This document shows positions 1-64,000 of a stretch of DNA of 64,000 nucleotides, piece by piece (position 1 is the stretch's first letter; each line of letters starts with the position of its first letter). Source of the DNA: Caecibacter massiliensis (GTDB lineage: Bacteria; Bacillota; Negativicutes; Veillonellales; Megasphaeraceae); assembly GCA_900095875.1 (NCBI GenBank), contig LT608311.1, forward strand, positions 248,001 through 312,000, written 5' to 3'. The notes beneath the pieces were generated by a model. That model was not told where the DNA came from and did no database searches. It worked only from the letters and a program-made list of their open reading frames with translations. Position numbers and translations under genes: made by a program.

Positions 1-339
1 ATACTTCTTCATGAGATTCTTGGCAAATACTTTGGACCCTTCCATCTGGGCCGCCGCCTTATTGGGGCCAAAAACGGCAATGCCTTTTTTCTGGCATACA
101 TCGGCAATGCCTTCTGTCAGCGGTACTTCGGGACCTACAACGATCATGTCTATGCCTTTTTCTACGGCAAAATCGGCAATGCGGTCCAGTTCTTCCACCC
201 CGATGGGCACACATTCTGCTATAGAAGCCATGGCATCGCTGCCAGGCAGGGCATACACTTTGTCTACGCTCGGACTCTGGGCCAGTTTCCAAGCCAGGGT
301 ATGTTCACGGCCACCGCCGCCAATAACGGCTACGTTCAT
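1..339 (-). CDS. purD: Phosphoribosylamine-glycine ligase (GAR synthetase), N-terminal part only
   Basis: Second step of de novo purine synthesis: ATP-dependent joining of glycine to phosphoribosylamine in the cytosol. Reading from the ATG at 339, the first 113 residues show the N-terminal Rossmann-like segment typical of PurD ([13 protein letters not shown], then VVGPEVPL and FGPNKAAAQMEGSK). The gene runs off the left edge, so the ATP-grasp domain is outside the window. Its start codon shares one base with the stop codon of the upstream purH fragment (TGATG), which suggests coupled translation as the last visible gene of the pur operon. Confidence 0.95.
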   Translation of the reverse strand, partial: MNVAVIGGGGREHTLAWKLAQSPSVDKVYALPGSDAMASIAECVPIGVEELDRIADFAVEKGIDMIVVGPEVPLTEGIADVCQKKGIAVFGPNKAAAQMEGSKVFAKNLMKKY

Positions 340-944
340 CAGTCAGCCGCCCCCTTTTCGACCTGTTCCGACAGGTAGGCCGCAATCGCGGTATCATACT
401 GGGCCGTATGCTGGAAGGCTTCCCGTGCCAGTTCCAGGCGGTAGGCGTCGGTAAATTCCCCGTCTTTTTTCAGGATATCGATGATTTCGCCATACTTGGC
501 CGGATTGGTGACGATGGCGACGTATTTGTTGTTTTTAGCCGATGCCCGGACCATGCAGGGACCGCCGATATCGATGTTTTCAATCGCTTCTGCCAGGGTA
601 ACGCCCGGTTTGGCAATCGTCTGCTGGAAGGGATACAGATTGACGACGACCAGATCGATGGGGGTAATGCCATGATCTTTCATATCCTGGACGTGGGACG
701 GGTTATCGCGGACGGCCAGAATGGCACCGTGAATCTTCGGATGAAGCGTCTTGACACGGCCATCCATCATTTCGGGGAAACCCGTTACGTCCTGTACTGC
801 CATGACAGGCACACCTGCTTCTTTTAATGTCCGCATGGTGCCGCCTGTCGAAATAATTTCAATACCCAGATCTGCCAGGGCTTTGCCCAGTTCAACAATC
901 CCCGTTTTATCAGATACACTGAGAAGCGCGCGTTTTACCTTCAT
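339..944 (-). CDS. purH: Stand-alone IMP cyclohydrolase (PurH N-terminal domain)
   Basis: Catalyses the last step of IMP synthesis, closing the ring of FAICAR. About 201 residues, covering only the MGS-like cyclohydrolase domain: [50 protein letters not shown]. Bifunctional PurH is usually about 510 residues; here the reading frame ends with a clean stop after the domain and purD follows at once, so the AICAR transformylase half is absent from this locus. It looks like a natural single-domain form rather than a frameshift, since no transformylase sequence follows. The start was taken at the second of two adjacent ATGs, 7 bases from AGGAGG; the first ATG (947) is also possible. Confidence 0.92.
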
Positions 945-956
945 CATGATTCCTCC

Positions 957-1571
957 TTAACCCTGAGTGCCACGAACGACGTTACCATCGATTGTCAATT
1001 TATCATCACAGAAAAGCTGTACGGCCCGGACGTAGGTCGGATGTTCCTTTGTCAGTATCCGGGCTGCCAGTGTATCTTCCGTGTCATCTTCCAGTACGGG
1101 AACGGCCGACTGCAGGATAATCGGCCCGGCATCCATGTCGGGAACGACGAAATGGACCGTACACCCGGCAATCTTGACGCCGGCTGCCACAGCCTGTCCC
1201 TGGGCGTGAAGGCCACGGAAGCTGGGCAGCAGTGCCGGATGGATATTGATAATCTTATGTTCATAATGAGAAATGAAATCACTGCTCAGCAGGCGCATGA
1301 ATCCTGCCAGGCAGATGACATCAGCCGCATACGGTGCAATGGCATCGAGGATATACTGTTCGAATGCCTGTTTGCTGTCAAAGGATTTGCGGTCGGCGAC
1401 GATGACGGGAACACCCCAGGATTTTGCCTTGTCGATGCAGGCTGCCCCGGGAATATCCGTTACGAGAGCCTTGATTTCGGCATTGATCGTGCCATTTTCT
1501 ACGGCTTCATGAAGTGCTTCCGCATTGGAACCGCGTCCGGAAGCAAAAATGACCATCCGTTTTTTAGTCAT
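957..1571 (-). CDS. purN: Phosphoribosylglycinamide formyltransferase
   Basis: Third step of purine synthesis: transfers a formyl group from 10-formyltetrahydrofolate to GAR. 204 residues, the normal length. The N-terminus FASGRGSNAEAL is the phosphate-binding loop, NIHPALLPSFRG carries the catalytic Asn/His region, and the segment HFVVPDMDAGPI holds the catalytic Asp. Its ATG overlaps the end of purM by 8 bases, and purH follows after a 12-base gap, so it sits in the middle of the pur operon. Confidence 0.96.
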   Translation of the reverse strand: MTKKRMVIFASGRGSNAEALHEAVENGTINAEIKALVTDIPGAACIDKAKSWGVPVIVADRKSFDSKQAFEQYILDAIAPYAADVICLAGFMRLLSSDFISHYEHKIINIHPALLPSFRGLHAQGQAVAAGVKIAGCTVHFVVPDMDAGPIILQSAVPVLEDDTEDTLAARILTKEHPTYVRAVQLFCDDKLTIDGNVVRGTQG

Positions 1572-2625
1572 CGAAAGCGCCTCCCTTGAGAGTTACGCGG
1601 ACATCGCTCTGAACGGCCCTGCCGATGACATAGGCCTTTTCGCCGCGGCTGGACAGATTTTCCAGTACGGCATCGGCTTCTTCAGGAGAAACGATCATGA
1701 TCATGCCGATACCCATGTTGAAGGTACGGTACATTTCTTCCCTGGCCACGCCGCCCCATTTCTGCAGCAGGCCGAAAATCGGGAGCTGCGGCCACGATGT
1801 CACGTCGATTTCTACGCCGATTCCCTTGGGAAGGACGCGGGGGATATTTTCATAAAAACCGCCGCCGGTGATATGTACCATGCCTTTGACGTTAAAGTTG
1901 CGGATGATCGGCAGGCACGGACGGGGATAGAGACGGGTCGGCGTAAGCAGGCATTCACCGATGGTCATGCCCAGTTCGTCGACGTACTGATCCAGTTTCA
2001 TGTTCTGCCGTTCCAGTACGATTTTGCGTACCAGTGAAAAGCCATTGGAATGAACGCCTGTAGACGGAAGGCCGATGAGTACATCGCCAGCCTGTATGGT
2101 TTCCCCGGTAATCACCTTGTCGCGGTCTACGATGCCGACGCCAAATCCGGCCAGATCATAGTCGTCTTTGGCATAAAAGCCGGCCATTTCGGCCGTTTCC
2201 CCACCGAGGAGGGCACAGCCCGATTCTTCGCAGGCATGGGCGACGCCTTTGACGATGGTAGCGACCTGGACGGGGTCCAGTTTGCCGACAGCGATGTAAT
2301 CGAGGAAAAACAGCGGTTCGGCCCCCTGTACGAGGACGTCGTTGATGGACATGGCAACGCAGTCCTGGCCGACCGTATCATGTTTGTTCATCATGATGGC
2401 CAGGCGCAGCTTTGTCCCTACCCCATCGGTACCGCTGACCAGAATCGGTTTTTTTATCTTGCTGTCCATAAGGGAAAAGAGCCCGCCAAATCCGCCGAGG
2501 TCACCCAGTACTTCCGGACGGTATGTCGCCTTTACAGAGTCTTTCATGAGTTCTACGGCTTTATTGCCGGCATCGATATCTACGCCAGCATCGGCGTATG
2601 TTAAACCTTTTTTATTCGAGAGCAT
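1564..2625 (-). CDS. purM: Phosphoribosylformylglycinamidine cyclo-ligase (AIR synthetase)
   Basis: Fifth purine step: ATP-dependent cyclisation of FGAM to AIR. 353 residues with the PurM signatures YADAGVDIDAGN, GTDGVGTKL, DYIAVGKLDP and GGETAEM. The start was set at 2625, preceded by GGAAGGAG, rather than at an in-frame ATG six codons upstream. The chosen start overlaps the last 14 bases of purF, and its own end overlaps purN. Note that purL/purQ, which make its substrate, are not in the window. Confidence 0.96.
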   Translation of the reverse strand: MLSNKKGLTYADAGVDIDAGNKAVELMKDSVKATYRPEVLGDLGGFGGLFSLMDSKIKKPILVSGTDGVGTKLRLAIMMNKHDTVGQDCVAMSINDVLVQGAEPLFFLDYIAVGKLDPVQVATIVKGVAHACEESGCALLGGETAEMAGFYAKDDYDLAGFGVGIVDRDKVITGETIQAGDVLIGLPSTGVHSNGFSLVRKIVLERQNMKLDQYVDELGMTIGECLLTPTRLYPRPCLPIIRNFNVKGMVHITGGGFYENIPRVLPKGIGVEIDVTSWPQLPIFGLLQKWGGVAREEMYRTFNMGIGMIMIVSPEEADAVLENLSSRGEKAYVIGRAVQSDVRVTLKGGAFDD

Positions 2626-4030
2626 ATTTTTCTCCTTCCTCATTGGTCACAGGGATGTCAGTCGGATAGTCATTATTGAAGCAGGCAAGACAGAGGTCTT
2701 CTTTGGGGATCCCCGGGATTGCCCGGCACAGGCCGTCGATAGAAATGAAATGCAGCTTATCGACGCCGATATACTTGCGGATTTCTTCTACGCTCAGAGC
2801 GGATGCGATGAGTTCCTTGCGCACGGATGTATCGATGCCGTAGAAGCAGGAATACATGATGGGCGGTGCCGAAACGCACATATAGACTTCCCTAGCGCCG
2901 GCTTCGCGGAGCATCTTGCAGATGATGCCGCTGGTCGTGCCGCGGACAATGGAATCGTCTACCATGACGATGCGCTTGCCCTGTACGACCGATTTGACTA
3001 CGTTGAGCTTCATCCGTACGGCCAGTTCCCGTTCTTTCTGATTCGGCTTGATGAAGGTACGGCCCATGTAACGGTTCTTGATGAGGCCGTGATTGAAGGG
3101 GATACCCGATGCCATGGAATAGCCTATAGCCGCCGTATTACCGCTGTCGGGGACGGAAATGACCAGGTCCGCATCATACTGGGTTTCATTCCACATTTCC
3201 TTGCCCATATTGAGCCGTGCCTGATAAATATCCTGTCCGTCGATGACGCTGTCCGGACGGGCAAAATAGATATATTCGAAGGAACATACCTGTTTGCGGT
3301 CCGCCTTGCCATAGAAATAGGATTTGACGCCATCTTCGCTGATTTCCACGACTTCGCCGGGCTGTACGTCGCGGACGAACGTGGCTCCCAGGGCATCGAG
3401 GCCGCACGTTTCCGAGGCGATGACCCAGCCGCCGGTCGTCGTCCTGCCGATGCAAAGGGGACGGAATCCATAGGCATCGCGGATGCCATAGAGACGGTCT
3501 TTGGTCATGGCGACGATGGAGAAAGCCCCCTGGATGCGGTTCATGCTTTCTTTGATGCGTTCCACGATAGTATTCTGACGGCTGCGGCTGATGAGGTTGA
3601 CGATCAGTTCCGTATCCATCGTCGTCTGGAACGTCACGCCGCTGGCATCGAGTTCTTCCCGCAGTTCCCGCGTGTTGGTCAGATTGCCGTTATGGGCCAG
3701 CGCAATCTGGCCGAAGGAAGAATATACGGCCAGAGGCTGGATATTGCGGGGGTTGTTGGAACCCGTCGTCGAATACCGGACGTGACCGATACCGATGTGG
3801 CCGCCCAGATCTTCGGGGACACCTTTTTCAAATACCGTGCTGATCAGGCCCATGCCACGATACGTATGAATATCATGTCCATCGGTCAGGGCAATACCGC
3901 CGCTTTCCTGGCCGCGGTGCTGCAGGGCGAATAAGCCCCAGTACAGATATCGCGGTATATCCAGTGTTTTGTCAAAAATACCGATAACACCGCACTCTTC
4001 GTGCTGTTTGTCCCAAATCGAATCGTACAT
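2612..4030 (-). CDS. purF: Amidophosphoribosyltransferase
   Basis: Committing enzyme of purine synthesis: makes phosphoribosylamine from PRPP and glutamine. 472 residues. A short propeptide precedes the catalytic Cys in HEECGVIGIF, as in the Bacillus-type, self-processed, Fe-S containing class. The glutaminase part has RGQESGGI and GHVRYSTTG; the PRPP-binding loop is RIVMVDDSIVRGTT. Cysteines in KQVCSFEYIYF, MYSCFYGID and CLACFNNDYP fit the 4Fe-4S ligands. AGGAGG lies 10 bases before the ATG. It lies 54 bases downstream of purE. Confidence 0.97.
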   Translation of the reverse strand: MYDSIWDKQHEECGVIGIFDKTLDIPRYLYWGLFALQHRGQESGGIALTDGHDIHTYRGMGLISTVFEKGVPEDLGGHIGIGHVRYSTTGSNNPRNIQPLAVYSSFGQIALAHNGNLTNTRELREELDASGVTFQTTMDTELIVNLISRSRQNTIVERIKESMNRIQGAFSIVAMTKDRLYGIRDAYGFRPLCIGRTTTGGWVIASETCGLDALGATFVRDVQPGEVVEISEDGVKSYFYGKADRKQVCSFEYIYFARPDSVIDGQDIYQARLNMGKEMWNETQYDADLVISVPDSGNTAAIGYSMASGIPFNHGLIKNRYMGRTFIKPNQKERELAVRMKLNVVKSVVQGKRIVMVDDSIVRGTTSGIICKMLREAGAREVYMCVSAPPIMYSCFYGIDTSVRKELIASALSVEEIRKYIGVDKLHFISIDGLCRAIPGIPKEDLCLACFNNDYPTDIPVTNEEGEKYALE

Positions 4031-4084
4031 TATGAGGGAACCTCCTGTGTATGAAAATCTATCTATGGTAATAAGGGTCGTTCA

Positions 4085-4639
4085 CTATTTTTTAAATACC
4101 TGAAGTACCTGGCCGGCCGCATTGTTCAGTTTCGTCTTAACGGCGTCACTGGTCTTCAGCATCTGTTGCAGCTTGTCATTTTTTTCCATGACCTGACGGG
4201 TCATTTTTTCCCGGTAAGCCTTATACTTGGCAGCCAGTTCGGGATCACTGACAGCACCGATCTGGATGGCAAAAAGGGCGGCATTCTTTGCGCCGTTGAT
4301 GGCCATGGTGGCGACGGGCATTCCCGACGGCATCTGCACGATAGCCAGGAGTGCGTCCATCCCTTTCAGGCTGCCGCTTTCCAGCGGTACCCCGATAACC
4401 GGGAGGGTCGTATAACTGGCAATCACGCCGGGAAGGTGGGCAGCCATGCCGGCGCCGGCAATGATACAGCTCAGGCCCCTGTCCTGTGCTGTAGATGCAA
4501 ACTCCCGTACTTCGGCTGGTGTGCGATGGGCTGAAGCCAGAAGGACTTCACATTCCACACCAAATTCATTAAACAAATCAAAAGCCTTTTTCATTACGGG
4601 AATATCGGAATCGCTTCCCAGAACCAAACCGACTTTCAT
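4085..4639 (-). CDS. purE: N5-carboxyaminoimidazole ribonucleotide mutase
   Basis: Sixth purine step, moving the carboxyl group of N5-CAIR to give CAIR. First gene of the operon. 184 residues from the ATG at 4639, which has GAGGAGGGG just upstream. Class I PurE motifs: [42 protein letters not shown]. It is about 20 residues longer than typical PurE; the extra part is a charged, probably helical C-terminal tail ([19 protein letters not shown]) that I do not recognise. Expression is probably controlled through the leader described at 4640-4809. Confidence 0.96.
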
Positions 4640-4649
4640 TACTAACCCC

Positions 4650-4698
4650 TCCTCAGAAAACACAAAACCCAAAGGGGACATAATATCACCTTTGGGTT
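4650..4698 (-). terminator. Hairpin with U-rich tail between pur promoter and purE (possible attenuator)
   Basis: A perfect 10-bp stem pairs 4689-4698 with 4666-4675 around a 13-base loop, and is followed on the minus strand by a T-rich stretch (TTGTGTTTTCT). It lies after the transcription start and before the purE ribosome binding site, the place of an attenuator. The T tract is interrupted, so it may be a moderate terminator. Confidence 0.6.
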
Positions 4699-4704
4699 GT
4701 TCAC

Positions 4705-4770
4705 CTAGACATACGGGTAGCATGATACATGTACAAACCGTTTAAAACCAGCCCATAAACCTGTATACAT
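4705..4770 (-). CDS. Putative 21-residue leader peptide of the pur operon
   Basis: An ATG at 4770 is preceded by AAGGAG at a 7-base distance and opens a frame of 21 codons ending in TAG at 4705. The predicted peptide is MYTGLWAGFKR followed by FVHVSCYPYV. It sits between the pur promoter and the hairpin at 4666-4698. The 5' part of this ORF (GTAGCATG at its start) can pair with CATGCTAC near its 3' end, so ribosome position could change RNA folding. No run of one amino acid is evident. Whether it is translated is an inference from the SD and position; the codons could also simply be part of a structured leader. Confidence 0.4.
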   Translation of the reverse strand: MYTGLWAGFKRFVHVSCYPYV

Positions 4771-4815
4771 GCTACATCTCCTTATTACTATTGATTGCAC
4801 ATCAAATACAGTTTC

Positions 4816-4844
4816 ATTCTAACAAAAAGGGCGTAGCGTGTCAA
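4816..4844 (-). promoter_or_regulatory. Promoter of the pur operon
   Basis: On the minus strand TTGACA (4839-4844) and TAGAAT (4816-4821) are separated by exactly 17 bases. Transcription would start near 4809, giving a leader of about 170 nucleotides before purE. I see no purine riboswitch consensus in that leader. Confidence 0.85.
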
Positions 4845-4890
4845 TGAAAATGCTATAACTTGTGAATAATCGGGCATACCGCCCGGGCAT

Positions 4891-5610
4891 TTACAAAATC
4901 TTGGATAAAAATTCTTTCGTCCGTTCTTCTTTGGGATGGAAGAACAGGTCATCGGGTTTCCCTTCTTCCAGGATATACCCGCCATCGACGAAGAGGACGC
5001 GGTCGGCTACTTCGCGGGCAAAGCCCATTTCATGGGTAACGATGGCCATGGCCATCCCGTCGCGGGCCAGATCCTTGATGACGTCCAGAACTTCGCGGAC
5101 CATTTCCGGATCCAGGGCCGATGTCGGTTCGTCAAAGAGCATGAATTTCGGTTTCATAGCAAGGGCCCGGGCAATGGCCACACGCTGCTGCTGTCCGCCG
5201 GACAACGTTTCCGGATAGGCATCTTTCTTGTCTTCCAGCCCTACCTTGCGGAGCAGGTTGATGGCCGTATCCTGTGCTTCCTTTTTAGAGACATGACGGG
5301 TTTTCATAGGAGAAAGCATGATATTCTGCAGCACCGTCATATGCGGGAACAGGTTGAACCGCTGGAACACCATGCCGACTTCCTTGCGGATGTCGTTGAT
5401 ACTCTTGGCATCGCTCATGCTGATGCCATCGACGATGATTTCGCCTGCCGTCGGCTGTTCCAGATAATTGATGCAGCGCAGGATGGTGCTCTTGCCGGAT
5501 CCCGACGGCCCGATGATGACGACGACTTCCTTATCCTTGATTGTCAGATCAATGCCTTTCAGGACTTCATGGGTCCCGAAGCTTTTTTTCAGGCCTTTAA
5601 TTTCTATCAT
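4891..5610 (-). CDS. Polar amino acid ABC transporter ATP-binding protein
   Basis: ATPase of a GlnQ/ArtP-type importer, acting on the inner face of the cytoplasmic membrane. 239 residues with Walker [11 protein letters not shown]-loop [13 protein letters not shown], signature LSGGQQQR, Walker [13 protein letters not shown] and the switch His in [10 protein letters not shown]. The ATG at 5610 was preferred over a TTG three codons earlier because AGAGG sits about 10 bases before it. It overlaps the permease gene by 14 bases. No substrate-binding protein gene is adjacent, so the substrate cannot be named. Confidence 0.93.
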
Positions 5611-6262
5611 CTGTAGCAAACCTCTTTTCCAAGTAGCTGACCAGGCGTGCGATGCCCAGGGTCATAATCAGGTAAATAGCAGCGACGGTCATCCAGATTT
5701 CAAAGGAGCCATAGGTCTTGGCGATGATCAGCTGGCCGCGCCGTGTCAGTTCTTCAAAGCCGATAACGGAGACCAGCGACGTTTCTTTGGTCATAGAAAT
5801 AAATTCGTTGCCCAGTGGCGGAATGACGTGCTTGAACGCCTGTGGCAGGATGACATAGCGCATCGTCTGCCCCCAGGAAAGGCCGAGGGAACGACCGGCT
5901 TCCATCTGTCCCCGGTCTACGGACTGGATGCCGGCACGGAAGATTTCCGATACATAGGCACCGCTGTTAATCGAGCAGGCCGCCACCGCCGCGACAAAGG
6001 GGTTGATCCGTTCGCCGATGACCATAGGCAGGGCAAAATAAATGAGGAAAATCTGTACCAGCATAGGCGTACCGCGGATGACATTGACATAGCATACAGC
6101 GAGGATATTCAAGGCTTTCATATGGGACAGGCGGCAGATACTGGTGATAAGCCCTAATACCAGGCCGATACCGACTGCCATAGCCGTAATTTCAATCGTA
6201 ACAGCCGCGCCCTGCAGCAGCAGTGGGATGGAGTTCAGAATTAACTGAAAGTCAAAATTCAT
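5597..6262 (-). CDS. Polar amino acid ABC transporter permease
   Basis: Integral membrane subunit of the His/Glu/Gln/Arg permease family. 221 residues with about five hydrophobic helices, the N-terminal [15 protein letters not shown] region and the EAA loop [22 protein letters not shown]-like segment that contacts the ATPase. Start at 6262 with GGAG 8 bases upstream; a longer in-frame ATG three codons earlier lacks spacing. First gene of a two-gene operon with its own strong promoter. Confidence 0.93.
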
Positions 6263-6316
6263 GCCAAACACTCCTTCAAAAGAGTCAATAGGAAAGTAAA
6301 AATAAACACTGCTCCT

Positions 6317-6345
6317 ATTATAATTGCATTATTATACGTTGTCAA
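6317..6345 (-). promoter_or_regulatory. Promoter of the amino acid ABC transporter operon
   Basis: Minus strand TTGACA (6340-6345), 17-base spacer, TATAAT (6317-6322): a consensus housekeeping promoter about 55 bases before the permease start. Confidence 0.85.
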
Positions 6346-6406
6346 TCTCTTTTTATTCCTCTTCCTGACAATTTCCAGCAAATAGACATCGGTCCCGTCC
6401 AAATGG

Positions 6407-6436
6407 AAAAAAGGCGCCACCCCTGAGGATGACGCC
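6407..6436 (-). terminator. Terminator of the trmK-thiE operon
   Basis: A 10-bp stem (6427-6436 with 6413-6422, two or three G-T pairs) with a 4-base loop, followed by six T on the minus strand, 38 bases after the thiE stop. Confidence 0.85.
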
Positions 6437-6473
6437 CCGCTGCCTATGGCATATAGATATGTATTAATCGTCC

Positions 6474-7136
6474 TTATCCTTCCTGCGCTGCTTTAGAAAG
6501 GATATCTCTCATGTGACGGACAGCCGCACCGATATCGGGCTGCGAAATAATGGAACTGATCATGGCAAAGGAGCGGAATCCTTCTTTGTACAGATGTGCC
6601 ATGTTTTCCGGACCGACGCCGCCGATGCAGGTAAGGGGCATGTCGTTCTGGGTCAGGGCGTAACGGATGGCTTCATCACTGACTACATCGTTGGCATCCT
6701 TTTTCGACTGGGTCGGATACATGGGCCCGAATCCGACATAGTCGGCCCCGTCGGCAATGGCACCTTTTATTTCATCGATGGTATTCGTGGAAACGCCGAT
6801 GAGGACATCCGGGCCGGCCAGTCTGCGCACGAAGGAATAGGGTGCATCGTCCTGGCCGACGTGGATGCCGTCAGCACCACAGGCGATGGCCAGATCGACC
6901 GAGTCGTTCATGATGAAGGTGACGCCGGCTTTATGGCACATGGCCGCAATCTGGCTGGCTTCTGCATACTTTTCCCGCCAGGATTTATGCTTTTCCCGGT
7001 ACTGGATCACTTTGACGCCGGCGTCGATGACCTGTCGGGCCGTTTCTATATTTCCTCTGCCCAGGCACAGGGCTTCACCGAGGATGCAATAAATGGGTTC
7101 CGTTAAAAATTGATGCAGACTTTCTTCTCGTTTCAT
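6474..7136 (-). CDS. thiE: Thiamine phosphate synthase
   Basis: Joins hydroxymethylpyrimidine diphosphate to the thiazole phosphate to make thiamine phosphate. 220 residues, a TIM-barrel fold by family. Visible motifs: VIQYREK, FIMNDSVDLA, GADGIHVGQDD, GVSTNTIDEI, YVGFGPMYPT, CIGGVGPEN. It is the last gene of a three-gene unit with trmK and a Nif3-like gene, 18 bases after the latter. No TPP riboswitch is visible ahead of it or of the operon, so regulation by thiamine is not evident here. Confidence 0.93.
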   Translation of the reverse strand: MKREESLHQFLTEPIYCILGEALCLGRGNIETARQVIDAGVKVIQYREKHKSWREKYAEASQIAAMCHKAGVTFIMNDSVDLAIACGADGIHVGQDDAPYSFVRRLAGPDVLIGVSTNTIDEIKGAIADGADYVGFGPMYPTQSKKDANDVVSDEAIRYALTQNDMPLTCIGGVGPENMAHLYKEGFRSFAMISSIISQPDIGAAVRHMRDILSKAAQEG

Positions 7137-7154
7137 TCTTTCATTACTCCTCTC

Positions 7155-8273
7155 TTAACAATGGCCAAACATATCTTTCATCGTCGGGTCTGTCTGGAAA
7201 ACAACCTGCCAGCCCCGTTCTTTTGCGGCATTCTGCAGGCGCCGGGCCAGGACCGGGACAGAAATGACTTCCGTACCATAATGGCCGCCATCGGCAATGA
7301 CCAGTCCGCGCTTTACCGCGTCCTGTGCTTCGTGGTATTTCACATCGCCCGTCAGGTACAACTGGGCACCGGCAGCGGCGGCTTCGCCAATGAAAGACGC
7401 GCCGGCCCCTCCACAAAGGGCTACCTTTTCTACGATGATATCTTCCGGCCCGGCATAGGTGAGGATCTGGATGCCCAGGGCCCGCTTGATTTTCCGCAGG
7501 ACCATCCGTGCCGGTTCCAGTTGTGCCAGCTTTCCAATCCGCCCGATATAACAGGATTTCCCCTTATTGACCAGGGGATAGATATCAAAGGCCGGTTCTT
7601 CGTATGGATGAGCCATCCGTACGGCCGATAAAAGCAGATTCAGCCGGCTGGCAGGAATAATCGTTTCAATCCGGACTTCTTTCGTCCGTTCCAGTTTCCC
7701 TATATCGCCAATGAAGGGATGCGTCCCGGCCAGAGGCTTGAACTGCCCTTCTCCGTCTGAACTGAACATGCAATGGCTGTAATTCCCGATAAAACCGGCA
7801 CCGGCCTCTCCCAGTGCCATCCGCACGGCTTCAGCGTGGCTTTCCGGGACATATACGGCGAATTTGTACAGTGGATCCGTATGAACGGGAACCAGGCCCT
7901 GTATGTCCGTCAGTCCGATTTTCCGTGCCAGGATATCATTGATGCCGTGTTCGGCACTGTCCCAGTTCGTATGGGCGCTGTAGACGGAAATGTGATGGCT
8001 CAGCAATTTCTCATACATGAGCCCGTCATAGGTGTCCGTGCGCAGGGACGATAATTTCTGGAAAATAACCGGATGATGGCTGATAATCAGATTGATTTTA
8101 TTCTTTATCGCGTATTCCACCGTATCCATGGTCACATCCAGTGTTACCACCGCACTCTGGATTTCTTCCCGGGGACTGCCGACAAGCAGGCCCGGATTAT
8201 CCCATTTTTCCGCCAGGCAGGGCGGCGCAAAGGATTCCATGATGTTGATTATTTTACTGAGTTGTATCGACAT
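7155..8273 (-). CDS. Nif3/DUF34 family metal-binding protein
   Basis: 372 residues. The N-terminal and C-terminal thirds match the Nif3 (GTP cyclohydrolase I type 2-like) fold: CLAEKWDNPGLLVGSP at the start, IISHHPVIFQ with metal-binding His residues, and a C-terminal CGGAGASF...LTGDVKYHEA...DGGHYGTE. The middle contains a PII-like insert (KFAVYVPESHAEAVRMALGE and HPYEEPAFDIYPL), seen in the longer Gram-positive YqfO type. The start at 8273 has GGAGG 7 bases upstream. It overlaps trmK by 25 bases, a pairing (TrmK with YqfO) that is common in Firmicutes. The cellular role of the family is unsettled. Confidence 0.9.
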   Translation of the reverse strand: MSIQLSKIINIMESFAPPCLAEKWDNPGLLVGSPREEIQSAVVTLDVTMDTVEYAIKNKINLIISHHPVIFQKLSSLRTDTYDGLMYEKLLSHHISVYSAHTNWDSAEHGINDILARKIGLTDIQGLVPVHTDPLYKFAVYVPESHAEAVRMALGEAGAGFIGNYSHCMFSSDGEGQFKPLAGTHPFIGDIGKLERTKEVRIETIIPASRLNLLLSAVRMAHPYEEPAFDIYPLVNKGKSCYIGRIGKLAQLEPARMVLRKIKRALGIQILTYAGPEDIIVEKVALCGGAGASFIGEAAAAGAQLYLTGDVKYHEAQDAVKRGLVIADGGHYGTEVISVPVLARRLQNAAKERGWQVVFQTDPTMKDMFGHC

Positions 8274-8950
8274 AAGAGAGCCTCCATGGTCTGAATGTGT
8301 GTCCTGAGTTGTTCCTGTCTTCCCCCCTGGTCCTGCTGGCTTTTCTCCAGGCCCTGACAAATCATCCTGTCTTTTTCGATGAGCTGACGGATCAGCCGGG
8401 GAAGGAGCGGATTCCTGGTCTGCCAGTTGCAGGGGCCGACATCGTAGAGCCAGTCATCAGGGATGTCCCCGCAGCCCGGTTCTGCTTTCATCATTTCATA
8501 CAGCCGGCCCTCTTCCTCTACGAGCCGTTCCGCTGTAATATGCCATCCCTGGCTGTATACATACCGCCGCAGGCGGGATGCGTGGCTCTGGGGCTGCAGG
8601 ATCAGGAAGGAAAGGGAACGGACGACGTCCGGCGACTGCTCCAGCAGATGTTCGATAAGGGGGCCGCCCATACCGCAGAAAACGGCGCCGTCCACTTCTC
8701 CGGGCAGGATGCGCTGCAGTCCGTCACTCTGACGGCATTCAACGCACGATGCCAGCCCTGCCCCCTGTACATGGGAACGGGCCGCGCTGAGCGGACCTTC
8801 GGCAATATCGGCTGCAATGGCAGAGGGACACCGCCCGCTGGTACAAAGGGCAACGGGCAGATAGGCATGATCGGTGCCGATATCGGCTATGCAGGCCCCT
8901 TCCGGAACGAGTCCGGCCGCTGCCTGCAGGCGTTTCGTGAGATGTATCAC
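8249..8950 (-). CDS. trmK: tRNA (adenine(22)-N1)-methyltransferase
   Basis: SAM-dependent methylation of adenine 22 in tRNA. 233 residues. N-terminal RLQAAAGLV, then the SAM-binding motif IADIGTDHAYLPVAL, AIAADI, SDGL and the family hallmark VFCGMGGPLI, followed by ILQPQSHASRLRRYV. The start is GTG with AGGAG nine bases before. First gene of the trmK-nif3-thiE unit. In many Firmicutes this pair follows rpoD, which is not seen here. Confidence 0.92.
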   Translation of the reverse strand: MIHLTKRLQAAAGLVPEGACIADIGTDHAYLPVALCTSGRCPSAIAADIAEGPLSAARSHVQGAGLASCVECRQSDGLQRILPGEVDGAVFCGMGGPLIEHLLEQSPDVVRSLSFLILQPQSHASRLRRYVYSQGWHITAERLVEEEGRLYEMMKAEPGCGDIPDDWLYDVGPCNWQTRNPLLPRLIRQLIEKDRMICQGLEKSQQDQGGRQEQLRTHIQTMEALLCRYNSVK

Positions 8951-9079
8951 TGGATAACACTCCTTTTATACTATGCACATTATTTATATTTTACCACATT
9001 CATAGACATTTTTCTGTATCAGTCTGCTATAAAGAGGAGGAAAAATTGTTTCAGTTCCATGACAGTTTGTCCGATGGAT

Positions 9080-9108
9080 GTGACAAAACAGGAATGTCCT
9101 CTTATAAT
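9080..9108 (+). promoter_or_regulatory. Promoter of the His-tailed lipoprotein gene
   Basis: GTGACA (9080-9085), 17-base spacer, TATAAT (9103-9108), 42 bases ahead of the ATG at 9150. Confidence 0.7.
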
Positions 9109-9149
9109 AGATGTATGAAAAAGTCCTTTACCAAGGAGGTATCTTCTCC

Positions 9150-10055
9150 ATGAAACCGAAAAAACTCATCAATCATACGGCACTCTGGTTATCTCTGCTG
9201 GCAGGATGCAGCGGAGTTGCCCTGGCATCATCGGCAGCATCCGTCCCGGCAGCGCCTGCCACGGCATCAGCTGTTACAGAAAACGGAACAGCTGATGCCG
9301 TATCAAATACCCGTAAGCCCGTCGATCCGCTGGCAGGACGGAGCACGGAACTCATAAAAAAATTCTATCTTACCAGCGGCAAGGCCTATGACCAGACGAC
9401 GACTCTGATCAACAGTCTGAATCCGGCTCTGACCGGACTGGATAACAAGGAAAAACCATACTACCTGCGCATCGATAAAGAACTGACGGATAAGTATTTC
9501 CGTCATGTCCGGGCATACCACACGGATACACAGGAACTGGCCGGTGAGTATCTGGTCGCCAAAGACCAGTCGTCTGTCTGGCGGGTAGACGGGGACCAGC
9601 CGGGCATGATTTATGGCAGTGCGGAAAAACTGCTGAAAAAGAGCCGCCTCGTCGTATATCCGCGTTATCTGGCGCTGGGCAGCAAGGGCGTCATCCGGAT
9701 GCAGATTCCCGGAAATGTCCCCTATACGCTTAGTGCCCGCAGCCTGAATGACACGATTGCCAAAGTAACCGGGTCCGGCGTCATCGAGCCGGTCTCTACG
9801 GGTAAAGCCGATATCATGGCAGACTATACAGTTGGCGACCAGAAAGGCACGGTAGTCCGGGAAATCCGTGTCGTGACCAAAGAGGATCTGGAACGCATGG
9901 CCTATGCCGCCTATCTGAATGAAATCTACCTCGATGCGATGTGGGACTATGACCCATGGCCATACGGATGGGGATATTACGGGCATCACCACCATCATCA
10001 TCCCGGTCCGCCACCGCCACGGGGACATCGGCCTCCCCCGCCGCCACGCCGGTAA
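9150..10055 (+). CDS. Predicted lipoprotein with Ig-like region and His/Pro-rich tail
   Basis: 301 residues from the ATG that follows AAGGAGG by 10 bases. The N-terminus has two to three lysines, a hydrophobic stretch and LLAGC with Cys at residue 20, a good lipobox; ALA/SS a few residues on could instead be a signal peptidase I site. An Ala/Pro/Thr linker follows. The middle region (VVYPRYLALGSKGVIRMQI... then STGKADIMADYTVG) reads like a bacterial Ig-like (BIG2) module. The end is striking: WDYDPWPYGWGYYG, six His in a row, then Pro-rich PGPPPPRGHRPPPPPRR. I do not recognise a named family. It may sit in the cell envelope and bind metal through the tail; both are inference. Confidence 0.75.
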   Translation: MKPKKLINHTALWLSLLAGCSGVALASSAASVPAAPATASAVTENGTADAVSNTRKPVDPLAGRSTELIKKFYLTSGKAYDQTTTLINSLNPALTGLDNKEKPYYLRIDKELTDKYFRHVRAYHTDTQELAGEYLVAKDQSSVWRVDGDQPGMIYGSAEKLLKKSRLVVYPRYLALGSKGVIRMQIPGNVPYTLSARSLNDTIAKVTGSGVIEPVSTGKADIMADYTVGDQKGTVVREIRVVTKEDLERMAYAAYLNEIYLDAMWDYDPWPYGWGYYGHHHHHHPGPPPPRGHRPPPPPRR

Positions 10056-10114
10056 GACGGCCTGCGTCATCTGACGCAACGGTACTGAAAATGGCAGGAT
10101 ATATACTAAAACGC

Positions 10115-10170
10115 AAAGCGGATTTGTTCCCACAAGGCTTTTGCCATGGGGACAAATCCGCTTTCTTTTT
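10115..10170. terminator. Bidirectional terminator between lipoprotein and MATE genes
   Basis: A 17-base stem (10115-10131 with 10148-10164, one mismatch) is followed on the plus strand by a T run (CTTTTTTTATTTT) and serves the convergent gene pair. Confidence 0.9.
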
Positions 10171-10177
10171 TTATTTT

Positions 10178-11554
10178 CTATGATGTATGGGGCAGGCGAT
10201 GTACGTACCGGTAATATAACAGGCCCAGCAGTACGGCCGTCACGATCCAGCTGATGGGATAACTTGCCATGAGCGTTGCAAATGTGTGGGATGAAGGAAA
10301 AACGGCATACACCCAGGCAATGCGCACACCGCAGATGCCAATGAGAGTGAGGACAGCCGGCGGGAGAGAAAAGCCATATCCCCTCATGGCTCCCGACAAA
10401 ATTTCTATGAGGATATTGATAAACTGGGTATACACGACATAAATGATGCGCGTATTCCCCAATTCGATGACCAGGGGATCACTGCTGAAAAATCCCAGCA
10501 TGGGAATCGCCTTCCAGTAAATGAACAAGGCCATCAGTCCCATGAAAAAGGCATTGAGGCCCAGACACCACCACATGACGCTCCGGCAGCGCCGGATATT
10601 GCGGGCACCGTAGTTCTGACTGACAAAGGTTGTCGCAGCCTGGCCAAATGAATTGATGATACAGTACACGTTGATTTCGATGGTAAAAGCTGCTGCCGAT
10701 GCGGCCATGGCATCGGCACCCAGGCTGTTAATGGCCGACTGGATGATGATATTGGAAATACAAAACACCATGCCCTGCAGGCCTGCCGGCAGTCCGATCC
10801 GTAAAATAGGCGCCAGATAGACCCGTTTCAGGCACAAGTCATGCAAATGTAATTCCAGGACATCGCCGCTGTGCAACAAGGCGACGAACAAAATCGCCGC
10901 TCCTACGCCATAGGAAAGGACGGTGGCAATCGCTACACCGGCGACTCCCCCGGAAAAGAGTCCCGTAAATAGCAGGTTGAGCACGATATTCAGACCACTG
11001 GCCACAGCAAGGGCCACCAGTGGCGTCCGCGTGTCTCCCCGGCTACGGAAAATAGCGGACTGGAAATTATAAAAGCTGATGAACGGAAGTCCCAGCATAT
11101 AAATCCGCAAATACAACTCGGCTGCCGGCATAACCACGTCGGGAACGCCGAGATGAGACAGAATGATACCGGCCGTTGCCTCTCCCAGGATCATGAGCAG
11201 TATACCGACCAGCAGAGCCAGCATAAACGTAGTATGAACAGCTTCGCCGGCCTGTTCCGGACAGCGTGCTCCCAGATACCGGGCGATGACGACATTGGCC
11301 CCCAGGGACAAGCCCAGAAACAGGGTGACAAATAACGAAATGACAGGTGTGTTATTGCCTACGGCCGCCATGGCATGGGTTCCTACAAACTGCCCCAGCA
11401 CAGCCACATCGGCTGCATTGAATAATTGCTGAAGCACGCCGGTCAGGGCCAGAGGAAGTGCAAATATAATCAATTTGTTCCAAAGAGGACCGTGCAGCAT
11501 ATCAATCTGTCTTTTTTTGTGTTCATGCCGTTTTATGCGTTGTACGTGATCCAT
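10178..11554 (-). CDS. MATE family multidrug exporter
   Basis: 458 residues, about 12 hydrophobic helices in two repeated halves, as in MATE/NorM-type cation antiporters of the cytoplasmic membrane. Visible family features are the start of helix 1 (IIFALPLALTGVLQQLFNAADVAVLGQFVG), the first-half loop LYLRIYMLGLPF, and the second-half repeat IGLPAGLQGMVFCISN and VSQNYGARN. ATG at 11554 with AAAGGAGA upstream. Single gene, closed by the terminator at 10115-10170. The substrate (drug, dye or metabolite) cannot be told from sequence. Confidence 0.9.
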   Translation of the reverse strand: MDHVQRIKRHEHKKRQIDMLHGPLWNKLIIFALPLALTGVLQQLFNAADVAVLGQFVGTHAMAAVGNNTPVISLFVTLFLGLSLGANVVIARYLGARCPEQAGEAVHTTFMLALLVGILLMILGEATAGIILSHLGVPDVVMPAAELYLRIYMLGLPFISFYNFQSAIFRSRGDTRTPLVALAVASGLNIVLNLLFTGLFSGGVAGVAIATVLSYGVGAAILFVALLHSGDVLELHLHDLCLKRVYLAPILRIGLPAGLQGMVFCISNIIIQSAINSLGADAMAASAAAFTIEINVYCIINSFGQAATTFVSQNYGARNIRRCRSVMWWCLGLNAFFMGLMALFIYWKAIPMLGFFSSDPLVIELGNTRIIYVVYTQFINILIEILSGAMRGYGFSLPPAVLTLIGICGVRIAWVYAVFPSSHTFATLMASYPISWIVTAVLLGLLYYRYVHRLPHTS

Positions 11555-11620
11555 AAGGTCTCCTTTTCCATTGGGCCCACCTATCCTGAAACGATACTAT
11601 TGTTATTTCATTATAGCAAA

Positions 11621-11670
11621 AAGAAAGCACGGCAGAAAGGCGGAATTTCTCTTTTCTGCTGTGCTTTCTT
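11621..11670. terminator. Terminator after the 51-codon ORF
   Basis: An 18-base stem (11621-11638 with 11653-11670, one mismatch) with T-rich ends on both strands. On the minus strand it lies 20 bases after the small ORF's stop and just before the MATE promoter region. Confidence 0.85.
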
Positions 11671-11689
11671 ATTTATGACTGACATATTT

Positions 11690-11845
11690 TTACCCCATCG
11701 CCGGCAGACAATCCATCATCAGTCCCACAGGCAATCCTTTGCGGGGACCGCGGTGATTTGTTTTATCATCGTCTTTATCTTTTTCGGATTTTTTCCAGAT
11801 TGCGTAATTACGGCTTAAAATTTTTTCCATTCCCATGATATACAT
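11690..11845 (-). CDS. Small ORF of 51 codons, unknown function
   Basis: ATG at 11845 with AGGAG nine bases upstream; the frame ends with TAA at 11690. The peptide begins MYIMGMEKILSRNYAIWKKS, continues with a charged stretch EKDKDDDKTNHRGPRKG and ends LPVGLMMDCLPAMG. No signal peptide or membrane helix. It is bracketed by a possible promoter (11950-11979) and a strong terminator (11621-11670), so a transcript of about 300 nucleotides is expected. I do not recognise it. It could also be the coding-like part of a small RNA. Confidence 0.5.
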   Translation of the reverse strand: MYIMGMEKILSRNYAIWKKSEKDKDDDKTNHRGPRKGLPVGLMMDCLPAMG

Positions 11846-11949
11846 ACGCGGATTCTCCTATTCTCTACAAGCGAGTAAAACGACATGGAAAATTGCTGAT
11901 AACAGCGTATTCCATGCGCTTTTCAGGGCTCTTTTCCTATCCGCTATGC

Positions 11950-11979
11950 ATTATAAAACAAAACAACTGAAAAGACCAA
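11950..11979 (-). promoter_or_regulatory. Possible promoter of the 51-codon ORF
   Basis: TATAAT (11950-11955) has a poor -35 (TTGGTC, 11974-11979) 18 bases upstream. The rest of 11980-12140 is AT-rich with two near-identical GATATTAAA(A/T)TTTT copies at 12011 and 12031 and shows no gene. Confidence 0.45.
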
Positions 11980-12140
11980 TATCCCTTACGCATAGCTTTT
12001 CTCCGCAGATGATATTAAATTTTTCGGAATGATATTAAAATTTTAAACCGCTTAAAAGTAACGCCTGTCACTTAAAAAACAAAACCATTTTTATTACAAA
12101 GCCAAGGTTATGTAACACGATTTTCATGCCCAAAACGCAT

Positions 12141-12188
12141 AAAAAGGACGGTCACACAACAGCAAATTTCTTGTGTGACCGTCCTTTT
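12141..12188 (-). terminator. Terminator of the ald-gltS unit
   Basis: A perfect 18-bp stem (12142-12159 with 12171-12188), loop of 11, with a T run on the minus strand, 30 bases after the gltS stop. Confidence 0.9.
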
Positions 12189-12218
12189 CTTCATTCCATA
12201 TCGATTATTTATCAGTCA

Positions 12219-13622
12219 TTATTTATTAGTGCCCGATGCTTCCAGGGCAACGGCCTGTTCCGTTTCCCCTGTCCCGAGGCCGGGACGATGCTTGTCCGTA
12301 CCGCCCCACCACCAGCCACAGGCTTTGCAGACGACAAAGCAGGCAATCGTCAGAGCCAGATAGAGGCCGGCAAAAAGCCAGTGCTGACCCTGCATGAGCA
12401 TGATAGGGCCAAAGGACCAGGCAAACATTTCAAAGGGCGTATTGAGAGAACCGACAATAGCCGTATCATTCAGCGTTTTGGACTTGTTGTCGGGATCGAC
12501 GATACGCAGCAGGACGAACCCGATGGCAAAGACGCCTGTCGAATAGCCGTATACGAAGAGAGACCGTTCAAACCAGCTTTCGTTATTCATCTGAGGACCG
12601 ACAACCCAGAGCATATACGTAACGATGATCATGCCCACGATGAGCAGCATAAGGAGGGGAACAGCGTACTCGATGACGACGGGAATTTTGATAGAGGCAA
12701 TTCCAAAGAAGACAAGATAGTCCGTCGCCGTACAGGAAATGCGGCTGATGACCCGGTTGTCAATGTAATCGTAAGCTGGCGTCCGTTTCAGAATAAGGAA
12801 GAGGCCCACGCCGAGCAGGAAGGCAAACAGGTAACTCGGCAGGTCCAGACCGGTACTCTTATAGATGAAATCCATGATGAACCATCCGGCACCGGAGCAG
12901 GTCAGAAGCAGAGACAGATGGAAAGCCAGCGTATCCAGTGTCGTCGAAGAAATGGTTTCATCCCCCATGGACTGACGGTTTTCCTTGGAAATCAGCCCGG
13001 TCTTCAAGTCGCCGGAAATATAGGAGAAATCCTTGATGTACGCTGTATAGCCTCTGCGGGCTGCCATTTTCGTATAGATAAGTCCGCCGAAGATGCCCGC
13101 CAGCAGACCTACCGTAGCACAGGTCATGCCAATATCCTTGGCATCTTCAAACCCCATCTGCGCCAGAGCCGACCCGACGGCAGCGGCCGTACCATGACCG
13201 CCGGAAAAGCCCGATGCCAGAAGGAGGCCAAAGGCATAGTTAATATCGGGAAACAGCTGCGAAATGACCAGAATAGAAAAAATAACAGGCAGGCTGAACT
13301 GAATCGCCTGAGCCAACGTCTTGTAGCAAAAGTAAGAGCCAAGGCGGGCTACTTCCTTTTTCATATCGTTCTTACGGATGGTGAATCCCTGAAGGCCGAT
13401 AGCCGCAAAAATCAGGATGATCAACGTGCCGGGATAACTGCCAATCCCCTTGGAAAACGGCAGGATCCCCGTATAGCGGACAGCCAGTGCCAAAAGGCCT
13501 GCCACCATCGCCGACGGCATAAAAAATCTCTGGATAAATCCCACTTTAGAGCGCAGCAGCTGCCCGATGAGAATGAACACTGAGGCTATAAAAAAGTCGA
13601 TCAGAAAATTAGTAACGGTCAC
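12219..13622 (-). CDS. gltS: Sodium/glutamate symporter
   Basis: Membrane carrier of the GltS (ESS) family, importing glutamate with sodium. 467 residues with about 10-12 hydrophobic helices. The first helix and the loop LLRSKVGFIQRFFMPSAMVAG are typical, and the reentrant-loop Gly-rich motif ASGFSGGHGTAAAVG (roughly residue 135-150) is the family's substrate/ion site; a second glycine-containing loop (NTPFEMFAWSFGP) is near the end. It lies 36 bases after the alanine-dehydrogenase-like gene and is probably co-transcribed with it, so amino acid uptake and oxidation may be linked. Confidence 0.87.
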   Translation of the reverse strand: MTVTNFLIDFFIASVFILIGQLLRSKVGFIQRFFMPSAMVAGLLALAVRYTGILPFSKGIGSYPGTLIILIFAAIGLQGFTIRKNDMKKEVARLGSYFCYKTLAQAIQFSLPVIFSILVISQLFPDINYAFGLLLASGFSGGHGTAAAVGSALAQMGFEDAKDIGMTCATVGLLAGIFGGLIYTKMAARRGYTAYIKDFSYISGDLKTGLISKENRQSMGDETISSTTLDTLAFHLSLLLTCSGAGWFIMDFIYKSTGLDLPSYLFAFLLGVGLFLILKRTPAYDYIDNRVISRISCTATDYLVFFGIASIKIPVVIEYAVPLLMLLIVGMIIVTYMLWVVGPQMNNESWFERSLFVYGYSTGVFAIGFVLLRIVDPDNKSKTLNDTAIVGSLNTPFEMFAWSFGPIMLMQGQHWLFAGLYLALTIACFVVCKACGWWWGGTDKHRPGLGTGETEQAVALEASGTNK

Positions 13623-13658
13623 AAACGTATCCCCCTGTCCTGACGTGTGATTGTATAA

Positions 13659-14822
13659 TTATAATTTAACGAAATTAGTGGATTTAGAAACCGTTGCAGC
13701 CGGAGCCGGATCCAGTTCCTGATCTTTGATGCCGAGGATGACTTCTGGCTGAATCCAGGGTTTATCCTGAATAGCACTCGTTTCTTCGTGTGTCAGATAG
13801 CCTTTGTACGTTACCATGGAACGGCGCAGGAAGCCATCTTTTGCACAGGCAGCAGCAACTCCGTTTTTGATGATGCTCAGGAAATGAGGCAGGACGGAAG
13901 CGGCGTAGGCAATGGAAGTAGACTGGCCGCAGGCTGCCGGGATATTGCTGACGCAGTAATGAACCACACCTTCTTCCACATAGGTCGGATGGGAATGAGT
14001 CGTTTCATGGAACGTTTCAATGGCGCCATAATCGTTGCTGATATCGACGATGACAGAACCTTTTTCCATGGATGCCACCATCTTGCGGTCGATCATGAAT
14101 TCTTTGGCATCTTTCGGCCAGCGGACACAATTGTAAACGACATCGACCGTCGGCAGGATCTTCGTCAGGTTATAGTGATTGGAAATCATCGTATCCACGC
14201 TTTCATGGAACTGCTGGCCGATCATGCGCAATACGCCGATGTTGACATCCATGACCGTAACCCGGGCACCGAGCTGCTGCAGGACGCCGACACAGGCACG
14301 GCCAACCGTACCGGCGCCGATGACCAGGGCATGGACACCGGGAGCACCGCCAAAGCCATTGACGAACTTGCCTTTTCCTCCGTTACAGGAAAGGAGGCTG
14401 TTCAGACCCATCATAGCGCCGATTTTACCAGCTGCTTCACAGTTTGGCGAACCATAGCGGTGCGAGTCTTCCGCTGCAAAGGATACGGCTTTATGAGCCA
14501 GCAGGGCATCGACTTCTGCCGGATGGGCTGCCGGATGGATGCAGGTGAAGATAATCTGGTTTTCCCGGATGAGATCAAATTCCCGTTCTTCCAGTTCCTT
14601 TACTTTTGCCACAAAATCACAATTGGCATAAATTTCTTCCATCGTATCGACAATTTTAGCACCTTCTGCCGCATAAGCTTCATCAGAAAAGCCAGCCCCC
14701 TTGCCGGCATCTTTCTGAACCCATACTTCCGCACCTGTGCGGGCGATCATGGCGACTTCTGCCGGAGTAGCTATGACGCGGTATTCATCAGCTTTAATAT
14801 CTTTCAATACGCCAAATTTCAT
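13659..14822 (-). CDS. ald: Alanine dehydrogenase family protein
   Basis: Family reaction: NAD-linked interconversion of alanine and pyruvate plus ammonia. 387 residues from the ATG with GAGGAGG eight bases upstream. N-terminal GVLKDIKADEYRVIATPAEV, then CIHPAAHPAEVDALL, the nucleotide-binding segment ALVIGAGTVGRACVGVLQQLGARVTVMDVN, and SNIPAACGQSTSIAYAASVLPH. The family's usual AYET segment reads SFAAEDSHRYG here and the spacing to the Rossmann motif includes an unusual NGGKGKFVNGFGG, so it is a divergent member; saccharopine- or transhydrogenase-related functions are less likely but not excluded. First gene of a unit with gltS. Confidence 0.75.
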   Translation of the reverse strand: MKFGVLKDIKADEYRVIATPAEVAMIARTGAEVWVQKDAGKGAGFSDEAYAAEGAKIVDTMEEIYANCDFVAKVKELEEREFDLIRENQIIFTCIHPAAHPAEVDALLAHKAVSFAAEDSHRYGSPNCEAAGKIGAMMGLNSLLSCNGGKGKFVNGFGGAPGVHALVIGAGTVGRACVGVLQQLGARVTVMDVNIGVLRMIGQQFHESVDTMISNHYNLTKILPTVDVVYNCVRWPKDAKEFMIDRKMVASMEKGSVIVDISNDYGAIETFHETTHSHPTYVEEGVVHYCVSNIPAACGQSTSIAYAASVLPHFLSIIKNGVAAACAKDGFLRRSMVTYKGYLTHEETSAIQDKPWIQPEVILGIKDQELDPAPAATVSKSTNFVKL

Positions 14823-14883
14823 GAATAATTCCTCCTCAAAAATATATATGTATAAGTAATGTTGGTATAATGACAACACTTCA

Positions 14884-14913
14884 ATTATATTTTATATATT
14901 TGAGGGCTGTCAA
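14884..14913 (-). promoter_or_regulatory. Promoter of ald-gltS
   Basis: TTGACA (14908-14913), 18-base spacer, TATAAT (14884-14889). Just upstream, 14927-14959 contains two partly symmetric blocks (TACATTTTTTGTA and TACATTATTTTTTGTGTA) that could bind a regulator. Beyond them, 14960-15150 holds only AT-rich sequence and a GTAAAC/GTTTAC dyad near 15100-15120. Confidence 0.8.
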
Positions 14914-15153
14914 TATATAAGAGCTTACATTTTTTGTATACATTATTTTTTGTGTACATTTGTCCCTTCTAGGTGGATTGTCGAAATATGTTTCCCTGTG
15001 ATTTCCGCCGGACTGGGTGCATTTAAAAAAAAACTACACCTGCATAGTTTAAAATTATAATATCAGGCAAAAAAAGTGTCGATACGTAAAACGTTTTTCT
15101 TGTAAACTTAAACGTTTACCCGAAAATTTTTAATATTTTTTTCGTGAATTTTC

Positions 15154-15182
15154 TTGACACTCCCCCATGTGCGTGCTATGAT
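15154..15182 (+). promoter_or_regulatory. Promoter of the T-box-controlled transporter
   Basis: TTGACA (15154-15159), 17-base spacer, TATGAT (15177-15182). Transcription would begin near 15190, at the 5' edge of the T-box leader. Confidence 0.85.
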
Positions 15183-15194
15183 TGCACCATCAAA

Positions 15195-15486
15195 CGTCAC
15201 ACAAACGCGATGAAGCAAACTAGTAAACTTACCCAATCAGCTACAGAGAGCTGCCGGCCGGTGCAAGGCAGTGCGAACGGGGAGTCGAACTCATTGCCGA
15301 GCGGAAAGGCTGAAAGAAGGTTAGTAGGCCGCTACGGGAACTCCCGTTACAGAGCATGGATATCGCGAAAATGCCGTATCCGAGAGGGCGCCTGATTTTA
15401 GGCGAAGCAGAGTGGTACCGCGGAAGGATATATACGCCTTTCGTCTCTTAGCAAACACGCAGAGAGACGAAAGGCGTTTTCGTTTC
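15195..15486 (+). promoter_or_regulatory. T-box riboswitch, probable leucine specifier (CUC)
   Basis: The conserved T-box AGAGTGGTACCGCGG is at 15409-15423, followed by a strong terminator hairpin (15435-15448 with 15463-15476) and a T-rich tail. Stem I features: AGTA (15222-15225) facing GAA (15287-15289), and a lower helix GCAA (15215-15218) with TTGC (15294-15297). The triplet after GAA is CTC (15290-15292) followed by A. The trpS T-box in this same window has GAA-TGG-G in the equivalent place, which supports reading CTC (Leu) here; shifting by one gives TCA (Ser). Uncharged tRNA would favour antitermination and transporter expression. Confidence 0.9.
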
Positions 15487-15524
15487 TCTCACGAGGGATA
15501 TTTGTTATACTAGGGGGAATTATC

Positions 15525-16763
15525 ATGCAAACACCATCCACGTTTAAAACCGCATCGCTAAGCCTGTGCTTTTCGGTCGGTGCCGTATTATTCAGTTCTC
15601 ATGCCGGCGGCGGTTTTGCTACAGGCAATCAGGAAAACGTCTATTTCGTCAGCCTGGGCTGGCTCGGACCGGTTACAGCCATCATTACGATGCTGCTGTT
15701 TACACTGACCATCAAAGAAGCTATGAATATGTACAATTCCCGTCATCTGCGCAGTTATAAACAACTGTTCCAGAATTTGTACAGCCCGTTTAAAGGTATC
15801 GAAGTATTGTTTGAAGCATTCTTTTATATCATGGTCATCATGGCCGTTTCCGCCACGGTTTCCGGCGCTGCTTCTGCCCTGGCCGCACAGACGGGCATCA
15901 ACTATTATGCCGGTATCGGCATCGTCGGCACGATTATTTTCTTCCTGACCATTTTTGGTGCCGGCCTCGTCCGCCGCGCTACGACCTATATGGGCATTGC
16001 CATCCTGGCTATGGTCATTGCCATCTTCTCCGTCGGCGTCTATATGGGCGGTTCGGTAGAAGGCACCATGTTCTTTACACAGGCCATGGCTCAGGATTTC
16101 GCCGTAAACGGCTTCTCCAAATTGCCGACAGCTATTCTGCATGCATTCACCTACTCCGGTTTCCAGTGCGTCGTCATCCCGACCATGATCGTCGTCGGCA
16201 TGCCGTTGGTCACCCGTAAAAATTGTGCTACATCCATGTGGTTCTCTTTCGCTATGAATGCCATCGCCCTGACCCTGGCCGCCTGCATGCTCTTGGGCTG
16301 GACCGGCATCTATGGTAAATCTCCATTACCGACACTGACCAGCTTGAAATCCATGGGCATGACCTGGCTGACCGTTGCCTACAGCATCTTCTTGATGTTA
16401 TGCCTGATTTCTACGGGCGTTACGACCGTCTTTGGCTTCACGGCCCGTTTCTCTGAAATCCATATGCTGAAAAAAGTCAGCAAGAGTGCCGTTATCCGTT
16501 CTGCCATTGTCACGTTCTTCATCATTGCCCTGTCCATGACCGTTTCTATCGTCGGTCTGACCAATATCATCAAATACGGCTATGGCTACTGCGGATACCT
16601 GGCTATTGCTATCATCATCGTTCCCTTCCTGACCGTAGGCCGTTACAAAAACATCCGTTATGCCAAAGATAAAGCATACCGTGCCCGCATCGACGCCATG
16701 AATGCAGATCCTGATTCTTTCGAAGAATCTCCGGTCATGAGCACGGCCAAGGAAAACGCATAA
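15525..16763 (+). CDS. YkvI-type membrane transporter, T-box controlled
   Basis: 412 residues with about ten to eleven hydrophobic helices. The N-terminus SVGAVLFSSHAGGGFATGNQENVYF with its unwound glycine-rich segment, plus the general layout, fits the YkvI family (LeuT-like/APC fold, function unassigned). The start has AGGGGG seven bases before the ATG. It is preceded by a complete T-box leader, which argues that it moves an amino acid or peptide; the specifier points to leucine or, less likely, serine. It is a single gene closed by the hairpin at 16805-16850. The assignment to YkvI is by recognition of motifs, and the substrate is inference. Confidence 0.8.
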   Translation: MQTPSTFKTASLSLCFSVGAVLFSSHAGGGFATGNQENVYFVSLGWLGPVTAIITMLLFTLTIKEAMNMYNSRHLRSYKQLFQNLYSPFKGIEVLFEAFFYIMVIMAVSATVSGAASALAAQTGINYYAGIGIVGTIIFFLTIFGAGLVRRATTYMGIAILAMVIAIFSVGVYMGGSVEGTMFFTQAMAQDFAVNGFSKLPTAILHAFTYSGFQCVVIPTMIVVGMPLVTRKNCATSMWFSFAMNAIALTLAACMLLGWTGIYGKSPLPTLTSLKSMGMTWLTVAYSIFLMLCLISTGVTTVFGFTARFSEIHMLKKVSKSAVIRSAIVTFFIIALSMTVSIVGLTNIIKYGYGYCGYLAIAIIIVPFLTVGRYKNIRYAKDKAYRARIDAMNADPDSFEESPVMSTAKENA

Positions 16764-16804
16764 TTTTCAGATTCCTTAAATAAAAAACATCTACAGTAAA
16801 CGCA

Positions 16805-16850
16805 AAAGAGAGGCCGTCACATTGAGCAATTGATGTGACGGCCTCTCTTT
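16805..16850. terminator. Bidirectional terminator
   Basis: A perfect 18-bp stem (16805-16822 with 16833-16850) between the convergent YkvI-type and EamA-type genes. Confidence 0.9.
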
Positions 16851-16862
16851 CTATGCCCTGAT

Positions 16863-17726
16863 TCAGGCTTTGAGCTCACTGACGAGAGTCGAGCCCAGAA
16901 TGAGGACAGCCCCGATGATCGTGCTGACAGCCAGCGGTTCCTGTAAAAATAAGGCCGACAGAAATACCGAAACAATCGGATCAATATAGGTCAGAATGGC
17001 CACCGTCTGCGCTTTTAAGTATCTCATGGAGCCAAAAAATAACGCATAGGCAAATCCCGTAACAAACAGGCTGAGTACGAGAAGCAGGAAAAACTGAAAT
17101 GGCGTACAGGACAAGGAAGACCAGTTTTCCGTGATAAGGGTATATGGCAATAAAACTACGGCAGCCGCTGCCAACTGGATAATGGTTTTATCATACGCCG
17201 AAATCGGAGAAAATTTCTTATTGCACACAATAACAGAAGCATAAAATACGGCTGCTCCGAGGGCAAAGAAAATACCGGACAAGTCAGTAACGCCCGATAA
17301 CCCATGTTCAAAAACGCCTCCGACAAACATCATGCCCAGAAGTGCCAGCAATACACACACGACTTTTCGTACCGTAAGGGTTTCATGAAGCAGGACCGGC
17401 GATACGAGAATGACAAATACCGGTGCCATGTAATAGCAAATCGAAGCAATGGCCATCGTCGTATGGCGGAACGCCTCAAATAGTAAAATCCAGTTAATGC
17501 CGATACAGATACCCGAAATAATCAACAACTTCAGATTATCACGGATCTGCTGCCCCGACATAGGCATATGGCGGAAGCGGACCAGAAAGAACAGGAACGC
17601 CGCCCCTAGTGACGCCCGGCTGAGAGCGATGATACTGGATGGCAGGGGAATATAATGAATAAATAATCCCACCGTCCCAAAAACAAACATAGAAAAAATT
17701 AAATACCCTCTGGCATGTGATTCCAA
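16863..17726 (-). CDS. EamA/DMT family transporter
   Basis: About 287 residues with ten predicted membrane helices in two EamA repeats (first from GYLIFSMFVFGTVGLFIHYIPLP, second from GIFFALGAAVFYASVIVCNKKF). The second half ends with TYIDPIVSVFLSALFLQEPL and IGAVLILGSTLVSEL, typical of drug/metabolite exporters. The start is uncertain: TTG at 17726 has AAAGG eight bases upstream; other non-ATG starts are at 17759 and 17744. Substrate unknown. The IS element is inserted about 70 bases upstream of the start and may have changed its promoter. Confidence 0.85.
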   Translation of the reverse strand: MESHARGYLIFSMFVFGTVGLFIHYIPLPSSIIALSRASLGAAFLFFLVRFRHMPMSGQQIRDNLKLLIISGICIGINWILLFEAFRHTTMAIASICYYMAPVFVILVSPVLLHETLTVRKVVCVLLALLGMMFVGGVFEHGLSGVTDLSGIFFALGAAVFYASVIVCNKKFSPISAYDKTIIQLAAAAVVLLPYTLITENWSSLSCTPFQFFLLLVLSLFVTGFAYALFFGSMRYLKAQTVAILTYIDPIVSVFLSALFLQEPLAVSTIIGAVLILGSTLVSELKA

Positions 17727-17794
17727 TGAATACACCTTTCCCACCCCTTCGTAAGCCAAAATTCCTGCGGATTTCCACTCATAGTACTAATAAA

Positions 17795-17990
17795 GTGAAC
17801 GTACCCCCGTCTATAGAGGCGGGGGCTTCCTGCTTCAACGAGAACAGCACCACTGACTCTGAAGAGTTGTGGCGACTTACACTCTCTCCACAGGCGTAAG
17901 TTTCCGTGCGACCCACGGTACTTTATGCGTTATGTCAGGCAGATATTCGCCTAGCTTCTTCTCGTATATTTATCGCAGCGTTCTTATCTC
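17795..17990 (-). ncRNA. Candidate omega RNA of TnpB
   Basis: In TnpB-carrying IS elements the guide RNA scaffold comes from the tnpB 3' end and the right end. Here this stretch is non-coding after 17935 and contains several pairings: GTAAGTCGCCACAACTC, then CAGTGGTG, and the terminal GC-rich hairpin at 17804-17825, the expected layout. The guide would be the host sequence just beyond 17795, reading towards lower coordinates. Existence is inferred from family biology and layout. Confidence 0.5.
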
Positions 17991-19044
17991 GGTTATGGTG
18001 ACTGCCACATTTAGGACAATCCCATTCCCTTACAGATAAGTCCTTAGTTGCATCGTTTTGGAAGCCACAAACATGACATAGCTGACTGCTTGGATACCAC
18101 TTGTCTACCTTTACAAGCTGTTTTCCTTGCCATGCTAATTTGTATTCCAATATATTTGTGAACATATTCCAGCCATTATCTGCTACGGACTTACCAAAAC
18201 TGAATTTACCGCCTTTCTTGCGTTTAGCCATCGCCTTAACGCTGATATCCTCGATACCAATAGCATCATAGTGGTCTACCAAGTAGCGGGCTTTTTTGTG
18301 CAGGAAGTCGCGGCGTTGATTGGCAATTTTCTCATGAAGCACAGCTACGCGAAGCCTTTGCTTTTCACGATTGTGGCTTCCTTTTTGCCTTTTGGATAGT
18401 TTTCTTTGTGCTTGAGCCAATCTCTTCTCGGTTTTACGCAAAAAGTTTGGATAATTCGCATCCTCTTCGTCAGAAGCAACATATAGACCGTGCATGGCAA
18501 AATCAAGCCCAAGAAATTTCTTCGGCATTATAGGGAGTATTTGGTTTTCGTACTCCACCAAAATACTGATATAGAATTTTCCTGAAGGTGTTCTGCTTAT
18601 GGTAACGGTCTTTATCGTGCTGTTTTCCATCAGGGGACGATGCAGACATAATTTTACCCAACCAACTTTAGGCAATTTAACCTTATTTCCTTCTAATCGG
18701 ACAGAGCCTTTCTGATTGTTCGTAGAATATGAGCAGTGGCCTGTCTTCTTAGACTTGAAGTGCGGTTTGCCAAAATGTTTTCGGTTGCGAAAAAAATTGT
18801 TATATGCCTTGTTCAGGTTCATCTGTGCATTGGCAAGAGCAAGACTGTCCACTTCTTTCAGCCAAGGGAATTCTTCCTTGTACTGTGCAGGAGTATTATT
18901 CAGTTTCTTACCGGTTTCCTTATAGTAATCAAGGCGGTCTCCAAGCATCTTGTTATAGATGAATCGGACACAGCCGAAAGTCTTGGCAAACATAATTTTT
19001 TGTTCAGCCGTTGGATAGAGCCTGTATCGGTATGCCTTATTCAC
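17935..19044 (-). CDS. tnpB: TnpB RNA-guided endonuclease of IS200/IS605 element
   Basis: 369 residues, full length for the compact TnpB/IS1341 type. The RuvC acidic residues are all present: D181 in GLDFAMHG, E265 in IGIEDIS, D353 in HNRDKNAA. A zinc ribbon is formed by CHVC (323-326) and CPKC (343-346). The N-terminus YRYRLYPTAEQ and the SLALANAQMNLNKAYNNFF segment are typical of the recognition domain. It starts with GTG. Known members cut DNA matching an omega RNA guide next to a short motif and help keep the IS in place. Nothing suggests decay. Confidence 0.95.
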   Translation of the reverse strand: MNKAYRYRLYPTAEQKIMFAKTFGCVRFIYNKMLGDRLDYYKETGKKLNNTPAQYKEEFPWLKEVDSLALANAQMNLNKAYNNFFRNRKHFGKPHFKSKKTGHCSYSTNNQKGSVRLEGNKVKLPKVGWVKLCLHRPLMENSTIKTVTISRTPSGKFYISILVEYENQILPIMPKKFLGLDFAMHGLYVASDEEDANYPNFLRKTEKRLAQAQRKLSKRQKGSHNREKQRLRVAVLHEKIANQRRDFLHKKARYLVDHYDAIGIEDISVKAMAKRKKGGKFSFGKSVADNGWNMFTNILEYKLAWQGKQLVKVDKWYPSSQLCHVCGFQNDATKDLSVREWDCPKCGSHHNRDKNAAINIREEARRISA

Positions 19045-19076
19045 TATAATCTCACCAGCCTTGATGTTCTATGTAT

Positions 19077-19255
19077 TCACAATTTACGCCTAACCTCTGG
19101 AAAATCTTTTTTGATCAGCCTAGAGCTGGCACTTTTATAAGCATTGATGAATTTTGATAGTTCTGTATAGAGAATACTTTGCGGCGATACTTTACCACCA
19201 AAACAAGATGGTAATAGAGTAAGAATACTGAATGGTTATTGCTATCCAATTTCAT
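19077..19255 (-). pseudogene. tnpA: Decayed IS200-type transposase tnpA (internal deletion)
   Basis: The minus strand from an ATG at 19255 reads MKLDSNNHSVFLLYYHLVLV, then VKYRRKVF, a clear IS200/TnpA N-terminus. The frame then shifts, and the next part in a second frame reads ELSKFINAYKSASSRLIKK and DFPEVRRKL followed by a stop. The region between, which should hold the HUH metal-binding pair, and the C-terminal part with the catalytic Tyr are missing. The joint lies at about 19165-19170 near ACAGAACTATC, which resembles the 12-bp tandem repeat at 19293-19340. A full gene would be about 400 bases. Confidence 0.85.
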
Positions 19256-19292
19256 AGTATAATCAATTCTTTCTCATATACGACTAATTATA

Positions 19293-19340
19293 CTACAGAA
19301 CTATCTACAGAACTATCTACAGAACTATCTACAGAGCAAT
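19293..19340. repeat. 12-bp tandem repeat in IS left end
   Basis: CTACAGAACTAT occurs three times in perfect tandem (19293-19328), followed by a fourth diverged copy CTACAGAGCAAT. It lies between the tnpA remnant and the left-end hairpin. Apart from this and the hairpin, 19256-19424 holds no gene. Confidence 0.9.
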
Positions 19341-19424
19341 GGTATGGCTCAATTACTTACGTAAATTCGCCATACCCGCCTTCATCCCCCACCTAAGAGG
19401 TGGAGGACTTCTGGCGGATTAGGT

Positions 19425-19480
19425 TAAAAAATGCCCTTCTGACAGATACAGGTATGATCTATCTTATCTGTCGGAAGGGC
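19425..19480 (-). terminator. Terminator of the small membrane protein gene
   Basis: A 16-base stem (19433-19448 with 19465-19480, one G-T pair) followed on the minus strand by six T. The IS left end begins right after it. Confidence 0.85.
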
Positions 19481-19531
19481 AACACTACCTATCCTATCCT
19501 GCACGCTCTTACGGTCCGCCGGCATGTATCA

Positions 19532-20362
19532 TCACCTGTTTTCACCTGCCGGCATCTGCTGCTCCATCACCTTGGTCGTCTGATGCCAGGCGCGGAAAAA
19601 ATAGGTCTGATGAATCAGATTCTTTGGCAGATAAACCGCCAATATGACAAAGGTAAGGAAGAAAATCAAAACGCTGGCATTCCGTTTGAGTGTCGGCAGA
19701 GAAATAAAAATTCTGGCATTAAACTTAAAAATAAAGTATCCCAGGAAATAGTAAAAGACGACTATCCCCATAACCATGGGCCATCCTAAACTGGTGCATA
19801 CCTGCTGTACGTACATTCCCAATGGTTCCGTACGAAATGTAAAGATCGTCTGCTCTGTTATGCAGGTCCCATACAAGAAAAAATGTATCACCTGACATAA
19901 CGGAATAAGCATCAGGAGTTGTGATAATATGGTCGTGCAGGACTGAAAGAGGCGGCAATGCCTGCGTCCGGCAGTCAGCTGCTGTGCCGACATCAGAAAC
20001 AGCGCAGCATAACAGCCAAACAATATGTCTGCCATGGGATCCAGTTTGGGAGTTCCCTCATGCTGGAAATACATAAGCAGCGGGGTAGTCAGTGCCCAGC
20101 TCATGCCCGTAAGAAATTGCGTCAGCCAAAGCCGTGAAAGGAGTGTTTTTCCACTAATCTGCTGTACGACATAAAACAGCAGCGTCGGTGGAATCAACTG
20201 TCTCATCGCCAGACTCACGTCGCTTACGTCCTGTCCCGTCGATGTACCATAGTATAAAAGGAAACAGGACGCATACAGGAGCAAACATTGTGCAATAAAA
20301 CGTATATTCCGATTGCGTGAAGTATGAGATGTGTTTTCAGGTATGTTCTCAGTCATATGCAT
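19532..20362 (-). CDS. Multi-helix membrane protein, unknown function
   Basis: 276 residues with about six to seven hydrophobic helices, then a short tail HQTYFFRAWHQTTKVMEQQ and a stop. ATG at 20362 has AGAGG seven bases before it. The general layout (several helices, then a soluble tail beginning where a sulfatase-type catalytic domain would start) recalls the N-terminal membrane part of LTA-synthase or phosphoethanolamine-transferase proteins, but no catalytic domain follows and the terminator is only 50 bases on, so this may be a truncated derivative. That comparison is tentative and I cannot name a family. Confidence 0.6.
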   Translation of the reverse strand: MHMTENIPENTSHTSRNRNIRFIAQCLLLYASCFLLYYGTSTGQDVSDVSLAMRQLIPPTLLFYVVQQISGKTLLSRLWLTQFLTGMSWALTTPLLMYFQHEGTPKLDPMADILFGCYAALFLMSAQQLTAGRRHCRLFQSCTTILSQLLMLIPLCQVIHFFLYGTCITEQTIFTFRTEPLGMYVQQVCTSLGWPMVMGIVVFYYFLGYFIFKFNARIFISLPTLKRNASVLIFFLTFVILAVYLPKNLIHQTYFFRAWHQTTKVMEQQMPAGENR

Positions 20363-20446
20363 GGATGTTCCTCTAAAAGATGCGTGTTATAGATTTATTA
20401 TACCATGTCACAGGCATAATGGAAATATGCAGACTACAAAATAAGC

Positions 20447-20475
20447 TTGACGATATAAGCGATTCATGTTATACT
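20447..20475 (+). promoter_or_regulatory. Promoter of tRNA-Ser
   Basis: TTGACG (20447-20452), 17-base spacer, TATACT (20470-20475), ending 15 bases before the tRNA. Confidence 0.8.
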
Positions 20476-20490
20476 ATTCAAGTATTTCAT

Positions 20491-20579
20491 GGAGCGGTAT
20501 CGAAGTGGTCATAACGGGGCTGACTCGAAATCAGTTAGGCCGAAAGGTCTCGTGGGTTCGAATCCCACCCGCTCCGCCA
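20491..20579 (+). tRNA. tRNA-Ser (anticodon CGA)
   Basis: 89 bases with encoded CCA. The acceptor stem GGAGCGG pairs with CCGCTCC; the anticodon loop CTCGAAA gives CGA; a long variable arm (GGCCGAAAGGTC) marks a class II tRNA-Ser; the T loop is GGTTCGAATCC. Reads UCG codons. Confidence 0.97.
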
Positions 20580-20582
20580 GAT

Positions 20583-20632
20583 AAAAAAGCGCGCAGATAA
20601 GCCATTTATGGAACTTGTCTGTGCGCTTTTTT
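20583..20632. terminator. Terminator after tRNA-Ser
   Basis: AAAAAAGCGCGCAGATAAG pairs with CTTGTCTGTGCGCTTTTTT with two imperfect positions; T run on the plus strand directly after the stem. The remaining 20633-20785 holds only an AT-rich stretch ahead of the esterase gene. Confidence 0.85.
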
Positions 20633-20785
20633 CTATGTCCGGAATAGTGAATTTTATGGGTGAAATCTATCCCAAAATCTACCCCAGATTCTGCTATCCC
20701 ATCCTTCTTCATTTTGGACTCCCCCTCTTTTATTTCATTATATTTTATAGTACGATATCCATAGATACTGTTAGGAGGGATTAAT

Positions 20786-21703
20786 ATGAATACTGACATT
20801 GCAACCCCATTAATTCCCAGACATGGGTTGAAACTAAAGGGCCGGGAATTACAAAATTATATCACCGCTGAAGTAAAACGGATGCGGGCCGGTAAAAAGG
20901 ATTACCATCTGAAGCTCCCTGCCGGATGGCAAAAATCAGAATGTACGATTCACGACATCACGGTTGAAGAATTCCGTACAACATCCCGGTCCGACCTCGT
21001 CCTGCTCCAGTTCCACGGCGGGGGTTATACCGGTGCCATGCACGATAAATGGCGTGTCAGTGCGATTCTGCAGGCATTCCTTATGAACGCTAAAGCTGCG
21101 TATTGTGTCAATTACCGGCTGGCACCCACCCATGTATATCCGTCGGCACTGGAAGATGCTCTTGCTGTTTACAGCTATATTTTGGAACAGGGAACGAATG
21201 GCGGGGACATCATCCTTATCGGAGACTCCGCCGGTGCCAACCTGGCCATTGAAACTGCTATGTTTCTACGGGATCACGGTATAAGCCTTCCGCGCGTTTT
21301 ACTTCTCCAATCTCCCTGGGTAGATTTAGGCACCAGCCAGGAATCGCTAGTCAGTAACAGAGAAAAAGATCAGATTTTAGGCAGTGCCGCTCCACTGTAT
21401 CCAGAAATACTGAACCCCTCCTATGCCGGAAGCCTGTCTGTTGATGACCCGCGTCTTTCCCCCATCAACGGCAATCTGGCCGGTCTGCCACCCATGCTCA
21501 TCCAGACCGGGGGCAATGAAATATTTCTTAGCGAAGATGAAGAGTTTGCCCATAAAGCCGCCCGTGCCGGCGTACGCGTTACACTAAGCATATATCCCGG
21601 GATGCCACATAATTTCGGTACCTGTTTACCCGAATTAGAAGAATCGGTACAATCGGAGTACGAAATCAGAGACTTTGTCCATCGTTATACAGAGAATAAC
21701 TGA
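20786..21703 (+). CDS. Alpha/beta hydrolase (HSL-type esterase)
   Basis: 305 residues. The oxyanion-hole motif HGGG is at 77-80, the nucleophile Ser148 in GDSAG, the acid is probably in the GGNEIFLSEDEEF segment and the His in GMPHNFG, the order of the hormone-sensitive-lipase type esterases. No signal peptide, so cytoplasmic. AGGAGG precedes the ATG. It acts on carboxylic esters by family; the natural substrate is unknown. Single gene, convergent with the QueG-like gene. Confidence 0.88.
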   Translation: MNTDIATPLIPRHGLKLKGRELQNYITAEVKRMRAGKKDYHLKLPAGWQKSECTIHDITVEEFRTTSRSDLVLLQFHGGGYTGAMHDKWRVSAILQAFLMNAKAAYCVNYRLAPTHVYPSALEDALAVYSYILEQGTNGGDIILIGDSAGANLAIETAMFLRDHGISLPRVLLLQSPWVDLGTSQESLVSNREKDQILGSAAPLYPEILNPSYAGSLSVDDPRLSPINGNLAGLPPMLIQTGGNEIFLSEDEEFAHKAARAGVRVTLSIYPGMPHNFGTCLPELEESVQSEYEIRDFVHRYTENN

Positions 21704-21734
21704 CACTAACGCCAAAAAAGTAACCTTCACCCTG

Positions 21735-22688
21735 TCACGTCTGATTGTCCAGGGAGCGGGCGGCGCATCGTTTTAGTGTTTTTGCTTCGTCCGCAGCGAT
21801 ATGATAGTCCGTATAGGGTATAACCTTCTCTTGAATAAATGTGTCTGATTGCGCCAGTAATTTTTCTGGCTGCAGCTGGGGAGCCAGCTCTTCCAGCCCG
21901 GGATAGGCGTCGCCCTGATTCCAATCATGCTGCCGATTATAGGGACAGGCGTCCTGACAGCTGTCACACCCGCAGATCCAGGTACCGCAGCTCTTATCAT
22001 CCAATCCGGGTGTAAGTTTCCCTTTTGCAAAGGTCGTAATAAAAGAAACGCATTCCAGCGGGCTCATGGTAAATGGTCCTTTCAGGGCTCCGCTGGGACA
22101 ATGCGCTTGACATAGGTGACAGCTTTCGGCACATGGCCGTATATCCGGTACATGATAACACCAGGCCTTCTGGTCTATCACATATCCCACCAGCTCCACA
22201 AAAGAGCCTTTTTTCGTATAGAAAAAATTATTTTTACGAATAATCCCCAGCCCTGCCATCATGGCCGCATACCGCAAAGGACCAATGCTGAGATGACCAA
22301 ATTGGTCACCTCCTTCACAGCGGATTCCCTGCTCTTTAACCCACGTTTCAAAGTCGTTGCGCGCAGTGAGACTCTCCGTACAGACACCATTACTGGGTGA
22401 CAGGAAAAAGGCTTTGCCATATTTTCCCTGCAACGAAGCGGGAAAGCGGTACTTACCTAACCAATACGTACCAATGATTACCGATTTGGCCCAAGGAAAT
22501 CGTTTCTTAATATTCGCAAAATCTCCCATTCCCTGATAAAAAAAGGCGCTGGACGGAACTTTCTCTTCCCGTTCCTGTAACCGCTGTTGAAATCCATCCA
22601 TATCATCTACCGGAATGATGCCACAATCATCAAAGCCACAGGCCAATGCCTTATCGTAAATGTCTTGCCCTAATTTATCCGCATCCAT
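21735..22688 (-). CDS. QueG-like double-cluster 4Fe-4S protein
   Basis: 317 residues from the ATG at 22688 (GGGAG eight bases upstream; another ATG two codons earlier is too close). Two ferredoxin-like Cys sets are visible: CAESCHLCQAHCPSGAL and CGTWICGCDSCQDACPYN. RYAAMMAGLGIIRKNNFF and GSFVELVGYVI correspond to the cobalamin-binding/active region of epoxyqueuosine reductase. It is shorter than QueG (about 370-390) and lacks the C-terminal HEAT-like part, so it may be a relative with another reductive role. A palindrome identical in core to that before marR overlaps its promoter region, suggesting repression by MarR. Confidence 0.7.
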   Translation of the reverse strand: MDADKLGQDIYDKALACGFDDCGIIPVDDMDGFQQRLQEREEKVPSSAFFYQGMGDFANIKKRFPWAKSVIIGTYWLGKYRFPASLQGKYGKAFFLSPSNGVCTESLTARNDFETWVKEQGIRCEGGDQFGHLSIGPLRYAAMMAGLGIIRKNNFFYTKKGSFVELVGYVIDQKAWCYHVPDIRPCAESCHLCQAHCPSGALKGPFTMSPLECVSFITTFAKGKLTPGLDDKSCGTWICGCDSCQDACPYNRQHDWNQGDAYPGLEELAPQLQPEKLLAQSDTFIQEKVIPYTDYHIAADEAKTLKRCAARSLDNQT

Positions 22689-22704
22689 GTTCATTGCTCC
22701 CTAT

Positions 22705-22718
22705 CGTGTATATACACG
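22705..22718. promoter_or_regulatory. Palindromic operator before the QueG-like gene
   Basis: CGTGTATATACACG is a perfect 14-base palindrome, 17 bases before the start codon. It matches the site before marR except for one arm base. Confidence 0.65.
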
Positions 22719-22731
22719 TAAAATAAAAAAA

Positions 22732-23172
22732 TTATCCCTGCCCCATTAACTGGGCTAACAAATCTTCTAACTGGCTCATTTGCTTTTTTCCCAAGCGGGA
22801 TTCCAATTGCTGCTGCGCTTGTTGCCAATATCCATAGGCCTGCGCAAACACGGCTTGTCCCTGCGCTGTCAGTTGAACGAGTCTTCGCCGCCCTGTAGAA
22901 GGGAGCGTTTCCAGCAATCCCCGTTTTGTAAGCAGCGTAATATTCCGGGAAAGAGTCGTCCGATCCAAATTCATGGCTGAGGCTAATTTTGTAATTGATA
23001 AGGGGCCTAATTCCTTGCTATGCCAGAGGATAGAATACTGTTGCACCGTAATCCCTGCTTCTTGTAAATATTTGTCGTATAAAGCCGTGACTGCCAAGGT
23101 AACTTGCCGTAAATTAAAACAATGACATTGCCGTAAATGAACTTTCTTTCTGGTACTACATTCTTGATTCAT
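22732..23172 (-). CDS. MarR family transcriptional regulator
   Basis: 146 residues, a winged-helix repressor of the MarR type. The helix-turn-helix is LSITKLASAMNLDRTTLSRNI, followed by the wing LTKRGLLETLPSTGRRRLVQLT, and flanked by dimerisation helices. Several Cys near the N-terminus (CSTRKKVHLRQCHC) could sense redox state. ATG at 23172 with AAGGAG seven bases before. An operator-like palindrome overlaps its upstream region, and a second copy lies before the downstream QueG-like gene, so it probably represses both itself and that gene. Confidence 0.9.
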   Translation of the reverse strand: MNQECSTRKKVHLRQCHCFNLRQVTLAVTALYDKYLQEAGITVQQYSILWHSKELGPLSITKLASAMNLDRTTLSRNITLLTKRGLLETLPSTGRRRLVQLTAQGQAVFAQAYGYWQQAQQQLESRLGKKQMSQLEDLLAQLMGQG

Positions 23173-23187
23173 GTTCTATCTCCTTAT

Positions 23188-23200
23188 CGTGTATATGCAC
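23188..23200. promoter_or_regulatory. Operator before marR
   Basis: CGTGTATATGCAC repeats the palindrome at 22705-22718 with one altered base and lies about 16 bases before the marR start. The rest of 23201-23420 contains no gene; a TATAAT-like TATAAA box is near 23364. Confidence 0.6.
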
Positions 23201-23420
23201 TATATTATCATCAGCCACTGATTTCGTCAAGAAACAGTCAGCCTTTATTCCTGCCTATGCCCCGATTCCATGCCGTTCTTGAAGGTCACCGGGATATCCC
23301 GGGTTTGGCAACTCAAAATACATCTTTCTCTTATCTATTCATCAGGATAGCTTCCAGAATGTGATATAATAAATGCATAAAAAATTCTGCATGGTGCAGT
23401 AAATCATCGAGGCATTCCTT

Positions 23421-24239
23421 ATGAAATCGTATTATACCATTGGTGAAACGGCAAAATTACTGGGCGTGACGACACAGACCCTGCGGCACTATGAAAAAAT
23501 AGGTATTTTACAACCCCGTAAAATAGATTCACATACGGGATACCGCTATTACTCATTTGATCAGTTCCATATCATTGACCGGGTAAAATATCTTCAGGGA
23601 TTAGGCCTGCATCTGACCGATATCGGCCAAATCATCAAAAAAGGGACTGTTGCCGGTCTTCTGCCGGCCCTGGAAAAAGAATGGCAGAAATCCTATCAGG
23701 AACTGGAACAGATTCAGAACCGCATCAAAGATATCGAATGGTACATCGAATATTTTACCTATCTGAGTAAAATAGATGATTCCAGCATTTTGTATCATCT
23801 CCATCTGCCGGAACGCCATATCATCCAGGTTCCCTGCTATGATACAGACGCCCTGGCCGATATGGAAATCCGCCTGGCGAAAGCCAAAGGCTCTTCCCGT
23901 CTCCATCACTTACCTTACCGGAGACAATATGGATATATTCTTTCTATTTCTGATTTGTTCGCCAGCCGTTTTCATCCTACACAGTATTTTATTTATCTGA
24001 AACACCGTCCGGATCAGTATCTTCCAGAATATAAAAAGCTGCCTGCCGGCGAATACATCTGTTTTCGCACCCAGGTTTTAAAAGAACATTGGGATACGAC
24101 GCTGCTGCATAACTTTTTCTCTGATATGAACCAGCCGGAGCTTGCCCTGGCCCTGGAATTCGAAGATAACCTCGTTGAATATCAGGATGCCCAGTACGAA
24201 ATACAGATGTATTCTCCTGAACAAACGCAAACCTTATAG
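23421..24239 (+). CDS. MerR family regulator with GyrI-like effector domain
   Basis: 272 residues. The N-terminal MerR helix-turn-helix is YTIGETAKLLGVTTQTLRHYEKIGIL with the wing HTGYRYYSFDQF; a coiled-coil helix (about 80-115, LEKEWQKSYQELEQIQNR) follows; the C-terminal 150 residues resemble the GyrI/BmrR effector-binding fold (PAGEYICFR and QPELALALEFEDNLVEYQ). Members bend promoters with over-long spacers to turn on transport or degradation genes. The next promoter downstream has exactly such a 19-base spacer, so it probably activates the lyase-BCCT pair. Confidence 0.87.
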   Translation: MKSYYTIGETAKLLGVTTQTLRHYEKIGILQPRKIDSHTGYRYYSFDQFHIIDRVKYLQGLGLHLTDIGQIIKKGTVAGLLPALEKEWQKSYQELEQIQNRIKDIEWYIEYFTYLSKIDDSSILYHLHLPERHIIQVPCYDTDALADMEIRLAKAKGSSRLHHLPYRRQYGYILSISDLFASRFHPTQYFIYLKHRPDQYLPEYKKLPAGEYICFRTQVLKEHWDTTLLHNFFSDMNQPELALALEFEDNLVEYQDAQYEIQMYSPEQTQTL

Positions 24240-24385
24240 CAGGAATAAGGTTGTACTCCGAATTGGTTCCACAAAGAGACGTAGCCTGCCTGTAAATGAG
24301 TTGAAAAGCATATTATTAATGACTATATCGCAAGAATAGGCTGTGAAATTTGCCAGCCTATTCTTTTTTTGCACACAAAAAAGAA

Positions 24386-24416
24386 TTGACTCGTTTCTTA
24401 CAAAAAGGTTTATGCT
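24386..24416 (+). promoter_or_regulatory. MerR-type promoter of the lyase-BCCT unit
   Basis: TTGACT (24386-24391) and TATGCT (24411-24416) are 19 bases apart, the spacing that MerR activators need. A perfect inverted repeat GCAAAACATCGTTTTGC lies at 24426-24442, around the transcription start. Confidence 0.65.
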
Positions 24417-24478
24417 CTATTCATAGCAAAACATCGTTTTGCATAGTTCTTACAAATTGCTTTTAGGAGGAAACCATA

Positions 24479-25669
24479 ATGAACACGACTGTATCGAGAG
24501 AAACTGAAATTCTGTATGTCGGGAGCGAACCGCAATTACCGGTAGAACGGCCGGAAACACCGCCGATTTATCCTTCCACTGCCAATATTATCAGTGATAT
24601 GGATGACTATGATCGTGCTAATAAAGGAGAGAAATATTACTACTGCCGTACAGCTAATCCAAACCGCGATGGCGTAGCCCAGGCAGTATCTTATCTTGAA
24701 CATGGTGAGCAGTCTCTGGTCTGCTCTTCCGGCATGGCAGCTATTTCTACAACCATTCTGTCCCTGGTAAAAGCCGGCGACCATATCATCACCAGCAATG
24801 CCATTTACGGGGAAACGATTGAATTATTCGACCGCATTGTAAAAAAATTTGGCGTTGAAGTAACCTATGTGGATCTGACCGATCCCGATGCCGTAGAACA
24901 GGCCGTCCAGAAAAATACCCGTCTCATCTATACGGAAATCATTACCAACCCGCTGATCCGCATCATCGATATCGACGCCATCACCCGTATCGCCCATAAA
25001 GCAGGCGCTCTCGTCGTCGTGGACAGCACATTCACGACACCCTTTGCTATCTGCCCGCTCGATCACGGTGCCGATATCGTCGTACACAGCATGACAAAAT
25101 ACTTCGGTGGCCACAGTGATATTACAGCCGGCTGCATTACCGGTCCTAAAGAGCTGATGAAAAAAATCTATTCCGACTATCTTCTTTTCGGCGGCTGCCT
25201 TGATCCCCAGAGTTCCTGGCTTCTCCTGCGCAGCATCCGCACCATGGAAATGCGCGTCACCCGCCAGTTCGCCAACGCACGTGCCCTGGCCGAAGCCCTG
25301 CAGGCCGATCCGCATGTCCGCTATGTCAATTATCCGACTCTTTCCAATCATCCCCAGCATAAACTGGCTGAAACATTACTGCCCCATGGCTGCGGTGCCA
25401 TGCTCAGTTTCCGCGTAGAAGACGACCGGCAGAAAGTCAATGAATTCATGCACCGGTTGAAGGTAGTCAAATATCTGGGAACACTGGGAGGTTATCGTAC
25501 GACCATCGCCCACCCCGCTACGGCGTTCCGCTTTGATTTCACCCCACAGCAGCTTCGCGACATGGGAATGGAAGAAGGGCTGATCCGCATTTCATCGGGC
25601 ATCGAATCGACAGAAGACCTGATAGCTGATTTCAAACAGGCGTTATCTGTATTTGATACAGTAAAGTAA
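24479..25669 (+). CDS. PLP-dependent trans-sulfuration enzyme (methionine gamma-lyase/cystathionine lyase type)
   Basis: 396 residues of the Cys/Met metabolism PLP family. The PLP lysine is in VVHSMTKYFGGHSD, the aldimine/phosphate region in SSGMAAISTT, and the family ending GYRTTIAHPAT and GLIRISSGIESTEDLI is present. Reactions in the family include cleavage of methionine, cystathionine or homocysteine and gamma-replacement on acylhomoserine; sequence alone does not separate them. A BCCT transporter follows after 13 bases and a MerR gene precedes, suggesting catabolism of an imported sulfur or quaternary-amine compound. Confidence 0.88.
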   Translation: MNTTVSRETEILYVGSEPQLPVERPETPPIYPSTANIISDMDDYDRANKGEKYYYCRTANPNRDGVAQAVSYLEHGEQSLVCSSGMAAISTTILSLVKAGDHIITSNAIYGETIELFDRIVKKFGVEVTYVDLTDPDAVEQAVQKNTRLIYTEIITNPLIRIIDIDAITRIAHKAGALVVVDSTFTTPFAICPLDHGADIVVHSMTKYFGGHSDITAGCITGPKELMKKIYSDYLLFGGCLDPQSSWLLLRSIRTMEMRVTRQFANARALAEALQADPHVRYVNYPTLSNHPQHKLAETLLPHGCGAMLSFRVEDDRQKVNEFMHRLKVVKYLGTLGGYRTTIAHPATAFRFDFTPQQLRDMGMEEGLIRISSGIESTEDLIADFKQALSVFDTVK

Positions 25670-25682
25670 GGCGGTGATTCCT

Positions 25683-27260
25683 ATGTTGAAAAATATCAAT
25701 CTGCCTATCGCCCTGTTAGCCGTCGGCCTGCTGTTCGCCCTGGTCGTCCCCATGGTGCTGGCACCGGAAGGAACGGCGTACGTCATCAGTATTTTCTATA
25801 ATATAATGACGATTGATTTTCCCTGGGCTCTCATGCTCATCGCGTTTCTCAGTGCCGTCTTTGCCATCTTTATCATGTTTTCCAAATACGGGGATATCCG
25901 CCTCGGCGGGAATGGTGCCAAGCCTCACTATAAGACGTTCTCCTGGGCAGCTATGAACATGTGCTCTGCTGCCGGAGCCGGTATTTTCATCTTTGGCATG
26001 GTCGAATGGATGTATTATGTCAAAACACCGCCGTTCGGAGTCATTCCCGATTCAGTACAGGCCTATGAATATGCGTCAGCATACGGCATGTTCCACTGGG
26101 GATTTTCCGCATGGGCCATTTATCTTCCCGTCTCCCTGGCACTGGGATATATGTTCTGGAATAAGAAAGTAGACTCGCTGAATCTGTCTGATTTATGCAA
26201 ATCCGTGCTAAAAGGCGAAAGTCTTCCGGTCCGCATTATCCGTAAAATAATCGACGGCCTCGTCGCCTTTGGCTATATCGGCGGTCTGGTCTGCACTGTC
26301 GGACTGGGTACATCCATTCTGGCAGAACTGGCTGGCTACCTGCTGGGCTTTGAAGTAACCTTTACGCTGCGCATCGCCGTAATACTCATCTTCTGCCTTT
26401 TCTTTATTCTTTCCACCTCCAAGAGTATTGCCAAGGGCATCAGTATCATCAGCGACTTCAATGTCAAACTGGCACTGGGATTTTTTATCTTCATCCTTAT
26501 CGTCGGTCCTACGTCGTTTATTCTCAATAACTTCACCATGGCTGTGGGAACCAATATCCGGGAATTCGTACACATGAGTTTCAATACCGACGCCATTGCC
26601 CAGACAGGATTCGTTCAGCAATGGACCGTTTTCTACTGGGCCTGGTATCTGGGCTGTACGATTTCCGACGGTTTATGGCTGGCCCGCGTTTCCTATGGCC
26701 GCACGTTCCGGGAAATCGCTATCGTCCGCTGCATCTGGACGACACTGGCCTGCTGGCTTGCCTTTGCCATATTAGGTAATTACGGCATGCATCAGGAATT
26801 GACAGGCGTCCTGTCATTATCACAGTTAGTCATCGATAGCGGTAATAATGCTGCTGTCCTGGCCGTCCTTAAGACGCTGCCGCTTTCATCACTGGCAATC
26901 GTCGTCTACATGGCAGTCGTCTTTATCACCCTGGCCTGTGGAGCCACTGCCGCTTCTACGGTCGTTGCGACACTGACTTCTAAAAACTTGAAAAATGATG
27001 AAGAACCGGCCAGCTGGTACAAAGTTTTCTGGGCATTTCTCGTATTGCTCCTGCCTGTCGGCATCCTGTTTCTGGAACACATGGTGCCAGGACTCAACGT
27101 CCTCACGACCATCCAGTCTGTTACGACCATTATGGCTATACCCCTTTCTGCCGTCATCGTCCTTCTGCTGGTCACATTTTATAAGACCTTGCGAAAAGAT
27201 ATCCGCAAAAAAGAATTGTATGTCGATGACGTCAATAAAGATAAGTGGAATGCTGTATAA
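25683..27260 (+). CDS. BCCT family transporter
   Basis: 525 residues with twelve predicted helices. The family hallmark is in MFHWGFSAWAIYLP and, in helix 8, FYWAWYLGCTISDGLWLARVS, the tryptophan-rich betaine/carnitine/choline site. The Gly-rich ACGATAASTVVATL segment is the equivalent of the TAP/SAD region. ATG at 25683 was preferred to a GTG three codons before because of the spacing to AAGGCGG. Short termini argue against an osmosensing domain. Likely co-transcribed with the lyase; its substrate may be the lyase's precursor. Confidence 0.9.
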   Translation: MLKNINLPIALLAVGLLFALVVPMVLAPEGTAYVISIFYNIMTIDFPWALMLIAFLSAVFAIFIMFSKYGDIRLGGNGAKPHYKTFSWAAMNMCSAAGAGIFIFGMVEWMYYVKTPPFGVIPDSVQAYEYASAYGMFHWGFSAWAIYLPVSLALGYMFWNKKVDSLNLSDLCKSVLKGESLPVRIIRKIIDGLVAFGYIGGLVCTVGLGTSILAELAGYLLGFEVTFTLRIAVILIFCLFFILSTSKSIAKGISIISDFNVKLALGFFIFILIVGPTSFILNNFTMAVGTNIREFVHMSFNTDAIAQTGFVQQWTVFYWAWYLGCTISDGLWLARVSYGRTFREIAIVRCIWTTLACWLAFAILGNYGMHQELTGVLSLSQLVIDSGNNAAVLAVLKTLPLSSLAIVVYMAVVFITLACGATAASTVVATLTSKNLKNDEEPASWYKVFWAFLVLLLPVGILFLEHMVPGLNVLTTIQSVTTIMAIPLSAVIVLLLVTFYKTLRKDIRKKELYVDDVNKDKWNAV

Positions 27261-27286
27261 CTAACCATTTCTATATGATTGGATAA

Positions 27287-27352
27287 AACCCAAAAAACAG
27301 GGCCATCGCATGATAATAAACAAATTCATGCGATGGCCCTGTTTTTTGGGTT
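27287..27352. terminator. Strong bidirectional terminator
   Basis: A perfect 27-bp stem (27287-27313 with 27326-27352) between the convergent BCCT and coaBC genes, with A/T runs inside the stem ends. Confidence 0.95.
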
Positions 27353-27368
27353 CTTGCTGTATAAGGTT

Positions 27369-28592
27369 TTAGTCTCTACCTTCCTGTTTGGCGGCAATGA
27401 TTTTGGCTGCCCGGTCCACAATAATTTCAGCCAAAGCAAATTTGCTCATCTTTTCCAGTTTTTCGACACGGCCGTCTGCATAGAGCAGCGTGCCGATATT
27501 GGTCGTCCCCTGGAATCCGGCACCTTTGGCACTGACATCGTTGGCGACGAGCATATCGAGATTTTTCTTCTTCAGTTTCGCTGTTCCATATTCGATGACA
27601 TTGGTCGTTTCCGCCGCAAAGCCAATGAGTACCTGGTGTGTTTTGCGCTGTCCCAGTCCATAAAGGATATCGGGGTTCTTTTCCAGTTTCAGATTGAGCA
27701 CGTCATCATTTTTCTTGATTTTGTTCTTAGCCGGAGCTGCCGACCGGTAATCGGCAACAGCCGCAGCCTTGATGACCAGGTCACAATCATCATAATAGGC
27801 ATCGACGGCCGCCTTCATATCCCGTGTACTGCCTACGTCGATGCGGCGGCTGACCCCGGGTGGTGTTTCCAGATGGTCATTGGACCCTGCGATAAGAGTC
27901 ACATCGGCACCAGCCAGCACGGCTGCTTTGGCCAGGGCAAAACCCATGCGGCCGCTGGAGTGATTTCCAATAAACCGTACAGGATCAATCGGTTCCCGTG
28001 TCCCGCCAGCCGTGACGATGACTTTTTTCCCTGCCAGGGTATTCGTGCGGCAAACAGTTAGTTCAATGCGGTCCACAATTTCTTCCGGTTCGGGCAGACG
28101 GCCAATGCCGATGATTCCACAGGCGAGATGCCCGCTGGCCGGTTCCATGATTTCATATCCGAAACGTTTCAGCCGGGCCATATTATCCTGTACGACCGGG
28201 TTCAGGTACATGTTACTGTTCATGGCCGGCACAAAGAGTACGGGAGCCTTAGTCGCCATGATGGTTGTCGATAACATGTCATCAGCTATGCCGCAAGCCA
28301 CCTTGCCAAGAATATTGGCCGTCGCCGGGGCAATGACAAAGATATCAGCCCAACGGGCTAAGGCAATATGTTCCACATTAAATTCCGGCGTATCGCCAAA
28401 CATTGATACTGCTACCGGATTGCCACTGATTTCCCGCATGGTCAGCGGAGTAATCAGTTTTGTAGCATGTTCCGTCATAATGCATTTGACTTCAGCACCG
28501 CGCTGACGCAGGAGGCTGGCGATATGGGCTGCCTTGAAGGCTGCAATACCGCCACAGATGCCCAGTACGACGCGTTTATTTTCCAACAGCAT
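27369..28592 (-). CDS. coaBC: Phosphopantothenoylcysteine decarboxylase/phosphopantothenate-cysteine ligase
   Basis: Two consecutive steps of coenzyme A synthesis. 407 residues. The N-terminal flavoprotein half has LGICGGIAAFKA, the catalytic His region and FVPAMNSNMY with ASGHLACG; the C-terminal ligase half has VTAGGTREPIDPVRFIGNHSSGRMG, KAAAVADYR and the substrate lysines KIKKND. AAGGAGG precedes the ATG. Last gene of the yicC-remA-gmk-rpoZ-coaBC unit, an arrangement widely kept in Firmicutes. Confidence 0.97.
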   Translation of the reverse strand: MLLENKRVVLGICGGIAAFKAAHIASLLRQRGAEVKCIMTEHATKLITPLTMREISGNPVAVSMFGDTPEFNVEHIALARWADIFVIAPATANILGKVACGIADDMLSTTIMATKAPVLFVPAMNSNMYLNPVVQDNMARLKRFGYEIMEPASGHLACGIIGIGRLPEPEEIVDRIELTVCRTNTLAGKKVIVTAGGTREPIDPVRFIGNHSSGRMGFALAKAAVLAGADVTLIAGSNDHLETPPGVSRRIDVGSTRDMKAAVDAYYDDCDLVIKAAAVADYRSAAPAKNKIKKNDDVLNLKLEKNPDILYGLGQRKTHQVLIGFAAETTNVIEYGTAKLKKKNLDMLVANDVSAKGAGFQGTTNIGTLLYADGRVEKLEKMSKFALAEIIVDRAAKIIAAKQEGRD

Positions 28593-28603
28593 AGGATGCC
28601 TCC

Positions 28604-28813
28604 TTATTTGATGCCGGCCTTGGGAGCTTCATATGTAATCTTGCCCTGATCGATTTCTTCCATGGCGATAGATACTACTTTGGTCGTATCTACATCGACG
28701 AGCGGCTTATCGCCATCGGTAAGCTGACGGGCCCGTTTGGCTGCCAGTGTAACCAGCGTGTATTTGCTGTCTACCCGTTTCATCAAAGATTCCAGTGTCG
28801 GTTTAATTAACAT
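28604..28813 (-). CDS. rpoZ: RNA polymerase omega subunit
   Basis: 69 residues. TLESLMKRVDSKYTLVTLAAKRARQL matches the conserved omega helix region; the DKPLVDVDTTKVVSIAMEEI segment follows. Helps assembly of RNA polymerase. It sits 12 bases after gmk and just before coaBC, its usual neighbours. Confidence 0.95.
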   Translation of the reverse strand: MLIKPTLESLMKRVDSKYTLVTLAAKRARQLTDGDKPLVDVDTTKVVSIAMEEIDQGKITYEAPKAGIK

Positions 28814-28825
28814 GATGCATCTCTC

Positions 28826-29443
28826 CTATTTCTTGTATAAATCTCTAATAGCAGCAATTTTACAGGTATTGCGTGATGTCTTCATTTCTTCTGCCGTAAG
28901 GATGGCTGCCGCTTCATCTATGGACGAATCCAGATTGTCATTGACAATCAGATAGTCATACTGCTCTATCCATTGCAATTCGTCGCTTGCCTTCGAAAGA
29001 CGGCCGGCAATGACTTCTTCTGTATCGGTCTTCCGGTCGCGCAGACGGCGGGCCAGTACATCCATACTCGGCGGCACGATATAAATGAATACCCCCTGAG
29101 GATACTTCTTCTTGACCTGCATAGCCCCCTGGATATCAATTTCCAGCATGACATGCTTTCCTTCCTTCAGCATGCGGAACACATAGTCCTTCGGCGTACC
29201 ATAGTAGTGGTCATAGACTTTGGCATGTTCGAGGAATGCATCCTGTGCCAGCAGCTCTTCAAAATGGGCATTATCAGAAAAGAAATAATTGATGCCATCC
29301 TGTTCGCCCGGACGGGGACTACGGGTCGTCATAGAAATAGAATAATTAATATTCGGGAACCGTTTGCGCAGGGCATCACAGATGGTGCCTTTACCGGCAC
29401 CAGAAGGGCCCGAAACGACAACGAGCAAGCCCGGATCTTTCAT
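28826..29443 (-). CDS. gmk: Guanylate kinase
   Basis: Phosphorylates GMP to GDP with ATP. About 205 residues. P-loop VVSGPSGAGKGTI, then MTTRSPRPGEQDGINYFF, GTPKDYV, LEIDIQGAMQVKKKYP and the RLRDRKTDTEE lid. The start at 29443 has AGGAA nine bases upstream; ATGs at 29449 and 29464 are alternatives, the last overlapping remA by ATGA. Coupled translation with remA is likely. Confidence 0.96.
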   Translation of the reverse strand: MKDPGLLVVVSGPSGAGKGTICDALRKRFPNINYSISMTTRSPRPGEQDGINYFFSDNAHFEELLAQDAFLEHAKVYDHYYGTPKDYVFRMLKEGKHVMLEIDIQGAMQVKKKYPQGVFIYIVPPSMDVLARRLRDRKTDTEEVIAGRLSKASDELQWIEQYDYLIVNDNLDSSIDEAAAILTAEEMKTSRNTCKIAAIRDLYKK

Positions 29444-29460
29444 GTTCATTACTTCCTTTC

Positions 29461-29739
29461 TCATTCTTCAGGCTCTGTGTCATCAGCCTCGTCTTCGCCA
29501 ACGTGGAGTATGCGGTGGGAAATCGTTTCCGGCTGCAATGCCGACAGTATGACCTGTCCATTGTCCATCATCAGGACAGACCGGGTCTTACGGCCAAAGG
29601 TAGCGTCAATCAGGGAATTGCCTTCCCTCGCTTCCTGCACCAGCCGTTTTATCGGCGCCGATTCGGGGCTGATAATTGCCACGACCTTATTTCCCATCAC
29701 CATGTTGCCAAAGCCTATATTCAGTAAATTGAAGTTCAT
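29461..29739 (-). CDS. remA: RemA-like regulator (DUF370)
   Basis: 92 residues. Starts [14 protein letters not shown] and has the DUF370 core [37 protein letters not shown]. RemA controls biofilm matrix genes in Bacillus; in this operon position (between yicC and gmk) it is conserved in many Firmicutes. The C-terminal acidic tail [12 protein letters not shown] is extra. An upstream in-frame extension to 29793 is unlikely because GGAGACGAG precedes the ATG at 29739. Confidence 0.92.
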
Positions 29740-29749
29740 CTCGTCTCCA

Positions 29750-30634
29750 TCATTCAATATTCTGTACTTGTTCTCGTATCTTTTCAATTTCATTTTTCAA
29801 ACGCAGTACCTGTTCCGTTACCTGAAGATCCTGCGCCTTGGAACCGATGGTATTGGTTTCCCTGTTCATTTCCTGAATCAGGAAATCGAGCTTTCGTCCC
29901 GTATCACCATGGGCCTCGAGAAGTCCTCTTAATTGTAACACATGACTGCGGAAACGGACAACTTCTTCTGTAAAATCCACTTTATCCGCATACACAGCCA
30001 CTTCCTGCAGCAGTCGGTCCTGTTCCGGCTGTGCCTGCAGCTTTTCCAGGATAGCCGTCATCTTTTTCTGCAGCCGTTCTTCATACTGCTGAATAATCAG
30101 AGGCCTGCGTTCTGCAATGGATTCGATGATATCTGACATCGTATCGGCCCGTCGAAGAAGATCGGCCTGTATGTTGGCTCCTTCCCGTTCCCGCATGGTC
30201 ATCATCCCCTGCAGGGACCGGGCCAGGCTCTGCTGGAATACGGGGCGGCAGGCATCGGCATCAATCACAGGAGGTTCCTGGCTGAACCAGTCCGTATTGA
30301 GAGATATGATATCGGAAAGCGTGACAGGCGCTCCGTCAAAGAGTTTGTTCTTGGCAGCGGCCAGGGCATCCCGGCAGGCTGTCAGTGACGCATAATCAAT
30401 TTGTATCCGCGGCGTTTCCGGTGCCAGATCCTGGATGGTTACAAAAACGTCCACCTTGCCACGGTGCAGTTGTTCCTTGATCCCGTTGCGAATCGTGTCT
30501 TCCAATGCCAGATACGCATGGGGCATCCGTATATTCAACTCCAGGAACCGTTGATTCACTGACCTCATTTCAATCGTAACGGATATCCGCCCATCACTGG
30601 CCGTACCAGTGCCAAATCCGGTCATACTACGCAA
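29750..30634 (-). CDS. yicC: YicC family endoribonuclease-like protein
   Basis: 294 residues. The N-terminal [10 protein letters not shown] and [14 protein letters not shown], and the C-terminal [21 protein letters not shown] are the family hallmarks. Starts with TTG, which has AAGGAGG nine bases before. E. coli YicC is a reported RNA endonuclease; the role in Firmicutes is less clear. It heads the yicC-remA-gmk-rpoZ-coaBC unit; a TATAAT at about 30670-30680 in the 69-base gap after ksgA may be its promoter, though no good -35 is visible. Confidence 0.92.
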
Positions 30635-30703
30635 TATTCACGACCTCCTTCAAATATCCTGTTCAAAGCTTCATTATAATCTATTTTTCATCATTTTTCC
30701 AGA

Positions 30704-31591
30704 TTACAACAGGACTCCGTTGCCGGATACGTCCTGTTTTTGTATCAGCCTGCTCCAGGCATCAGAAATGGCTGCAAATTCATCCAGTGAAAATGTTTCT
30801 CCCCGGCGGCTGCCATCGATTCCGCTGTCTGCAAGAATCTGCTGTATATCCTCCTTGCGTATGCCCGCACTCTTAAGCGTATTGGAAAAGGTCTTGCGGC
30901 GCTGGGAAAAAGCGGCTTTGACGACCTGGAAAAAACGTTTTTCTTCCAACACTGCCACTGGTGGCTGTTTGCGCACGTCCATGGCAACGACAGCCGACGT
31001 GACTTCCGGTGCCGGCATAAACGCCCTGGGCGGGATTTCAAAGAGGATTTCCGGTTCCGTATAATACTGGACAGATACGGAAAGAGCGCCGTAGATTTTG
31101 CTTCCCGGCCGGGCTGTCATCCGTTCGGCTACTTCTTTTTGTACCATGACGACAATCCGTTCAATAGGCAGTTTCTGTTCCAATAATTTCATGATAATCG
31201 GTGTCGTAATATAGTATGGCAGATTAGCGCAGACTGTAAAGGGCTGATGACCCATCGTTTCTTCTATATCGATTTTCATGATATCCCCATGGACAATGCG
31301 GACATTGGGATAATGCTCCAGCGTTTTATCCAGAACCGGCAGAAGGCGCGTGTCGAGTTCAACAGCCGTGACAGCCGCTCCCGTTTCGGCCAGAGCCTGA
31401 GTCAGCGTACCGATGCCGGGACCGATTTCCAATACCGGACTGCCCGGTTCTAATCGGGCTGCATCAGCAATATCGGCGACGACACTGTGACGGATGAGAA
31501 AATTCTGCCCCAGTTTTTTACTCATGTGGAGGCCGAACCGCTTGACAATATAATGGACGACTTCCGGTTTAGCTAAATCAACGTCTTTCAT
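30704..31591 (-). CDS. ksgA: 16S rRNA (adenine(1518)/(1519)-N6)-dimethyltransferase
   Basis: 295 residues. LGQNFLIRHSVVADIAD, the SAM motif VLEIGPGIGTLTQALAE, and the catalytic NLPYYITTPI are all present, followed by MVQKEVAERMTARPGSK. Adds two methyl groups to each of two adjacent adenines near the 3' end of 16S rRNA. Overlaps the upstream rnmV by 14 bases, the standard Firmicute pairing. Confidence 0.96.
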   Translation of the reverse strand: MKDVDLAKPEVVHYIVKRFGLHMSKKLGQNFLIRHSVVADIADAARLEPGSPVLEIGPGIGTLTQALAETGAAVTAVELDTRLLPVLDKTLEHYPNVRIVHGDIMKIDIEETMGHQPFTVCANLPYYITTPIIMKLLEQKLPIERIVVMVQKEVAERMTARPGSKIYGALSVSVQYYTEPEILFEIPPRAFMPAPEVTSAVVAMDVRKQPPVAVLEEKRFFQVVKAAFSQRRKTFSNTLKSAGIRKEDIQQILADSGIDGSRRGETFSLDEFAAISDAWSRLIQKQDVSGNGVLL

Positions 31592-32138
31592 GTTCTGTCT
31601 CCTCTTCTATCTGCTGCAGGGCATCGAGCCATTCTTCCCGGCTGACGCCATAGTGATTCAGACGACGTAAAAACTGCTTGGCATTGCCGTATCCGATTCC
31701 CAGGACAGCTCCGACGGCCGCCCGGCGTTCCGCTGCATCGGGTCTCCCATTAAGGCCAGCTGCCATGATATCGGCCATGCTGAAGATATCCTCCGGAGTA
31801 AAGGTGGCACACCGTGTCTTGGAAAGGGCCAGCCGGATGGCTTCGGGAGAGGCCTGTTCCACTCCCAGGTCATCATTGGCAATGGCATCCTTCCGTGGTA
31901 TAAACGCATGTTTGGCCTTGGGGAACCGCTTGCTCAGGAACCGGCGGATCCGTTCGCCCGCCTGGTCCGGATCGGTCAGGATGATGATGCCCCGCTTTTT
32001 GTACGCACAGGCTATCTGCCGCAGCGTATCGGGGCGCAGGGAAAATCCATCGGTGGTAATCATGTCGGCATCAATATGACTGGCGCGGATGCGTGCGACA
32101 TCACTGAGGCCTTCGACGATGAGAACTTCTTTTATCAT
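31578..32138 (-). CDS. rnmV: Ribonuclease M5
   Basis: 186 residues from the ATG with AGGAG seven bases upstream. Toprim-domain enzyme maturing 5S rRNA: EVLIVEGLSDVARIR holds the Toprim Glu, IILTDPDQAGERIR the DxD. IPRKDAIANDDLGVEQASPEAIR is typical of M5. Next to ksgA as usual. Confidence 0.93.
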   Translation of the reverse strand: MIKEVLIVEGLSDVARIRASHIDADMITTDGFSLRPDTLRQIACAYKKRGIIILTDPDQAGERIRRFLSKRFPKAKHAFIPRKDAIANDDLGVEQASPEAIRLALSKTRCATFTPEDIFSMADIMAAGLNGRPDAAERRAAVGAVLGIGYGNAKQFLRRLNHYGVSREEWLDALQQIEEETEHERR

Positions 32139-32149
32139 AGTCCCGCTCC

Positions 32150-33388
32150 TCATTTATTTTCCAGAATGTACCGGGCAGCGCTCAGGACAGCCAGCACATT
32201 GTGTTCAAATACGATTCCCCCCTGCAGGTAAATCATGTAAGGTTCGCGGATGGGGCCGTCTGCAGACAGTTCGATAGACGAACCTTGTACGAAATCGCCT
32301 GCTGCCATGATGATTTTGTCCGCATATCCGGGCATATCGTCCGGAATCGGGGTGACGTGGGCATCGACCGGTGAAAACGTCTGGATACCCTGGGCAAAAA
32401 GGCACATGTTTTTTTCGTTTTCCAGATAAATCGTCTGGATCAGGTCGGACCGGGGTTCATCAAAAGCCGGTGATACGTGAAAACCGATACGGTCAAAGAC
32501 AGCTGCCGCAAAGACAGCGCCTTTGATAGCCTGGGCCGTCACATGGGGAGCCATAAAGAAGCCCTGGAAAAATAAACGGTATCCATAGGCATAGGAGCCG
32601 AGTTCTCCTCCCAGACCAGGGGCGGTCAGGTAATCGGCTGCCGCATCGACCAGGTCTGCCCGGCCGGCAATGTATCCGCCCGTCGGGGCTATACCGCCGC
32701 CCGGATTCTTGATAAGTGAACCGGCCATGATATCGGCACCTGCTTCGATGGGTTCTTCTTCAGCGGCAAATTCGCCGTAGCAGTTATCGACGAAACAGAT
32801 GGTGTCGGGGCTGACTTCTTTGACCACTCCGATAATCGCCCGGATATCGGGAATCGTCAGGGTAGCCCGTGAGCTGTAGCCCCGCGAACGCTGGATGAGG
32901 ACCAGCCGCGGCTGTTTTTCCTGACAGGCTGTCCGGATACCATCCAGATCATAGGCATTCTGTTTCAGCGGCACTTCTTCATACAATACGCCCTTTTCTT
33001 TGAGAGAATGCGGGGTGTAACGGGCGTAACCGATGACTCCCTGCATCGTGTCATAAGGGGCCCCGATCAGGGACATCATGCAATCGCCCTTCTGGAGCAG
33101 CGCACAAAGGACCGTAGCCAGTGTATGCGTACCCGAAACAAAATGTGGCCGTACCAGTGCTTTTTCTGCTTTGAAGACCGTCGCAAAAACTTCATCCAGT
33201 TTTTCCCGGCCCATATCGCTATATCCGTACCCCGATGTACCAGAAAACTGGTAAGAGGAAATCTGTGCTTTTTTATAGGCATCGAGAACCTTCTGTGTAT
33301 TGTGAAGAGCAATCGTATCAATGCGTTCAAACTGGATGGCACAAGCGGCCATCGCTTCTTTACGTATCGTTTCCAAATCGAAAGACAA
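32150..33388 (-). CDS. ynbB: YnbB-type PLP-dependent enzyme (methionine gamma-lyase family)
   Basis: 412 residues. The PLP lysine lies in AGSLIKNPGGGIAPTGGYIAG, and the substrate/cofactor loop in RPHFVSGTHTLATVL. This is the branch annotated as methionine gamma-lyase family or aluminium-resistance protein, distinct from the lyase at 24.5 kb. Its place after miaA matches Bacillus (miaA-hfq-hflX-ynbB), though hfq and hflX are missing here. Start set at a TTG (33388) with AGGA nine bases before. Reaction not established. Confidence 0.87.
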   Translation of the reverse strand: MSFDLETIRKEAMAACAIQFERIDTIALHNTQKVLDAYKKAQISSYQFSGTSGYGYSDMGREKLDEVFATVFKAEKALVRPHFVSGTHTLATVLCALLQKGDCMMSLIGAPYDTMQGVIGYARYTPHSLKEKGVLYEEVPLKQNAYDLDGIRTACQEKQPRLVLIQRSRGYSSRATLTIPDIRAIIGVVKEVSPDTICFVDNCYGEFAAEEEPIEAGADIMAGSLIKNPGGGIAPTGGYIAGRADLVDAAADYLTAPGLGGELGSYAYGYRLFFQGFFMAPHVTAQAIKGAVFAAAVFDRIGFHVSPAFDEPRSDLIQTIYLENEKNMCLFAQGIQTFSPVDAHVTPIPDDMPGYADKIIMAAGDFVQGSSIELSADGPIREPYMIYLQGGIVFEHNVLAVLSAARYILENK

Positions 33389-33427
33389 TATGTCAGATCC
33401 TTTCCTGCAATTCAAAAAATAAAGAGA

Positions 33428-34378
33428 TTAACCGATAGGATGTTCTGCCATCCAGCCATCCGTGTCTCTCATGACGGCTGCTGCCAGTTCTTTTTCCGAA
33501 GCATAGTCCTGTTTGGCATACCAGTGTATGTACGGCATGCGTTTAAACCAGGTAATCTGCCGTTTGGCAAAGCGGCGTGTGCGTTTTTTGATTTCCTCAG
33601 CCGCGTCTGCCAGGCTGATTTTTCCCCGGACGTACAATGCCAGCTCTTCGTATCCAATAGCTTTCATAGCCTGCGATGCCGGGGAAATTCCTTTCTGAAG
33701 CAATCCGGCGACTTCATCAGGCCAGCCCGCATCGAGCATCATATCGACCCGCTTTTCAATGCGATCATATAATACTTCTCTGGGAAGGCTGAGGCCGATG
33801 ACATAGGCATCGTATCTCACCTTATGTCCATGACCAGCCCGCACGAAAGCAGCTCCTTCTCCTTTATCCACAGCCACCATCAGCCGCACCAGACGGTGCG
33901 TATTGGCCAGCAGTTCATGCCAGTCATCCGGCTGCCACTGCGTCTGTTCCATAATATACGTCCGCAGTTCCTGTTCTGTCATCGCCTGAATATGTTTTCT
34001 GGCGCATTCCCGTTCTTGTTCCGTAACGGCCGACCCTTCAAAGTCAAAGCCTTCGAGAAATGCCTGCACATAAAGGCCCGTCCCTCCCACCAGAATAGGG
34101 ACTTTATGTGTTTCATTGAGTGTATGGACTGCCTCAGCGGCCATGTCACAAAAACGGGCCGCCGAATACGGCTCATCGGGACTGGCAATATCAATGAGAT
34201 GATGGCGGAACCGGGATAATTCATCCTGTATCGGTTTTGCCGTGCCAATATCCATCCCCCTGTATATCTGATAGGCATCCCCTGAAATGAGTTCTGTATG
34301 GTAATGGTCCGCCAGGTAGAAACTAAGAGCCGTTTTTCCTACTGCCGTCGGACCAGCAATTGCAATAACCTTATCCAT
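33428..34378 (-). CDS. miaA: tRNA dimethylallyltransferase
   Basis: Adds the dimethylallyl group to A37 of tRNAs reading U-starting codons. 316 residues: AIAGPTAVGKTALS P-loop, SGDAYQIYRGMDIGTAKP, HLIDIASPDEPYSAARF, VGGTGLYVQAFLEG, and later FAKRQITWFKR. The usual SAD.QVY reads SGDAYQIY. MiaB, which acts on the product, is encoded upstream in the same run. Overlaps the preceding methyltransferase gene by 8 bases. Confidence 0.96.
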   Translation of the reverse strand: MDKVIAIAGPTAVGKTALSFYLADHYHTELISGDAYQIYRGMDIGTAKPIQDELSRFRHHLIDIASPDEPYSAARFCDMAAEAVHTLNETHKVPILVGGTGLYVQAFLEGFDFEGSAVTEQERECARKHIQAMTEQELRTYIMEQTQWQPDDWHELLANTHRLVRLMVAVDKGEGAAFVRAGHGHKVRYDAYVIGLSLPREVLYDRIEKRVDMMLDAGWPDEVAGLLQKGISPASQAMKAIGYEELALYVRGKISLADAAEEIKKRTRRFAKRQITWFKRMPYIHWYAKQDYASEKELAAAVMRDTDGWMAEHPIG

Positions 34379-35162
34379 GAATGTTCCCTTCTAAGACAGC
34401 ATAACGGACGCGGCTGTAACGGCCGCCCATAATCCGGGCCGCTGGAAATGCCTGCAGCAGTGGCTGCAGGAACCGGCCTTTGACCACGACCCGCTTCGAT
34501 AGGTGCATCGCCCGTTCCAGTGACGCTCTTGTCAGTTCTTCATGGTCCATGATAGCCCGGACCGGCTGGAACTGACAACTTGCCTGTACAGGCTGGCTGA
34601 ACATGGGATCAAAATAAATGATATCATATGTTTCCCGGCAATTCGCCAGATAGGTACGATAATTTTCATTGTATAACCGGATCCGGCGCAGCGCTTCTGT
34701 TACGTCGCACTTGTCATGCACGTAATGGGAAAATCCCCATCCGGTCACAGCGGCCATCTGGGGTACTGCTTCCAGTGCCGTGATGGCGGACCCTGCGGGC
34801 AGGCCAAAAGAAGCTACGATAGAATCCGCTCCGAAGCCACAAGTTGCATCCAGCACGGAAACAGACCGTTTCGCGCCAAAAGCTTCCAGCAGATGATCCG
34901 CCTTTCCCTTGCGCAGCTGCTGGATCCGCAATTCGGCCATGTTCAGACTAAAAAAATGTTTCCCTTCATCCCGTTCGATGACCGGTCCCCGGCTGGTATA
35001 GATAAGCAGGTGCTCCGTCCCGTAACGCCGGCACAGCTGTTCAACCGTCCGACCTCGCCGTGGTACAAAAACAGCTCCTATAGACTCAGCCCATGACTCC
35101 GCTTCCTGGCTGAGTGTACCTTTTGCCTTCAGGGAGGGCACTACATACAATTCCGCCATCAT
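34371..35162 (-). CDS. SAM-dependent methyltransferase, RsmJ-like
   Basis: 263 residues. HFFSLNMAELRIQQLRKGK, then the SAM motif VLDATCGFGADSIVASF, and the putative catalytic IIYFDPMFSQP. This resembles the RsmJ/YpiP group that modifies rRNA guanine in E. coli, though the N-terminal third (EAESWAESIGAVFVPRRGRTVEQLC) is closer to the Firmicute YpiP type. The ATG overlaps the mutL stop (ATGA). Target RNA unknown. Confidence 0.8.
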   Translation of the reverse strand: MMAELYVVPSLKAKGTLSQEAESWAESIGAVFVPRRGRTVEQLCRRYGTEHLLIYTSRGPVIERDEGKHFFSLNMAELRIQQLRKGKADHLLEAFGAKRSVSVLDATCGFGADSIVASFGLPAGSAITALEAVPQMAAVTGWGFSHYVHDKCDVTEALRRIRLYNENYRTYLANCRETYDIIYFDPMFSQPVQASCQFQPVRAIMDHEELTRASLERAMHLSKRVVVKGRFLQPLLQAFPAARIMGGRYSRVRYAVLEGNIHG

Positions 35163-37183
35163 GTCCGCTTAAACAATTTAGCCAGGTCATCGGGCGTAAA
35201 CCGCACAATAATGGGCCGCCCGTGGGGGCATACATAGGGTTTTTCCGTATGGAATAAATCTTCGATGAGCTGCTTCATCTGCCGGATATTGAGCCGGTCT
35301 CCCGCCTTGACCGCCCCGTGGCAGGATAAATATGCCAGAGAGCGATGGCGGAGTACCGCCTTATCAGCCACATCATTTTCATGGAGAAGACGGCAGATAT
35401 CCTGCAGTGAATCAGCAATGTCACTGGTCTTCAAATCGCAGGGGACGTCTTCGACGCGGAGTGTCGATGGCCCGGCAACAGAATAGGTATATCCCAGATC
35501 GTTGAATACATCCTGTCGTTCTGTAAGGAGAATCATATCTTCCGGATCCACCTCTACAAATTCCGCCGTAAGCAGCTGCTGACTTGGCATATGTTCCACA
35601 CGATGGCAGAATGTATCATAGCGGATCCGTTCATGGGCAGCATGCTGGTCGATAATATATAAGTCCTGCCCCTTCTTGGCTATGATGAAGCAGTCCGCTA
35701 CTTCACCAAGAGGAATGAATACATCGTCATCTCCCTCAAAGGTAATCCGTGGCTGCTCCGGCTGGTCTCCTTCAGTACCAGCCTGCCCGCCTTCGTTCAG
35801 TGCCCGGGAGAACCGCTGTTTTTCGCTAGTATCAGACACGCGCGGTTTCCAGCCATCAGAAATGGCAGTTGTATGTTCATGGAGAATCCCCGTCGCAGCT
35901 GGTGCCGTCATGTTCTGGCCGGAAGAGGGGCGGATGTCAGGCCCGCCAGAAGCCGGTGCTGCCCATACGGGACCATCTGGTCCCTCCCGGAAAGGTTGAT
36001 CCTCTCCCGATGAGGGTGTTGATATAGAGGCAGATTCTGTCATGGAGACTGGTGATGTCTTCTCTTCTGCCGGCTGGGAAGGAACAGCCCCTTCCTTGGG
36101 AGCAAATAGTGTCGCATCGGAAAAAGGTGTTTCCTGGATAACGGCAGATTTCTTTGCTACCGCAGCCGGGGCTGCAATCTGTTCCGGTTTTTCCTGATCG
36201 ATGAGCGCCGTAATGATACTATGATACAGGGCCCGGTAAATCTGCTGTTCGTCAGAAAACTTAATTTCCGTTTTTGCCGGATGGACATTGACATCGATAC
36301 TGGCCGGATCGACGTGGAGATGCAGCATAGCAAAAGGATATCCCGATTTGGGCAGCATCGCATGATATGCATTGTCAATCGCTTTGAACATGAGGGGATT
36401 GTGGACAATGCGCTGATTGACGATGCACGTCTGCCAGGAACGGGAACTTTTAAGAACCGATGGTTTGCCTACGTATCCTTCGATCTGCACGTTGTCGTGG
36501 TCATAAGTAACAGGGAAGATTTCCCGTGCTACACCGGCACCGTAAATATTGGCAATCGTTTCCTTTAAATCGCCGAGACCGCCTGTATGGAGTGTGGTCC
36601 GCCCGTTATTGATAAACGTAAATTCGATTCCCGGCTGGGCCAGAGCCAGTTTCGTAATCATTTCACTGATTTTTGAGCTTTCCGTCCGTTCACTTTTTAA
36701 AAACTTTTTTCGTGCCGGCGTATTGTAAAAGAGATCACTGACCTCCATCGTCGTGCCGGCAGCCGCTCCGGCCTGATCTTCTGAGGTAATGACGCCCCCG
36801 TCCAGGACGAGGTGCACGGCAAATTCATCTTCCGGCCGCCGCGTCGTAATCTGCATATGCGAGACGGCGGCGATACTGGGGACAGCTTCGCCGCGAAACC
36901 CCAGAGAGGTGATGGCAAATATATCTTCGACGGAACTGATTTTGCTCGTAGCATGGCGGATAATGCACTTATGCGCATCTTCCCGGCTCATGCCGCAGCC
37001 GTTATCCGTAACCCGGATATACGATGCCCCGCCTTCCGCTATTTCCACCTCAATGGCGCTGGCACCGGCATCAATAGCGTTTTCTACCAGTTCCTTCACG
37101 CACGAGGAAGGCCGTTCTACTACTTCCCCGGCCGCGATTTTATTGCGTGTCGCTTCGTCGAGAATATTGATGATTGAATTCAA
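35159..37183 (-). CDS. mutL: DNA mismatch repair protein MutL
   Basis: 674 residues. N-terminal GHKL ATPase: KIAAGEVVERP, ELVENAIDAGA, VTDNGCGM, ISTVED-like region with LGFRGEA. A long low-complexity linker (about 340-460, rich in Ser, Pro, Ala) joins the C-terminal endonuclease domain with DQHAAHERIRYD and CPHGRPIIVRF. In the endonuclease motif the last acid is Asp where Glu is usual. TTG start, overlapping the mutS stop by four bases. Confidence 0.96.
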   Translation of the reverse strand: MNSIINILDEATRNKIAAGEVVERPSSCVKELVENAIDAGASAIEVEIAEGGASYIRVTDNGCGMSREDAHKCIIRHATSKISSVEDIFAITSLGFRGEAVPSIAAVSHMQITTRRPEDEFAVHLVLDGGVITSEDQAGAAAGTTMEVSDLFYNTPARKKFLKSERTESSKISEMITKLALAQPGIEFTFINNGRTTLHTGGLGDLKETIANIYGAGVAREIFPVTYDHDNVQIEGYVGKPSVLKSSRSWQTCIVNQRIVHNPLMFKAIDNAYHAMLPKSGYPFAMLHLHVDPASIDVNVHPAKTEIKFSDEQQIYRALYHSIITALIDQEKPEQIAAPAAVAKKSAVIQETPFSDATLFAPKEGAVPSQPAEEKTSPVSMTESASISTPSSGEDQPFREGPDGPVWAAPASGGPDIRPSSGQNMTAPAATGILHEHTTAISDGWKPRVSDTSEKQRFSRALNEGGQAGTEGDQPEQPRITFEGDDDVFIPLGEVADCFIIAKKGQDLYIIDQHAAHERIRYDTFCHRVEHMPSQQLLTAEFVEVDPEDMILLTERQDVFNDLGYTYSVAGPSTLRVEDVPCDLKTSDIADSLQDICRLLHENDVADKAVLRHRSLAYLSCHGAVKAGDRLNIRQMKQLIEDLFHTEKPYVCPHGRPIIVRFTPDDLAKLFKRT

Positions 37184-39783
37184 CTCCTGCCACTTCCTTC
37201 CTTAGCTTCTTTCTGCAGCGTATACAAAAAGGAAATTGCTTCAATAGGTGTCATGCTCGTCACATCGACAGATAACAGGTGGTCGATGACCGGATTGGTA
37301 AACAGACTGTCTTCCATAGGAGCCGGCAGTGCCTGTGCAGAATGTACCGGTACAGCCGGCTGGGCTGCTCCTCCGGCTTCCAGTCCCGTCAGGATGACAT
37401 CGGCCCGTTTCAATAATTTCTCCGGCAGTCCTGCCAGACGCGCAACATGGAGGCCATAACTCTTATCGGCTCCACCTGGCACGATACGGCGCAGGAATTT
37501 GATACTGCGTCCCCGTTCCTTTACCGCAACGGTGTAATTTTTTATTTTATCTGATTCATCAGCCATAGCGATGAGTTCGTGGTAATGTGTAGCAAACAGC
37601 GTCAGGGCATGAATCTGCTGCAGGCAGTATTCAATGACGGCCTGGGCAATGGACATCCCGTCAAAGGTGCTCGTACCGCGGCCGATTTCATCGAGGATCA
37701 GCAGGCTGCGGGACGTGGCATGTTTCAAAATATACGATACTTCCTTCATTTCCACCATGAATGTACTCTGCCCTGTCAAGATATCATCACTGGCGCCAAT
37801 GCGCGTGAAAATCCGGTCTACGGGGCAGATGGAGGCTTCCCGGGCCGGTATGAAGGAGCCGGCCTGGGTCATGAGCACGAGAACAGCCACCTGGCGCATA
37901 TAGGTCGATTTTCCCGCCATATTGGGGCCGGTAATGATCAAGACTTCGTGATCTTTATGGTTGAGCGTCACATCATTAGGGACAAACAATTCATCCTTCA
38001 GATATTTTTCGATGATGGGATGGCGACCATCGCGGATGGTCACCGACTGATCCCGGTTCAGGCCGGGACGGATATAGTGGTTTTCATGAGCCGCCCTGGC
38101 CAGGCTGTACAGGCAGTCAATCTGGGCAATAGCCCGGGCTGTCTGCTGCATAGCCGGGATATAGACCCCGATCTGCTGGCGGATCTGGCCAAACAACTGA
38201 TATTCCAGTGTCAGCATACGTTCCTGACTGGTCAGGACTTTGACTTCAAACTCTTTTAATTCCGGCGTAATATATCGTTCGGCATTGACCAGAGTCTGCT
38301 TACGCACGTAATAATCCGGTACGGGTTTCGTGTTGGCATGAGAAATTTCAAAATAGTAGCCGAACACCTTCGTATAGCCGATTTTCATTTTTATGCCAGT
38401 TTTTTCTTTTTCTTTTTCTTCTAGTTCCTGTAAAAAGGCGTGACTGTTGGCGGCAATAGACCGGATTTCATCCAGTTCTTTAGAAAATCCATCGCGGATA
38501 ACGCCGCCATTGCGTATGACCACGCCGGGATCGTCTTTAATGCCCCGGCACAATAGATCATATACTTCCTGATGCTCTGCCACCTGATTGTTCAGCCGTT
38601 TCAATAAGTCACTGCCGGCTCCATCCAAAATCTGCTTCAGCTGCGGTATCACCGACAGGGACTCCCTCAGGGCTACCATATCTTTTGGGCTGGCCGTTCC
38701 CGTTTCGACACGGGTCAGTATCCGTTCAAAATCATAAATCCGGTCCAGTGTGTCGGACAAATCCTGACGCATGATTTCATGACGCACCAGTTCTTCTACC
38801 GCATCCTGGCGGAGCACAATATCAGAAATGCGCAGGAGTGGCGCTTCCAGCCATTTCCGCAACAGTCTTCCGCCCATGGCAGTGTGGGTCTTATCAAGGA
38901 CATCGAGAAGCGTCCCTTTCCGGCCGCCATCGCGTACATTCTGGGTAATTTCCAGATGGCGGATGCTCGCCGCATCAATGACCAGACGCCGTTCATTATC
39001 GATGCGTTCCAGATGGTTGATATGAGAGATATCGGACTGCATGACCTCACTGACATAGGATAAGAGCATGCCGATGCAGATAGCTGCATCATGGGCGGCA
39101 TCAAGGTCTTCCTTTTTAAAATATGCCGCAGCTTTTTCCCCATAATCGCAGTCATCCTCTGCTTCAAAAGGCGTGACCGTGCACTGGGACATGTGGCTTT
39201 TCAGGTACTGCAGCACCGTATCGATCTGCTTGCCCAGACGATAATAAATCAGCTCGCTTGGTTCATAGACAGACAGGATATCAAACAAGCTGTCTTCCAT
39301 AGCAGTCACGGCACATACCGACCAGAGGCATTCTCCTGTCGTCACATCCATAAGAGCAATGGACAGGATGTCATTTTTTTCCGTCAGGCAGGCGATATAA
39401 TTATTTTTCTTGGAAGCGACGGCATGTTCCAGCGTAATCGTTCCCGGCGTAATGACTTTAATGATTTTCCTCTTGACGATGCCTTTGGCCAGCTTAGGGT
39501 CTTCCATCTGTTCGCAAATAGCTACCTTGTATCCCTTATGGACCAGCCGTTCAATATAGGTATCAGCCGAATGGAACGGAACACCACACATGGGAACCCG
39601 TTCTTTATTACCGCCAGCCCGACCTGTCAGAGTCAGATCCAGTTCCCGTGATGCCGTCAGGGCATCGTCAAAAAACATTTCATAAAAATCGCCAAGGCGG
39701 AAAAATAGTATTTTATCTTTGCATTGTTCTTTGACTTCGAGATACTGTTTCATCATCGGAGTCAGTTTTGGCGTGTCAGGCAA
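37180..39783 (-). CDS. mutS: DNA mismatch repair protein MutS
   Basis: 867 residues, standard length. N-terminal mismatch-binding domain with PMMKQYLEVKEQCKDKILFFRLGDFYEMFFDDA-type sequence containing the F-x-E motif region, the lever/clamp in the middle, and the ATPase with ITGPNMAGKSTYMRQVAVL, LLILDEIGRGTSTFDG and FATHYHEL. TTG start with GGGAGG six bases upstream. Twelve bases downstream of miaB. Confidence 0.97.
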   Translation of the reverse strand: MPDTPKLTPMMKQYLEVKEQCKDKILFFRLGDFYEMFFDDALTASRELDLTLTGRAGGNKERVPMCGVPFHSADTYIERLVHKGYKVAICEQMEDPKLAKGIVKRKIIKVITPGTITLEHAVASKKNNYIACLTEKNDILSIALMDVTTGECLWSVCAVTAMEDSLFDILSVYEPSELIYYRLGKQIDTVLQYLKSHMSQCTVTPFEAEDDCDYGEKAAAYFKKEDLDAAHDAAICIGMLLSYVSEVMQSDISHINHLERIDNERRLVIDAASIRHLEITQNVRDGGRKGTLLDVLDKTHTAMGGRLLRKWLEAPLLRISDIVLRQDAVEELVRHEIMRQDLSDTLDRIYDFERILTRVETGTASPKDMVALRESLSVIPQLKQILDGAGSDLLKRLNNQVAEHQEVYDLLCRGIKDDPGVVIRNGGVIRDGFSKELDEIRSIAANSHAFLQELEEKEKEKTGIKMKIGYTKVFGYYFEISHANTKPVPDYYVRKQTLVNAERYITPELKEFEVKVLTSQERMLTLEYQLFGQIRQQIGVYIPAMQQTARAIAQIDCLYSLARAAHENHYIRPGLNRDQSVTIRDGRHPIIEKYLKDELFVPNDVTLNHKDHEVLIITGPNMAGKSTYMRQVAVLVLMTQAGSFIPAREASICPVDRIFTRIGASDDILTGQSTFMVEMKEVSYILKHATSRSLLILDEIGRGTSTFDGMSIAQAVIEYCLQQIHALTLFATHYHELIAMADESDKIKNYTVAVKERGRSIKFLRRIVPGGADKSYGLHVARLAGLPEKLLKRADVILTGLEAGGAAQPAVPVHSAQALPAPMEDSLFTNPVIDHLLSVDVTSMTPIEAISFLYTLQKEAKEGSGRS

Positions 39784-39794
39784 AATATACCTCC

Positions 39795-41132
39795 CTACAT
39801 ATTGGATTCATGCACTATATGTCCCTTAAGTACCCATGTTTGTCCTTTATCGACCATGACCGGTACAGTGTCGCCGATGGCTGCTGAACCATCATTTTCC
39901 CAGATAATCATCTTATTGCCCGTCGTACGGCCGAACCAGTGATTTTTGTCATTTTTAGTCGGTCCTTCCACGATGACATCATAGATATGGCGTTCCATGG
40001 CCTGATTTTTCTTCAGGCTGTATACATTCTGTACATCCATCAGGCGCTGCAGACGACTGCTCTTGACTTCCTGGGGAATCTGGTCTTTCATAGTGGCCGC
40101 CGGCGTACCCGTCCGCGGCGAATACATGAAGGTATAAGCCATATCATACTGGCAGCGTTTCAGGAACTGGAGGGTATCCATAAACATGTCTTCCGTTTCA
40201 CCGGGAAAACCGACGATGATATCCGTCGTCAGCACCAGATCCGGAATGCGTCTGCGGGCATAGTCCACCAGATCCATATAATGTTCTACCGTATAGCCGC
40301 GGTTCATTTTTTTGAGCAGGGCATCGTTCCCGCACTGGATGGGAAGGTGCATGTGATTGACGACTTTATGGCATTCGGCAATGGCGTCGATGGCATCGTA
40401 ATTCATATCCTTGGGATGGCTTGTCATATAGCGGATCCGTTCGATGCCATCTATTTCATTGACAGCCCGGAGCAGGCTGGCAAAATCATCGTGGCTGGAC
40501 AAATCCTTCCCATAGGAATTGACGTTCTGCCCTAAAAGAGTAATTTCCTTATATCCCGCATCGGCAACACGCCGGACTTCTTCCACGACAGACTGGACCG
40601 GACGGCTGACTTCCCGCCCCCGCACGTAGGGAACGATACAATAGGTGCAAAAATTGTTACACCCGTTCATGATGGGAATCCAGGCAAAAAATTTCTGGAA
40701 TCGCTTGGCCGGCAGTTCATGAAACGCCGGTACATGCATATCCGATGCCAGGTAATGTTCTTTTTTTTGCTGCCGTTCCTTAATGAGATCGATAAGGGTA
40801 TGGATATTATGCGTACCAATGACCAGATCGATATGAGGAGCCCGTTTGAAAAGCCGGTCCTGCCATTCCTGTGCCATGCATCCCGTCACCGCGATGATCA
40901 GGTCCGGATTCTCATCTTTTAAGTGCTTCAGTTCGCCGATTTTTCCCAGCGTCTTGTCCTCTGCCGTTTCCCGGACACAACAGGTATTCAATAAAATCAC
41001 GTCCGCCATAGTGAGCTCGTCCGTCTGGCGATACCCCAGTTCTTCCAGCTGTCCCGCATAATGCTCGGAATCGCTCTGATTCATCTGACACCCATAGGTC
41101 TGGATAAAATAAAATTTCTCATTCTGCGTCAT
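39795..41132 (-). CDS. miaB: tRNA-2-methylthio-N6-dimethylallyladenosine synthase
   Basis: Radical-SAM methylthiotransferase acting on A37 after MiaA. 445 residues. N-terminal cluster Cys in QTYGCQMNQSDSE, NTCCVRETAE and VTGCMAQE; radical-SAM CxxxCxxC in NGCNNFCTYCIVPYVRGRE; C-terminal TRAM domain (HIYDVIVEGPTKN to the end). First gene of the miaB-mutS-mutL-MTase-miaA-ynbB-rnmV-ksgA run. The 141 bases before it show no clear promoter. Confidence 0.97.
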   Translation of the reverse strand: MTQNEKFYFIQTYGCQMNQSDSEHYAGQLEELGYRQTDELTMADVILLNTCCVRETAEDKTLGKIGELKHLKDENPDLIIAVTGCMAQEWQDRLFKRAPHIDLVIGTHNIHTLIDLIKERQQKKEHYLASDMHVPAFHELPAKRFQKFFAWIPIMNGCNNFCTYCIVPYVRGREVSRPVQSVVEEVRRVADAGYKEITLLGQNVNSYGKDLSSHDDFASLLRAVNEIDGIERIRYMTSHPKDMNYDAIDAIAECHKVVNHMHLPIQCGNDALLKKMNRGYTVEHYMDLVDYARRRIPDLVLTTDIIVGFPGETEDMFMDTLQFLKRCQYDMAYTFMYSPRTGTPAATMKDQIPQEVKSSRLQRLMDVQNVYSLKKNQAMERHIYDVIVEGPTKNDKNHWFGRTTGNKMIIWENDGSAAIGDTVPVMVDKGQTWVLKGHIVHESNM

Positions 41133-41273
41133 ACTATATTCCTCAGTTTCTTTGTATTGGATAGGTTATCCTGGATTTTCATTTTTACACTCTATAGTAC
41201 CACATATCTGAGACTCTGAACAGGGCTGAAAGAAATTACTGGCCCCGGCATTCCGCAATCACAGTAAAACGTA

Positions 41274-42401
41274 TCAGGCCGGGCAGCGAACATACAGTCC
41301 CGGCAGGATTTCTTCCACCAGGTTGTGCAGCATCAGGTTAAGCAATATACAGCTGATATCTGACGCAGCAAAACCGGTCTGTATGACCAGCTGCTCCACA
41401 GGCAGGGCCTGCGATTCCTGAAGTGCCTCATAGATCTTCCGCTCCGCATCAGACAAGGTACAGACAAAGGTACAGACAGACTTGCCTTTCTCTGATTCCA
41501 CATGCTGCCAGCCGTATTCCTCCAGTACATCAGCTGCACAGGTCAGGATAATGGCTCCGTTCCGCAAAAGCGCATGAGTTCCCTGACTCATGGTAGAAAA
41601 AATACTGCCCGGCACAGCAAAGACGTCCCGTCCTTCTTCCAGAGCGAAATCGGCCGTAATTAATGCTCCGCTCCGCGCTGCCGCTTCGACGACGATGACA
41701 CAGCGGGCCATCCCGGCAATGATACGGTTGCGGGCTGGAAAATTACGTGCCAGCGGCTCCACGCCGAAGGAAAACTCACTGACAACGGCACCGCCGGCAT
41801 CGCAGATTTCCTGGAACAGGCGCCGGTTTTCCGGAGGATACGTCCGGTCCAGGCCATTGGCAACGACGGCAATTGTCCTGCCTCCACCTCGGAGTGCACC
41901 TGTATGGGCCCGCGTATCAATGCCTCTGGCTCCCCCGCTGATAACAAAAACGCCCTGCCGGGCTAATTGCTCCGACAGGGTATGGGCAGCATTCAGGCCA
42001 TACGGAGTAGCCTTGCGGGCTCCGACGAGAGCTGCTGTTTTATTATTCTGTGGCAGTATTCCCTGATAAAACAGGACGGCTGGCGCATTGTATGTCTGCC
42101 TGAGCAGTTCCGGATATGCTTTCTCCTGAAAGGTCACCAGATGTACCTGTCGTGAACGGAGCAGCCGTTCCTGCTCATCCCAGTCAAAGTGGTTGCGGGA
42201 AGTGTTGATGTGGCCGGCTTTCTGCGCGCCCAGACCGGCAGCTGCCGCCACGGCTTCTCCATCGGCCTGCCAGGCTTTCTGCGCACTGCCAAAGTGAGAA
42301 ATAATATTCCGTATGCGCCTTGCTCCCAGGCCTTTTATCGATTGCCATGCTGCCATATACCGGCGTTCTTCCATGAGGTTCGCCGTTTCCACTGGCGTCA
42401 C
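41274..42401 (-). CDS. dprA: DNA processing protein DprA (Smf)
   Basis: Binds incoming single-stranded DNA and loads RecA during natural transformation. 375 residues. N-terminal HhH-like part (GLGARRIRNIISHFGSAQKAW), the Rossmann core VGARKATPYG, VISGGARGIDTRAHTGAL, IAVVANGLDRTYPPENRRL, and SGALITADFALEEGRDVFAVPG, then a C-terminal winged-helix segment. GTG start overlapping comM's stop. Together with comM it points to competence, at least ancestrally. Confidence 0.95.
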   Translation of the reverse strand: MTPVETANLMEERRYMAAWQSIKGLGARRIRNIISHFGSAQKAWQADGEAVAAAAGLGAQKAGHINTSRNHFDWDEQERLLRSRQVHLVTFQEKAYPELLRQTYNAPAVLFYQGILPQNNKTAALVGARKATPYGLNAAHTLSEQLARQGVFVISGGARGIDTRAHTGALRGGGRTIAVVANGLDRTYPPENRRLFQEICDAGGAVVSEFSFGVEPLARNFPARNRIIAGMARCVIVVEAAARSGALITADFALEEGRDVFAVPGSIFSTMSQGTHALLRNGAIILTCAADVLEEYGWQHVESEKGKSVCTFVCTLSDAERKIYEALQESQALPVEQLVIQTGFAASDISCILLNLMLHNLVEEILPGLYVRCPA

Positions 42402-43915
42402 ATCCTTTGCAGTTTATTTCTATAACTCAGCGCTTCGGCTACATGCTCCTGCCCTATTTCATCGCTTTCTCCCAAGTCAGCTATCGTGCGGGATACCTTG
42501 ATGATCCGGTCGTAACTGCGCGCACTGAGTTTAAATTTATCAAATACCTCCTGCAGAAGCCTTCTGGCCTGTTCCGTCACACAGCACGTTTCCCGGATTG
42601 CCCGGTGTCCCATGTGGGCGTTGCAGAACATACCAAATGGCCGCAGTCGCTCTACCTGCCGTTCCCTGGCCGCCAGGACGCGCTCCCGGATTACACCGGA
42701 CCCTTCCTGTGCCTCATCGGACACGAGTTCACGGTATAAGGGCCGCTCGACGCGGACATGCAGATCAATCCGGTCCAGCAGCGGCCCGGAAATTTTCCGC
42801 ACATAACGGCGGATTTCCCCAGGCGTACAGGTACAAAGCTGGTCAGACCCGTAATTGCCGCAGGGACAGGGATTCATGGCGGCTATGAGCATATATTGGG
42901 CCGGATAGGTCAGGGAAGCGTGGACGCGGGCGATGTGCACGACGCCATCTTCCAGGGGCTGACGCATAACTTCCAGTACGGAGCGGGGAAACTCCGGCAG
43001 TTCATCCAGAAATAGGACGCCATTATGAGCCAGTGTAACCTCTCCCGGCCGCGGAATCGTGCCGCCACCGATGAGGCCGTTGACAGAAATCGTGTGATGA
43101 GGGCTGCGGAATGGCCGTTCTGTAATCATGCGGTTCTGATGGAACAGTCCCGCTACGGAGTAAATTTTCGTCACTTCCAGTGATTCTTCCGTATTCATAG
43201 GCGGCAGTATGGTCGGCAGACGTTTGGCCAGCATGGTCTTGCCGGCCCCCGGAGGTCCGATCATGAGTACGTTATGCCCGCCGGCGGCAGCAATTTCTAA
43301 CGCCCGTTTGGCCAGGAATTGTCCCTGTACCTCGGAAAAGTCGATGGTATATTCCGGCCTTATTTCCTGCTGGTCATCGGACGGTACGGCCGCTTCCAGC
43401 CGTTCTATATCGTTCAGATGCTGTATGACATCGCGCAATGTGCGGACTGCATAGACCGTCATTTTACGGCACAACAAAGCTTCCGCCGCATTTTCTTCAC
43501 TGATAAAAACCGTATGAAACCCGGCAGACGCTCCTTTCAGAATCATCGAAAGAAGTCCTTTTACGGGCCGGATATGTCCATCCAGAGATAATTCCCCGAT
43601 AAACAGGCAGCCTGCCGTTTTTTCTGCCTGTATCTGCCCACTGGACACCATGATGCCGACAGCAATGGCTATATCCAGTCCGGTACTGTCTTTTTTGAGC
43701 TCAGCCGGCGCCAGATTCATGGTAATCCGCCGCATAGGGAATTCATACCCGCTGTTTTTCATAGCCGAACGGACCCGCTCTTTCGATTCTTTGACAGATG
43801 TCGCTGCCATTCCGACGATTTCAAATCCGGGAAGTCCGTTGGCGATATCCGTTTCTACGGTAATAATGTTGCCCATGAGTCCCAGCGTCGTCGCTCCATA
43901 TACACTTGCAAACAT
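42398..43915 (-). CDS. comM: YifB/ComM Mg chelatase-like helicase
   Basis: 505 residues from the ATG with GAGGG seven bases before. N-terminal Lon-like domain (FASVYGATTLGLMGNIITVETDI, RRITMNLAPAELKKDSTG), then AAA+ with Walker A IGPPGAGKTMLAKRLP, Walker B LFLDELPEF, NPCPCGNYG, and a C-terminal RLSARSYDRI-like FKLSARSYDRIIKVSRTIADL. ComM promotes branch migration during transformation. Longer upstream in-frame starts run into yraN and are not preferred. Confidence 0.94.
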   Translation of the reverse strand: MFASVYGATTLGLMGNIITVETDIANGLPGFEIVGMAATSVKESKERVRSAMKNSGYEFPMRRITMNLAPAELKKDSTGLDIAIAVGIMVSSGQIQAEKTAGCLFIGELSLDGHIRPVKGLLSMILKGASAGFHTVFISEENAAEALLCRKMTVYAVRTLRDVIQHLNDIERLEAAVPSDDQQEIRPEYTIDFSEVQGQFLAKRALEIAAAGGHNVLMIGPPGAGKTMLAKRLPTILPPMNTEESLEVTKIYSVAGLFHQNRMITERPFRSPHHTISVNGLIGGGTIPRPGEVTLAHNGVLFLDELPEFPRSVLEVMRQPLEDGVVHIARVHASLTYPAQYMLIAAMNPCPCGNYGSDQLCTCTPGEIRRYVRKISGPLLDRIDLHVRVERPLYRELVSDEAQEGSGVIRERVLAARERQVERLRPFGMFCNAHMGHRAIRETCCVTEQARRLLQEVFDKFKLSARSYDRIIKVSRTIADLGESDEIGQEHVAEALSYRNKLQRM

Positions 43916-43925
43916 AGGAATACCC

Positions 43926-44300
43926 TCACATCCCCGGCCAGAACGCATGCCGGATATGATGAAGTCGCAGCGCCCCTCCCGGACCCGGCATGACTTCGAT
44001 GACATCAAACCGGCACGGCACATCCCATAACCGGTACCGTGCCATGTAGGACTGGGCCGTTATTTTTAATTTAAACTGTTTATGCTGTGCTACGGCCTCT
44101 GCCGGATATCCGTAACACAAGGAACGCCTCGTCTTCACTTCAACGAACACAATCGTATCGCAATCGCGGGCAATAATATCGATTTCCCCCAGCCGGGTCC
44201 GGTAATTGCGTTGCAGGATACGATATCTGCACTGGCACTTCAGGTAAAGGGCAGCCCGCTCTTCTCCCGCCTTCCCCAGTTCTTTTTCCGAATCACTCAT
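43926..44300 (-). CDS. yraN: YraN family endonuclease-fold protein (UPF0102)
   Basis: 124 residues. GKAGEERAALYLK, NYRTRLGEIDIIARD and FVEVKTRRS carry the E, D and ExK residues of a PD-(D/E)xK nuclease fold. AAGGAG precedes the ATG. It sits before comM, often with rnhB in other Firmicutes. Role unknown. The 237 bases between it and rarD hold two probable divergent promoter regions without clear consensus boxes. Confidence 0.92.
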   Translation of the reverse strand: MSDSEKELGKAGEERAALYLKCQCRYRILQRNYRTRLGEIDIIARDCDTIVFVEVKTRRSLCYGYPAEAVAQHKQFKLKITAQSYMARYRLWDVPCRFDVIEVMPGPGGALRLHHIRHAFWPGM

Positions 44301-44537
44301 AATAACCTGTCTCCTTTATCCATTCCTTTCCCATATATGATACCAACGGAAGATTAACGTTACCTGAAAATACGATGAGCTCTACATTAGAAAAAAACGG
44401 TTTTATTAAAAGCAAATTAGAATTCCCGCATTTCCCTTGCTTTTTTTCATGATTTATGATTTTCCCTGCGGATGAGTATATTTATACTTCTATTTATGAT
44501 ACAATGTCACATATCTCAAAAAAAGGAGCCCTGTCCC

Positions 44538-45470
44538 ATGATAAAAGGCATCAACGTCTACTACATATACTTCATGCTCAGTCAGGTCATCTGGGGAGTC
44601 CTGCCGGCATTCTGGATTCTGCTGCGCGATCTATCTCCCCTGTATACACTGGCATCACGCATCGTCTGGTCCTCCGTCCTTTGCTTTATCCTGATCATGC
44701 ACAAGCATCTCCTGTCCAATCTGACAGGGCTTTGCCATCAGCGGAAGCAATGGCCGTATATAGCCGGTGCCTGCCTGCTCGTTACTCTCAACTGGGGGGC
44801 GTTTATCTACGCCATGACCCGTGGCTTCATCCTCCAGGCAAGTCTGGCTTATTTCATCAATCCCATTGTGGTCATCTTTTTTGGCGGCCTGATTTTTCAT
44901 GAAACCATCAGTCTGATGCAGAAATTATCCATGTTCCTGGCGGCTTCCGGCCTGGTGCTGGCATTCTGCTTATACGGCCAGGTCCCCTATTTGTCATTCA
45001 TCATCTGCCTGTCCTGGGCATCGTACAGTCTCCTGAAGAAAAAAATCGTCCTCGACAGTCAGGTTTCCGTTTTTATTGAATCGTTCTCCATGGTACCGCT
45101 GTCCCTGTTATTCATCTGTTTCAGTGAAATGCACGGTACAGGGGCTATCGGGACATTTCACGGCCTCCAGTGGCTCCTGCTTCCGGCAACGGGCATTGTC
45201 ACGGCCATTCCCATGATGCTCTTTACAGCCGGCGTCAAAGGCGTCCCTATCACCGTCTCTGGCATCCTCATGTACTGCTCACCCAGCATCACTCTGGTAA
45301 TCGGCCTGCTGAGCGGTGAAGTCATGACACGGCCGATGCTGGTCGCCTTTATATTCGCCTGGATAGCCGTCGCCATCTATATCACCGGGATTTACCGCAC
45401 GATGAAACAGATACACAGCCGGGAGGGGGTGCAGGCTATCCGTTCCCATACACAGGAAATACATAAATAA
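44538..45470 (+). CDS. rarD: RarD-type EamA transporter
   Basis: 310 residues with ten hydrophobic helices. N-terminal YFMLSQVIWGVLPAFWILLRDLSPLYTLASRIVWS-like start, TLNWGAFIYAMTRGFILQASLAYFINP and TAGVKGVPITVSGILMYCSPSI are typical of the RarD (chloramphenicol-sensitive) subgroup. AAGGAG nine bases before the ATG at 44538; a frame extension upstream to 44472 is not needed. Substrate unknown. Confidence 0.9.
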   Translation: MIKGINVYYIYFMLSQVIWGVLPAFWILLRDLSPLYTLASRIVWSSVLCFILIMHKHLLSNLTGLCHQRKQWPYIAGACLLVTLNWGAFIYAMTRGFILQASLAYFINPIVVIFFGGLIFHETISLMQKLSMFLAASGLVLAFCLYGQVPYLSFIICLSWASYSLLKKKIVLDSQVSVFIESFSMVPLSLLFICFSEMHGTGAIGTFHGLQWLLLPATGIVTAIPMMLFTAGVKGVPITVSGILMYCSPSITLVIGLLSGEVMTRPMLVAFIFAWIAVAIYITGIYRTMKQIHSREGVQAIRSHTQEIHK

Positions 45471-45595
45471 TACAGATCCGGCTGATTTTTACATAACGGA
45501 GTGCCTGTTTTATGATATACTAAATACTAGAATGGTAAGCAATTCTCCCTGGAGAGGGACAAAAAAATACTACATTATCTATCGAGGGTGATACT

Positions 45596-46762
45596 ATGTT
45601 TAATCTGCATGTACCTACGCGCGTTCTCTTTGGCTGTGGCCAGCTCAATGAGCTCCATGCACAGCCTATGCCCGGCAAAAAAGCCATGATTGTCGTATCC
45701 AATGGCAAATCCGTAAAGGTCAATGGCTATCTGGCCCGCACGGAAGAACAACTCCGTCAGGCCGGCGTAGAAACGGTCCTCTATGATAAGATTGAAGCCA
45801 ATCCATTGCGCCAGACCGTAACGGCAGGCGGACAAATGGCAGCTGCTTCCGGTGCTGACTTTCTCGTCGCCCTCGGTGGCGGCAGTGTCATCGACGCCTC
45901 CAAGGGCATTGCCGTCGTGGCAACGAATGGCGGTGACGTCTGGGATTACATTACCAACGGTACCGGCAAGGGAATGCCTATCAAAAAAACTCCGCTTCCC
46001 ATCATTGCCATTACAACTACGGCAGGCACGGGATCAGAAACTGACATGGGTGGCGTCATTACCAATCAGGAAACAAAAGAAAAAACGCCGATTAAAGGGC
46101 CCCAGCTCTTCCCGCAGCTCGCCATTATCGATCCGGAACTCATGGCATCCGTACCTCCCCGTTTCACCGCCTATCAGGGATTCGATGCCCTGTTCCACAA
46201 TATCGAAGGATACATTGCCAATAAATCCAGCCTTATGAGTGAAATGATCGCCCTTACGGCGATTGAGGCCATCAGCCAGTATCTTCCCATTGCCGTTGCG
46301 GATGGAAAAAATCTGACAGCCCGCGAAAAAGTGGCATTCGGCAGCTATCTGGGTGGCCTGGAAATGGTCGTATGCTCCACCGTAAGCGAACATTCCATGG
46401 AACATTCCCTCAGTGCCTTCCATCAGGAACTTCCCCATGGCGCCGGCCTGATCATGCTCAGCGAAGCTTATTTCACCTATTTTATTGAACATCACGTCTG
46501 TGACGGCCGTTTCATCCGCCTGGCTCAGGCTCTGGGTATGACCGAAGCAACAGAACCGAAGGATTTCATCACGGCCCTGCTGCGGCTGCAGAAAGACTGT
46601 GGCGTAGCTGATCTGAAGATGTCCGATTACGGCATTACTCCCGATGAATTTCCTCAGATGGCCCGCATTGCCAAATCGGCTATGGCCTTCCTGTTCAAGA
46701 GCGACCGCATCGACCTGTCCGAAGCCGATGTCGTGGAAATCTATCAGAAAGCCTACAAATAA
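45596..46762 (+). CDS. Iron-containing alcohol dehydrogenase
   Basis: 388 residues of the Fe-ADH family, NAD(P)-linked. NAD-binding GGGSVIDASKGIA, TTTAGTGSE, and metal ligands in GFDALFHNIEGY and SEHSMEHSLSAFHQELPHGAG. Substrates in the family range from ethanol and butanol to lactaldehyde, so the exact reaction is open; in an acid- and alcohol-forming anaerobe it would balance redox. Single gene with a hairpin terminator. Confidence 0.92.
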   Translation: MFNLHVPTRVLFGCGQLNELHAQPMPGKKAMIVVSNGKSVKVNGYLARTEEQLRQAGVETVLYDKIEANPLRQTVTAGGQMAAASGADFLVALGGGSVIDASKGIAVVATNGGDVWDYITNGTGKGMPIKKTPLPIIAITTTAGTGSETDMGGVITNQETKEKTPIKGPQLFPQLAIIDPELMASVPPRFTAYQGFDALFHNIEGYIANKSSLMSEMIALTAIEAISQYLPIAVADGKNLTAREKVAFGSYLGGLEMVVCSTVSEHSMEHSLSAFHQELPHGAGLIMLSEAYFTYFIEHHVCDGRFIRLAQALGMTEATEPKDFITALLRLQKDCGVADLKMSDYGITPDEFPQMARIAKSAMAFLFKSDRIDLSEADVVEIYQKAYK

Positions 46763-46775
46763 TCTACTGGTACGG

Positions 46776-46807
46776 AAAAGAGGAACGTCCCGGCGTTCCT
46801 CTTTTTT
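46776..46807 (+). terminator. Terminator of the alcohol dehydrogenase gene
   Basis: A 12-bp perfect stem (46776-46787 with 46794-46805), six-base loop, T run following. Confidence 0.93.
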
Positions 46808-46831
46808 CACTGATACCTCCCAAACTTCTCC

Positions 46832-46861
46832 TTGACGTACAGTGGCTAGTCGTATTATAAT
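46832..46861 (+). promoter_or_regulatory. Promoter of tRNA-Met
   Basis: TTGACG (46832-46837), 18-base spacer, TATAAT (46856-46861), 35 bases before the tRNA. Confidence 0.8.
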
Positions 46862-46896
46862 GTTTTGGTAGGTTTCCCCGTGAAATCTCATTACAC

Positions 46897-46971
46897 GGGC
46901 CTATAGCTCAGCGGTAGAGCCCCCGGCTCATAACCGGTTGGTCCTTGGTTCGAATCCAAGTAGGCCCACCA
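46897..46971 (+). tRNA. tRNA-Met (anticodon CAT)
   Basis: 75 bases with encoded CCA. The acceptor GGGCCTA pairs with TAGGCCC; the D arm is GCTCAGCGGTAGAGC; the anticodon loop CTCATAA gives CAT; the T arm is CTTGGTTCGAATCCAAG. The paired first base argues against initiator tRNA. An isoleucine-type CAT tRNA (modified by TilS) is not fully excluded. Confidence 0.93.
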
Positions 46972-46981
46972 GCTCATGTAG

Positions 46982-47088
46982 GCAAAATCCCTGTAATCAT
47001 ACGATTACAGGAATTTTGCTTGTATAAGACAAATGAAACCGTCCCCATAGTCCGGCCGTCTGCAGGCAGATTATGGGGACGTTTTTTT
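46982..47088 (+). terminator. Two hairpins after tRNA-Met
   Basis: First hairpin pairs 46982-46998 with 47003-47019 (one mismatch, weak T tail). The second pairs 47040-47049 with 47072-47081 and ends in eight T, a strong terminator. Confidence 0.85.
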
Positions 47089-47104
47089 TCCTCATCCGTT
47101 CCCT

Positions 47105-47596
47105 TTATTTTTGCAGTTCTTCATACAGGTGGAACACTTCTGGTAAAATGATTTTTTCCATGCCCAGTTTAATCAGTCTCGGCAGCCCAGGCAGGCAGAA
47201 TATCAGACACTGGCGGCAGATTCCGGCACTGGAACGATATGCCAGGGACTGTACACCACAATCATTACGGTACGCCATGGCCGTCATGAGACCGGCAAAT
47301 CCCGGAACCGGCTTGTCAAAAAGAGGTTCTATCGTCTCCAGCGTCACGTCCCGTTTTGCCAGTCCCGTACCCCCGCTGGTAATGACGACATCGACACTGC
47401 AGACCCATTCGTGAAGATGATTCAGTATTTCATCCCGGTCGTCGCGGACAATCTGGTAATCGACTACCTGATGACCGCCCTGGGTAAGAGCGGATTGTAT
47501 CATTAAGCCATTCGTATCATTGGAAAATGTCCGGCTGCTGCTGATCGTCAGTATGGCAGCCCGTAAAGGATGTTCTTCGGTTAATGTTTTGGTCAA
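47105..47596 (-). CDS. moaB: MoaB/Mog-type molybdenum cofactor protein
   Basis: 163 residues of the MoCF-binding fold: AAILTISSSRTFSNDTNG, QIVRDDRDEI, VITSGGTGLAKRDVTLET and LPGLPRLIKLGMEKIILPE. Family members adenylylate molybdopterin or, for MoaB proper, have an uncertain role. TTG start with AGGAGG seven bases before. No other moa gene is nearby. Confidence 0.9.
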   Translation of the reverse strand: MTKTLTEEHPLRAAILTISSSRTFSNDTNGLMIQSALTQGGHQVVDYQIVRDDRDEILNHLHEWVCSVDVVITSGGTGLAKRDVTLETIEPLFDKPVPGFAGLMTAMAYRNDCGVQSLAYRSSAGICRQCLIFCLPGLPRLIKLGMEKIILPEVFHLYEELQK

Positions 47597-47644
47597 AATA
47601 ATACCTCCTCTGTAAATTGCGCTTCGTTATCCCATATTTCTGCA

Positions 47645-48253
47645 CTATATTTCCGTTCCTGCCTGTAACGCCTCTTCCAGTGTTGCACCGTGCAACAACG
47701 ACTGGAGAAAGGCCGGCATTGTTTCCCTTCCTGCTATAGTACCATGATATACTTTTTCTTTCATTCCGGCAACATGAATCTGTTCTCCATCAAAGGCCAG
47801 ACTCAGGCGGCAGTTTCCCTCACAGGGAAACGGTTCTGCGCCTCTGCGCCAGATAATATGCGCCTGGTGCTGCCAGGGGACCGGTTCCGTCACTCCGTAT
47901 AAATCAGCTGCTACAAACATTCCATTATCTGCCCCGATCCGTGCCGCCTGCCCTGCAAACTGCTGATACGATGCATCAGAACGGGCCGCTCCCGGAGAAA
48001 TATACAATAGCATATAATCTTCCCAAAAGACATGATCCGTCAGGAATTCTTCACCGGGCAGTTCATTTTCACAAACAAACGAATCATCCCATCCGTAATG
48101 ACGGCATATTCGGCTGCTTCCCGCACCTCCGTTGACGGGTACCAGAGACAGGCCGGCCCGCTGAAAGGAGGCAATCCGTTTCTCCTCGTCTCTCTTCAGC
48201 GCTTCATCTGCTTCCCACCGGGAAAAAGGCAGACCAATATATAAAACAGACAC
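47645..48253 (-). CDS. Unknown protein, 202 residues
   Basis: GTG start with GGGAG seven bases upstream, and a frame free of stops with the strand bias of its neighbours. Begins VLYIGLPFSRWEADEALKR; middle EDYMLLYISPGAARSDASYQ and FVAADLYGVTEP; end FLQSLLHGATLEEALQAG. No signal peptide or membrane helix. The mix of VLYIGLP at the start and ADLYGV suggests an alpha/beta fold, but I recognise no family. It precedes moaB by 48 bases on the same strand and may be co-transcribed. Confidence 0.65.
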   Translation of the reverse strand: MSVLYIGLPFSRWEADEALKRDEEKRIASFQRAGLSLVPVNGGAGSSRICRHYGWDDSFVCENELPGEEFLTDHVFWEDYMLLYISPGAARSDASYQQFAGQAARIGADNGMFVAADLYGVTEPVPWQHQAHIIWRRGAEPFPCEGNCRLSLAFDGEQIHVAGMKEKVYHGTIAGRETMPAFLQSLLHGATLEEALQAGTEI

Positions 48254-48407
48254 TATATCACTCCCAATTCATCTTTCTCTATATATAATTCGACTTCAAT
48301 CGGCAAACTCCTGTTTGCTACCTATTACGGATATTTATGTTTAATCTGCTCCAATATCTGCTATAATATATGGTATCTGAATTACACATTCAAAGGAGAA
48401 GATCGAC

Positions 48408-48890
48408 ATGTTTAAAAAAATAGCATCTGCCCTTATGGTAGCGGCTGCTTTTGGCTGCACACTGGCCTCAGCCATGTTTTTTGATGACAACCCCCGTTAC
48501 ATCCAGGTGGGCCACGACGAAATGACCGAATCCTACATTGATATGAATTCCATCAATTCCATCCGTTACGACCCTCCCTATTATGTCATCCAGGCCACCG
48601 TACTGACCTATGACTACTCTACAAATACGGCGACAGGTTATCAGAACAATTTCTTCTATAACTTTAACGCCCAGACGGTCCGGACGCAGACATTGTCTAC
48701 GATGACCTACGATACGCTGAAAGGCACCCCATCGGCACAAACCATCAATCCCGACCCGGAAGTTGCGACGACAGATCGCTATTCCGTCAACGGCAAAGCA
48801 GCAGACAATGCCTTTTTCAATTGCTATAATATGACATTCTATCATACCTTCGATAAAAAGAAAGATGCCAAAAACAGCGAAAGGAACTGA
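48408..48890 (+). CDS. Secreted protein of unknown function
   Basis: 160 residues. The N-terminus MFKKIASALMVAAAFGC then TLASA is a clear signal peptide with a likely cut after ASA. The mature part is rich in Asn, Thr and Tyr (YYVIQATVLTYDYSTNTATGYQNN) like small periplasmic or surface proteins of Negativicutes, and resembles surface-adhesin E-like domains in layout only. AAAGGAG precedes the ATG. A TATAAT at 48362-48367 may be its -10. The next gene starts five bases after its stop, so the two form an operon. Confidence 0.7.
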   Translation: MFKKIASALMVAAAFGCTLASAMFFDDNPRYIQVGHDEMTESYIDMNSINSIRYDPPYYVIQATVLTYDYSTNTATGYQNNFFYNFNAQTVRTQTLSTMTYDTLKGTPSAQTINPDPEVATTDRYSVNGKAADNAFFNCYNMTFYHTFDKKKDAKNSERN

Positions 48891-48895
48891 TAGCC

Positions 48896-49864
48896 ATGGA
48901 TATGAACACTTTACTTCATTACGGCGGTATGATTGTCTCCTTTCTGTTTGTCGCTGCCGTCCTCTACTCTATGATTATGGCCATCCGGCGGCGCAGCCGT
49001 AAGCAGAAAGCGAAGGAAGCCGTAGAAAAACGCACTCATATCAAAATCCAGAATCTTCACCAGTTCGATATCAAGCCATCTGACGGATATTACAAGTATC
49101 CCATCGGCCCCGTTGAATACACGCGGCGCAAGCCTCAGCGGTTTACTGCTGTCTCTATTGAACTGGCTTCCCGGCAGCCCTACTCCATCTGTCTTATAGG
49201 CTTTGCTGAATTTGCCGGCGGTGAATTAAAGGATCAGCATTATTTTTATATCCAGCCTCCGGAAAAAGATTTGCGTGACTTAAAAAATCCCGATGTAACC
49301 TGGGAACTCCTGAGCAAAGCCGACGAATTTGGCGAATACTGGAATGCCGGCATGAAAGACTATTTTATCGGCCACACGCTGGTCTGCCACAATGCGCCTT
49401 ACGTCATCGGCTGTATCACCCACGCCCTTACCGTATTTGGCATCAAGCCGCCGGAATTCCGTTTTATCGATACTCTGGAAATAGCAAAAAAACTGTACAC
49501 CTTTGATTCCCATAAACTGGATGCCATTTGTGAAGAAATGGGTATTGATCTGGATATGCACAACAGCCTGAGTGAAGCCCGGGCTATCGGCCAGTTTTTC
49601 TATAAATCCTGCAAGGAATTTCCCATGTATATCCCGCGTATTTACTACGCCAATGGGACCCCTTCAAAAGAAGAGCTGGAAGCCAGTGTCATTGCCGTCG
49701 TCGAACGGGAAGAAGCCCGTCCGGAAGACATGTTCGATCCCCGCCCGGTAGACGAAGCGCTCCTGAAAGGGCTGGTGGATAAAAAATATCTCGAACCGGG
49801 AAAAGAAAAAGGTACGTATTACGCAACGGATGAAGGCCTCGATTTTTCCGAAAGCCTTCCCTGA
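48896..49864 (+). CDS. Membrane-anchored, probably inactive DnaQ-type exonuclease-fold protein
   Basis: 322 residues. One N-terminal helix (about 10-30) followed by a basic stretch RRRSRKQKAK places the rest in the cytosol. Residues 83-240 follow the DEDDh exonuclease fold: SIELAS for Exo I, HNAPYV for Exo II, DTLEIAKKLY and HNSLSEARA for Exo III. Three catalytic acids are changed: Asp to Ser87, Asp to Val170, Asp to Glu227, while Glu89 and His222 remain. So it has probably lost metal-dependent cutting and may bind nucleic acid or nucleotides. The C-terminus (about 255-322) reads like a small helical domain. It shares an operon with the secreted protein. Confidence 0.72.
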   Translation: MDMNTLLHYGGMIVSFLFVAAVLYSMIMAIRRRSRKQKAKEAVEKRTHIKIQNLHQFDIKPSDGYYKYPIGPVEYTRRKPQRFTAVSIELASRQPYSICLIGFAEFAGGELKDQHYFYIQPPEKDLRDLKNPDVTWELLSKADEFGEYWNAGMKDYFIGHTLVCHNAPYVIGCITHALTVFGIKPPEFRFIDTLEIAKKLYTFDSHKLDAICEEMGIDLDMHNSLSEARAIGQFFYKSCKEFPMYIPRIYYANGTPSKEELEASVIAVVEREEARPEDMFDPRPVDEALLKGLVDKKYLEPGKEKGTYYATDEGLDFSESLP

Positions 49865-49918
49865 TGATCACGCATAAAACTCCATCGTATTTCGCTTTTA
49901 GTTTGCCGTAGATAAAGG

Positions 49919-49969
49919 AACGGCCTGCCGCATGATAGGAGAAAACCATCATGGGACAGGTCGTTTTCT
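49919..49969. terminator. Bidirectional terminator
   Basis: An 18-base stem (49919-49936 with 49948-49965, two mismatches) between the convergent pseudo-exonuclease and hydrolase genes, with a T run (GTTTTCTT) on the plus strand. Confidence 0.85.
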
Positions 49970-50700
49970 TATAATACGTCGGTAAGCCAGTTTACGGCAT
50001 CGCCCATCATATTCGTCGTGACAAAATGCTTCAGCCCCGGATAAGTGATGAACCGGCTCCGTACGCCTGCCAGGGTATACAGCTTATCCATATAGTAGGA
50101 TTGGGCCATGGGGTCAACCGTATCGTCATTGCCGGCAGTCAACGCCAGCACCGAACGGCCTTCCAGGTTTTCCGTATGAGTGTACGGATCCCACCGGCTG
50201 ATTTCACGGCGCAGTTGCGGAAGAAAATCCATCGGTTCCAGCGGCAGTCCTGCCCGGAAACGGCGGTCTGATTCATCCCACCAGCCGGAGCCATTCATGG
50301 CGACTGCCGCCTGTATATCCTGGTTCCACGTCATAACCCCCAGAGCCGTAAATCCGCCCATGGAATGTCCCATGACGGCCAGCGGCACATCATCATGCCA
50401 GGTTTTGGCATAGGCGATGACCTGCGGCGCTTCACGGAGATTCTGGAATATGGTCTGCCAGAATTTCCCATACGCTGCCGGATTTTCTTCGTAATCGATG
50501 ATGCCCCGCTCCCCGTGATGGATGGCCTCGGGAATCAGCACATCATACCCGTATGCTGCCAGAATATGGCCGCGCAGGGACTGCAGTTCTTTTGTCGATG
50601 TCCAGCCATGATAAAAAATGACTACGCCTTTTACATCTTCATGACACGCTATTTTCAGGCAGGGAATGTTCCCTATGTATATTTTTTCTTCTGTAATCAT
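49969..50700 (-). CDS. Alpha/beta hydrolase (YitV-like esterase)
   Basis: 243 residues, cytoplasmic. GVVIFYHGWTSTKE, then the nucleophile in AVMGHSMGGFTAL; the acid is probably in TAGNDDTVDP and the His in YPGLKHF. Acts on an ester or peptide bond by family; substrate unknown. GAGG eight bases before the ATG. Confidence 0.87.
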   Translation of the reverse strand: MITEEKIYIGNIPCLKIACHEDVKGVVIFYHGWTSTKELQSLRGHILAAYGYDVLIPEAIHHGERGIIDYEENPAAYGKFWQTIFQNLREAPQVIAYAKTWHDDVPLAVMGHSMGGFTALGVMTWNQDIQAAVAMNGSGWWDESDRRFRAGLPLEPMDFLPQLRREISRWDPYTHTENLEGRSVLALTAGNDDTVDPMAQSYYMDKLYTLAGVRSRFITYPGLKHFVTTNMMGDAVNWLTDVL

Positions 50701-50719
50701 ATCGTTTACCTCAAGTAAA

Positions 50720-50752
50720 ACACGGCCGTCAGCAATCTGCCAGCGGCCGTAT
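50720..50752 (-). terminator. Terminator of the nfeD-floA unit
   Basis: ACGGCCG (50722-50728) pairs with CGGCCGT (50744-50750); the minus strand continues GTTTTACTT. Right after the 50755 gene. Confidence 0.7.
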
Positions 50753-50754
50753 CT

Positions 50755-51210
50755 TTATTTTCTATCCCGCAGGGAAACAGGTTTCTGCAGTAGTTCCGAC
50801 CAGACAAGACCTGCATAGATATCCCGTGCTTCACCGGAGAGCCCGCTCCAGGCCGGCGGCTGGACATAGGAATATACGACGGCAGGAGCGCCGGGAACGG
50901 TGACTGGTTCCGCTGTCGTGCCGATAGTCGCAGCGGCCGGACGGTGATTGCCTTCCAGGCGTCCCGTATCGGCTGGCGCCGGATTCCGCGTTTCCTGCCC
51001 GGCCGTACGCATTTTCCCCTGTTCCGGGGCCTGTCCGGTTTGTGAAGCTCTCTGCGGATATGGCTCCGGTCTCGTCTGCTTTTGCCGCTGCGGCGTATCT
51101 ATAGGGCTGCTGCGGCGCTTTCCCCGGTGCGGATAACGTCTTTTACGGCGCAGGGCATCGGGCAGGGAAAACAAGAGCATGAGAAGGATTATGGCAATAA
51201 TATATTCCAT
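50755..51210 (-). CDS. Single-helix protein downstream of floA, unknown
   Basis: 151 residues. One N-terminal helix (EYIIAIILLMLLFSLPDAL), then a basic, Pro/Gln/Arg-rich disordered stretch of about 70 residues, then a short ordered end containing WSGLSGEARDIYAGLVWSELL. It follows floA by eight bases, so it is probably part of the flotillin-NfeD unit and may act with these membrane proteins. No family recognised. Confidence 0.65.
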   Translation of the reverse strand: MEYIIAIILLMLLFSLPDALRRKRRYPHRGKRRSSPIDTPQRQKQTRPEPYPQRASQTGQAPEQGKMRTAGQETRNPAPADTGRLEGNHRPAAATIGTTAEPVTVPGAPAVVYSYVQPPAWSGLSGEARDIYAGLVWSELLQKPVSLRDRK

Positions 51211-51218
51211 ACCATCAC

Positions 51219-52274
51219 CTACTTATCAGCTGGTGTTTCCGGGGCAGGCGTCACGGGATGGCCCGATACAGCCGACGGCTGCGCCTTGGCCTTCGGTATA
51301 CCTGCCTTGGCTACGGCATCGCGCATCTTAGTATCGGCCATGACGTTGCGCATGGTGTAATAATCCATGACGCCCAGATTTCCTTCACGGAACGCCTGGG
51401 CGATAGCCAGCGGTACTTCTGCCTGAGCTTCGACGACCTTGGCCTGCATTTCCTGCGTATAAGCCTGCATTTCCTGTTCCTTTGCCACAGCCATGGCCCG
51501 CCGTTCTTCGGCTTTGGCCTGGGCAATCTGTTTATCGGCTTCAGCCTGATCGGTCTGCAGACGGGCGCCGATATTACGGCCTACGTCGACATCGGCAATA
51601 TCAATGGACAGGATTTCAAAGGCCGTTCCTGCATCCAGCCCCTTGCTGAGGACGGTCTTACTGATTTCGTCCGGATTTTCCAGGACCTGTGAATGGTCTG
51701 CTGCCGAGCCGACGCTGGTAACGATGCCTTCCCCGACACGGGCAATGACCGTCGCCTCCCCGGCACCGCCGACGAGACGGTCGATATTGGCCCGCACCGT
51801 GACCCGGGCCCGTACTTTAAGTTCGATGCCATTCTGGGCAACGGCCGAAATAAACGGCGTTTCAATGACTTTTGGATTGACACTCATCTGTACCGCTTCC
51901 AGGACATCCCGGCCGGCCAGATCGATAGCGCAGGCCCGTTCAAAGGTCAGGGACATAGTCGCCCGGTGGGCGGCTATCAGGGCATCGACTACGCGGTCTA
52001 CATCCCCGCCGGCCAGATAATGCGCTTCCAGCTGATTGACATTGACGTCGAGACCGGCCTTGTTCGCTTTGACCAGGGGAAGGATGATCTTAGACGGAAC
52101 GACGCGGCGCAGGCGCATGCCGATAAGATTGACGATACCTACGGAAACGCCGGCCGCCATCGCTGAAATCCACAGTCCCAGTGGCACGAAATGGAGAAAT
52201 AGTGAAATAACGATGATAGCAGCGACAATAACAAACAGCGGCGCTGCTAAAAGAGATAACATGGACATAGACAT
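51219..52274 (-). CDS. floA: Flotillin-like protein FloA
   Basis: Membrane scaffold of ordered lipid domains. 351 residues: N-terminal hydrophobic hairpin, PHB region with [20 protein letters not shown] and [41 protein letters not shown]-type sequence, then the coiled-coil [28 protein letters not shown] and a Pro/Ala tail. Overall close to the Firmicute FloA (YqfA) with nfeD upstream, its standard partner. Confidence 0.95.
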
Positions 52275-52285
52275 AACCTACCTCC

Positions 52286-53599
52286 TTATGGACCAGGCGG
52301 TACCGGTTCGACGACGACCCGGGCACCTTCGACTTTGATGACGCGCACGGCTACATCCCGGTCTATGAAGCCTCCGCTCGAAACGGCATCGACCCGTTCT
52401 TTGCCAATGCGGATTGTACCGGCCGGACGCAGGATAGTAATCGTCGTACCGCGCTGAAACAGATACTTGCTCTTATCTTCCTGTGATGTATAACCTTTTT
52501 CTTTCGTAGACCGGGTCGTCAGGGCCACTTTGGCAAACAACCGGCTTTTAGGCAGACGTCTGCCCAGGATGTAAAACAAGATGACGGCAATGACGATGCC
52601 GCCAGCCAGGATATACAGTGCCTGCACCGTCGCCCCGAGCATCCAGAACAGACTGCCAAAGAGCAGCAGGATGCCAGCCACACCAAAGATGCCGATTCCC
52701 GGCGTAACCAGTTCCAGGGCAATGAGGACCAGACCGCCGATAAAAGCCCCGATGACCTTCAGATCATCGGCCAGTGTGCCATCGCCGGATATGAGCATGA
52801 CCCCTCCCAGCAGGCAGGCCGTTACCAGTCCGACACCGATACCGGCTGTTTTGATTTCGATGAGGACCGCCGCCAGGATAAGCCCGACAAACAGCATGCG
52901 GACGTATTCATTCTGAAGCATCCCCAGCGTTTCATCCTTCCAGTTCCGGTCTTCATAATACACGGTCGCATCGTCCAGACTGAACAGATGCAGTGCTTCT
53001 TCCGCCGTATCCGCCGTTCCTTCCGACAAATTCAGCTCCCGGGCCTGCACGTCCGTGAGCGCAAGGATTTCACCGGCATCGGCATATCCGGGCAGGCCGT
53101 CTTTTTTATCGACCATCGCTTCGGCAATGCGGGGATTATGGCCATTATCAGCGGCCGTCGTACTGAATTCCGATTTCAGGGCGGCAATATTTTTTTCCGT
53201 CGCCGGTATGGGTTCTGCCGCGCCTATGCTGCTTCCCGGTGCCATGACGATATGGCGGCAGGCGATGGCAATCAACGCTCCGGCTGACCAGGCCCGTGAC
53301 GTGACGAGGGCAATTGTCGGGATGGATGTTTCCCGCAAAAGATCACGGATGCGCAGCGCACTGTCTACACGGCCGCCTTGCGTATTGATACGAACGACGA
53401 TGGCCTTATCTCCGTTTTCTTCCGCCTGGCTGATACCGCGCTGCACCAGTGCTGCCTGGCTGCCATCGATTTCACCGGAAATGGAAATGACCCGGGCAGA
53501 CTCTGCTTCCTGTGCCCATGCAGCAGGACCCGTCACGGCCGCGGTCAGGCAAAAACATACGATACACACGAAAAAACGTATGGCTACAGCAAACCTCAT
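52286..53599 (-). CDS. nfeD: NfeD long-form membrane serine protease
   Basis: 437 residues. Signal peptide ending near AWAQ, then a ClpP-like serine protease domain with the nucleophile S105 in SRAWSAGALIA and a lysine of MVDKKDG (165-166) as the expected general base. Four membrane helices follow (about 225-345), then the OB-like C-terminal NfeD domain (LRPAGTIRIGKERVDAVSSGGFI). Known members cut stomatin/flotillin-type proteins, so FloA next door is the natural partner. GGAGG precedes the ATG. Confidence 0.94.
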   Translation of the reverse strand: MRFAVAIRFFVCIVCFCLTAAVTGPAAWAQEAESARVISISGEIDGSQAALVQRGISQAEENGDKAIVVRINTQGGRVDSALRIRDLLRETSIPTIALVTSRAWSAGALIAIACRHIVMAPGSSIGAAEPIPATEKNIAALKSEFSTTAADNGHNPRIAEAMVDKKDGLPGYADAGEILALTDVQARELNLSEGTADTAEEALHLFSLDDATVYYEDRNWKDETLGMLQNEYVRMLFVGLILAAVLIEIKTAGIGVGLVTACLLGGVMLISGDGTLADDLKVIGAFIGGLVLIALELVTPGIGIFGVAGILLLFGSLFWMLGATVQALYILAGGIVIAVILFYILGRRLPKSRLFAKVALTTRSTKEKGYTSQEDKSKYLFQRGTTITILRPAGTIRIGKERVDAVSSGGFIDRDVAVRVIKVEGARVVVEPVPPGP

Positions 53600-53617
53600 G
53601 AGTTCACCTCCGCTTAC

Positions 53618-54019
53618 TTATTCGTTCCTTGTTCTGGGCGGGACAGACTTAAAGTACCCGGCAGCCTGCATTTCTGCCAGCTCGTCATCGGATAACGTAC
53701 GCGCCGCATGACGCTCCGCTTCTTCTACCGGCTGGGAACGGACAATGGCGATCTTATCGAGAACGGCATTATATATATCGGCAGGCTTGTTTTCTTTCAG
53801 CCAGTCCAGCATATGTTCCACCCATTGCCGGCAGGACCACGATCCTTCACCATGATTATGTCCGCGCAGAATCTGTATCTGCACTTTTTCCGGAATCTTG
53901 GCGATCAGCCAGTTCCACATTTCATAATGAATTAAAAACGTATATTTGGCATCGATCTCGCGCAGATTCTTTTCATGAAGCTCTAATTCGTAGCGGGACC
54001 AGAATAAGCCAATTGTCAT
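53618..54019 (-). CDS. Conserved-looking small protein upstream of nfeD, unknown
   Basis: 133 residues from the ATG at 54019 with AGGAGG eight bases before; an ATG two codons earlier is too close. Begins MTIGLFWSRYELELHEKN, helix-rich, charged, with ILRGHNHGEGSWSCRQW in the middle and SDDELAEMQAAGYF near the end. No signal or membrane segment. It is 18 bases before nfeD and likely in the same transcript. No family recognised. Confidence 0.65.
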   Translation of the reverse strand: MTIGLFWSRYELELHEKNLREIDAKYTFLIHYEMWNWLIAKIPEKVQIQILRGHNHGEGSWSCRQWVEHMLDWLKENKPADIYNAVLDKIAIVRSQPVEEAERHAARTLSDDELAEMQAAGYFKSVPPRTRNE

Positions 54020-54136
54020 TCCCATTACCTCCTAACAAGGATGTTTTATGTTGAAAAAGTCCTTGCCTGCGCAAGTACTTCCTTATACAATTCTATACAT
54101 TTTCCCAAATTCCTGCAACTACAGAAAAAATACCAC

Positions 54137-54180
54137 AAAAAGAAGGCTGAAACAGAAACCCGTGTCCTGTTCAGCCTTCT
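54137..54180 (-). terminator. Terminator of trpS-yfbR-tatD
   Basis: GAAGGCTGAA (54142-54151) pairs with TTCAGCCTTC (54170-54179), extended by three more pairs after a bulge; minus strand continues TTTTTGTGG. Confidence 0.85.
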
Positions 54181-54192
54181 CCGCTGCTTCCG

Positions 54193-54966
54193 TCATAAAC
54201 GGAACAACGTTTCTGTATTTTTCTTAGCCTGTACGATCAGATCCCCGACCGGCACATCCATATACGAAGCAAGCGTCTGCGCTACGTAGACAATATTATT
54301 GGGGATATTGGTCCGTGGCAGGTGAAATCCCCGCGGTGTCAGATAGGGCGCATCCGTTTCCAGCAACACTCTGTCCAGAGGAAGAATCGATACGGCATCG
54401 CGCAGGTCATCGGCCCGCCGTTCGTCACAAATCCAGCCGGTGATACCTATATAAAAACCCATGTCGAGCAGCGTCTCTAATGTCTTCCTGTCGCCGGTAT
54501 AACAATGTACGACGGACTGGGAGCAGATGGCTTCATGGCCGGAAAAGCAGGAAATGAAATCGCGGGCAGCGTCCCGTTCATGGAGGAACATGGGCTTATC
54601 CAGCTCTTCCGCCAGGGTGATGAGCTCTTTGAAAAAATGAAGCTGGTTCTCTTTTGTCGAATACATGCGGTCGTAATCAAGGCCCGTTTCCCCTACGGCG
54701 ACGACTCTGGGATTTGTCGTTACGATGCGCCGGATTTCTGCTATATCGGCCTCTTTCGCTTCATCTGCCGCATGCGGATGGATTCCGGCCGTCCCATAGG
54801 CATCGTGCCGTTTGACAAAGTCATCGACCTTACGGTTTTCCCGGTCCTCGGACCCGGTGAGGATACAGCAGATTCCATCGGCTGCCGCATCAGCCAGGAT
54901 GCGTTCCGGCTTAGTAAAAGACCGGGTAAACAGATTGAGACCAATATCATAATAAGTAATATCCAT
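54193..54966 (-). CDS. tatD: TatD family DNase
   Basis: 257 residues. The start ITYYDIGLNLFTRSF lacks the usual HxH but matches true TatD (E. coli TatD begins DIGVNL), and GITGWICDERR is a strong TatD signature; metal ligands remain in AGIHPHA, AVGETGLDYDR, MFLHERDA, VHCYTG and ETDAPYL. A 3'-5' exonuclease by family. Start chosen at 54966 with GAGGTG upstream. Overall near E. coli TatD rather than YcfH or YjjV. Confidence 0.9.
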   Translation of the reverse strand: MDITYYDIGLNLFTRSFTKPERILADAAADGICCILTGSEDRENRKVDDFVKRHDAYGTAGIHPHAADEAKEADIAEIRRIVTTNPRVVAVGETGLDYDRMYSTKENQLHFFKELITLAEELDKPMFLHERDAARDFISCFSGHEAICSQSVVHCYTGDRKTLETLLDMGFYIGITGWICDERRADDLRDAVSILPLDRVLLETDAPYLTPRGFHLPRTNIPNNIVYVAQTLASYMDVPVGDLIVQAKKNTETLFRL

Positions 54967-54983
54967 ATCACACCTCACGCTGG

Positions 54984-55574
54984 TCAGGATCCGCCATTCA
55001 TGTCATCCAGAGACAGGAGAAAACTCGGCGCATAGTCGCGGAGAAACTGTTCCACCTCCGGCATTCCCAGGTCACGCAGACGGGCTCCGATGGTTTCATA
55101 TGCTTCATTAAATTCGTTGTTGCCGGCATGTTTTTCCTGAAGGCATTTCAAATACGCGCTCAATGTATCAGCCGCCTTGACAAAGGGCCATACAGGATCT
55201 TCTTCAGCATGACAGATCAGCCATTCATAATCAGGCTGCAAATCCTCTGGCAGCGTTTCGATAAGCCGTTTCTGTGCCAGCTGTTCCACTTCGCCATAGG
55301 TCCTGCGCATGACCGGGCTAAAGTACTTGACCGGCGTCGGCATATCACCAGTAAAGACTTCACTGGCATCGTGATACAGCGCCAGCAGGACGGCCCGGCC
55401 GGCATCTACAGTGCCGCCATCAGCATAATATGTATTGTGTAACAGGCAGAGGTGATAGGCAATCATCGCCGTCTGCAGCGTATGCTCCTGCACATTCTCT
55501 TCGATGGTGTTGCGCATCAGGCTCCAGCGGCGGATAAATTTCATGCGCGCCAAAATGGCAAAGAAATGGCTCAT
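54984..55574 (-). CDS. yfbR: YfbR-like 5'-deoxynucleotidase (HD domain)
   Basis: 196 residues. IRRWSLMRNTIEENVQEHTLQTAMIAYHL and LLALYHDASEVFTGDMPTPVKYF carry the HD-domain metal ligands and match YfbR; DTLSAYLKCLQE follows. Removes phosphate from deoxynucleoside monophosphates. Nine bases after trpS. Confidence 0.9.
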   Translation of the reverse strand: MSHFFAILARMKFIRRWSLMRNTIEENVQEHTLQTAMIAYHLCLLHNTYYADGGTVDAGRAVLLALYHDASEVFTGDMPTPVKYFSPVMRRTYGEVEQLAQKRLIETLPEDLQPDYEWLICHAEEDPVWPFVKAADTLSAYLKCLQEKHAGNNEFNEAYETIGARLRDLGMPEVEQFLRDYAPSFLLSLDDMNGGS

Positions 55575-55583
55575 ATGTACTCC

Positions 55584-56570
55584 TTATTTACGGTACAGAC
55601 CCATAGCCCGGCAGGCTTTCACATAAGTGACATTGGCCTTGGCATGGGCTTTCTTGGCGCCTTCGTCGAGGATGGCATCCAGTTCGGGATCGCCTACGAG
55701 CTGATGATAGCGCTGCTGGATCGGTTCCAGTACGGAAATGACAGCATCGGCTACATCTTTCTTGAACGCTCCGTAGCCTTTGCCTTCGTAGGCTTTTTCA
55801 ATATCTTCATGGCTCTGGTCGGTCACGGCCGAGAGAATTTCAATCAGGTTGGAAATACCGGGCTGGCAGTCCGTGTCATAACGCACGGTATTCAGGCTGT
55901 CCGTCTGGGCCCGTTTGATTTTCTTTTCAATATCTTTGGGATCGTCGAGAAGATAAATAGTAGCCGTCGTATTGGAATCGGACTTGCTCATTTTCTTCGT
56001 CGGTTCCTGCAGGCTCATGACACGAGTGCCATCGTGGCCGAGCAGGATCTGGGGCAGTTTAAATACGTCCCCGTACAGACGGTTGAACCGCTGTGCCAGG
56101 TCACGGGTAATTTCCATATGCTGCTTCTGATCATCGCCAACGGGAACGTAGTCAGCCTGATACAGCAGGATGTCTGCCGCCATCAGGGGCGGATAGGTCA
56201 AAAGACCGGCCGGAATGGAATCGCCCCGTTTGGAAGCCTTATCCTTATACTGGGTCATCCGTTCCAGTTCACCTACATAAGAAGATGTAATCATGATCCA
56301 GCCGAGCTGTACGTGTTCTGGAACTTCTGACTGTACGAACAGCGTCGCTTTCTGCGGATCCAGACCGGAAGCGATATAAATAGCCGCCAGCTGACGGGTC
56401 CGTTCATGGAGAAGCTGCGGATCCTGCGGCACGGTGATAGCATGCTGATTGACGATGCAGTAATAACATTCATTGGCATCCTGTAATTTAGAAAAATTAC
56501 GCAGTGCACCCAGATAATTCCCTAATGTAAGATTGCCACTCGGCTGGATACCTGAAAAGATAATAGACAT
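55584..56570 (-). CDS. trpS: Tryptophan-tRNA ligase
   Basis: 328 residues from the ATG with AGGAGG nine bases upstream. Class I synthetase: SGIQPSGNLTLGNYLGAL has the HIGH-like TLGN, KMSKSDSNT the KMSKS loop, and GDDQKQHMEITRDLAQRFN the Trp-binding region. Controlled by the T-box with a UGG specifier just before it. First gene of trpS-yfbR-tatD. Confidence 0.97.
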   Translation of the reverse strand: MSIIFSGIQPSGNLTLGNYLGALRNFSKLQDANECYYCIVNQHAITVPQDPQLLHERTRQLAAIYIASGLDPQKATLFVQSEVPEHVQLGWIMITSSYVGELERMTQYKDKASKRGDSIPAGLLTYPPLMAADILLYQADYVPVGDDQKQHMEITRDLAQRFNRLYGDVFKLPQILLGHDGTRVMSLQEPTKKMSKSDSNTTATIYLLDDPKDIEKKIKRAQTDSLNTVRYDTDCQPGISNLIEILSAVTDQSHEDIEKAYEGKGYGAFKKDVADAVISVLEPIQQRYHQLVGDPELDAILDEGAKKAHAKANVTYVKACRAMGLYRK

Positions 56571-56589
56571 GATTGTTTTCCTCCTGTCA

Positions 56590-56862
56590 ATAAAAAAACC
56601 TTCCATCCCTTATATATAGGGACGAAAGGAAAGTATTTCCGCGGTACCACCCTGGTTGGCATAATGCCCGGCTCTTACATGCACATCATCATGCACTCTT
56701 TCCTGGTAACGGTGAAAGTTCCGGCCTGTCATACTGACTTCTGACAGCCTCTCCCGGGCCCATTCCTTCTTTCTCCTCCTGCCGGACTTCCACCCTCACC
56801 GGCTCGCTGAAAGGGGTATGAAAGAGCTACTTGCTCCCGTTCATCGAGTTTCTTTGTATATA
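56590..56862 (-). promoter_or_regulatory. T-box riboswitch of trpS, Trp specifier (UGG)
   Basis: The T-box CCAGGGTGGTACCGCGGA is at 56638-56655 (minus strand), followed by a terminator hairpin (56618-56629 with 56599-56610) and seven T. In stem I, AGTA faces GAA, which is followed by TGG (56760-56762) and G, the tryptophan codon. Gene and specifier agree, so this is a clear tryptophan T-box. Confidence 0.96.
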
Positions 56863-56867
56863 CAGGT

Positions 56868-56896
56868 ATTGTAGCCCCGAATAAGTACCCTGTCAA
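56868..56896 (-). promoter_or_regulatory. Promoter of trpS leader
   Basis: TTGACA (56891-56896), 17-base spacer, TACAAT (56868-56873) on the minus strand. Confidence 0.88.
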
Positions 56897-56918
56897 GAAG
56901 TGTTTTGTAAAAAAAGCC

Positions 56919-56949
56919 TTGACTTAAAGTTCACTCCATGTGCTAAAAT
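56919..56949 (+). promoter_or_regulatory. Possible promoter of the metallophosphatase gene
   Basis: TTGACT (56919-56924) and TAAAAT (56944-56949) with a 19-base spacer, divergent from the trpS promoter 23 bases away. Confidence 0.55.
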
Positions 56950-56972
56950 AAGCCATCACAGGAGGAATATAT

Positions 56973-58286
56973 ATGAAATTAACGCGAAAAAAAATCATAC
57001 TGGCTGCCCTTCCCCTAGTGGCAGCCGCTCTCATAGGAGCTTATTTCTTTATTCCCGGTTCCAAAGCCGTGGCCCGTCAGGGCATACAGGTCACCAAAGC
57101 AGCAGCCGCTCACTACGATCTGACCAGCGATGTCGATGTCTCTCACGTACGCCAGATTATCACCCGTGACAGCATGACGAGCCGCACCATCATGTGGCAG
57201 TCTGATTTTTCCGAAGAGCCGGCCCTGGTCGAATACCGCGTAAAAGGTTCTGACGGCGATGTATTCCAGCAGCAGGCGACGAATGAAGACTTTACCGACG
57301 ATGATACGACGACCTATATCCACAGCGCATTGCTGCAGAACCTCACACCGGGAATGACGTACGAATACCGCGTCGGCTACGGGGAAAAACGGACGGACTG
57401 GCAGGAATTCCAGACAGCCCGGGGAAATGATTTCAAAGCCCTCATTTTCCCTGATTCTCAATCGAGTGACTACAGCGTATGGGCTGCTACGGCCCAGCCG
57501 GCCTGGCAGCGCAACGGCGATGCCCAGTTTTTCATCAACATGGGCGACCTCGTAGATAACGGGCAGGACCACTATCAGTGGAATGCCTGGTTCGATGTCG
57601 TCGGCCCCATGATCCGCCGCATCCCCGTAGTCCCGCTCATGGGAAACCACGAAACGTACAACCGAGACTGGAAGATACGGATGCCCGAAGCCTATCTCCA
57701 TCTCTTCTCCCTGCCCGGCGGCGTCCCTGAAGCCTATCAGAACCAGTTCTATTCTTTCGATTATGGAGATGTTCATTTCGTCGTCCTCAATACGCAGGCG
57801 TCGGAACTGGCCGACTGGCAGCCACAGCTCAACGAAGATCAGGCAGCCTGGTTCCGCCAGGATATGGCAAAAACGACGAAGAAATGGAAAGTCGTCCTCA
57901 TGCACAAGGATCCACTGCAATACGGATTCGCCAGCCGGCCCCAGCCACGGGAAGAAGGATTTTCCCAGGAAGGCATATTCTGGATGCCCCTCTTTGATGA
58001 AACAGGCGTAGACGTCGTCCTTTCCGCCCACCTGCACACCTACCGCGATCGGGGACACATCAGGAATTTCCAGCGCGATCCGTCGGGACCGCTCTACATC
58101 ATTACCGGCGTAGCCGGCAACGTCCAGTATCCCGGCCTCTGGAAACAGCACAGTTTGGATGAATATGTAGCGCCCCAGCCGGAAACAGATAATTATATGA
58201 CTATGGAAGCTACAGAAAATCAGCTGACATTCCAGAGTTTCCTGCCTGACGGCACACTGTTGGAACGCACGGCTGTAGAAAAATAA
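56973..58286 (+). CDS. Exported purple-acid-phosphatase-type metallophosphoesterase
   Basis: 437 residues. N-terminal helix (KKIILAALPLVAAALIGAYFF) as signal or anchor. Residues about 55-150 form a fibronectin-III-like PAP N-domain (TSRTIMWQSDF, MTYEYRVGYG). The calcineurin-like core has FPDSQSSDY, INMGDLVDNG, PLMGNHETYNRD, VLMHKDP and SAHLHTYRD; the usual GHxH reads AHLH, and first metal motif Asp is followed by SQ. Probably a periplasmic phosphatase. AGGAGG precedes the ATG. Single gene. Confidence 0.9.
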   Translation: MKLTRKKIILAALPLVAAALIGAYFFIPGSKAVARQGIQVTKAAAAHYDLTSDVDVSHVRQIITRDSMTSRTIMWQSDFSEEPALVEYRVKGSDGDVFQQQATNEDFTDDDTTTYIHSALLQNLTPGMTYEYRVGYGEKRTDWQEFQTARGNDFKALIFPDSQSSDYSVWAATAQPAWQRNGDAQFFINMGDLVDNGQDHYQWNAWFDVVGPMIRRIPVVPLMGNHETYNRDWKIRMPEAYLHLFSLPGGVPEAYQNQFYSFDYGDVHFVVLNTQASELADWQPQLNEDQAAWFRQDMAKTTKKWKVVLMHKDPLQYGFASRPQPREEGFSQEGIFWMPLFDETGVDVVLSAHLHTYRDRGHIRNFQRDPSGPLYIITGVAGNVQYPGLWKQHSLDEYVAPQPETDNYMTMEATENQLTFQSFLPDGTLLERTAVEK

Positions 58287-58306
58287 CACATACACCGGAT
58301 AAAAGT

Positions 58307-58358
58307 AAAACGGAGCAATCCGGCAGACAAATGAGTCTGTCAGACTGCTCCGTTTATT
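58307..58358. terminator. Bidirectional terminator
   Basis: AAACGGAGCA (58308-58317) pairs with TGCTCCGTTT (58346-58355), with an inner CAGAC/GTCTG helix. Between the convergent phosphatase and autotransporter genes. Confidence 0.85.
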
Positions 58359-58368
58359 TGCGTACATT

Positions 58369-61300
58369 CTATTTTCTGTCTTTGACGCGGACACGCTGTA
58401 CCGTCGGCTGTCCGTTATGGTCGCGATGAATCGTATCAATCCGGATATACTGGAGTTCCGGTGAAAATTCTTTGACCAGTTTACTCAGTTCCGGATCCGT
58501 GCTCCCTGCACCGCTTTCAACGATGCGGTATACGATGGCTGCAAATTCGTAGCGGGTCATCATGCGGTCCCCTTTGAATTCTCCATCAGGGTAGCCTTCC
58601 AGAATGCCTTTCTTGGCCAGTGTTGTCACGTACTGGTAAGCCCAGTGATTTTCTGCCACATCGGGGAAGAGGGCACTCTTTTCCGGTCCTTCTGCCATGC
58701 CGTGCATGCTTTCTAACTTAGCAATGAGGGCATCCTGTTCGGCCATATGACGGTGCATAGCTTCTATTTCCTTTGCCATGGCTACGCGGGACGTCGAGAT
58801 ATGATTGCCCTGTCCCAGTTTGATGCTGACGCCGGCATTGAACATGTTTTCTCCTCCGCCAAAGGATCCACCGATGCTGAACATGGTGTCTTCGTTCGGC
58901 CGGTAGTACGCTCCGACAGCCGCCGCATTGGCACCACGGTAATGACCGTAGCCTGCGGCAAAGTCCCACTTGTCATCGGGGTCGAAGTCCAGCGGATGGA
59001 GAGCTGCCAAAGCCGCCGATCCGGCACCGACGCGGTCTACGCGGGTTCCCAGTTTATTCACGGCTCCGCCCAGATTGGAAATAGCCTGGCCTGCGGCATA
59101 GAGCTGGCTGCCATTGACGGCATCGGTCGAATCCGGTGTCACCGCACCCGGTGCGACGCCTTCAATCTTGTTGCCGCCCATATTGACGTTGCCCTGTTTG
59201 ATGGTGATGTCCTGATGGCTGCTGTCGCCAGTCTTGACGGTAAGGCCACCGTTGTCAATAGTCGTGTTGCCCGTAGTCACACTGTCCAGACCTTTAAGGT
59301 CTTTAGCCAAACGGATGTTCAGCGTATCATCAGCACCTTTGACGATGCCAATATTGTTTTCTTTGCTGACATCTTCCGCTTTGACGCCGCCCTGGATTTT
59401 CAGGGTATCGCCCATGCCTACTTTGACTTCTTTCCCATCATCGCCCTGGAATACGCGGCCGCTGTTCACCTTGTCGCTTATGGTCTTCAGCTGATCTTCC
59501 GTAGCGGCACGTCCACTCTGGATGTGTTCTCCATCCCATTTAGTATTGTCCAGGCCATTCAGGTAATTGCCTTCTGCCGGGTTGCTGTCGCCAGCTGTAT
59601 TGGCCTGTTTGCCCAAGGTCAGTGTCTTGTCTCCGGAACCGATGGTTACCTGACCTTTAGAGCCATCTACGGTGACTTTATTGGCCCCGTCACCAGCCGT
59701 GACTTTGGCCCCGTTGCCATCGATGACAACCTGTTTGGACGCATCCGTTTCATCACCGAGTGTGATGTTGTCATTCAGGTTCACCGTGTGGTCGTCCTTT
59801 ACGGTAATGTTCTTGCCGCTCTTGGATTTGACCGCTTCTGCCGCCTTCCCGGCTTCATCTCCGGCAATCTGCTTCACATCCCCGATGCTGGCCGCATTAT
59901 TGTCCTTGGCATCGGCATACTTCTTGCCATCGATGCCACTTCCAATGTTGGTGATCTGTTTGGTACCGCCGTTGATACCGTCTTTGGTTATGGTGATGTC
60001 ACCAACTTTCACCTTGTTGGTATCCACTCCATTGTTGTTGATGGTGGTGTTCCCGGCTTTCACACTGCCATCGGCCCCCAGGTTCACATCCTTCTTCAAA
60101 GAGACTTCCAGAGCATCGCCATTGACTTTGGTTTCGATGTTCTTTCCATCACCCTTGACGGTCACCGTCTGCCCCAGGTCTTTCTTCACGGTAGTGCCAT
60201 TTTCATCGGCCAGGCCGAAACCACCTTTTTCCTTACCGGAAATGTCCGTGATGGCCTGACTCAGCTGGCCTTCCGTTGCGGCCCGGTCTGCCACGACGTT
60301 GCCTGCATCCCACTGGGTATTGTCCAGACCGGTGATGTAGTTGCCCTTGGTGGGATTGGGGTTGCCATCTTTGTTATTCTGCTGGCCGATAGTAATCTTA
60401 TGTGCTGGATTGCTGTCCGGGCCTACGGTGATGGCTTCGAAATCCGGCCGGTTGGTCATGACGATTTCCAAACCATCTCCTGCTGTATTCTGGCGGACAC
60501 CCAGGTTCCGGCGGGATACCCGGCTCTTGTCAGCCAGTACCTCCGGATCATCGATGCCACCTTTGAGGGACAGGATGTCATTGAGCTTCCGGGCAACCAC
60601 CTTGCCGTCGTTCCCTACGAACTTCAGGCCGTCGTCCAGAGTAGCCACTACATGAGTGGTCGTACCGGATTCTCCGTCCTTGCCATCCTGATAGATGAGG
60701 CGTGTGATGCCGTCCTTGCCAGGCTGGCCGTCCACGCCAGGGATACCATCCTTACCGTCGGTGCCTTTGGCACCCACTGTCTTGATGATGGTAGTCACCT
60801 TGCCGTCAGCCCCGTCCTTGCCGGTGAGTCCAATCTGGCCGTCATTGCCGTTCTTGCCGGTAGCCGTGATTGTCTGGGTCGTCAGGTCGTCCGCCAGTTT
60901 AAACGTGACTTTGCTGTCTTCCGCTTGGGTCACGATCTGACCCTCCGTACCGCTGAAGGTGACCGCTTCGCTGAGCTTGTTGCTGCCTTGGGTATTGTTG
61001 TCACCCTTGTATTTCAGGATTACACCTTCAGCCACTTTCGACGTATCCACGGACAGGTCATAGTCATGGCTGGTGGCATTGGGATCATTGGCATTCTTAT
61101 CCACTACGGAAACACTGCCATCGGTGGATTTCACCGTAGTCCGGCGTCCATCGGCGATTTTTTTCACATCCCCGATATTGGCGCCGTTGTTATCCTCGGC
61201 TGCAGTATACGTATTCCCCAAGCCACTGCCCATGTTGGTGATCTGGTTCCCCGCAATGGAAACGGTAGTCTTGTTGATGGTAATGGTACCCTTGCCGTCT

Positions 61301-64000
61301 TTTCCGGATTTCTCAATCTTCAAGCCGTCGCCATCCACAGTGGTATCCCCGGTCTGTACGCTGGTAAGGTTCTTCAGTTCCTTGGCCAGGCGGATTTCCA
61401 GTTTGCCGTTGGAGTTTTCGTCCGCTGCTTTCGTGGAAACCACGCCGATATTGCCATCCTTAGTGGCCGTCAGTTTTTCCGCATCGGTCTGGCCGCCCAG
61501 TACATCCAGCTGGGTGTTCAGTTTCCGGATAACTAGATCACCGCTGTCGCCCTGGAACTTCAGGCCGTCATCGAGGGTGGCTCCCTGATGTTCCTGTCCA
61601 GCCGGATTCTTGTAGACGATGCGGGTCATGGTTTCCCCATCTTTGCCATCAACACCCGGTTTGCCCGGCTTGGTCCAGATATCTACCATGCCGTCCTTGC
61701 CGTTCAGTCCGATATGGCCTTCGGCTCCATTGACGCCATCCACTCCATCTTTGCCGGTAATGGTGACGCCGTCCTTGCCGTCCTTGCCTTTGACGGAAAT
61801 CCCGTCTTTGCCGCTCAGGCCGATGGTGCCATTTTCACCTTTGATGGAGATGCCGTCCTTCCCATCGATGCCGATGCCGGACTGACCGTCTCTTCCGTCG
61901 ATGCCGATATGGCCCGGTGTCCCCGGCTGGCCGGCTTTCCCATCTTTGCCGGTGACGGTGATGGTCTGGGTCATCAGATCATCTGCCAGTTTGAAGGTGA
62001 CTTTGCCGTTTTCCGCCGTGGTGACGATCTGGCCCTCCGTGCCGTTGAAAGCAACCGCTTCCTTCAGCGGACTGGTGCCTGTGCCCGTATCCCCGCTGTA
62101 GTGCAGGTCGGTCTCAGCTGCCAGGCGCTTCACATCCCCGATGTTTGCGGCATTGTTGTCCGCATTGTAGGTATAGGTCTTGTTGCCCTCCCCATCATCA
62201 GTGATTTCCGAAGCCCCGCTGGCCATATGGCTCACCTGAGTATCCACTGGGTTCCCGGCCTCATCCACGGCTTCAAAGGTCACGTGGGTCTTGTCCACCT
62301 TTCCGTACTTCATGTCGTACTTCACGGTCCGGTCGTAGGCTTCGTCCACCTTCGTCTTGGATGCGATGTCCTTAATGGTGATGGTCTTGTCCGGATACTT
62401 GGGATCATTGGTATGTTCCGTATCCCGGACCGTCAGTGTCAGTTCTCCATTGGTAGCGGTATAACTGCCATCTGTCGTCGGATCTGGATTAGCCACCAGC
62501 TGGTAATCCGTGTTCACCAGCTGCCGGTTGTGGATGGCGTCGCTGACCACTTTCAGCTGGTCTTCCGTAGCTGCCCGGCCTCTCACGTATTCCGGATCCG
62601 CCACGCTCCACTGCGTATTGGACAGGCCCGTTGCATAGCTGCCTGCAGAGGGATGGTTGTTCTTATTGGTGGTGAGATCCGTATTGCTGAAGGCCCCGAT
62701 GGTCAGATTCCCGGCTTTCAGGGTACCGTCAGCATCCAGATTCACATGTTTGGCCAGGCGGACATAGAGCTTGCCGCCCTCGTTCTTCACCCCGATGTTG
62801 TTGTCCGTCAGGCTGTTCAGGGCGGCTCCCCCGATGATATCCAGCTGCTCGTTGAGCTTCTTGCTGATGACTTTCGTGGTATCGTTCTGCCCGTCGTCCC
62901 CGGCGAATTTCAGGCCGTCCTCCAAGGTAGCGACCGTATGGAGATCTTTTCCATCGGTGCCGTCCTGTCCGTTCTGGTAGACGATCCGGGTAATATCCGT
63001 GCCGTCCACGCCGGGTTTGCCGTTGATGCCGTCTTTCCCCGGCTGGCCTTTTTCGGTGCGGATGAAGGTGGTGGTGATACCGTCCTTCCCATCCTTCCCA
63101 TTGATGCCGATGGTACCGGCCTTGCCGATTTCGCCATCCGCACCGGCTACGCCATCCTTACCTGCATGCCCGACGGTCACGCCGTCAGCAGAGATATTCT
63201 TGTCCATGAGCACGTTAATGGTAGTATTGCCGTCTGTATCCTGTTCTACAGAAGTTATCAGGTTCTTGCCGGAATACTGGTCCAGATTTTTCTTTCCAGC
63301 GCCTGTGATGCTAATAGTACTATTCAGCTTGTTGCCCACCGGATTATCCGTCTTGCCAGCTGCAGGGACATTGGCGCCAAATTTCAGGCCATCATCCAAG
63401 GTAGCTACCGTATGGGTCGTAGTGCCCGGTTCTCCATCTTTCCCATCCTGATAGACAATACGGGTGATGCCGTCGGTACCATTGACGCCGGCTGTGCCAT
63501 TCTTGCCATCGGTACCATTCTTACCGATAGTCCGGATGATAGTGGTCACCGTACCGTTTTTGCCATCTTTACCATTCAGGCCAATCTGGCCGTCCTTGCC
63601 ATCTTTGCCGTTGACCATTACTGTGTCAGCCGTCAGGGCTTTATCCAGCTTGATGGTGATGTTGCCGTTGGCATCGACTTCGGTAGTGAGATTTTCATCA
63701 CTGTAATCATGACCATCTTTCACAACACTGCCCTTAACCGTCACCGTATTTCCCAACTTGGCATTGTAAGGCTTACCGGAATTGGCCGCAAAAGTGAGAC
63801 CTTTATCCACTTCTGCCTTAGAAGCCAGCCCGGAGAGAGTAATGGTCTGCCTGGTAGCCTCCGTACCGTTGGCATCCTGTACAGTAAGGTTCAGATTGCC
63901 ATTGCTATCAACAGTGTACCTGCCATCTGTTCTGGCAGGATTCTGCACCAGACGCATATCCGACTTCATGACTTTGTCCAGGTTAACAGTGACTTTTGAA
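58369..64000 (-). CDS. Giant YadA-type trimeric autotransporter with collagen-like stalk and C-terminal SLH domain (5' end outside window)
   Basis: At least 1,876 residues; the frame is open to the window edge, so the true start and signal peptide are missing. The passenger has four collagen-like Gly-X-Y blocks (about 63,630-63,420; 63,190-62,940; 61,960-61,580; 60,870-60,640), each followed by TRIVYQ- or RLIYQ-type sequence and ATLDDGLKF. Stalk modules repeat: RAATEDQLK-type three times, NIGDVK-type three times, and GNYLNGLDNTKW-like connectors. Near the C-terminus come PDSTDAVNGSQLYAAGQAI and the YadA anchor (GSAALAALHPLDFDPDDKW to IKLGQGN, ending near 58,811), which forms the outer-membrane barrel. 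About 147 residues follow: a coiled coil (MAKEIEAMHRHMAEQDALIAK), one SLH domain (FPDVAENHWAYQYV, YPDGEFKGDRMMTRYEFA; about 58,670-58,525) and a basic tail. A likely adhesin. Confidence 0.93.
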   Translation of the reverse strand, partial: SKVTVNLDKVMKSDMRLVQNPARTDGRYTVDSNGNLNLTVQDANGTEATRQTITLSGLASKAEVDKGLTFAANSGKPYNAKLGNTVTVKGSVVKDGHDYSDENLTTEVDANGNITIKLDKALTADTVMVNGKDGKDGQIGLNGKDGKNGTVTTIIRTIGKNGTDGKNGTAGVNGTDGITRIVYQDGKDGEPGTTTHTVATLDDGLKFGANVPAAGKTDNPVGNKLNSTISITGAGKKNLDQYSGKNLITSVEQDTDGNTTINVLMDKNISADGVTVGHAGKDGVAGADGEIGKAGTIGINGKDGKDGITTTFIRTEKGQPGKDGINGKPGVDGTDITRIVYQNGQDGTDGKDLHTVATLEDGLKFAGDDGQNDTTKVISKKLNEQLDIIGGAALNSLTDNNIGVKNEGGKLYVRLAKHVNLDADGTLKAGNLTIGAFSNTDLTTNKNNHPSAGSYATGLSNTQWSVADPEYVRGRAATEDQLKVVSDAIHNRQLVNTDYQLVANPDPTTDGSYTATNGELTLTVRDTEHTNDPKYPDKTITIKDIASKTKVDEAYDRTVKYDMKYGKVDKTHVTFEAVDEAGNPVDTQVSHMASGASEITDDGEGNKTYTYNADNNAANIGDVKRLAAETDLHYSGDTGTGTSPLKEAVAFNGTEGQIVTTAENGKVTFKLADDLMTQTITVTGKDGKAGQPGTPGHIGIDGRDGQSGIGIDGKDGISIKGENGTIGLSGKDGISVKGKDGKDGVTITGKDGVDGVNGAEGHIGLNGKDGMVDIWTKPGKPGVDGKDGETMTRIVYKNPAGQEHQGATLDDGLKFQGDSGDLVIRKLNTQLDVLGGQTDAEKLTATKDGNIGVVSTKAADENSNGKLEIRLAKELKNLTSVQTGDTTVDGDGLKIEKSGKDGKGTITINKTTVSIAGNQITNMGSGLGNTYTAAEDNNGANIGDVKKIADGRRTTVKSTDGSVSVVDKNANDPNATSHDYDLSVDTSKVAEGVILKYKGDNNTQGSNKLSEAVTFSGTEGQIVTQAEDSKVTFKLADDLTTQTITATGKNGNDGQIGLTGKDGADGKVTTIIKTVGAKGTDGKDGIPGVDGQPGKDGITRLIYQDGKDGESGTTTHVVATLDDGLKFVGNDGKVVARKLNDILSLKGGIDDPEVLADKSRVSRRNLGVRQNTAGDGLEIVMTNRPDFEAITVGPDSNPAHKITIGQQNNKDGNPNPTKGNYITGLDNTQWDAGNVVADRAATEGQLSQAITDISGKEKGGFGLADENGTTVKKDLGQTVTVKGDGKNIETKVNGDALEVSLKKDVNLGADGSVKAGNTTINNNGVDTNKVKVGDITITKDGINGGTKQITNIGSGIDGKKYADAKDNNAASIGDVKQIAGDEAGKAAEAVKSKSGKNITVKDDHTVNLNDNITLGDETDASKQVVIDGNGAKVTAGDGANKVTVDGSKGQVTIGSGDKTLTLGKQANTAGDSNPAEGNYLNGLDNTKWDGEHIQSGRAATEDQLKTISDKVNSGRVFQGDDGKEVKVGMGDTLKIQGGVKAEDVSKENNIGIVKGADDTLNIRLAKDLKGLDSVTTGNTTIDNGGLTVKTGDSSHQDITIKQGNVNMGGNKIEGVAPGAVTPDSTDAVNGSQLYAAGQAISNLGGAVNKLGTRVDRVGAGSAALAALHPLDFDPDDKWDFAAGYGHYRGANAAAVGAYYRPNEDTMFSIGGSFGGGENMFNAGVSIKLGQGNHISTSRVAMAKEIEAMHRHMAEQDALIAKLESMHGMAEGPEKSALFPDVAENHWAYQYVTTLAKKGILEGYPDGEFKGDRMMTRYEFAAIVYRIVESGAGSTDPELSKLVKEFSPELQYIRIDTIHRDHNGQPTVQRVRVKDRK

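Follow-up and report, generated by a model that had tools for sequence, protein, structure and literature searches.

The pur operon of Bacillus subtilis is controlled by PurR together with a purine riboswitch attenuator, and a leader terminator is located ahead of purE. In leaders of the tet(M) type, expression of the resistance gene is induced by slowed translation. For pyrimidine genes of E. coli, attenuation depends on the ribosome. Coupling between translation and transcription has been described for pyrBI (PMC5021804), while at pyrE a shift of the rph stop codon towards the attenuator provides a second precedent (PMC2784333). A further relevant system is a stem in the sxy mRNA of H. influenzae, whose translation is raised by purine depletion and for which no ligand binding was found (PMC3739930). 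Searches of open-licence full texts listed no purine operon with a leader-ORF or translation-coupled attenuator, a scope in which older subscription papers could be missed. The main text of a survey of bacterial premature terminators mentions neither “purine” nor “Veillonella” (PMC2965389). Here, the leader of a purine operon was analyzed within a window of 64,000 nucleotides, the whole stretch of DNA under study. The analysis leads us to regard this leader as probably a translation-coupled attenuator, at the core of which translation of the leader prevents termination.

Arrangement of the leader upstream of purE

The operon is located on the minus strand, with the gene order purE-purF-purM-purN-purH(IMPCH)-purD, followed by a fumarase-like gene and then purC, as assigned from ORFs and Pfam. 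The initial annotation described a consensus promoter about 170 nt before purE, followed by a good Shine-Dalgarno sequence (SD), a 21-codon ORF, a hairpin with a T-rich tail and the SD of purE. Every one of these elements is present on that strand, the promoter being of the sigma-70 type and spanning 4844-4816. The features read from the sequence and from predicted folds are as follows.

4839..4844, minus strand: promoter -35 element TTGACA (sequence; a similar promoter occupies the same place in the leaders of relatives)
4816..4821, minus strand: promoter -10 element TAGAAT, with a 17-bp spacer (sequence)
4778..4783, minus strand: SD of the leader ORF, AAGGAG (sequence)
4705..4770, minus strand: leader ORF of 21 codons plus TAG, MYTGLWAGFKRFVHVSCYPYV (sequence; open frame in relatives)
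4773..4778, minus strand: 5' strand of helix P1, GAUGUA, overlapping the SD-to-start spacer (RNAalifold, unaided; pairing recurs across genera)
4708..4713, minus strand: 3' strand of helix P1, UAUGUC, immediately 5' of the leader stop codon (RNAalifold)
4768..4775, minus strand: GTAGCATG, 5' arm of the genome-specific helix of the initial annotation (predicted fold)
4717..4724, minus strand: CATGCTAC, 3' arm of the same genome-specific helix (predicted fold)
4666..4698, minus strand: intrinsic terminator hairpin AACCCAAAGG...CCTTTGGGTT, -16.8 kcal/mol, starting 6 nt past the leader stop
4657..4665, minus strand: U-rich tail of the terminator, TTGTGTTTT (sequence)
4646..4654, minus strand: SD of purE, GAGGAGGGG (sequence)
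4085..4639, minus strand: purE, with its ATG at 4639 (Pfam AIRC, 1.5e-62; ORF)

Transcription would start near 4809, resulting in a leader of about 170 nt. The leader together with its terminator folds more stably than 198 of 200 shuffled sequences (z -2.45), and the GG of the leader SD and the next G are invariant in an alignment of 13 leaders. Around the putative start (4811-4801), bases resembling GTRTTTTGAT are unusually alike across the window's family, perhaps reflecting control at the level of initiation. An extended purE start at 4723 is also present in the ORF list. Within the operon, purH (339-947, minus strand) encodes 202 aa that correspond to IMP cyclohydrolase only and match the AICARFT/IMPCHase Pfam model over 62 of its 311 positions; AICAR transformylase must therefore be encoded elsewhere. 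The class II fumarase-like gene between purD and purC (L178:2105-3490) perhaps recycles fumarate from purine synthesis. At 17935-19044 (minus strand), a TnpB-like, transposon-associated ORF was recognized by inspection of its translation.

Occurrence in relatives, and control by PurR or riboswitches

The genome set was arranged in numbered groups, including families f1 (the family of the window), f2, f3 and f4 and genera g5, g6 and g10-g13, of which g12 is Veillonella. Of 61 genomes of the order, 54 yielded a purE locus, and the DNA upstream was read for most of them. In f1, promoter, SD, an ORF of 19-28 codons, terminator and purE follow one another in the same order in all 16 purE-bearing genomes. 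The same layout can be observed in genus g10 and in 11/11 inspected Veillonella genomes, and one and the same leader is present in a g12 genome and in Veillonella caviae DSM 20738. Seven f2 genomes carry a longer version, in which an ORF of 40-73 codons runs into or through the terminator. No leader was seen in the upstream regions read for g13 (7 genomes), f3 and g5/g6, nor upstream of purE in 13 class-level loci outside the order, nor at the named Sporomusa, Selenomonas, Schwartzia and clostridial loci. Where it is missing in g5/g6, purE is located 3' of a purine-permease-like gene. In these PurR-less genera of f2, the permease-first operon has a 5' UTR with a terminator-like hairpin and no obvious leader ORF (L179, L180, L184).

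The initial annotation had made its reading depend on conservation of both the ORF and the hairpin in close relatives. Both are conserved in relatives, and the terminator is kept with compensatory changes (RNAalifold). A covariance model built from 13 leaders detects one strong copy per purE-bearing f1 genome, always at purE, and recovers at E 6e-6 the leader of G004, a genome outside the model. The recurrence of the layout in every inspected purE-bearing f1 genome and the single copy at purE indicate that the arrangement is more than chance. Three weak matches elsewhere in the genomes were inspected as possible second copies and rejected, since each was either the terminator of an unrelated gene or a leader resembling that of tet(M). 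The latter (L218:501-623 in G004) precedes a tetracycline resistance gene of the ribosomal-protection class, named tet(M)-like by eye, and is itself another leader ORF running into a terminator. The g11/g12 genomes contain matches of equal score that may represent this element as well.

The initial annotation had also named a high-scoring Rfam riboswitch hit over the ORF as a refutation, but the search with Rfam 15 assigned no family to the leader. The best match, a sub-threshold SR6 (21.6 bits against a cut-off of 55), is spurious and corresponds to the terminator, and in the leaders of 17 relatives nothing was found at E<0.1. No covariance-model match to the purine riboswitch (RF00167) was obtained in the leader, nor in f1 or f2 genomes, this element being found only in some Veillonella genomes. 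ykkC/PRPP, ZTP and other Rfam riboswitches likewise gave no covariance-model match in the leader; three ZTP riboswitches are present elsewhere in the genome of the window. The view that the leader contains no purine riboswitch is thereby borne out for this leader and those of the 17 relatives, while the likeness to ykkC that had been read from a CUAGG stretch receives no support. Over the whole window, Rfam detected only two T-boxes and two tRNAs. The T-boxes, both above the Rfam cut-off, are located at 15201-15451 (plus strand), upstream of a transporter-like ORF at 15525-16763, and at 56615-56853 (minus strand).

PurR (PF09182) is absent, at the model cut-off, from the genome of the window, from all f1 and f2 genomes and from g10. 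The lack of a PurBox pair upstream of purE, already noted in the initial annotation, fits this absence of PurR from the family. PurR is present in g12, g13 and f3, where PurBox-like GTTCGG/CGAAC sites are visible upstream. In Veillonella, purE promoters combine PurBox-like sites with the leader ORF and terminator (L064, L066, L068-L070, L072-L073, L075-L076), and judging from these sequences two layers of control may coexist there. Since Veillonella possesses both PurR and the leader, the latter is not simply a PurR substitute and does not strictly replace it. In f1, which possesses neither PurR nor the purine riboswitch, no candidate other than the leader was found through which purines might control the operon.

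Helix P1, the open frame and the proposed attenuation

Besides the terminator, the only helix predicted by RNAalifold for 13 leaders is P1, in which 4778-4773 pair with 4713-4708. Its cells are paired in 94.9% of cases, in comparison with 14-62% in slid positions. The strands differ across genera while the pairing recurs, as GAUGCRC/GUGURUC, GACGCAC/GUGCGUC, GCGUUA/UAACGC and AUAUCC/GGAUAU. In all 11 representatives, six or more bases of the SD/start region are paired with bases among the final 25 nt upstream of the terminator, whereas shuffled sequences would give 3.5 such cases (combined Fisher p 1.1e-5, the single-leader p-values being mostly weak). Moreover, pairing was better between cognate P1 strands than after swapping (p 5e-5 overall, 3e-4 for f1+f4). 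The same cognate-versus-swapped test was not significant for the f2 (Dialister-like) leaders (p 0.19), and covariation of P1 within f1 alone was not above that of shuffled partners, because one-sided G-U changes predominate there. Pairing of the region before the terminator with the terminator 5' arm, examined in 14 leaders, was no better than that of shuffled sequence. The initial annotation had suggested an alternative fold formed by pairing of the two ends of the ORF. GTAGCATG and CATGCTAC do pair in the predicted fold, but this exact 8-bp pair is particular to this genome. What recurs is a helix joining the SD/start region to the bases immediately 5' of the terminator, and it is predicted to close the leader ribosome-binding site (RBS) rather than to serve as an antiterminator.

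An alternative reading of the leader is a riboswitch of a new class, with the long P1-P2 hairpin serving as aptamer of a purine-related ligand and controlling the terminator, and with an ORF that is only incidental. At the RNA level, f1 leaders retain P1 and the motif GUGURUCUAAGUG irrespective of the reading frame, CUCAGUG persists in L040, where no stop codon results, and among the leaders listed many f1 folds beat their shuffles, with z of about -2 to -5. Between genera, however, conservation is confined to the SD/start and the ORF end and does not extend to the hairpin interior, and no Rfam match was found in this leader or in 17 relatives. Moreover, there is no pairing between leader and terminator arm for a ligand to switch, and the open frame would be left unexplained. 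We therefore consider a new riboswitch unlikely.

The open frame itself is a consistent property of the leaders. In 33/33 distinct leaders, frame 0, read from the leader start codon, meets no stop until 10 nt or less from the terminator, and the other two frames are open as far in 15/66; no raw probability is quoted as a p-value for this count, since the leaders are mutually related and start codons were picked by eye. The stops range from 7 nt before the terminator to positions inside or past it, via different frames and stop codons, and within f1 two different frames of GUGURUCUAAGUG lead to the stop. Numbers of synonymous versus nonsynonymous codon changes are 0 versus 8 between L075 and L076, 2 versus 16 between L042 and L043, and 1-2 versus 9-12 between Veillonella groups. 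This suggests that selection keeps the ORF open and not its peptide. As the peptide is not conserved, it is probably the act of translation that matters.

The same data bear on attenuation by a nascent peptide or by amino-acid supply, in which a metabolite or an uncharged tRNA would cause the ribosome to stall on the leader, as in the tna or trp operons. A weak “LW” at codons 5-6 is common to most f1 leaders, with Leu encoded by the synonymous TTA or CTG, and might reflect selection on the peptide within most of the family. It is absent from L040-L043, g10, Veillonella and f2, no run of regulatory codons occurs, nonsynonymous changes dominate, and the mutually exclusive antiterminator of trp/his-type systems is lacking; such stalling is quite improbable. 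Of the leader-peptide or protein-controlled attenuation considered in the initial annotation, attenuation through the leader ORF fits best, but the peptide sequence is not conserved. To about the same low degree we credit an RNA-binding protein or small RNA acting on the stem or leader to decide translation or termination, with the protein sensing purines. The authors of the sxy study preferred an undiscovered purine-binding protein for a similar stem (PMC3739930), and the RNA motif around P1 is conserved in f1, but between genera it is the layout that is conserved and not the primary sequence. Least probable is an unregulated leader, in which the terminator fixes the expression level and the ORF only tempers its strength: the restriction of the leader to a single copy at purE, and the persistence in several genera of the ORF and the terminator together with the helix that closes the RBS, suggest a specific input.

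In the translation-coupled attenuation favored here, RNA polymerase would start near 4809 and expose the strong leader RBS. A ribosome loading at once, close behind the polymerase, would reach the leader stop 6 nt before the terminator and cover the base of the hairpin, so that transcription would run on into purE; in relatives, the ribosome would enter or traverse the terminator. Since no alternative fold of the antiterminator kind was found, a ribosome on the hairpin base would be the simplest block to the terminator. A ribosome with a stop codon in its A site is expected to cover about 10 nt beyond the stop, so that a gap of up to 7 nt would still leave the first base pairs of the hairpin covered. 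Should the ORF end be transcribed before any ribosome has loaded, P1 would fold back on the RBS and shut out late ribosomes. With the leader untranslated, the terminator would form and the operon would be off. The peptide would be a by-product. We infer that translation represents the ON state and that P1 acts as its gate.

Regarding the signal, a low level of a purine nucleotide (GTP or ATP) may slow the polymerase relative to the ribosome, following the UTP logic of E. coli pyrBI/pyrE. Taken alone, this purine-NTP signal is put forward tentatively, as a possibility with the odds somewhat against it. Judged by its base composition, the leader contains no purine-rich tract of the kind that could account for pausing dependent on NTPs, so that the sequence does not support the pausing part. 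A different input with the same output would be ppGpp, lowering initiation on the leader. The most far-reaching version of the proposal is a sensor of purines that would use neither an aptamer nor a repressor: when purine scarcity slows the polymerase, a ribosome would load before P1 folds, so that this race would report the purine pool and set termination, and in Megasphaera and related genera the sensor would have replaced PurR. As a whole, this version is rather unlikely.

Comparison with known systems

Compared with the purine operon of B. subtilis, the locus shares a leader terminator before purE in a purine operon of Bacillota. It differs in that the family of the window has neither PurR nor the purine riboswitch and the leader is apparently translated. 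Leaders of the tet(M) type also possess a small ORF whose end coincides with, or lies inside, an intrinsic terminator, and one of them weakly matches the same covariance model, whereas the downstream gene is unrelated. The sxy stem resembles P1 in restraining translation initiation without a known aptamer, its translation being increased when purines are scarce. In contrast with P1, it acts on the translation of a protein gene, has no attenuator terminator and bears no sequence relation. If the proposed mechanism is correct, competition between polymerase speed and a stem closing the RBS would also be conceivable behind the purine response of H. influenzae sxy.

The closest likeness in layout is to pyrBI/pyrE-type attenuators: a leader ORF with an RBS is open up to or through the terminator, an intrinsic terminator precedes the first structural gene, and no competing antiterminator is needed. 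In E. coli pyrBI (pyrL), a short ORF with a good SD likewise leads into an intrinsic terminator of a nucleotide-synthesis operon; the terminator is blocked when a ribosome closely trails RNA polymerase, and the peptide sequence is thought unimportant. The two differ in pathway, pyrimidine genes there and purine genes here, and have no sequence relation. Furthermore, most f1 ORFs stop before the hairpin, while those of Veillonella run into or through it, a conserved helix closes the leader RBS, and nucleotide sensing is here an inferred property. The likeness to E. coli pyrE (rph) consists in a stop just before or at the attenuator hairpin, where the last ribosome masks the hairpin. In contrast with rph, a full upstream gene, the ORF here is a dedicated leader of about 20 codons, preceding a purine operon and equipped with an RBS-closing helix. 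If confirmed, the mechanism would explain purine control in a family that has neither PurR nor a purine riboswitch, and would carry the pyrBI/pyrE principle over to purine genes and into the Negativicutes. As judged from these comparisons, it would represent a principle known from pyrimidine genes, in a new pathway and a new lineage, with a helix added over the RBS.
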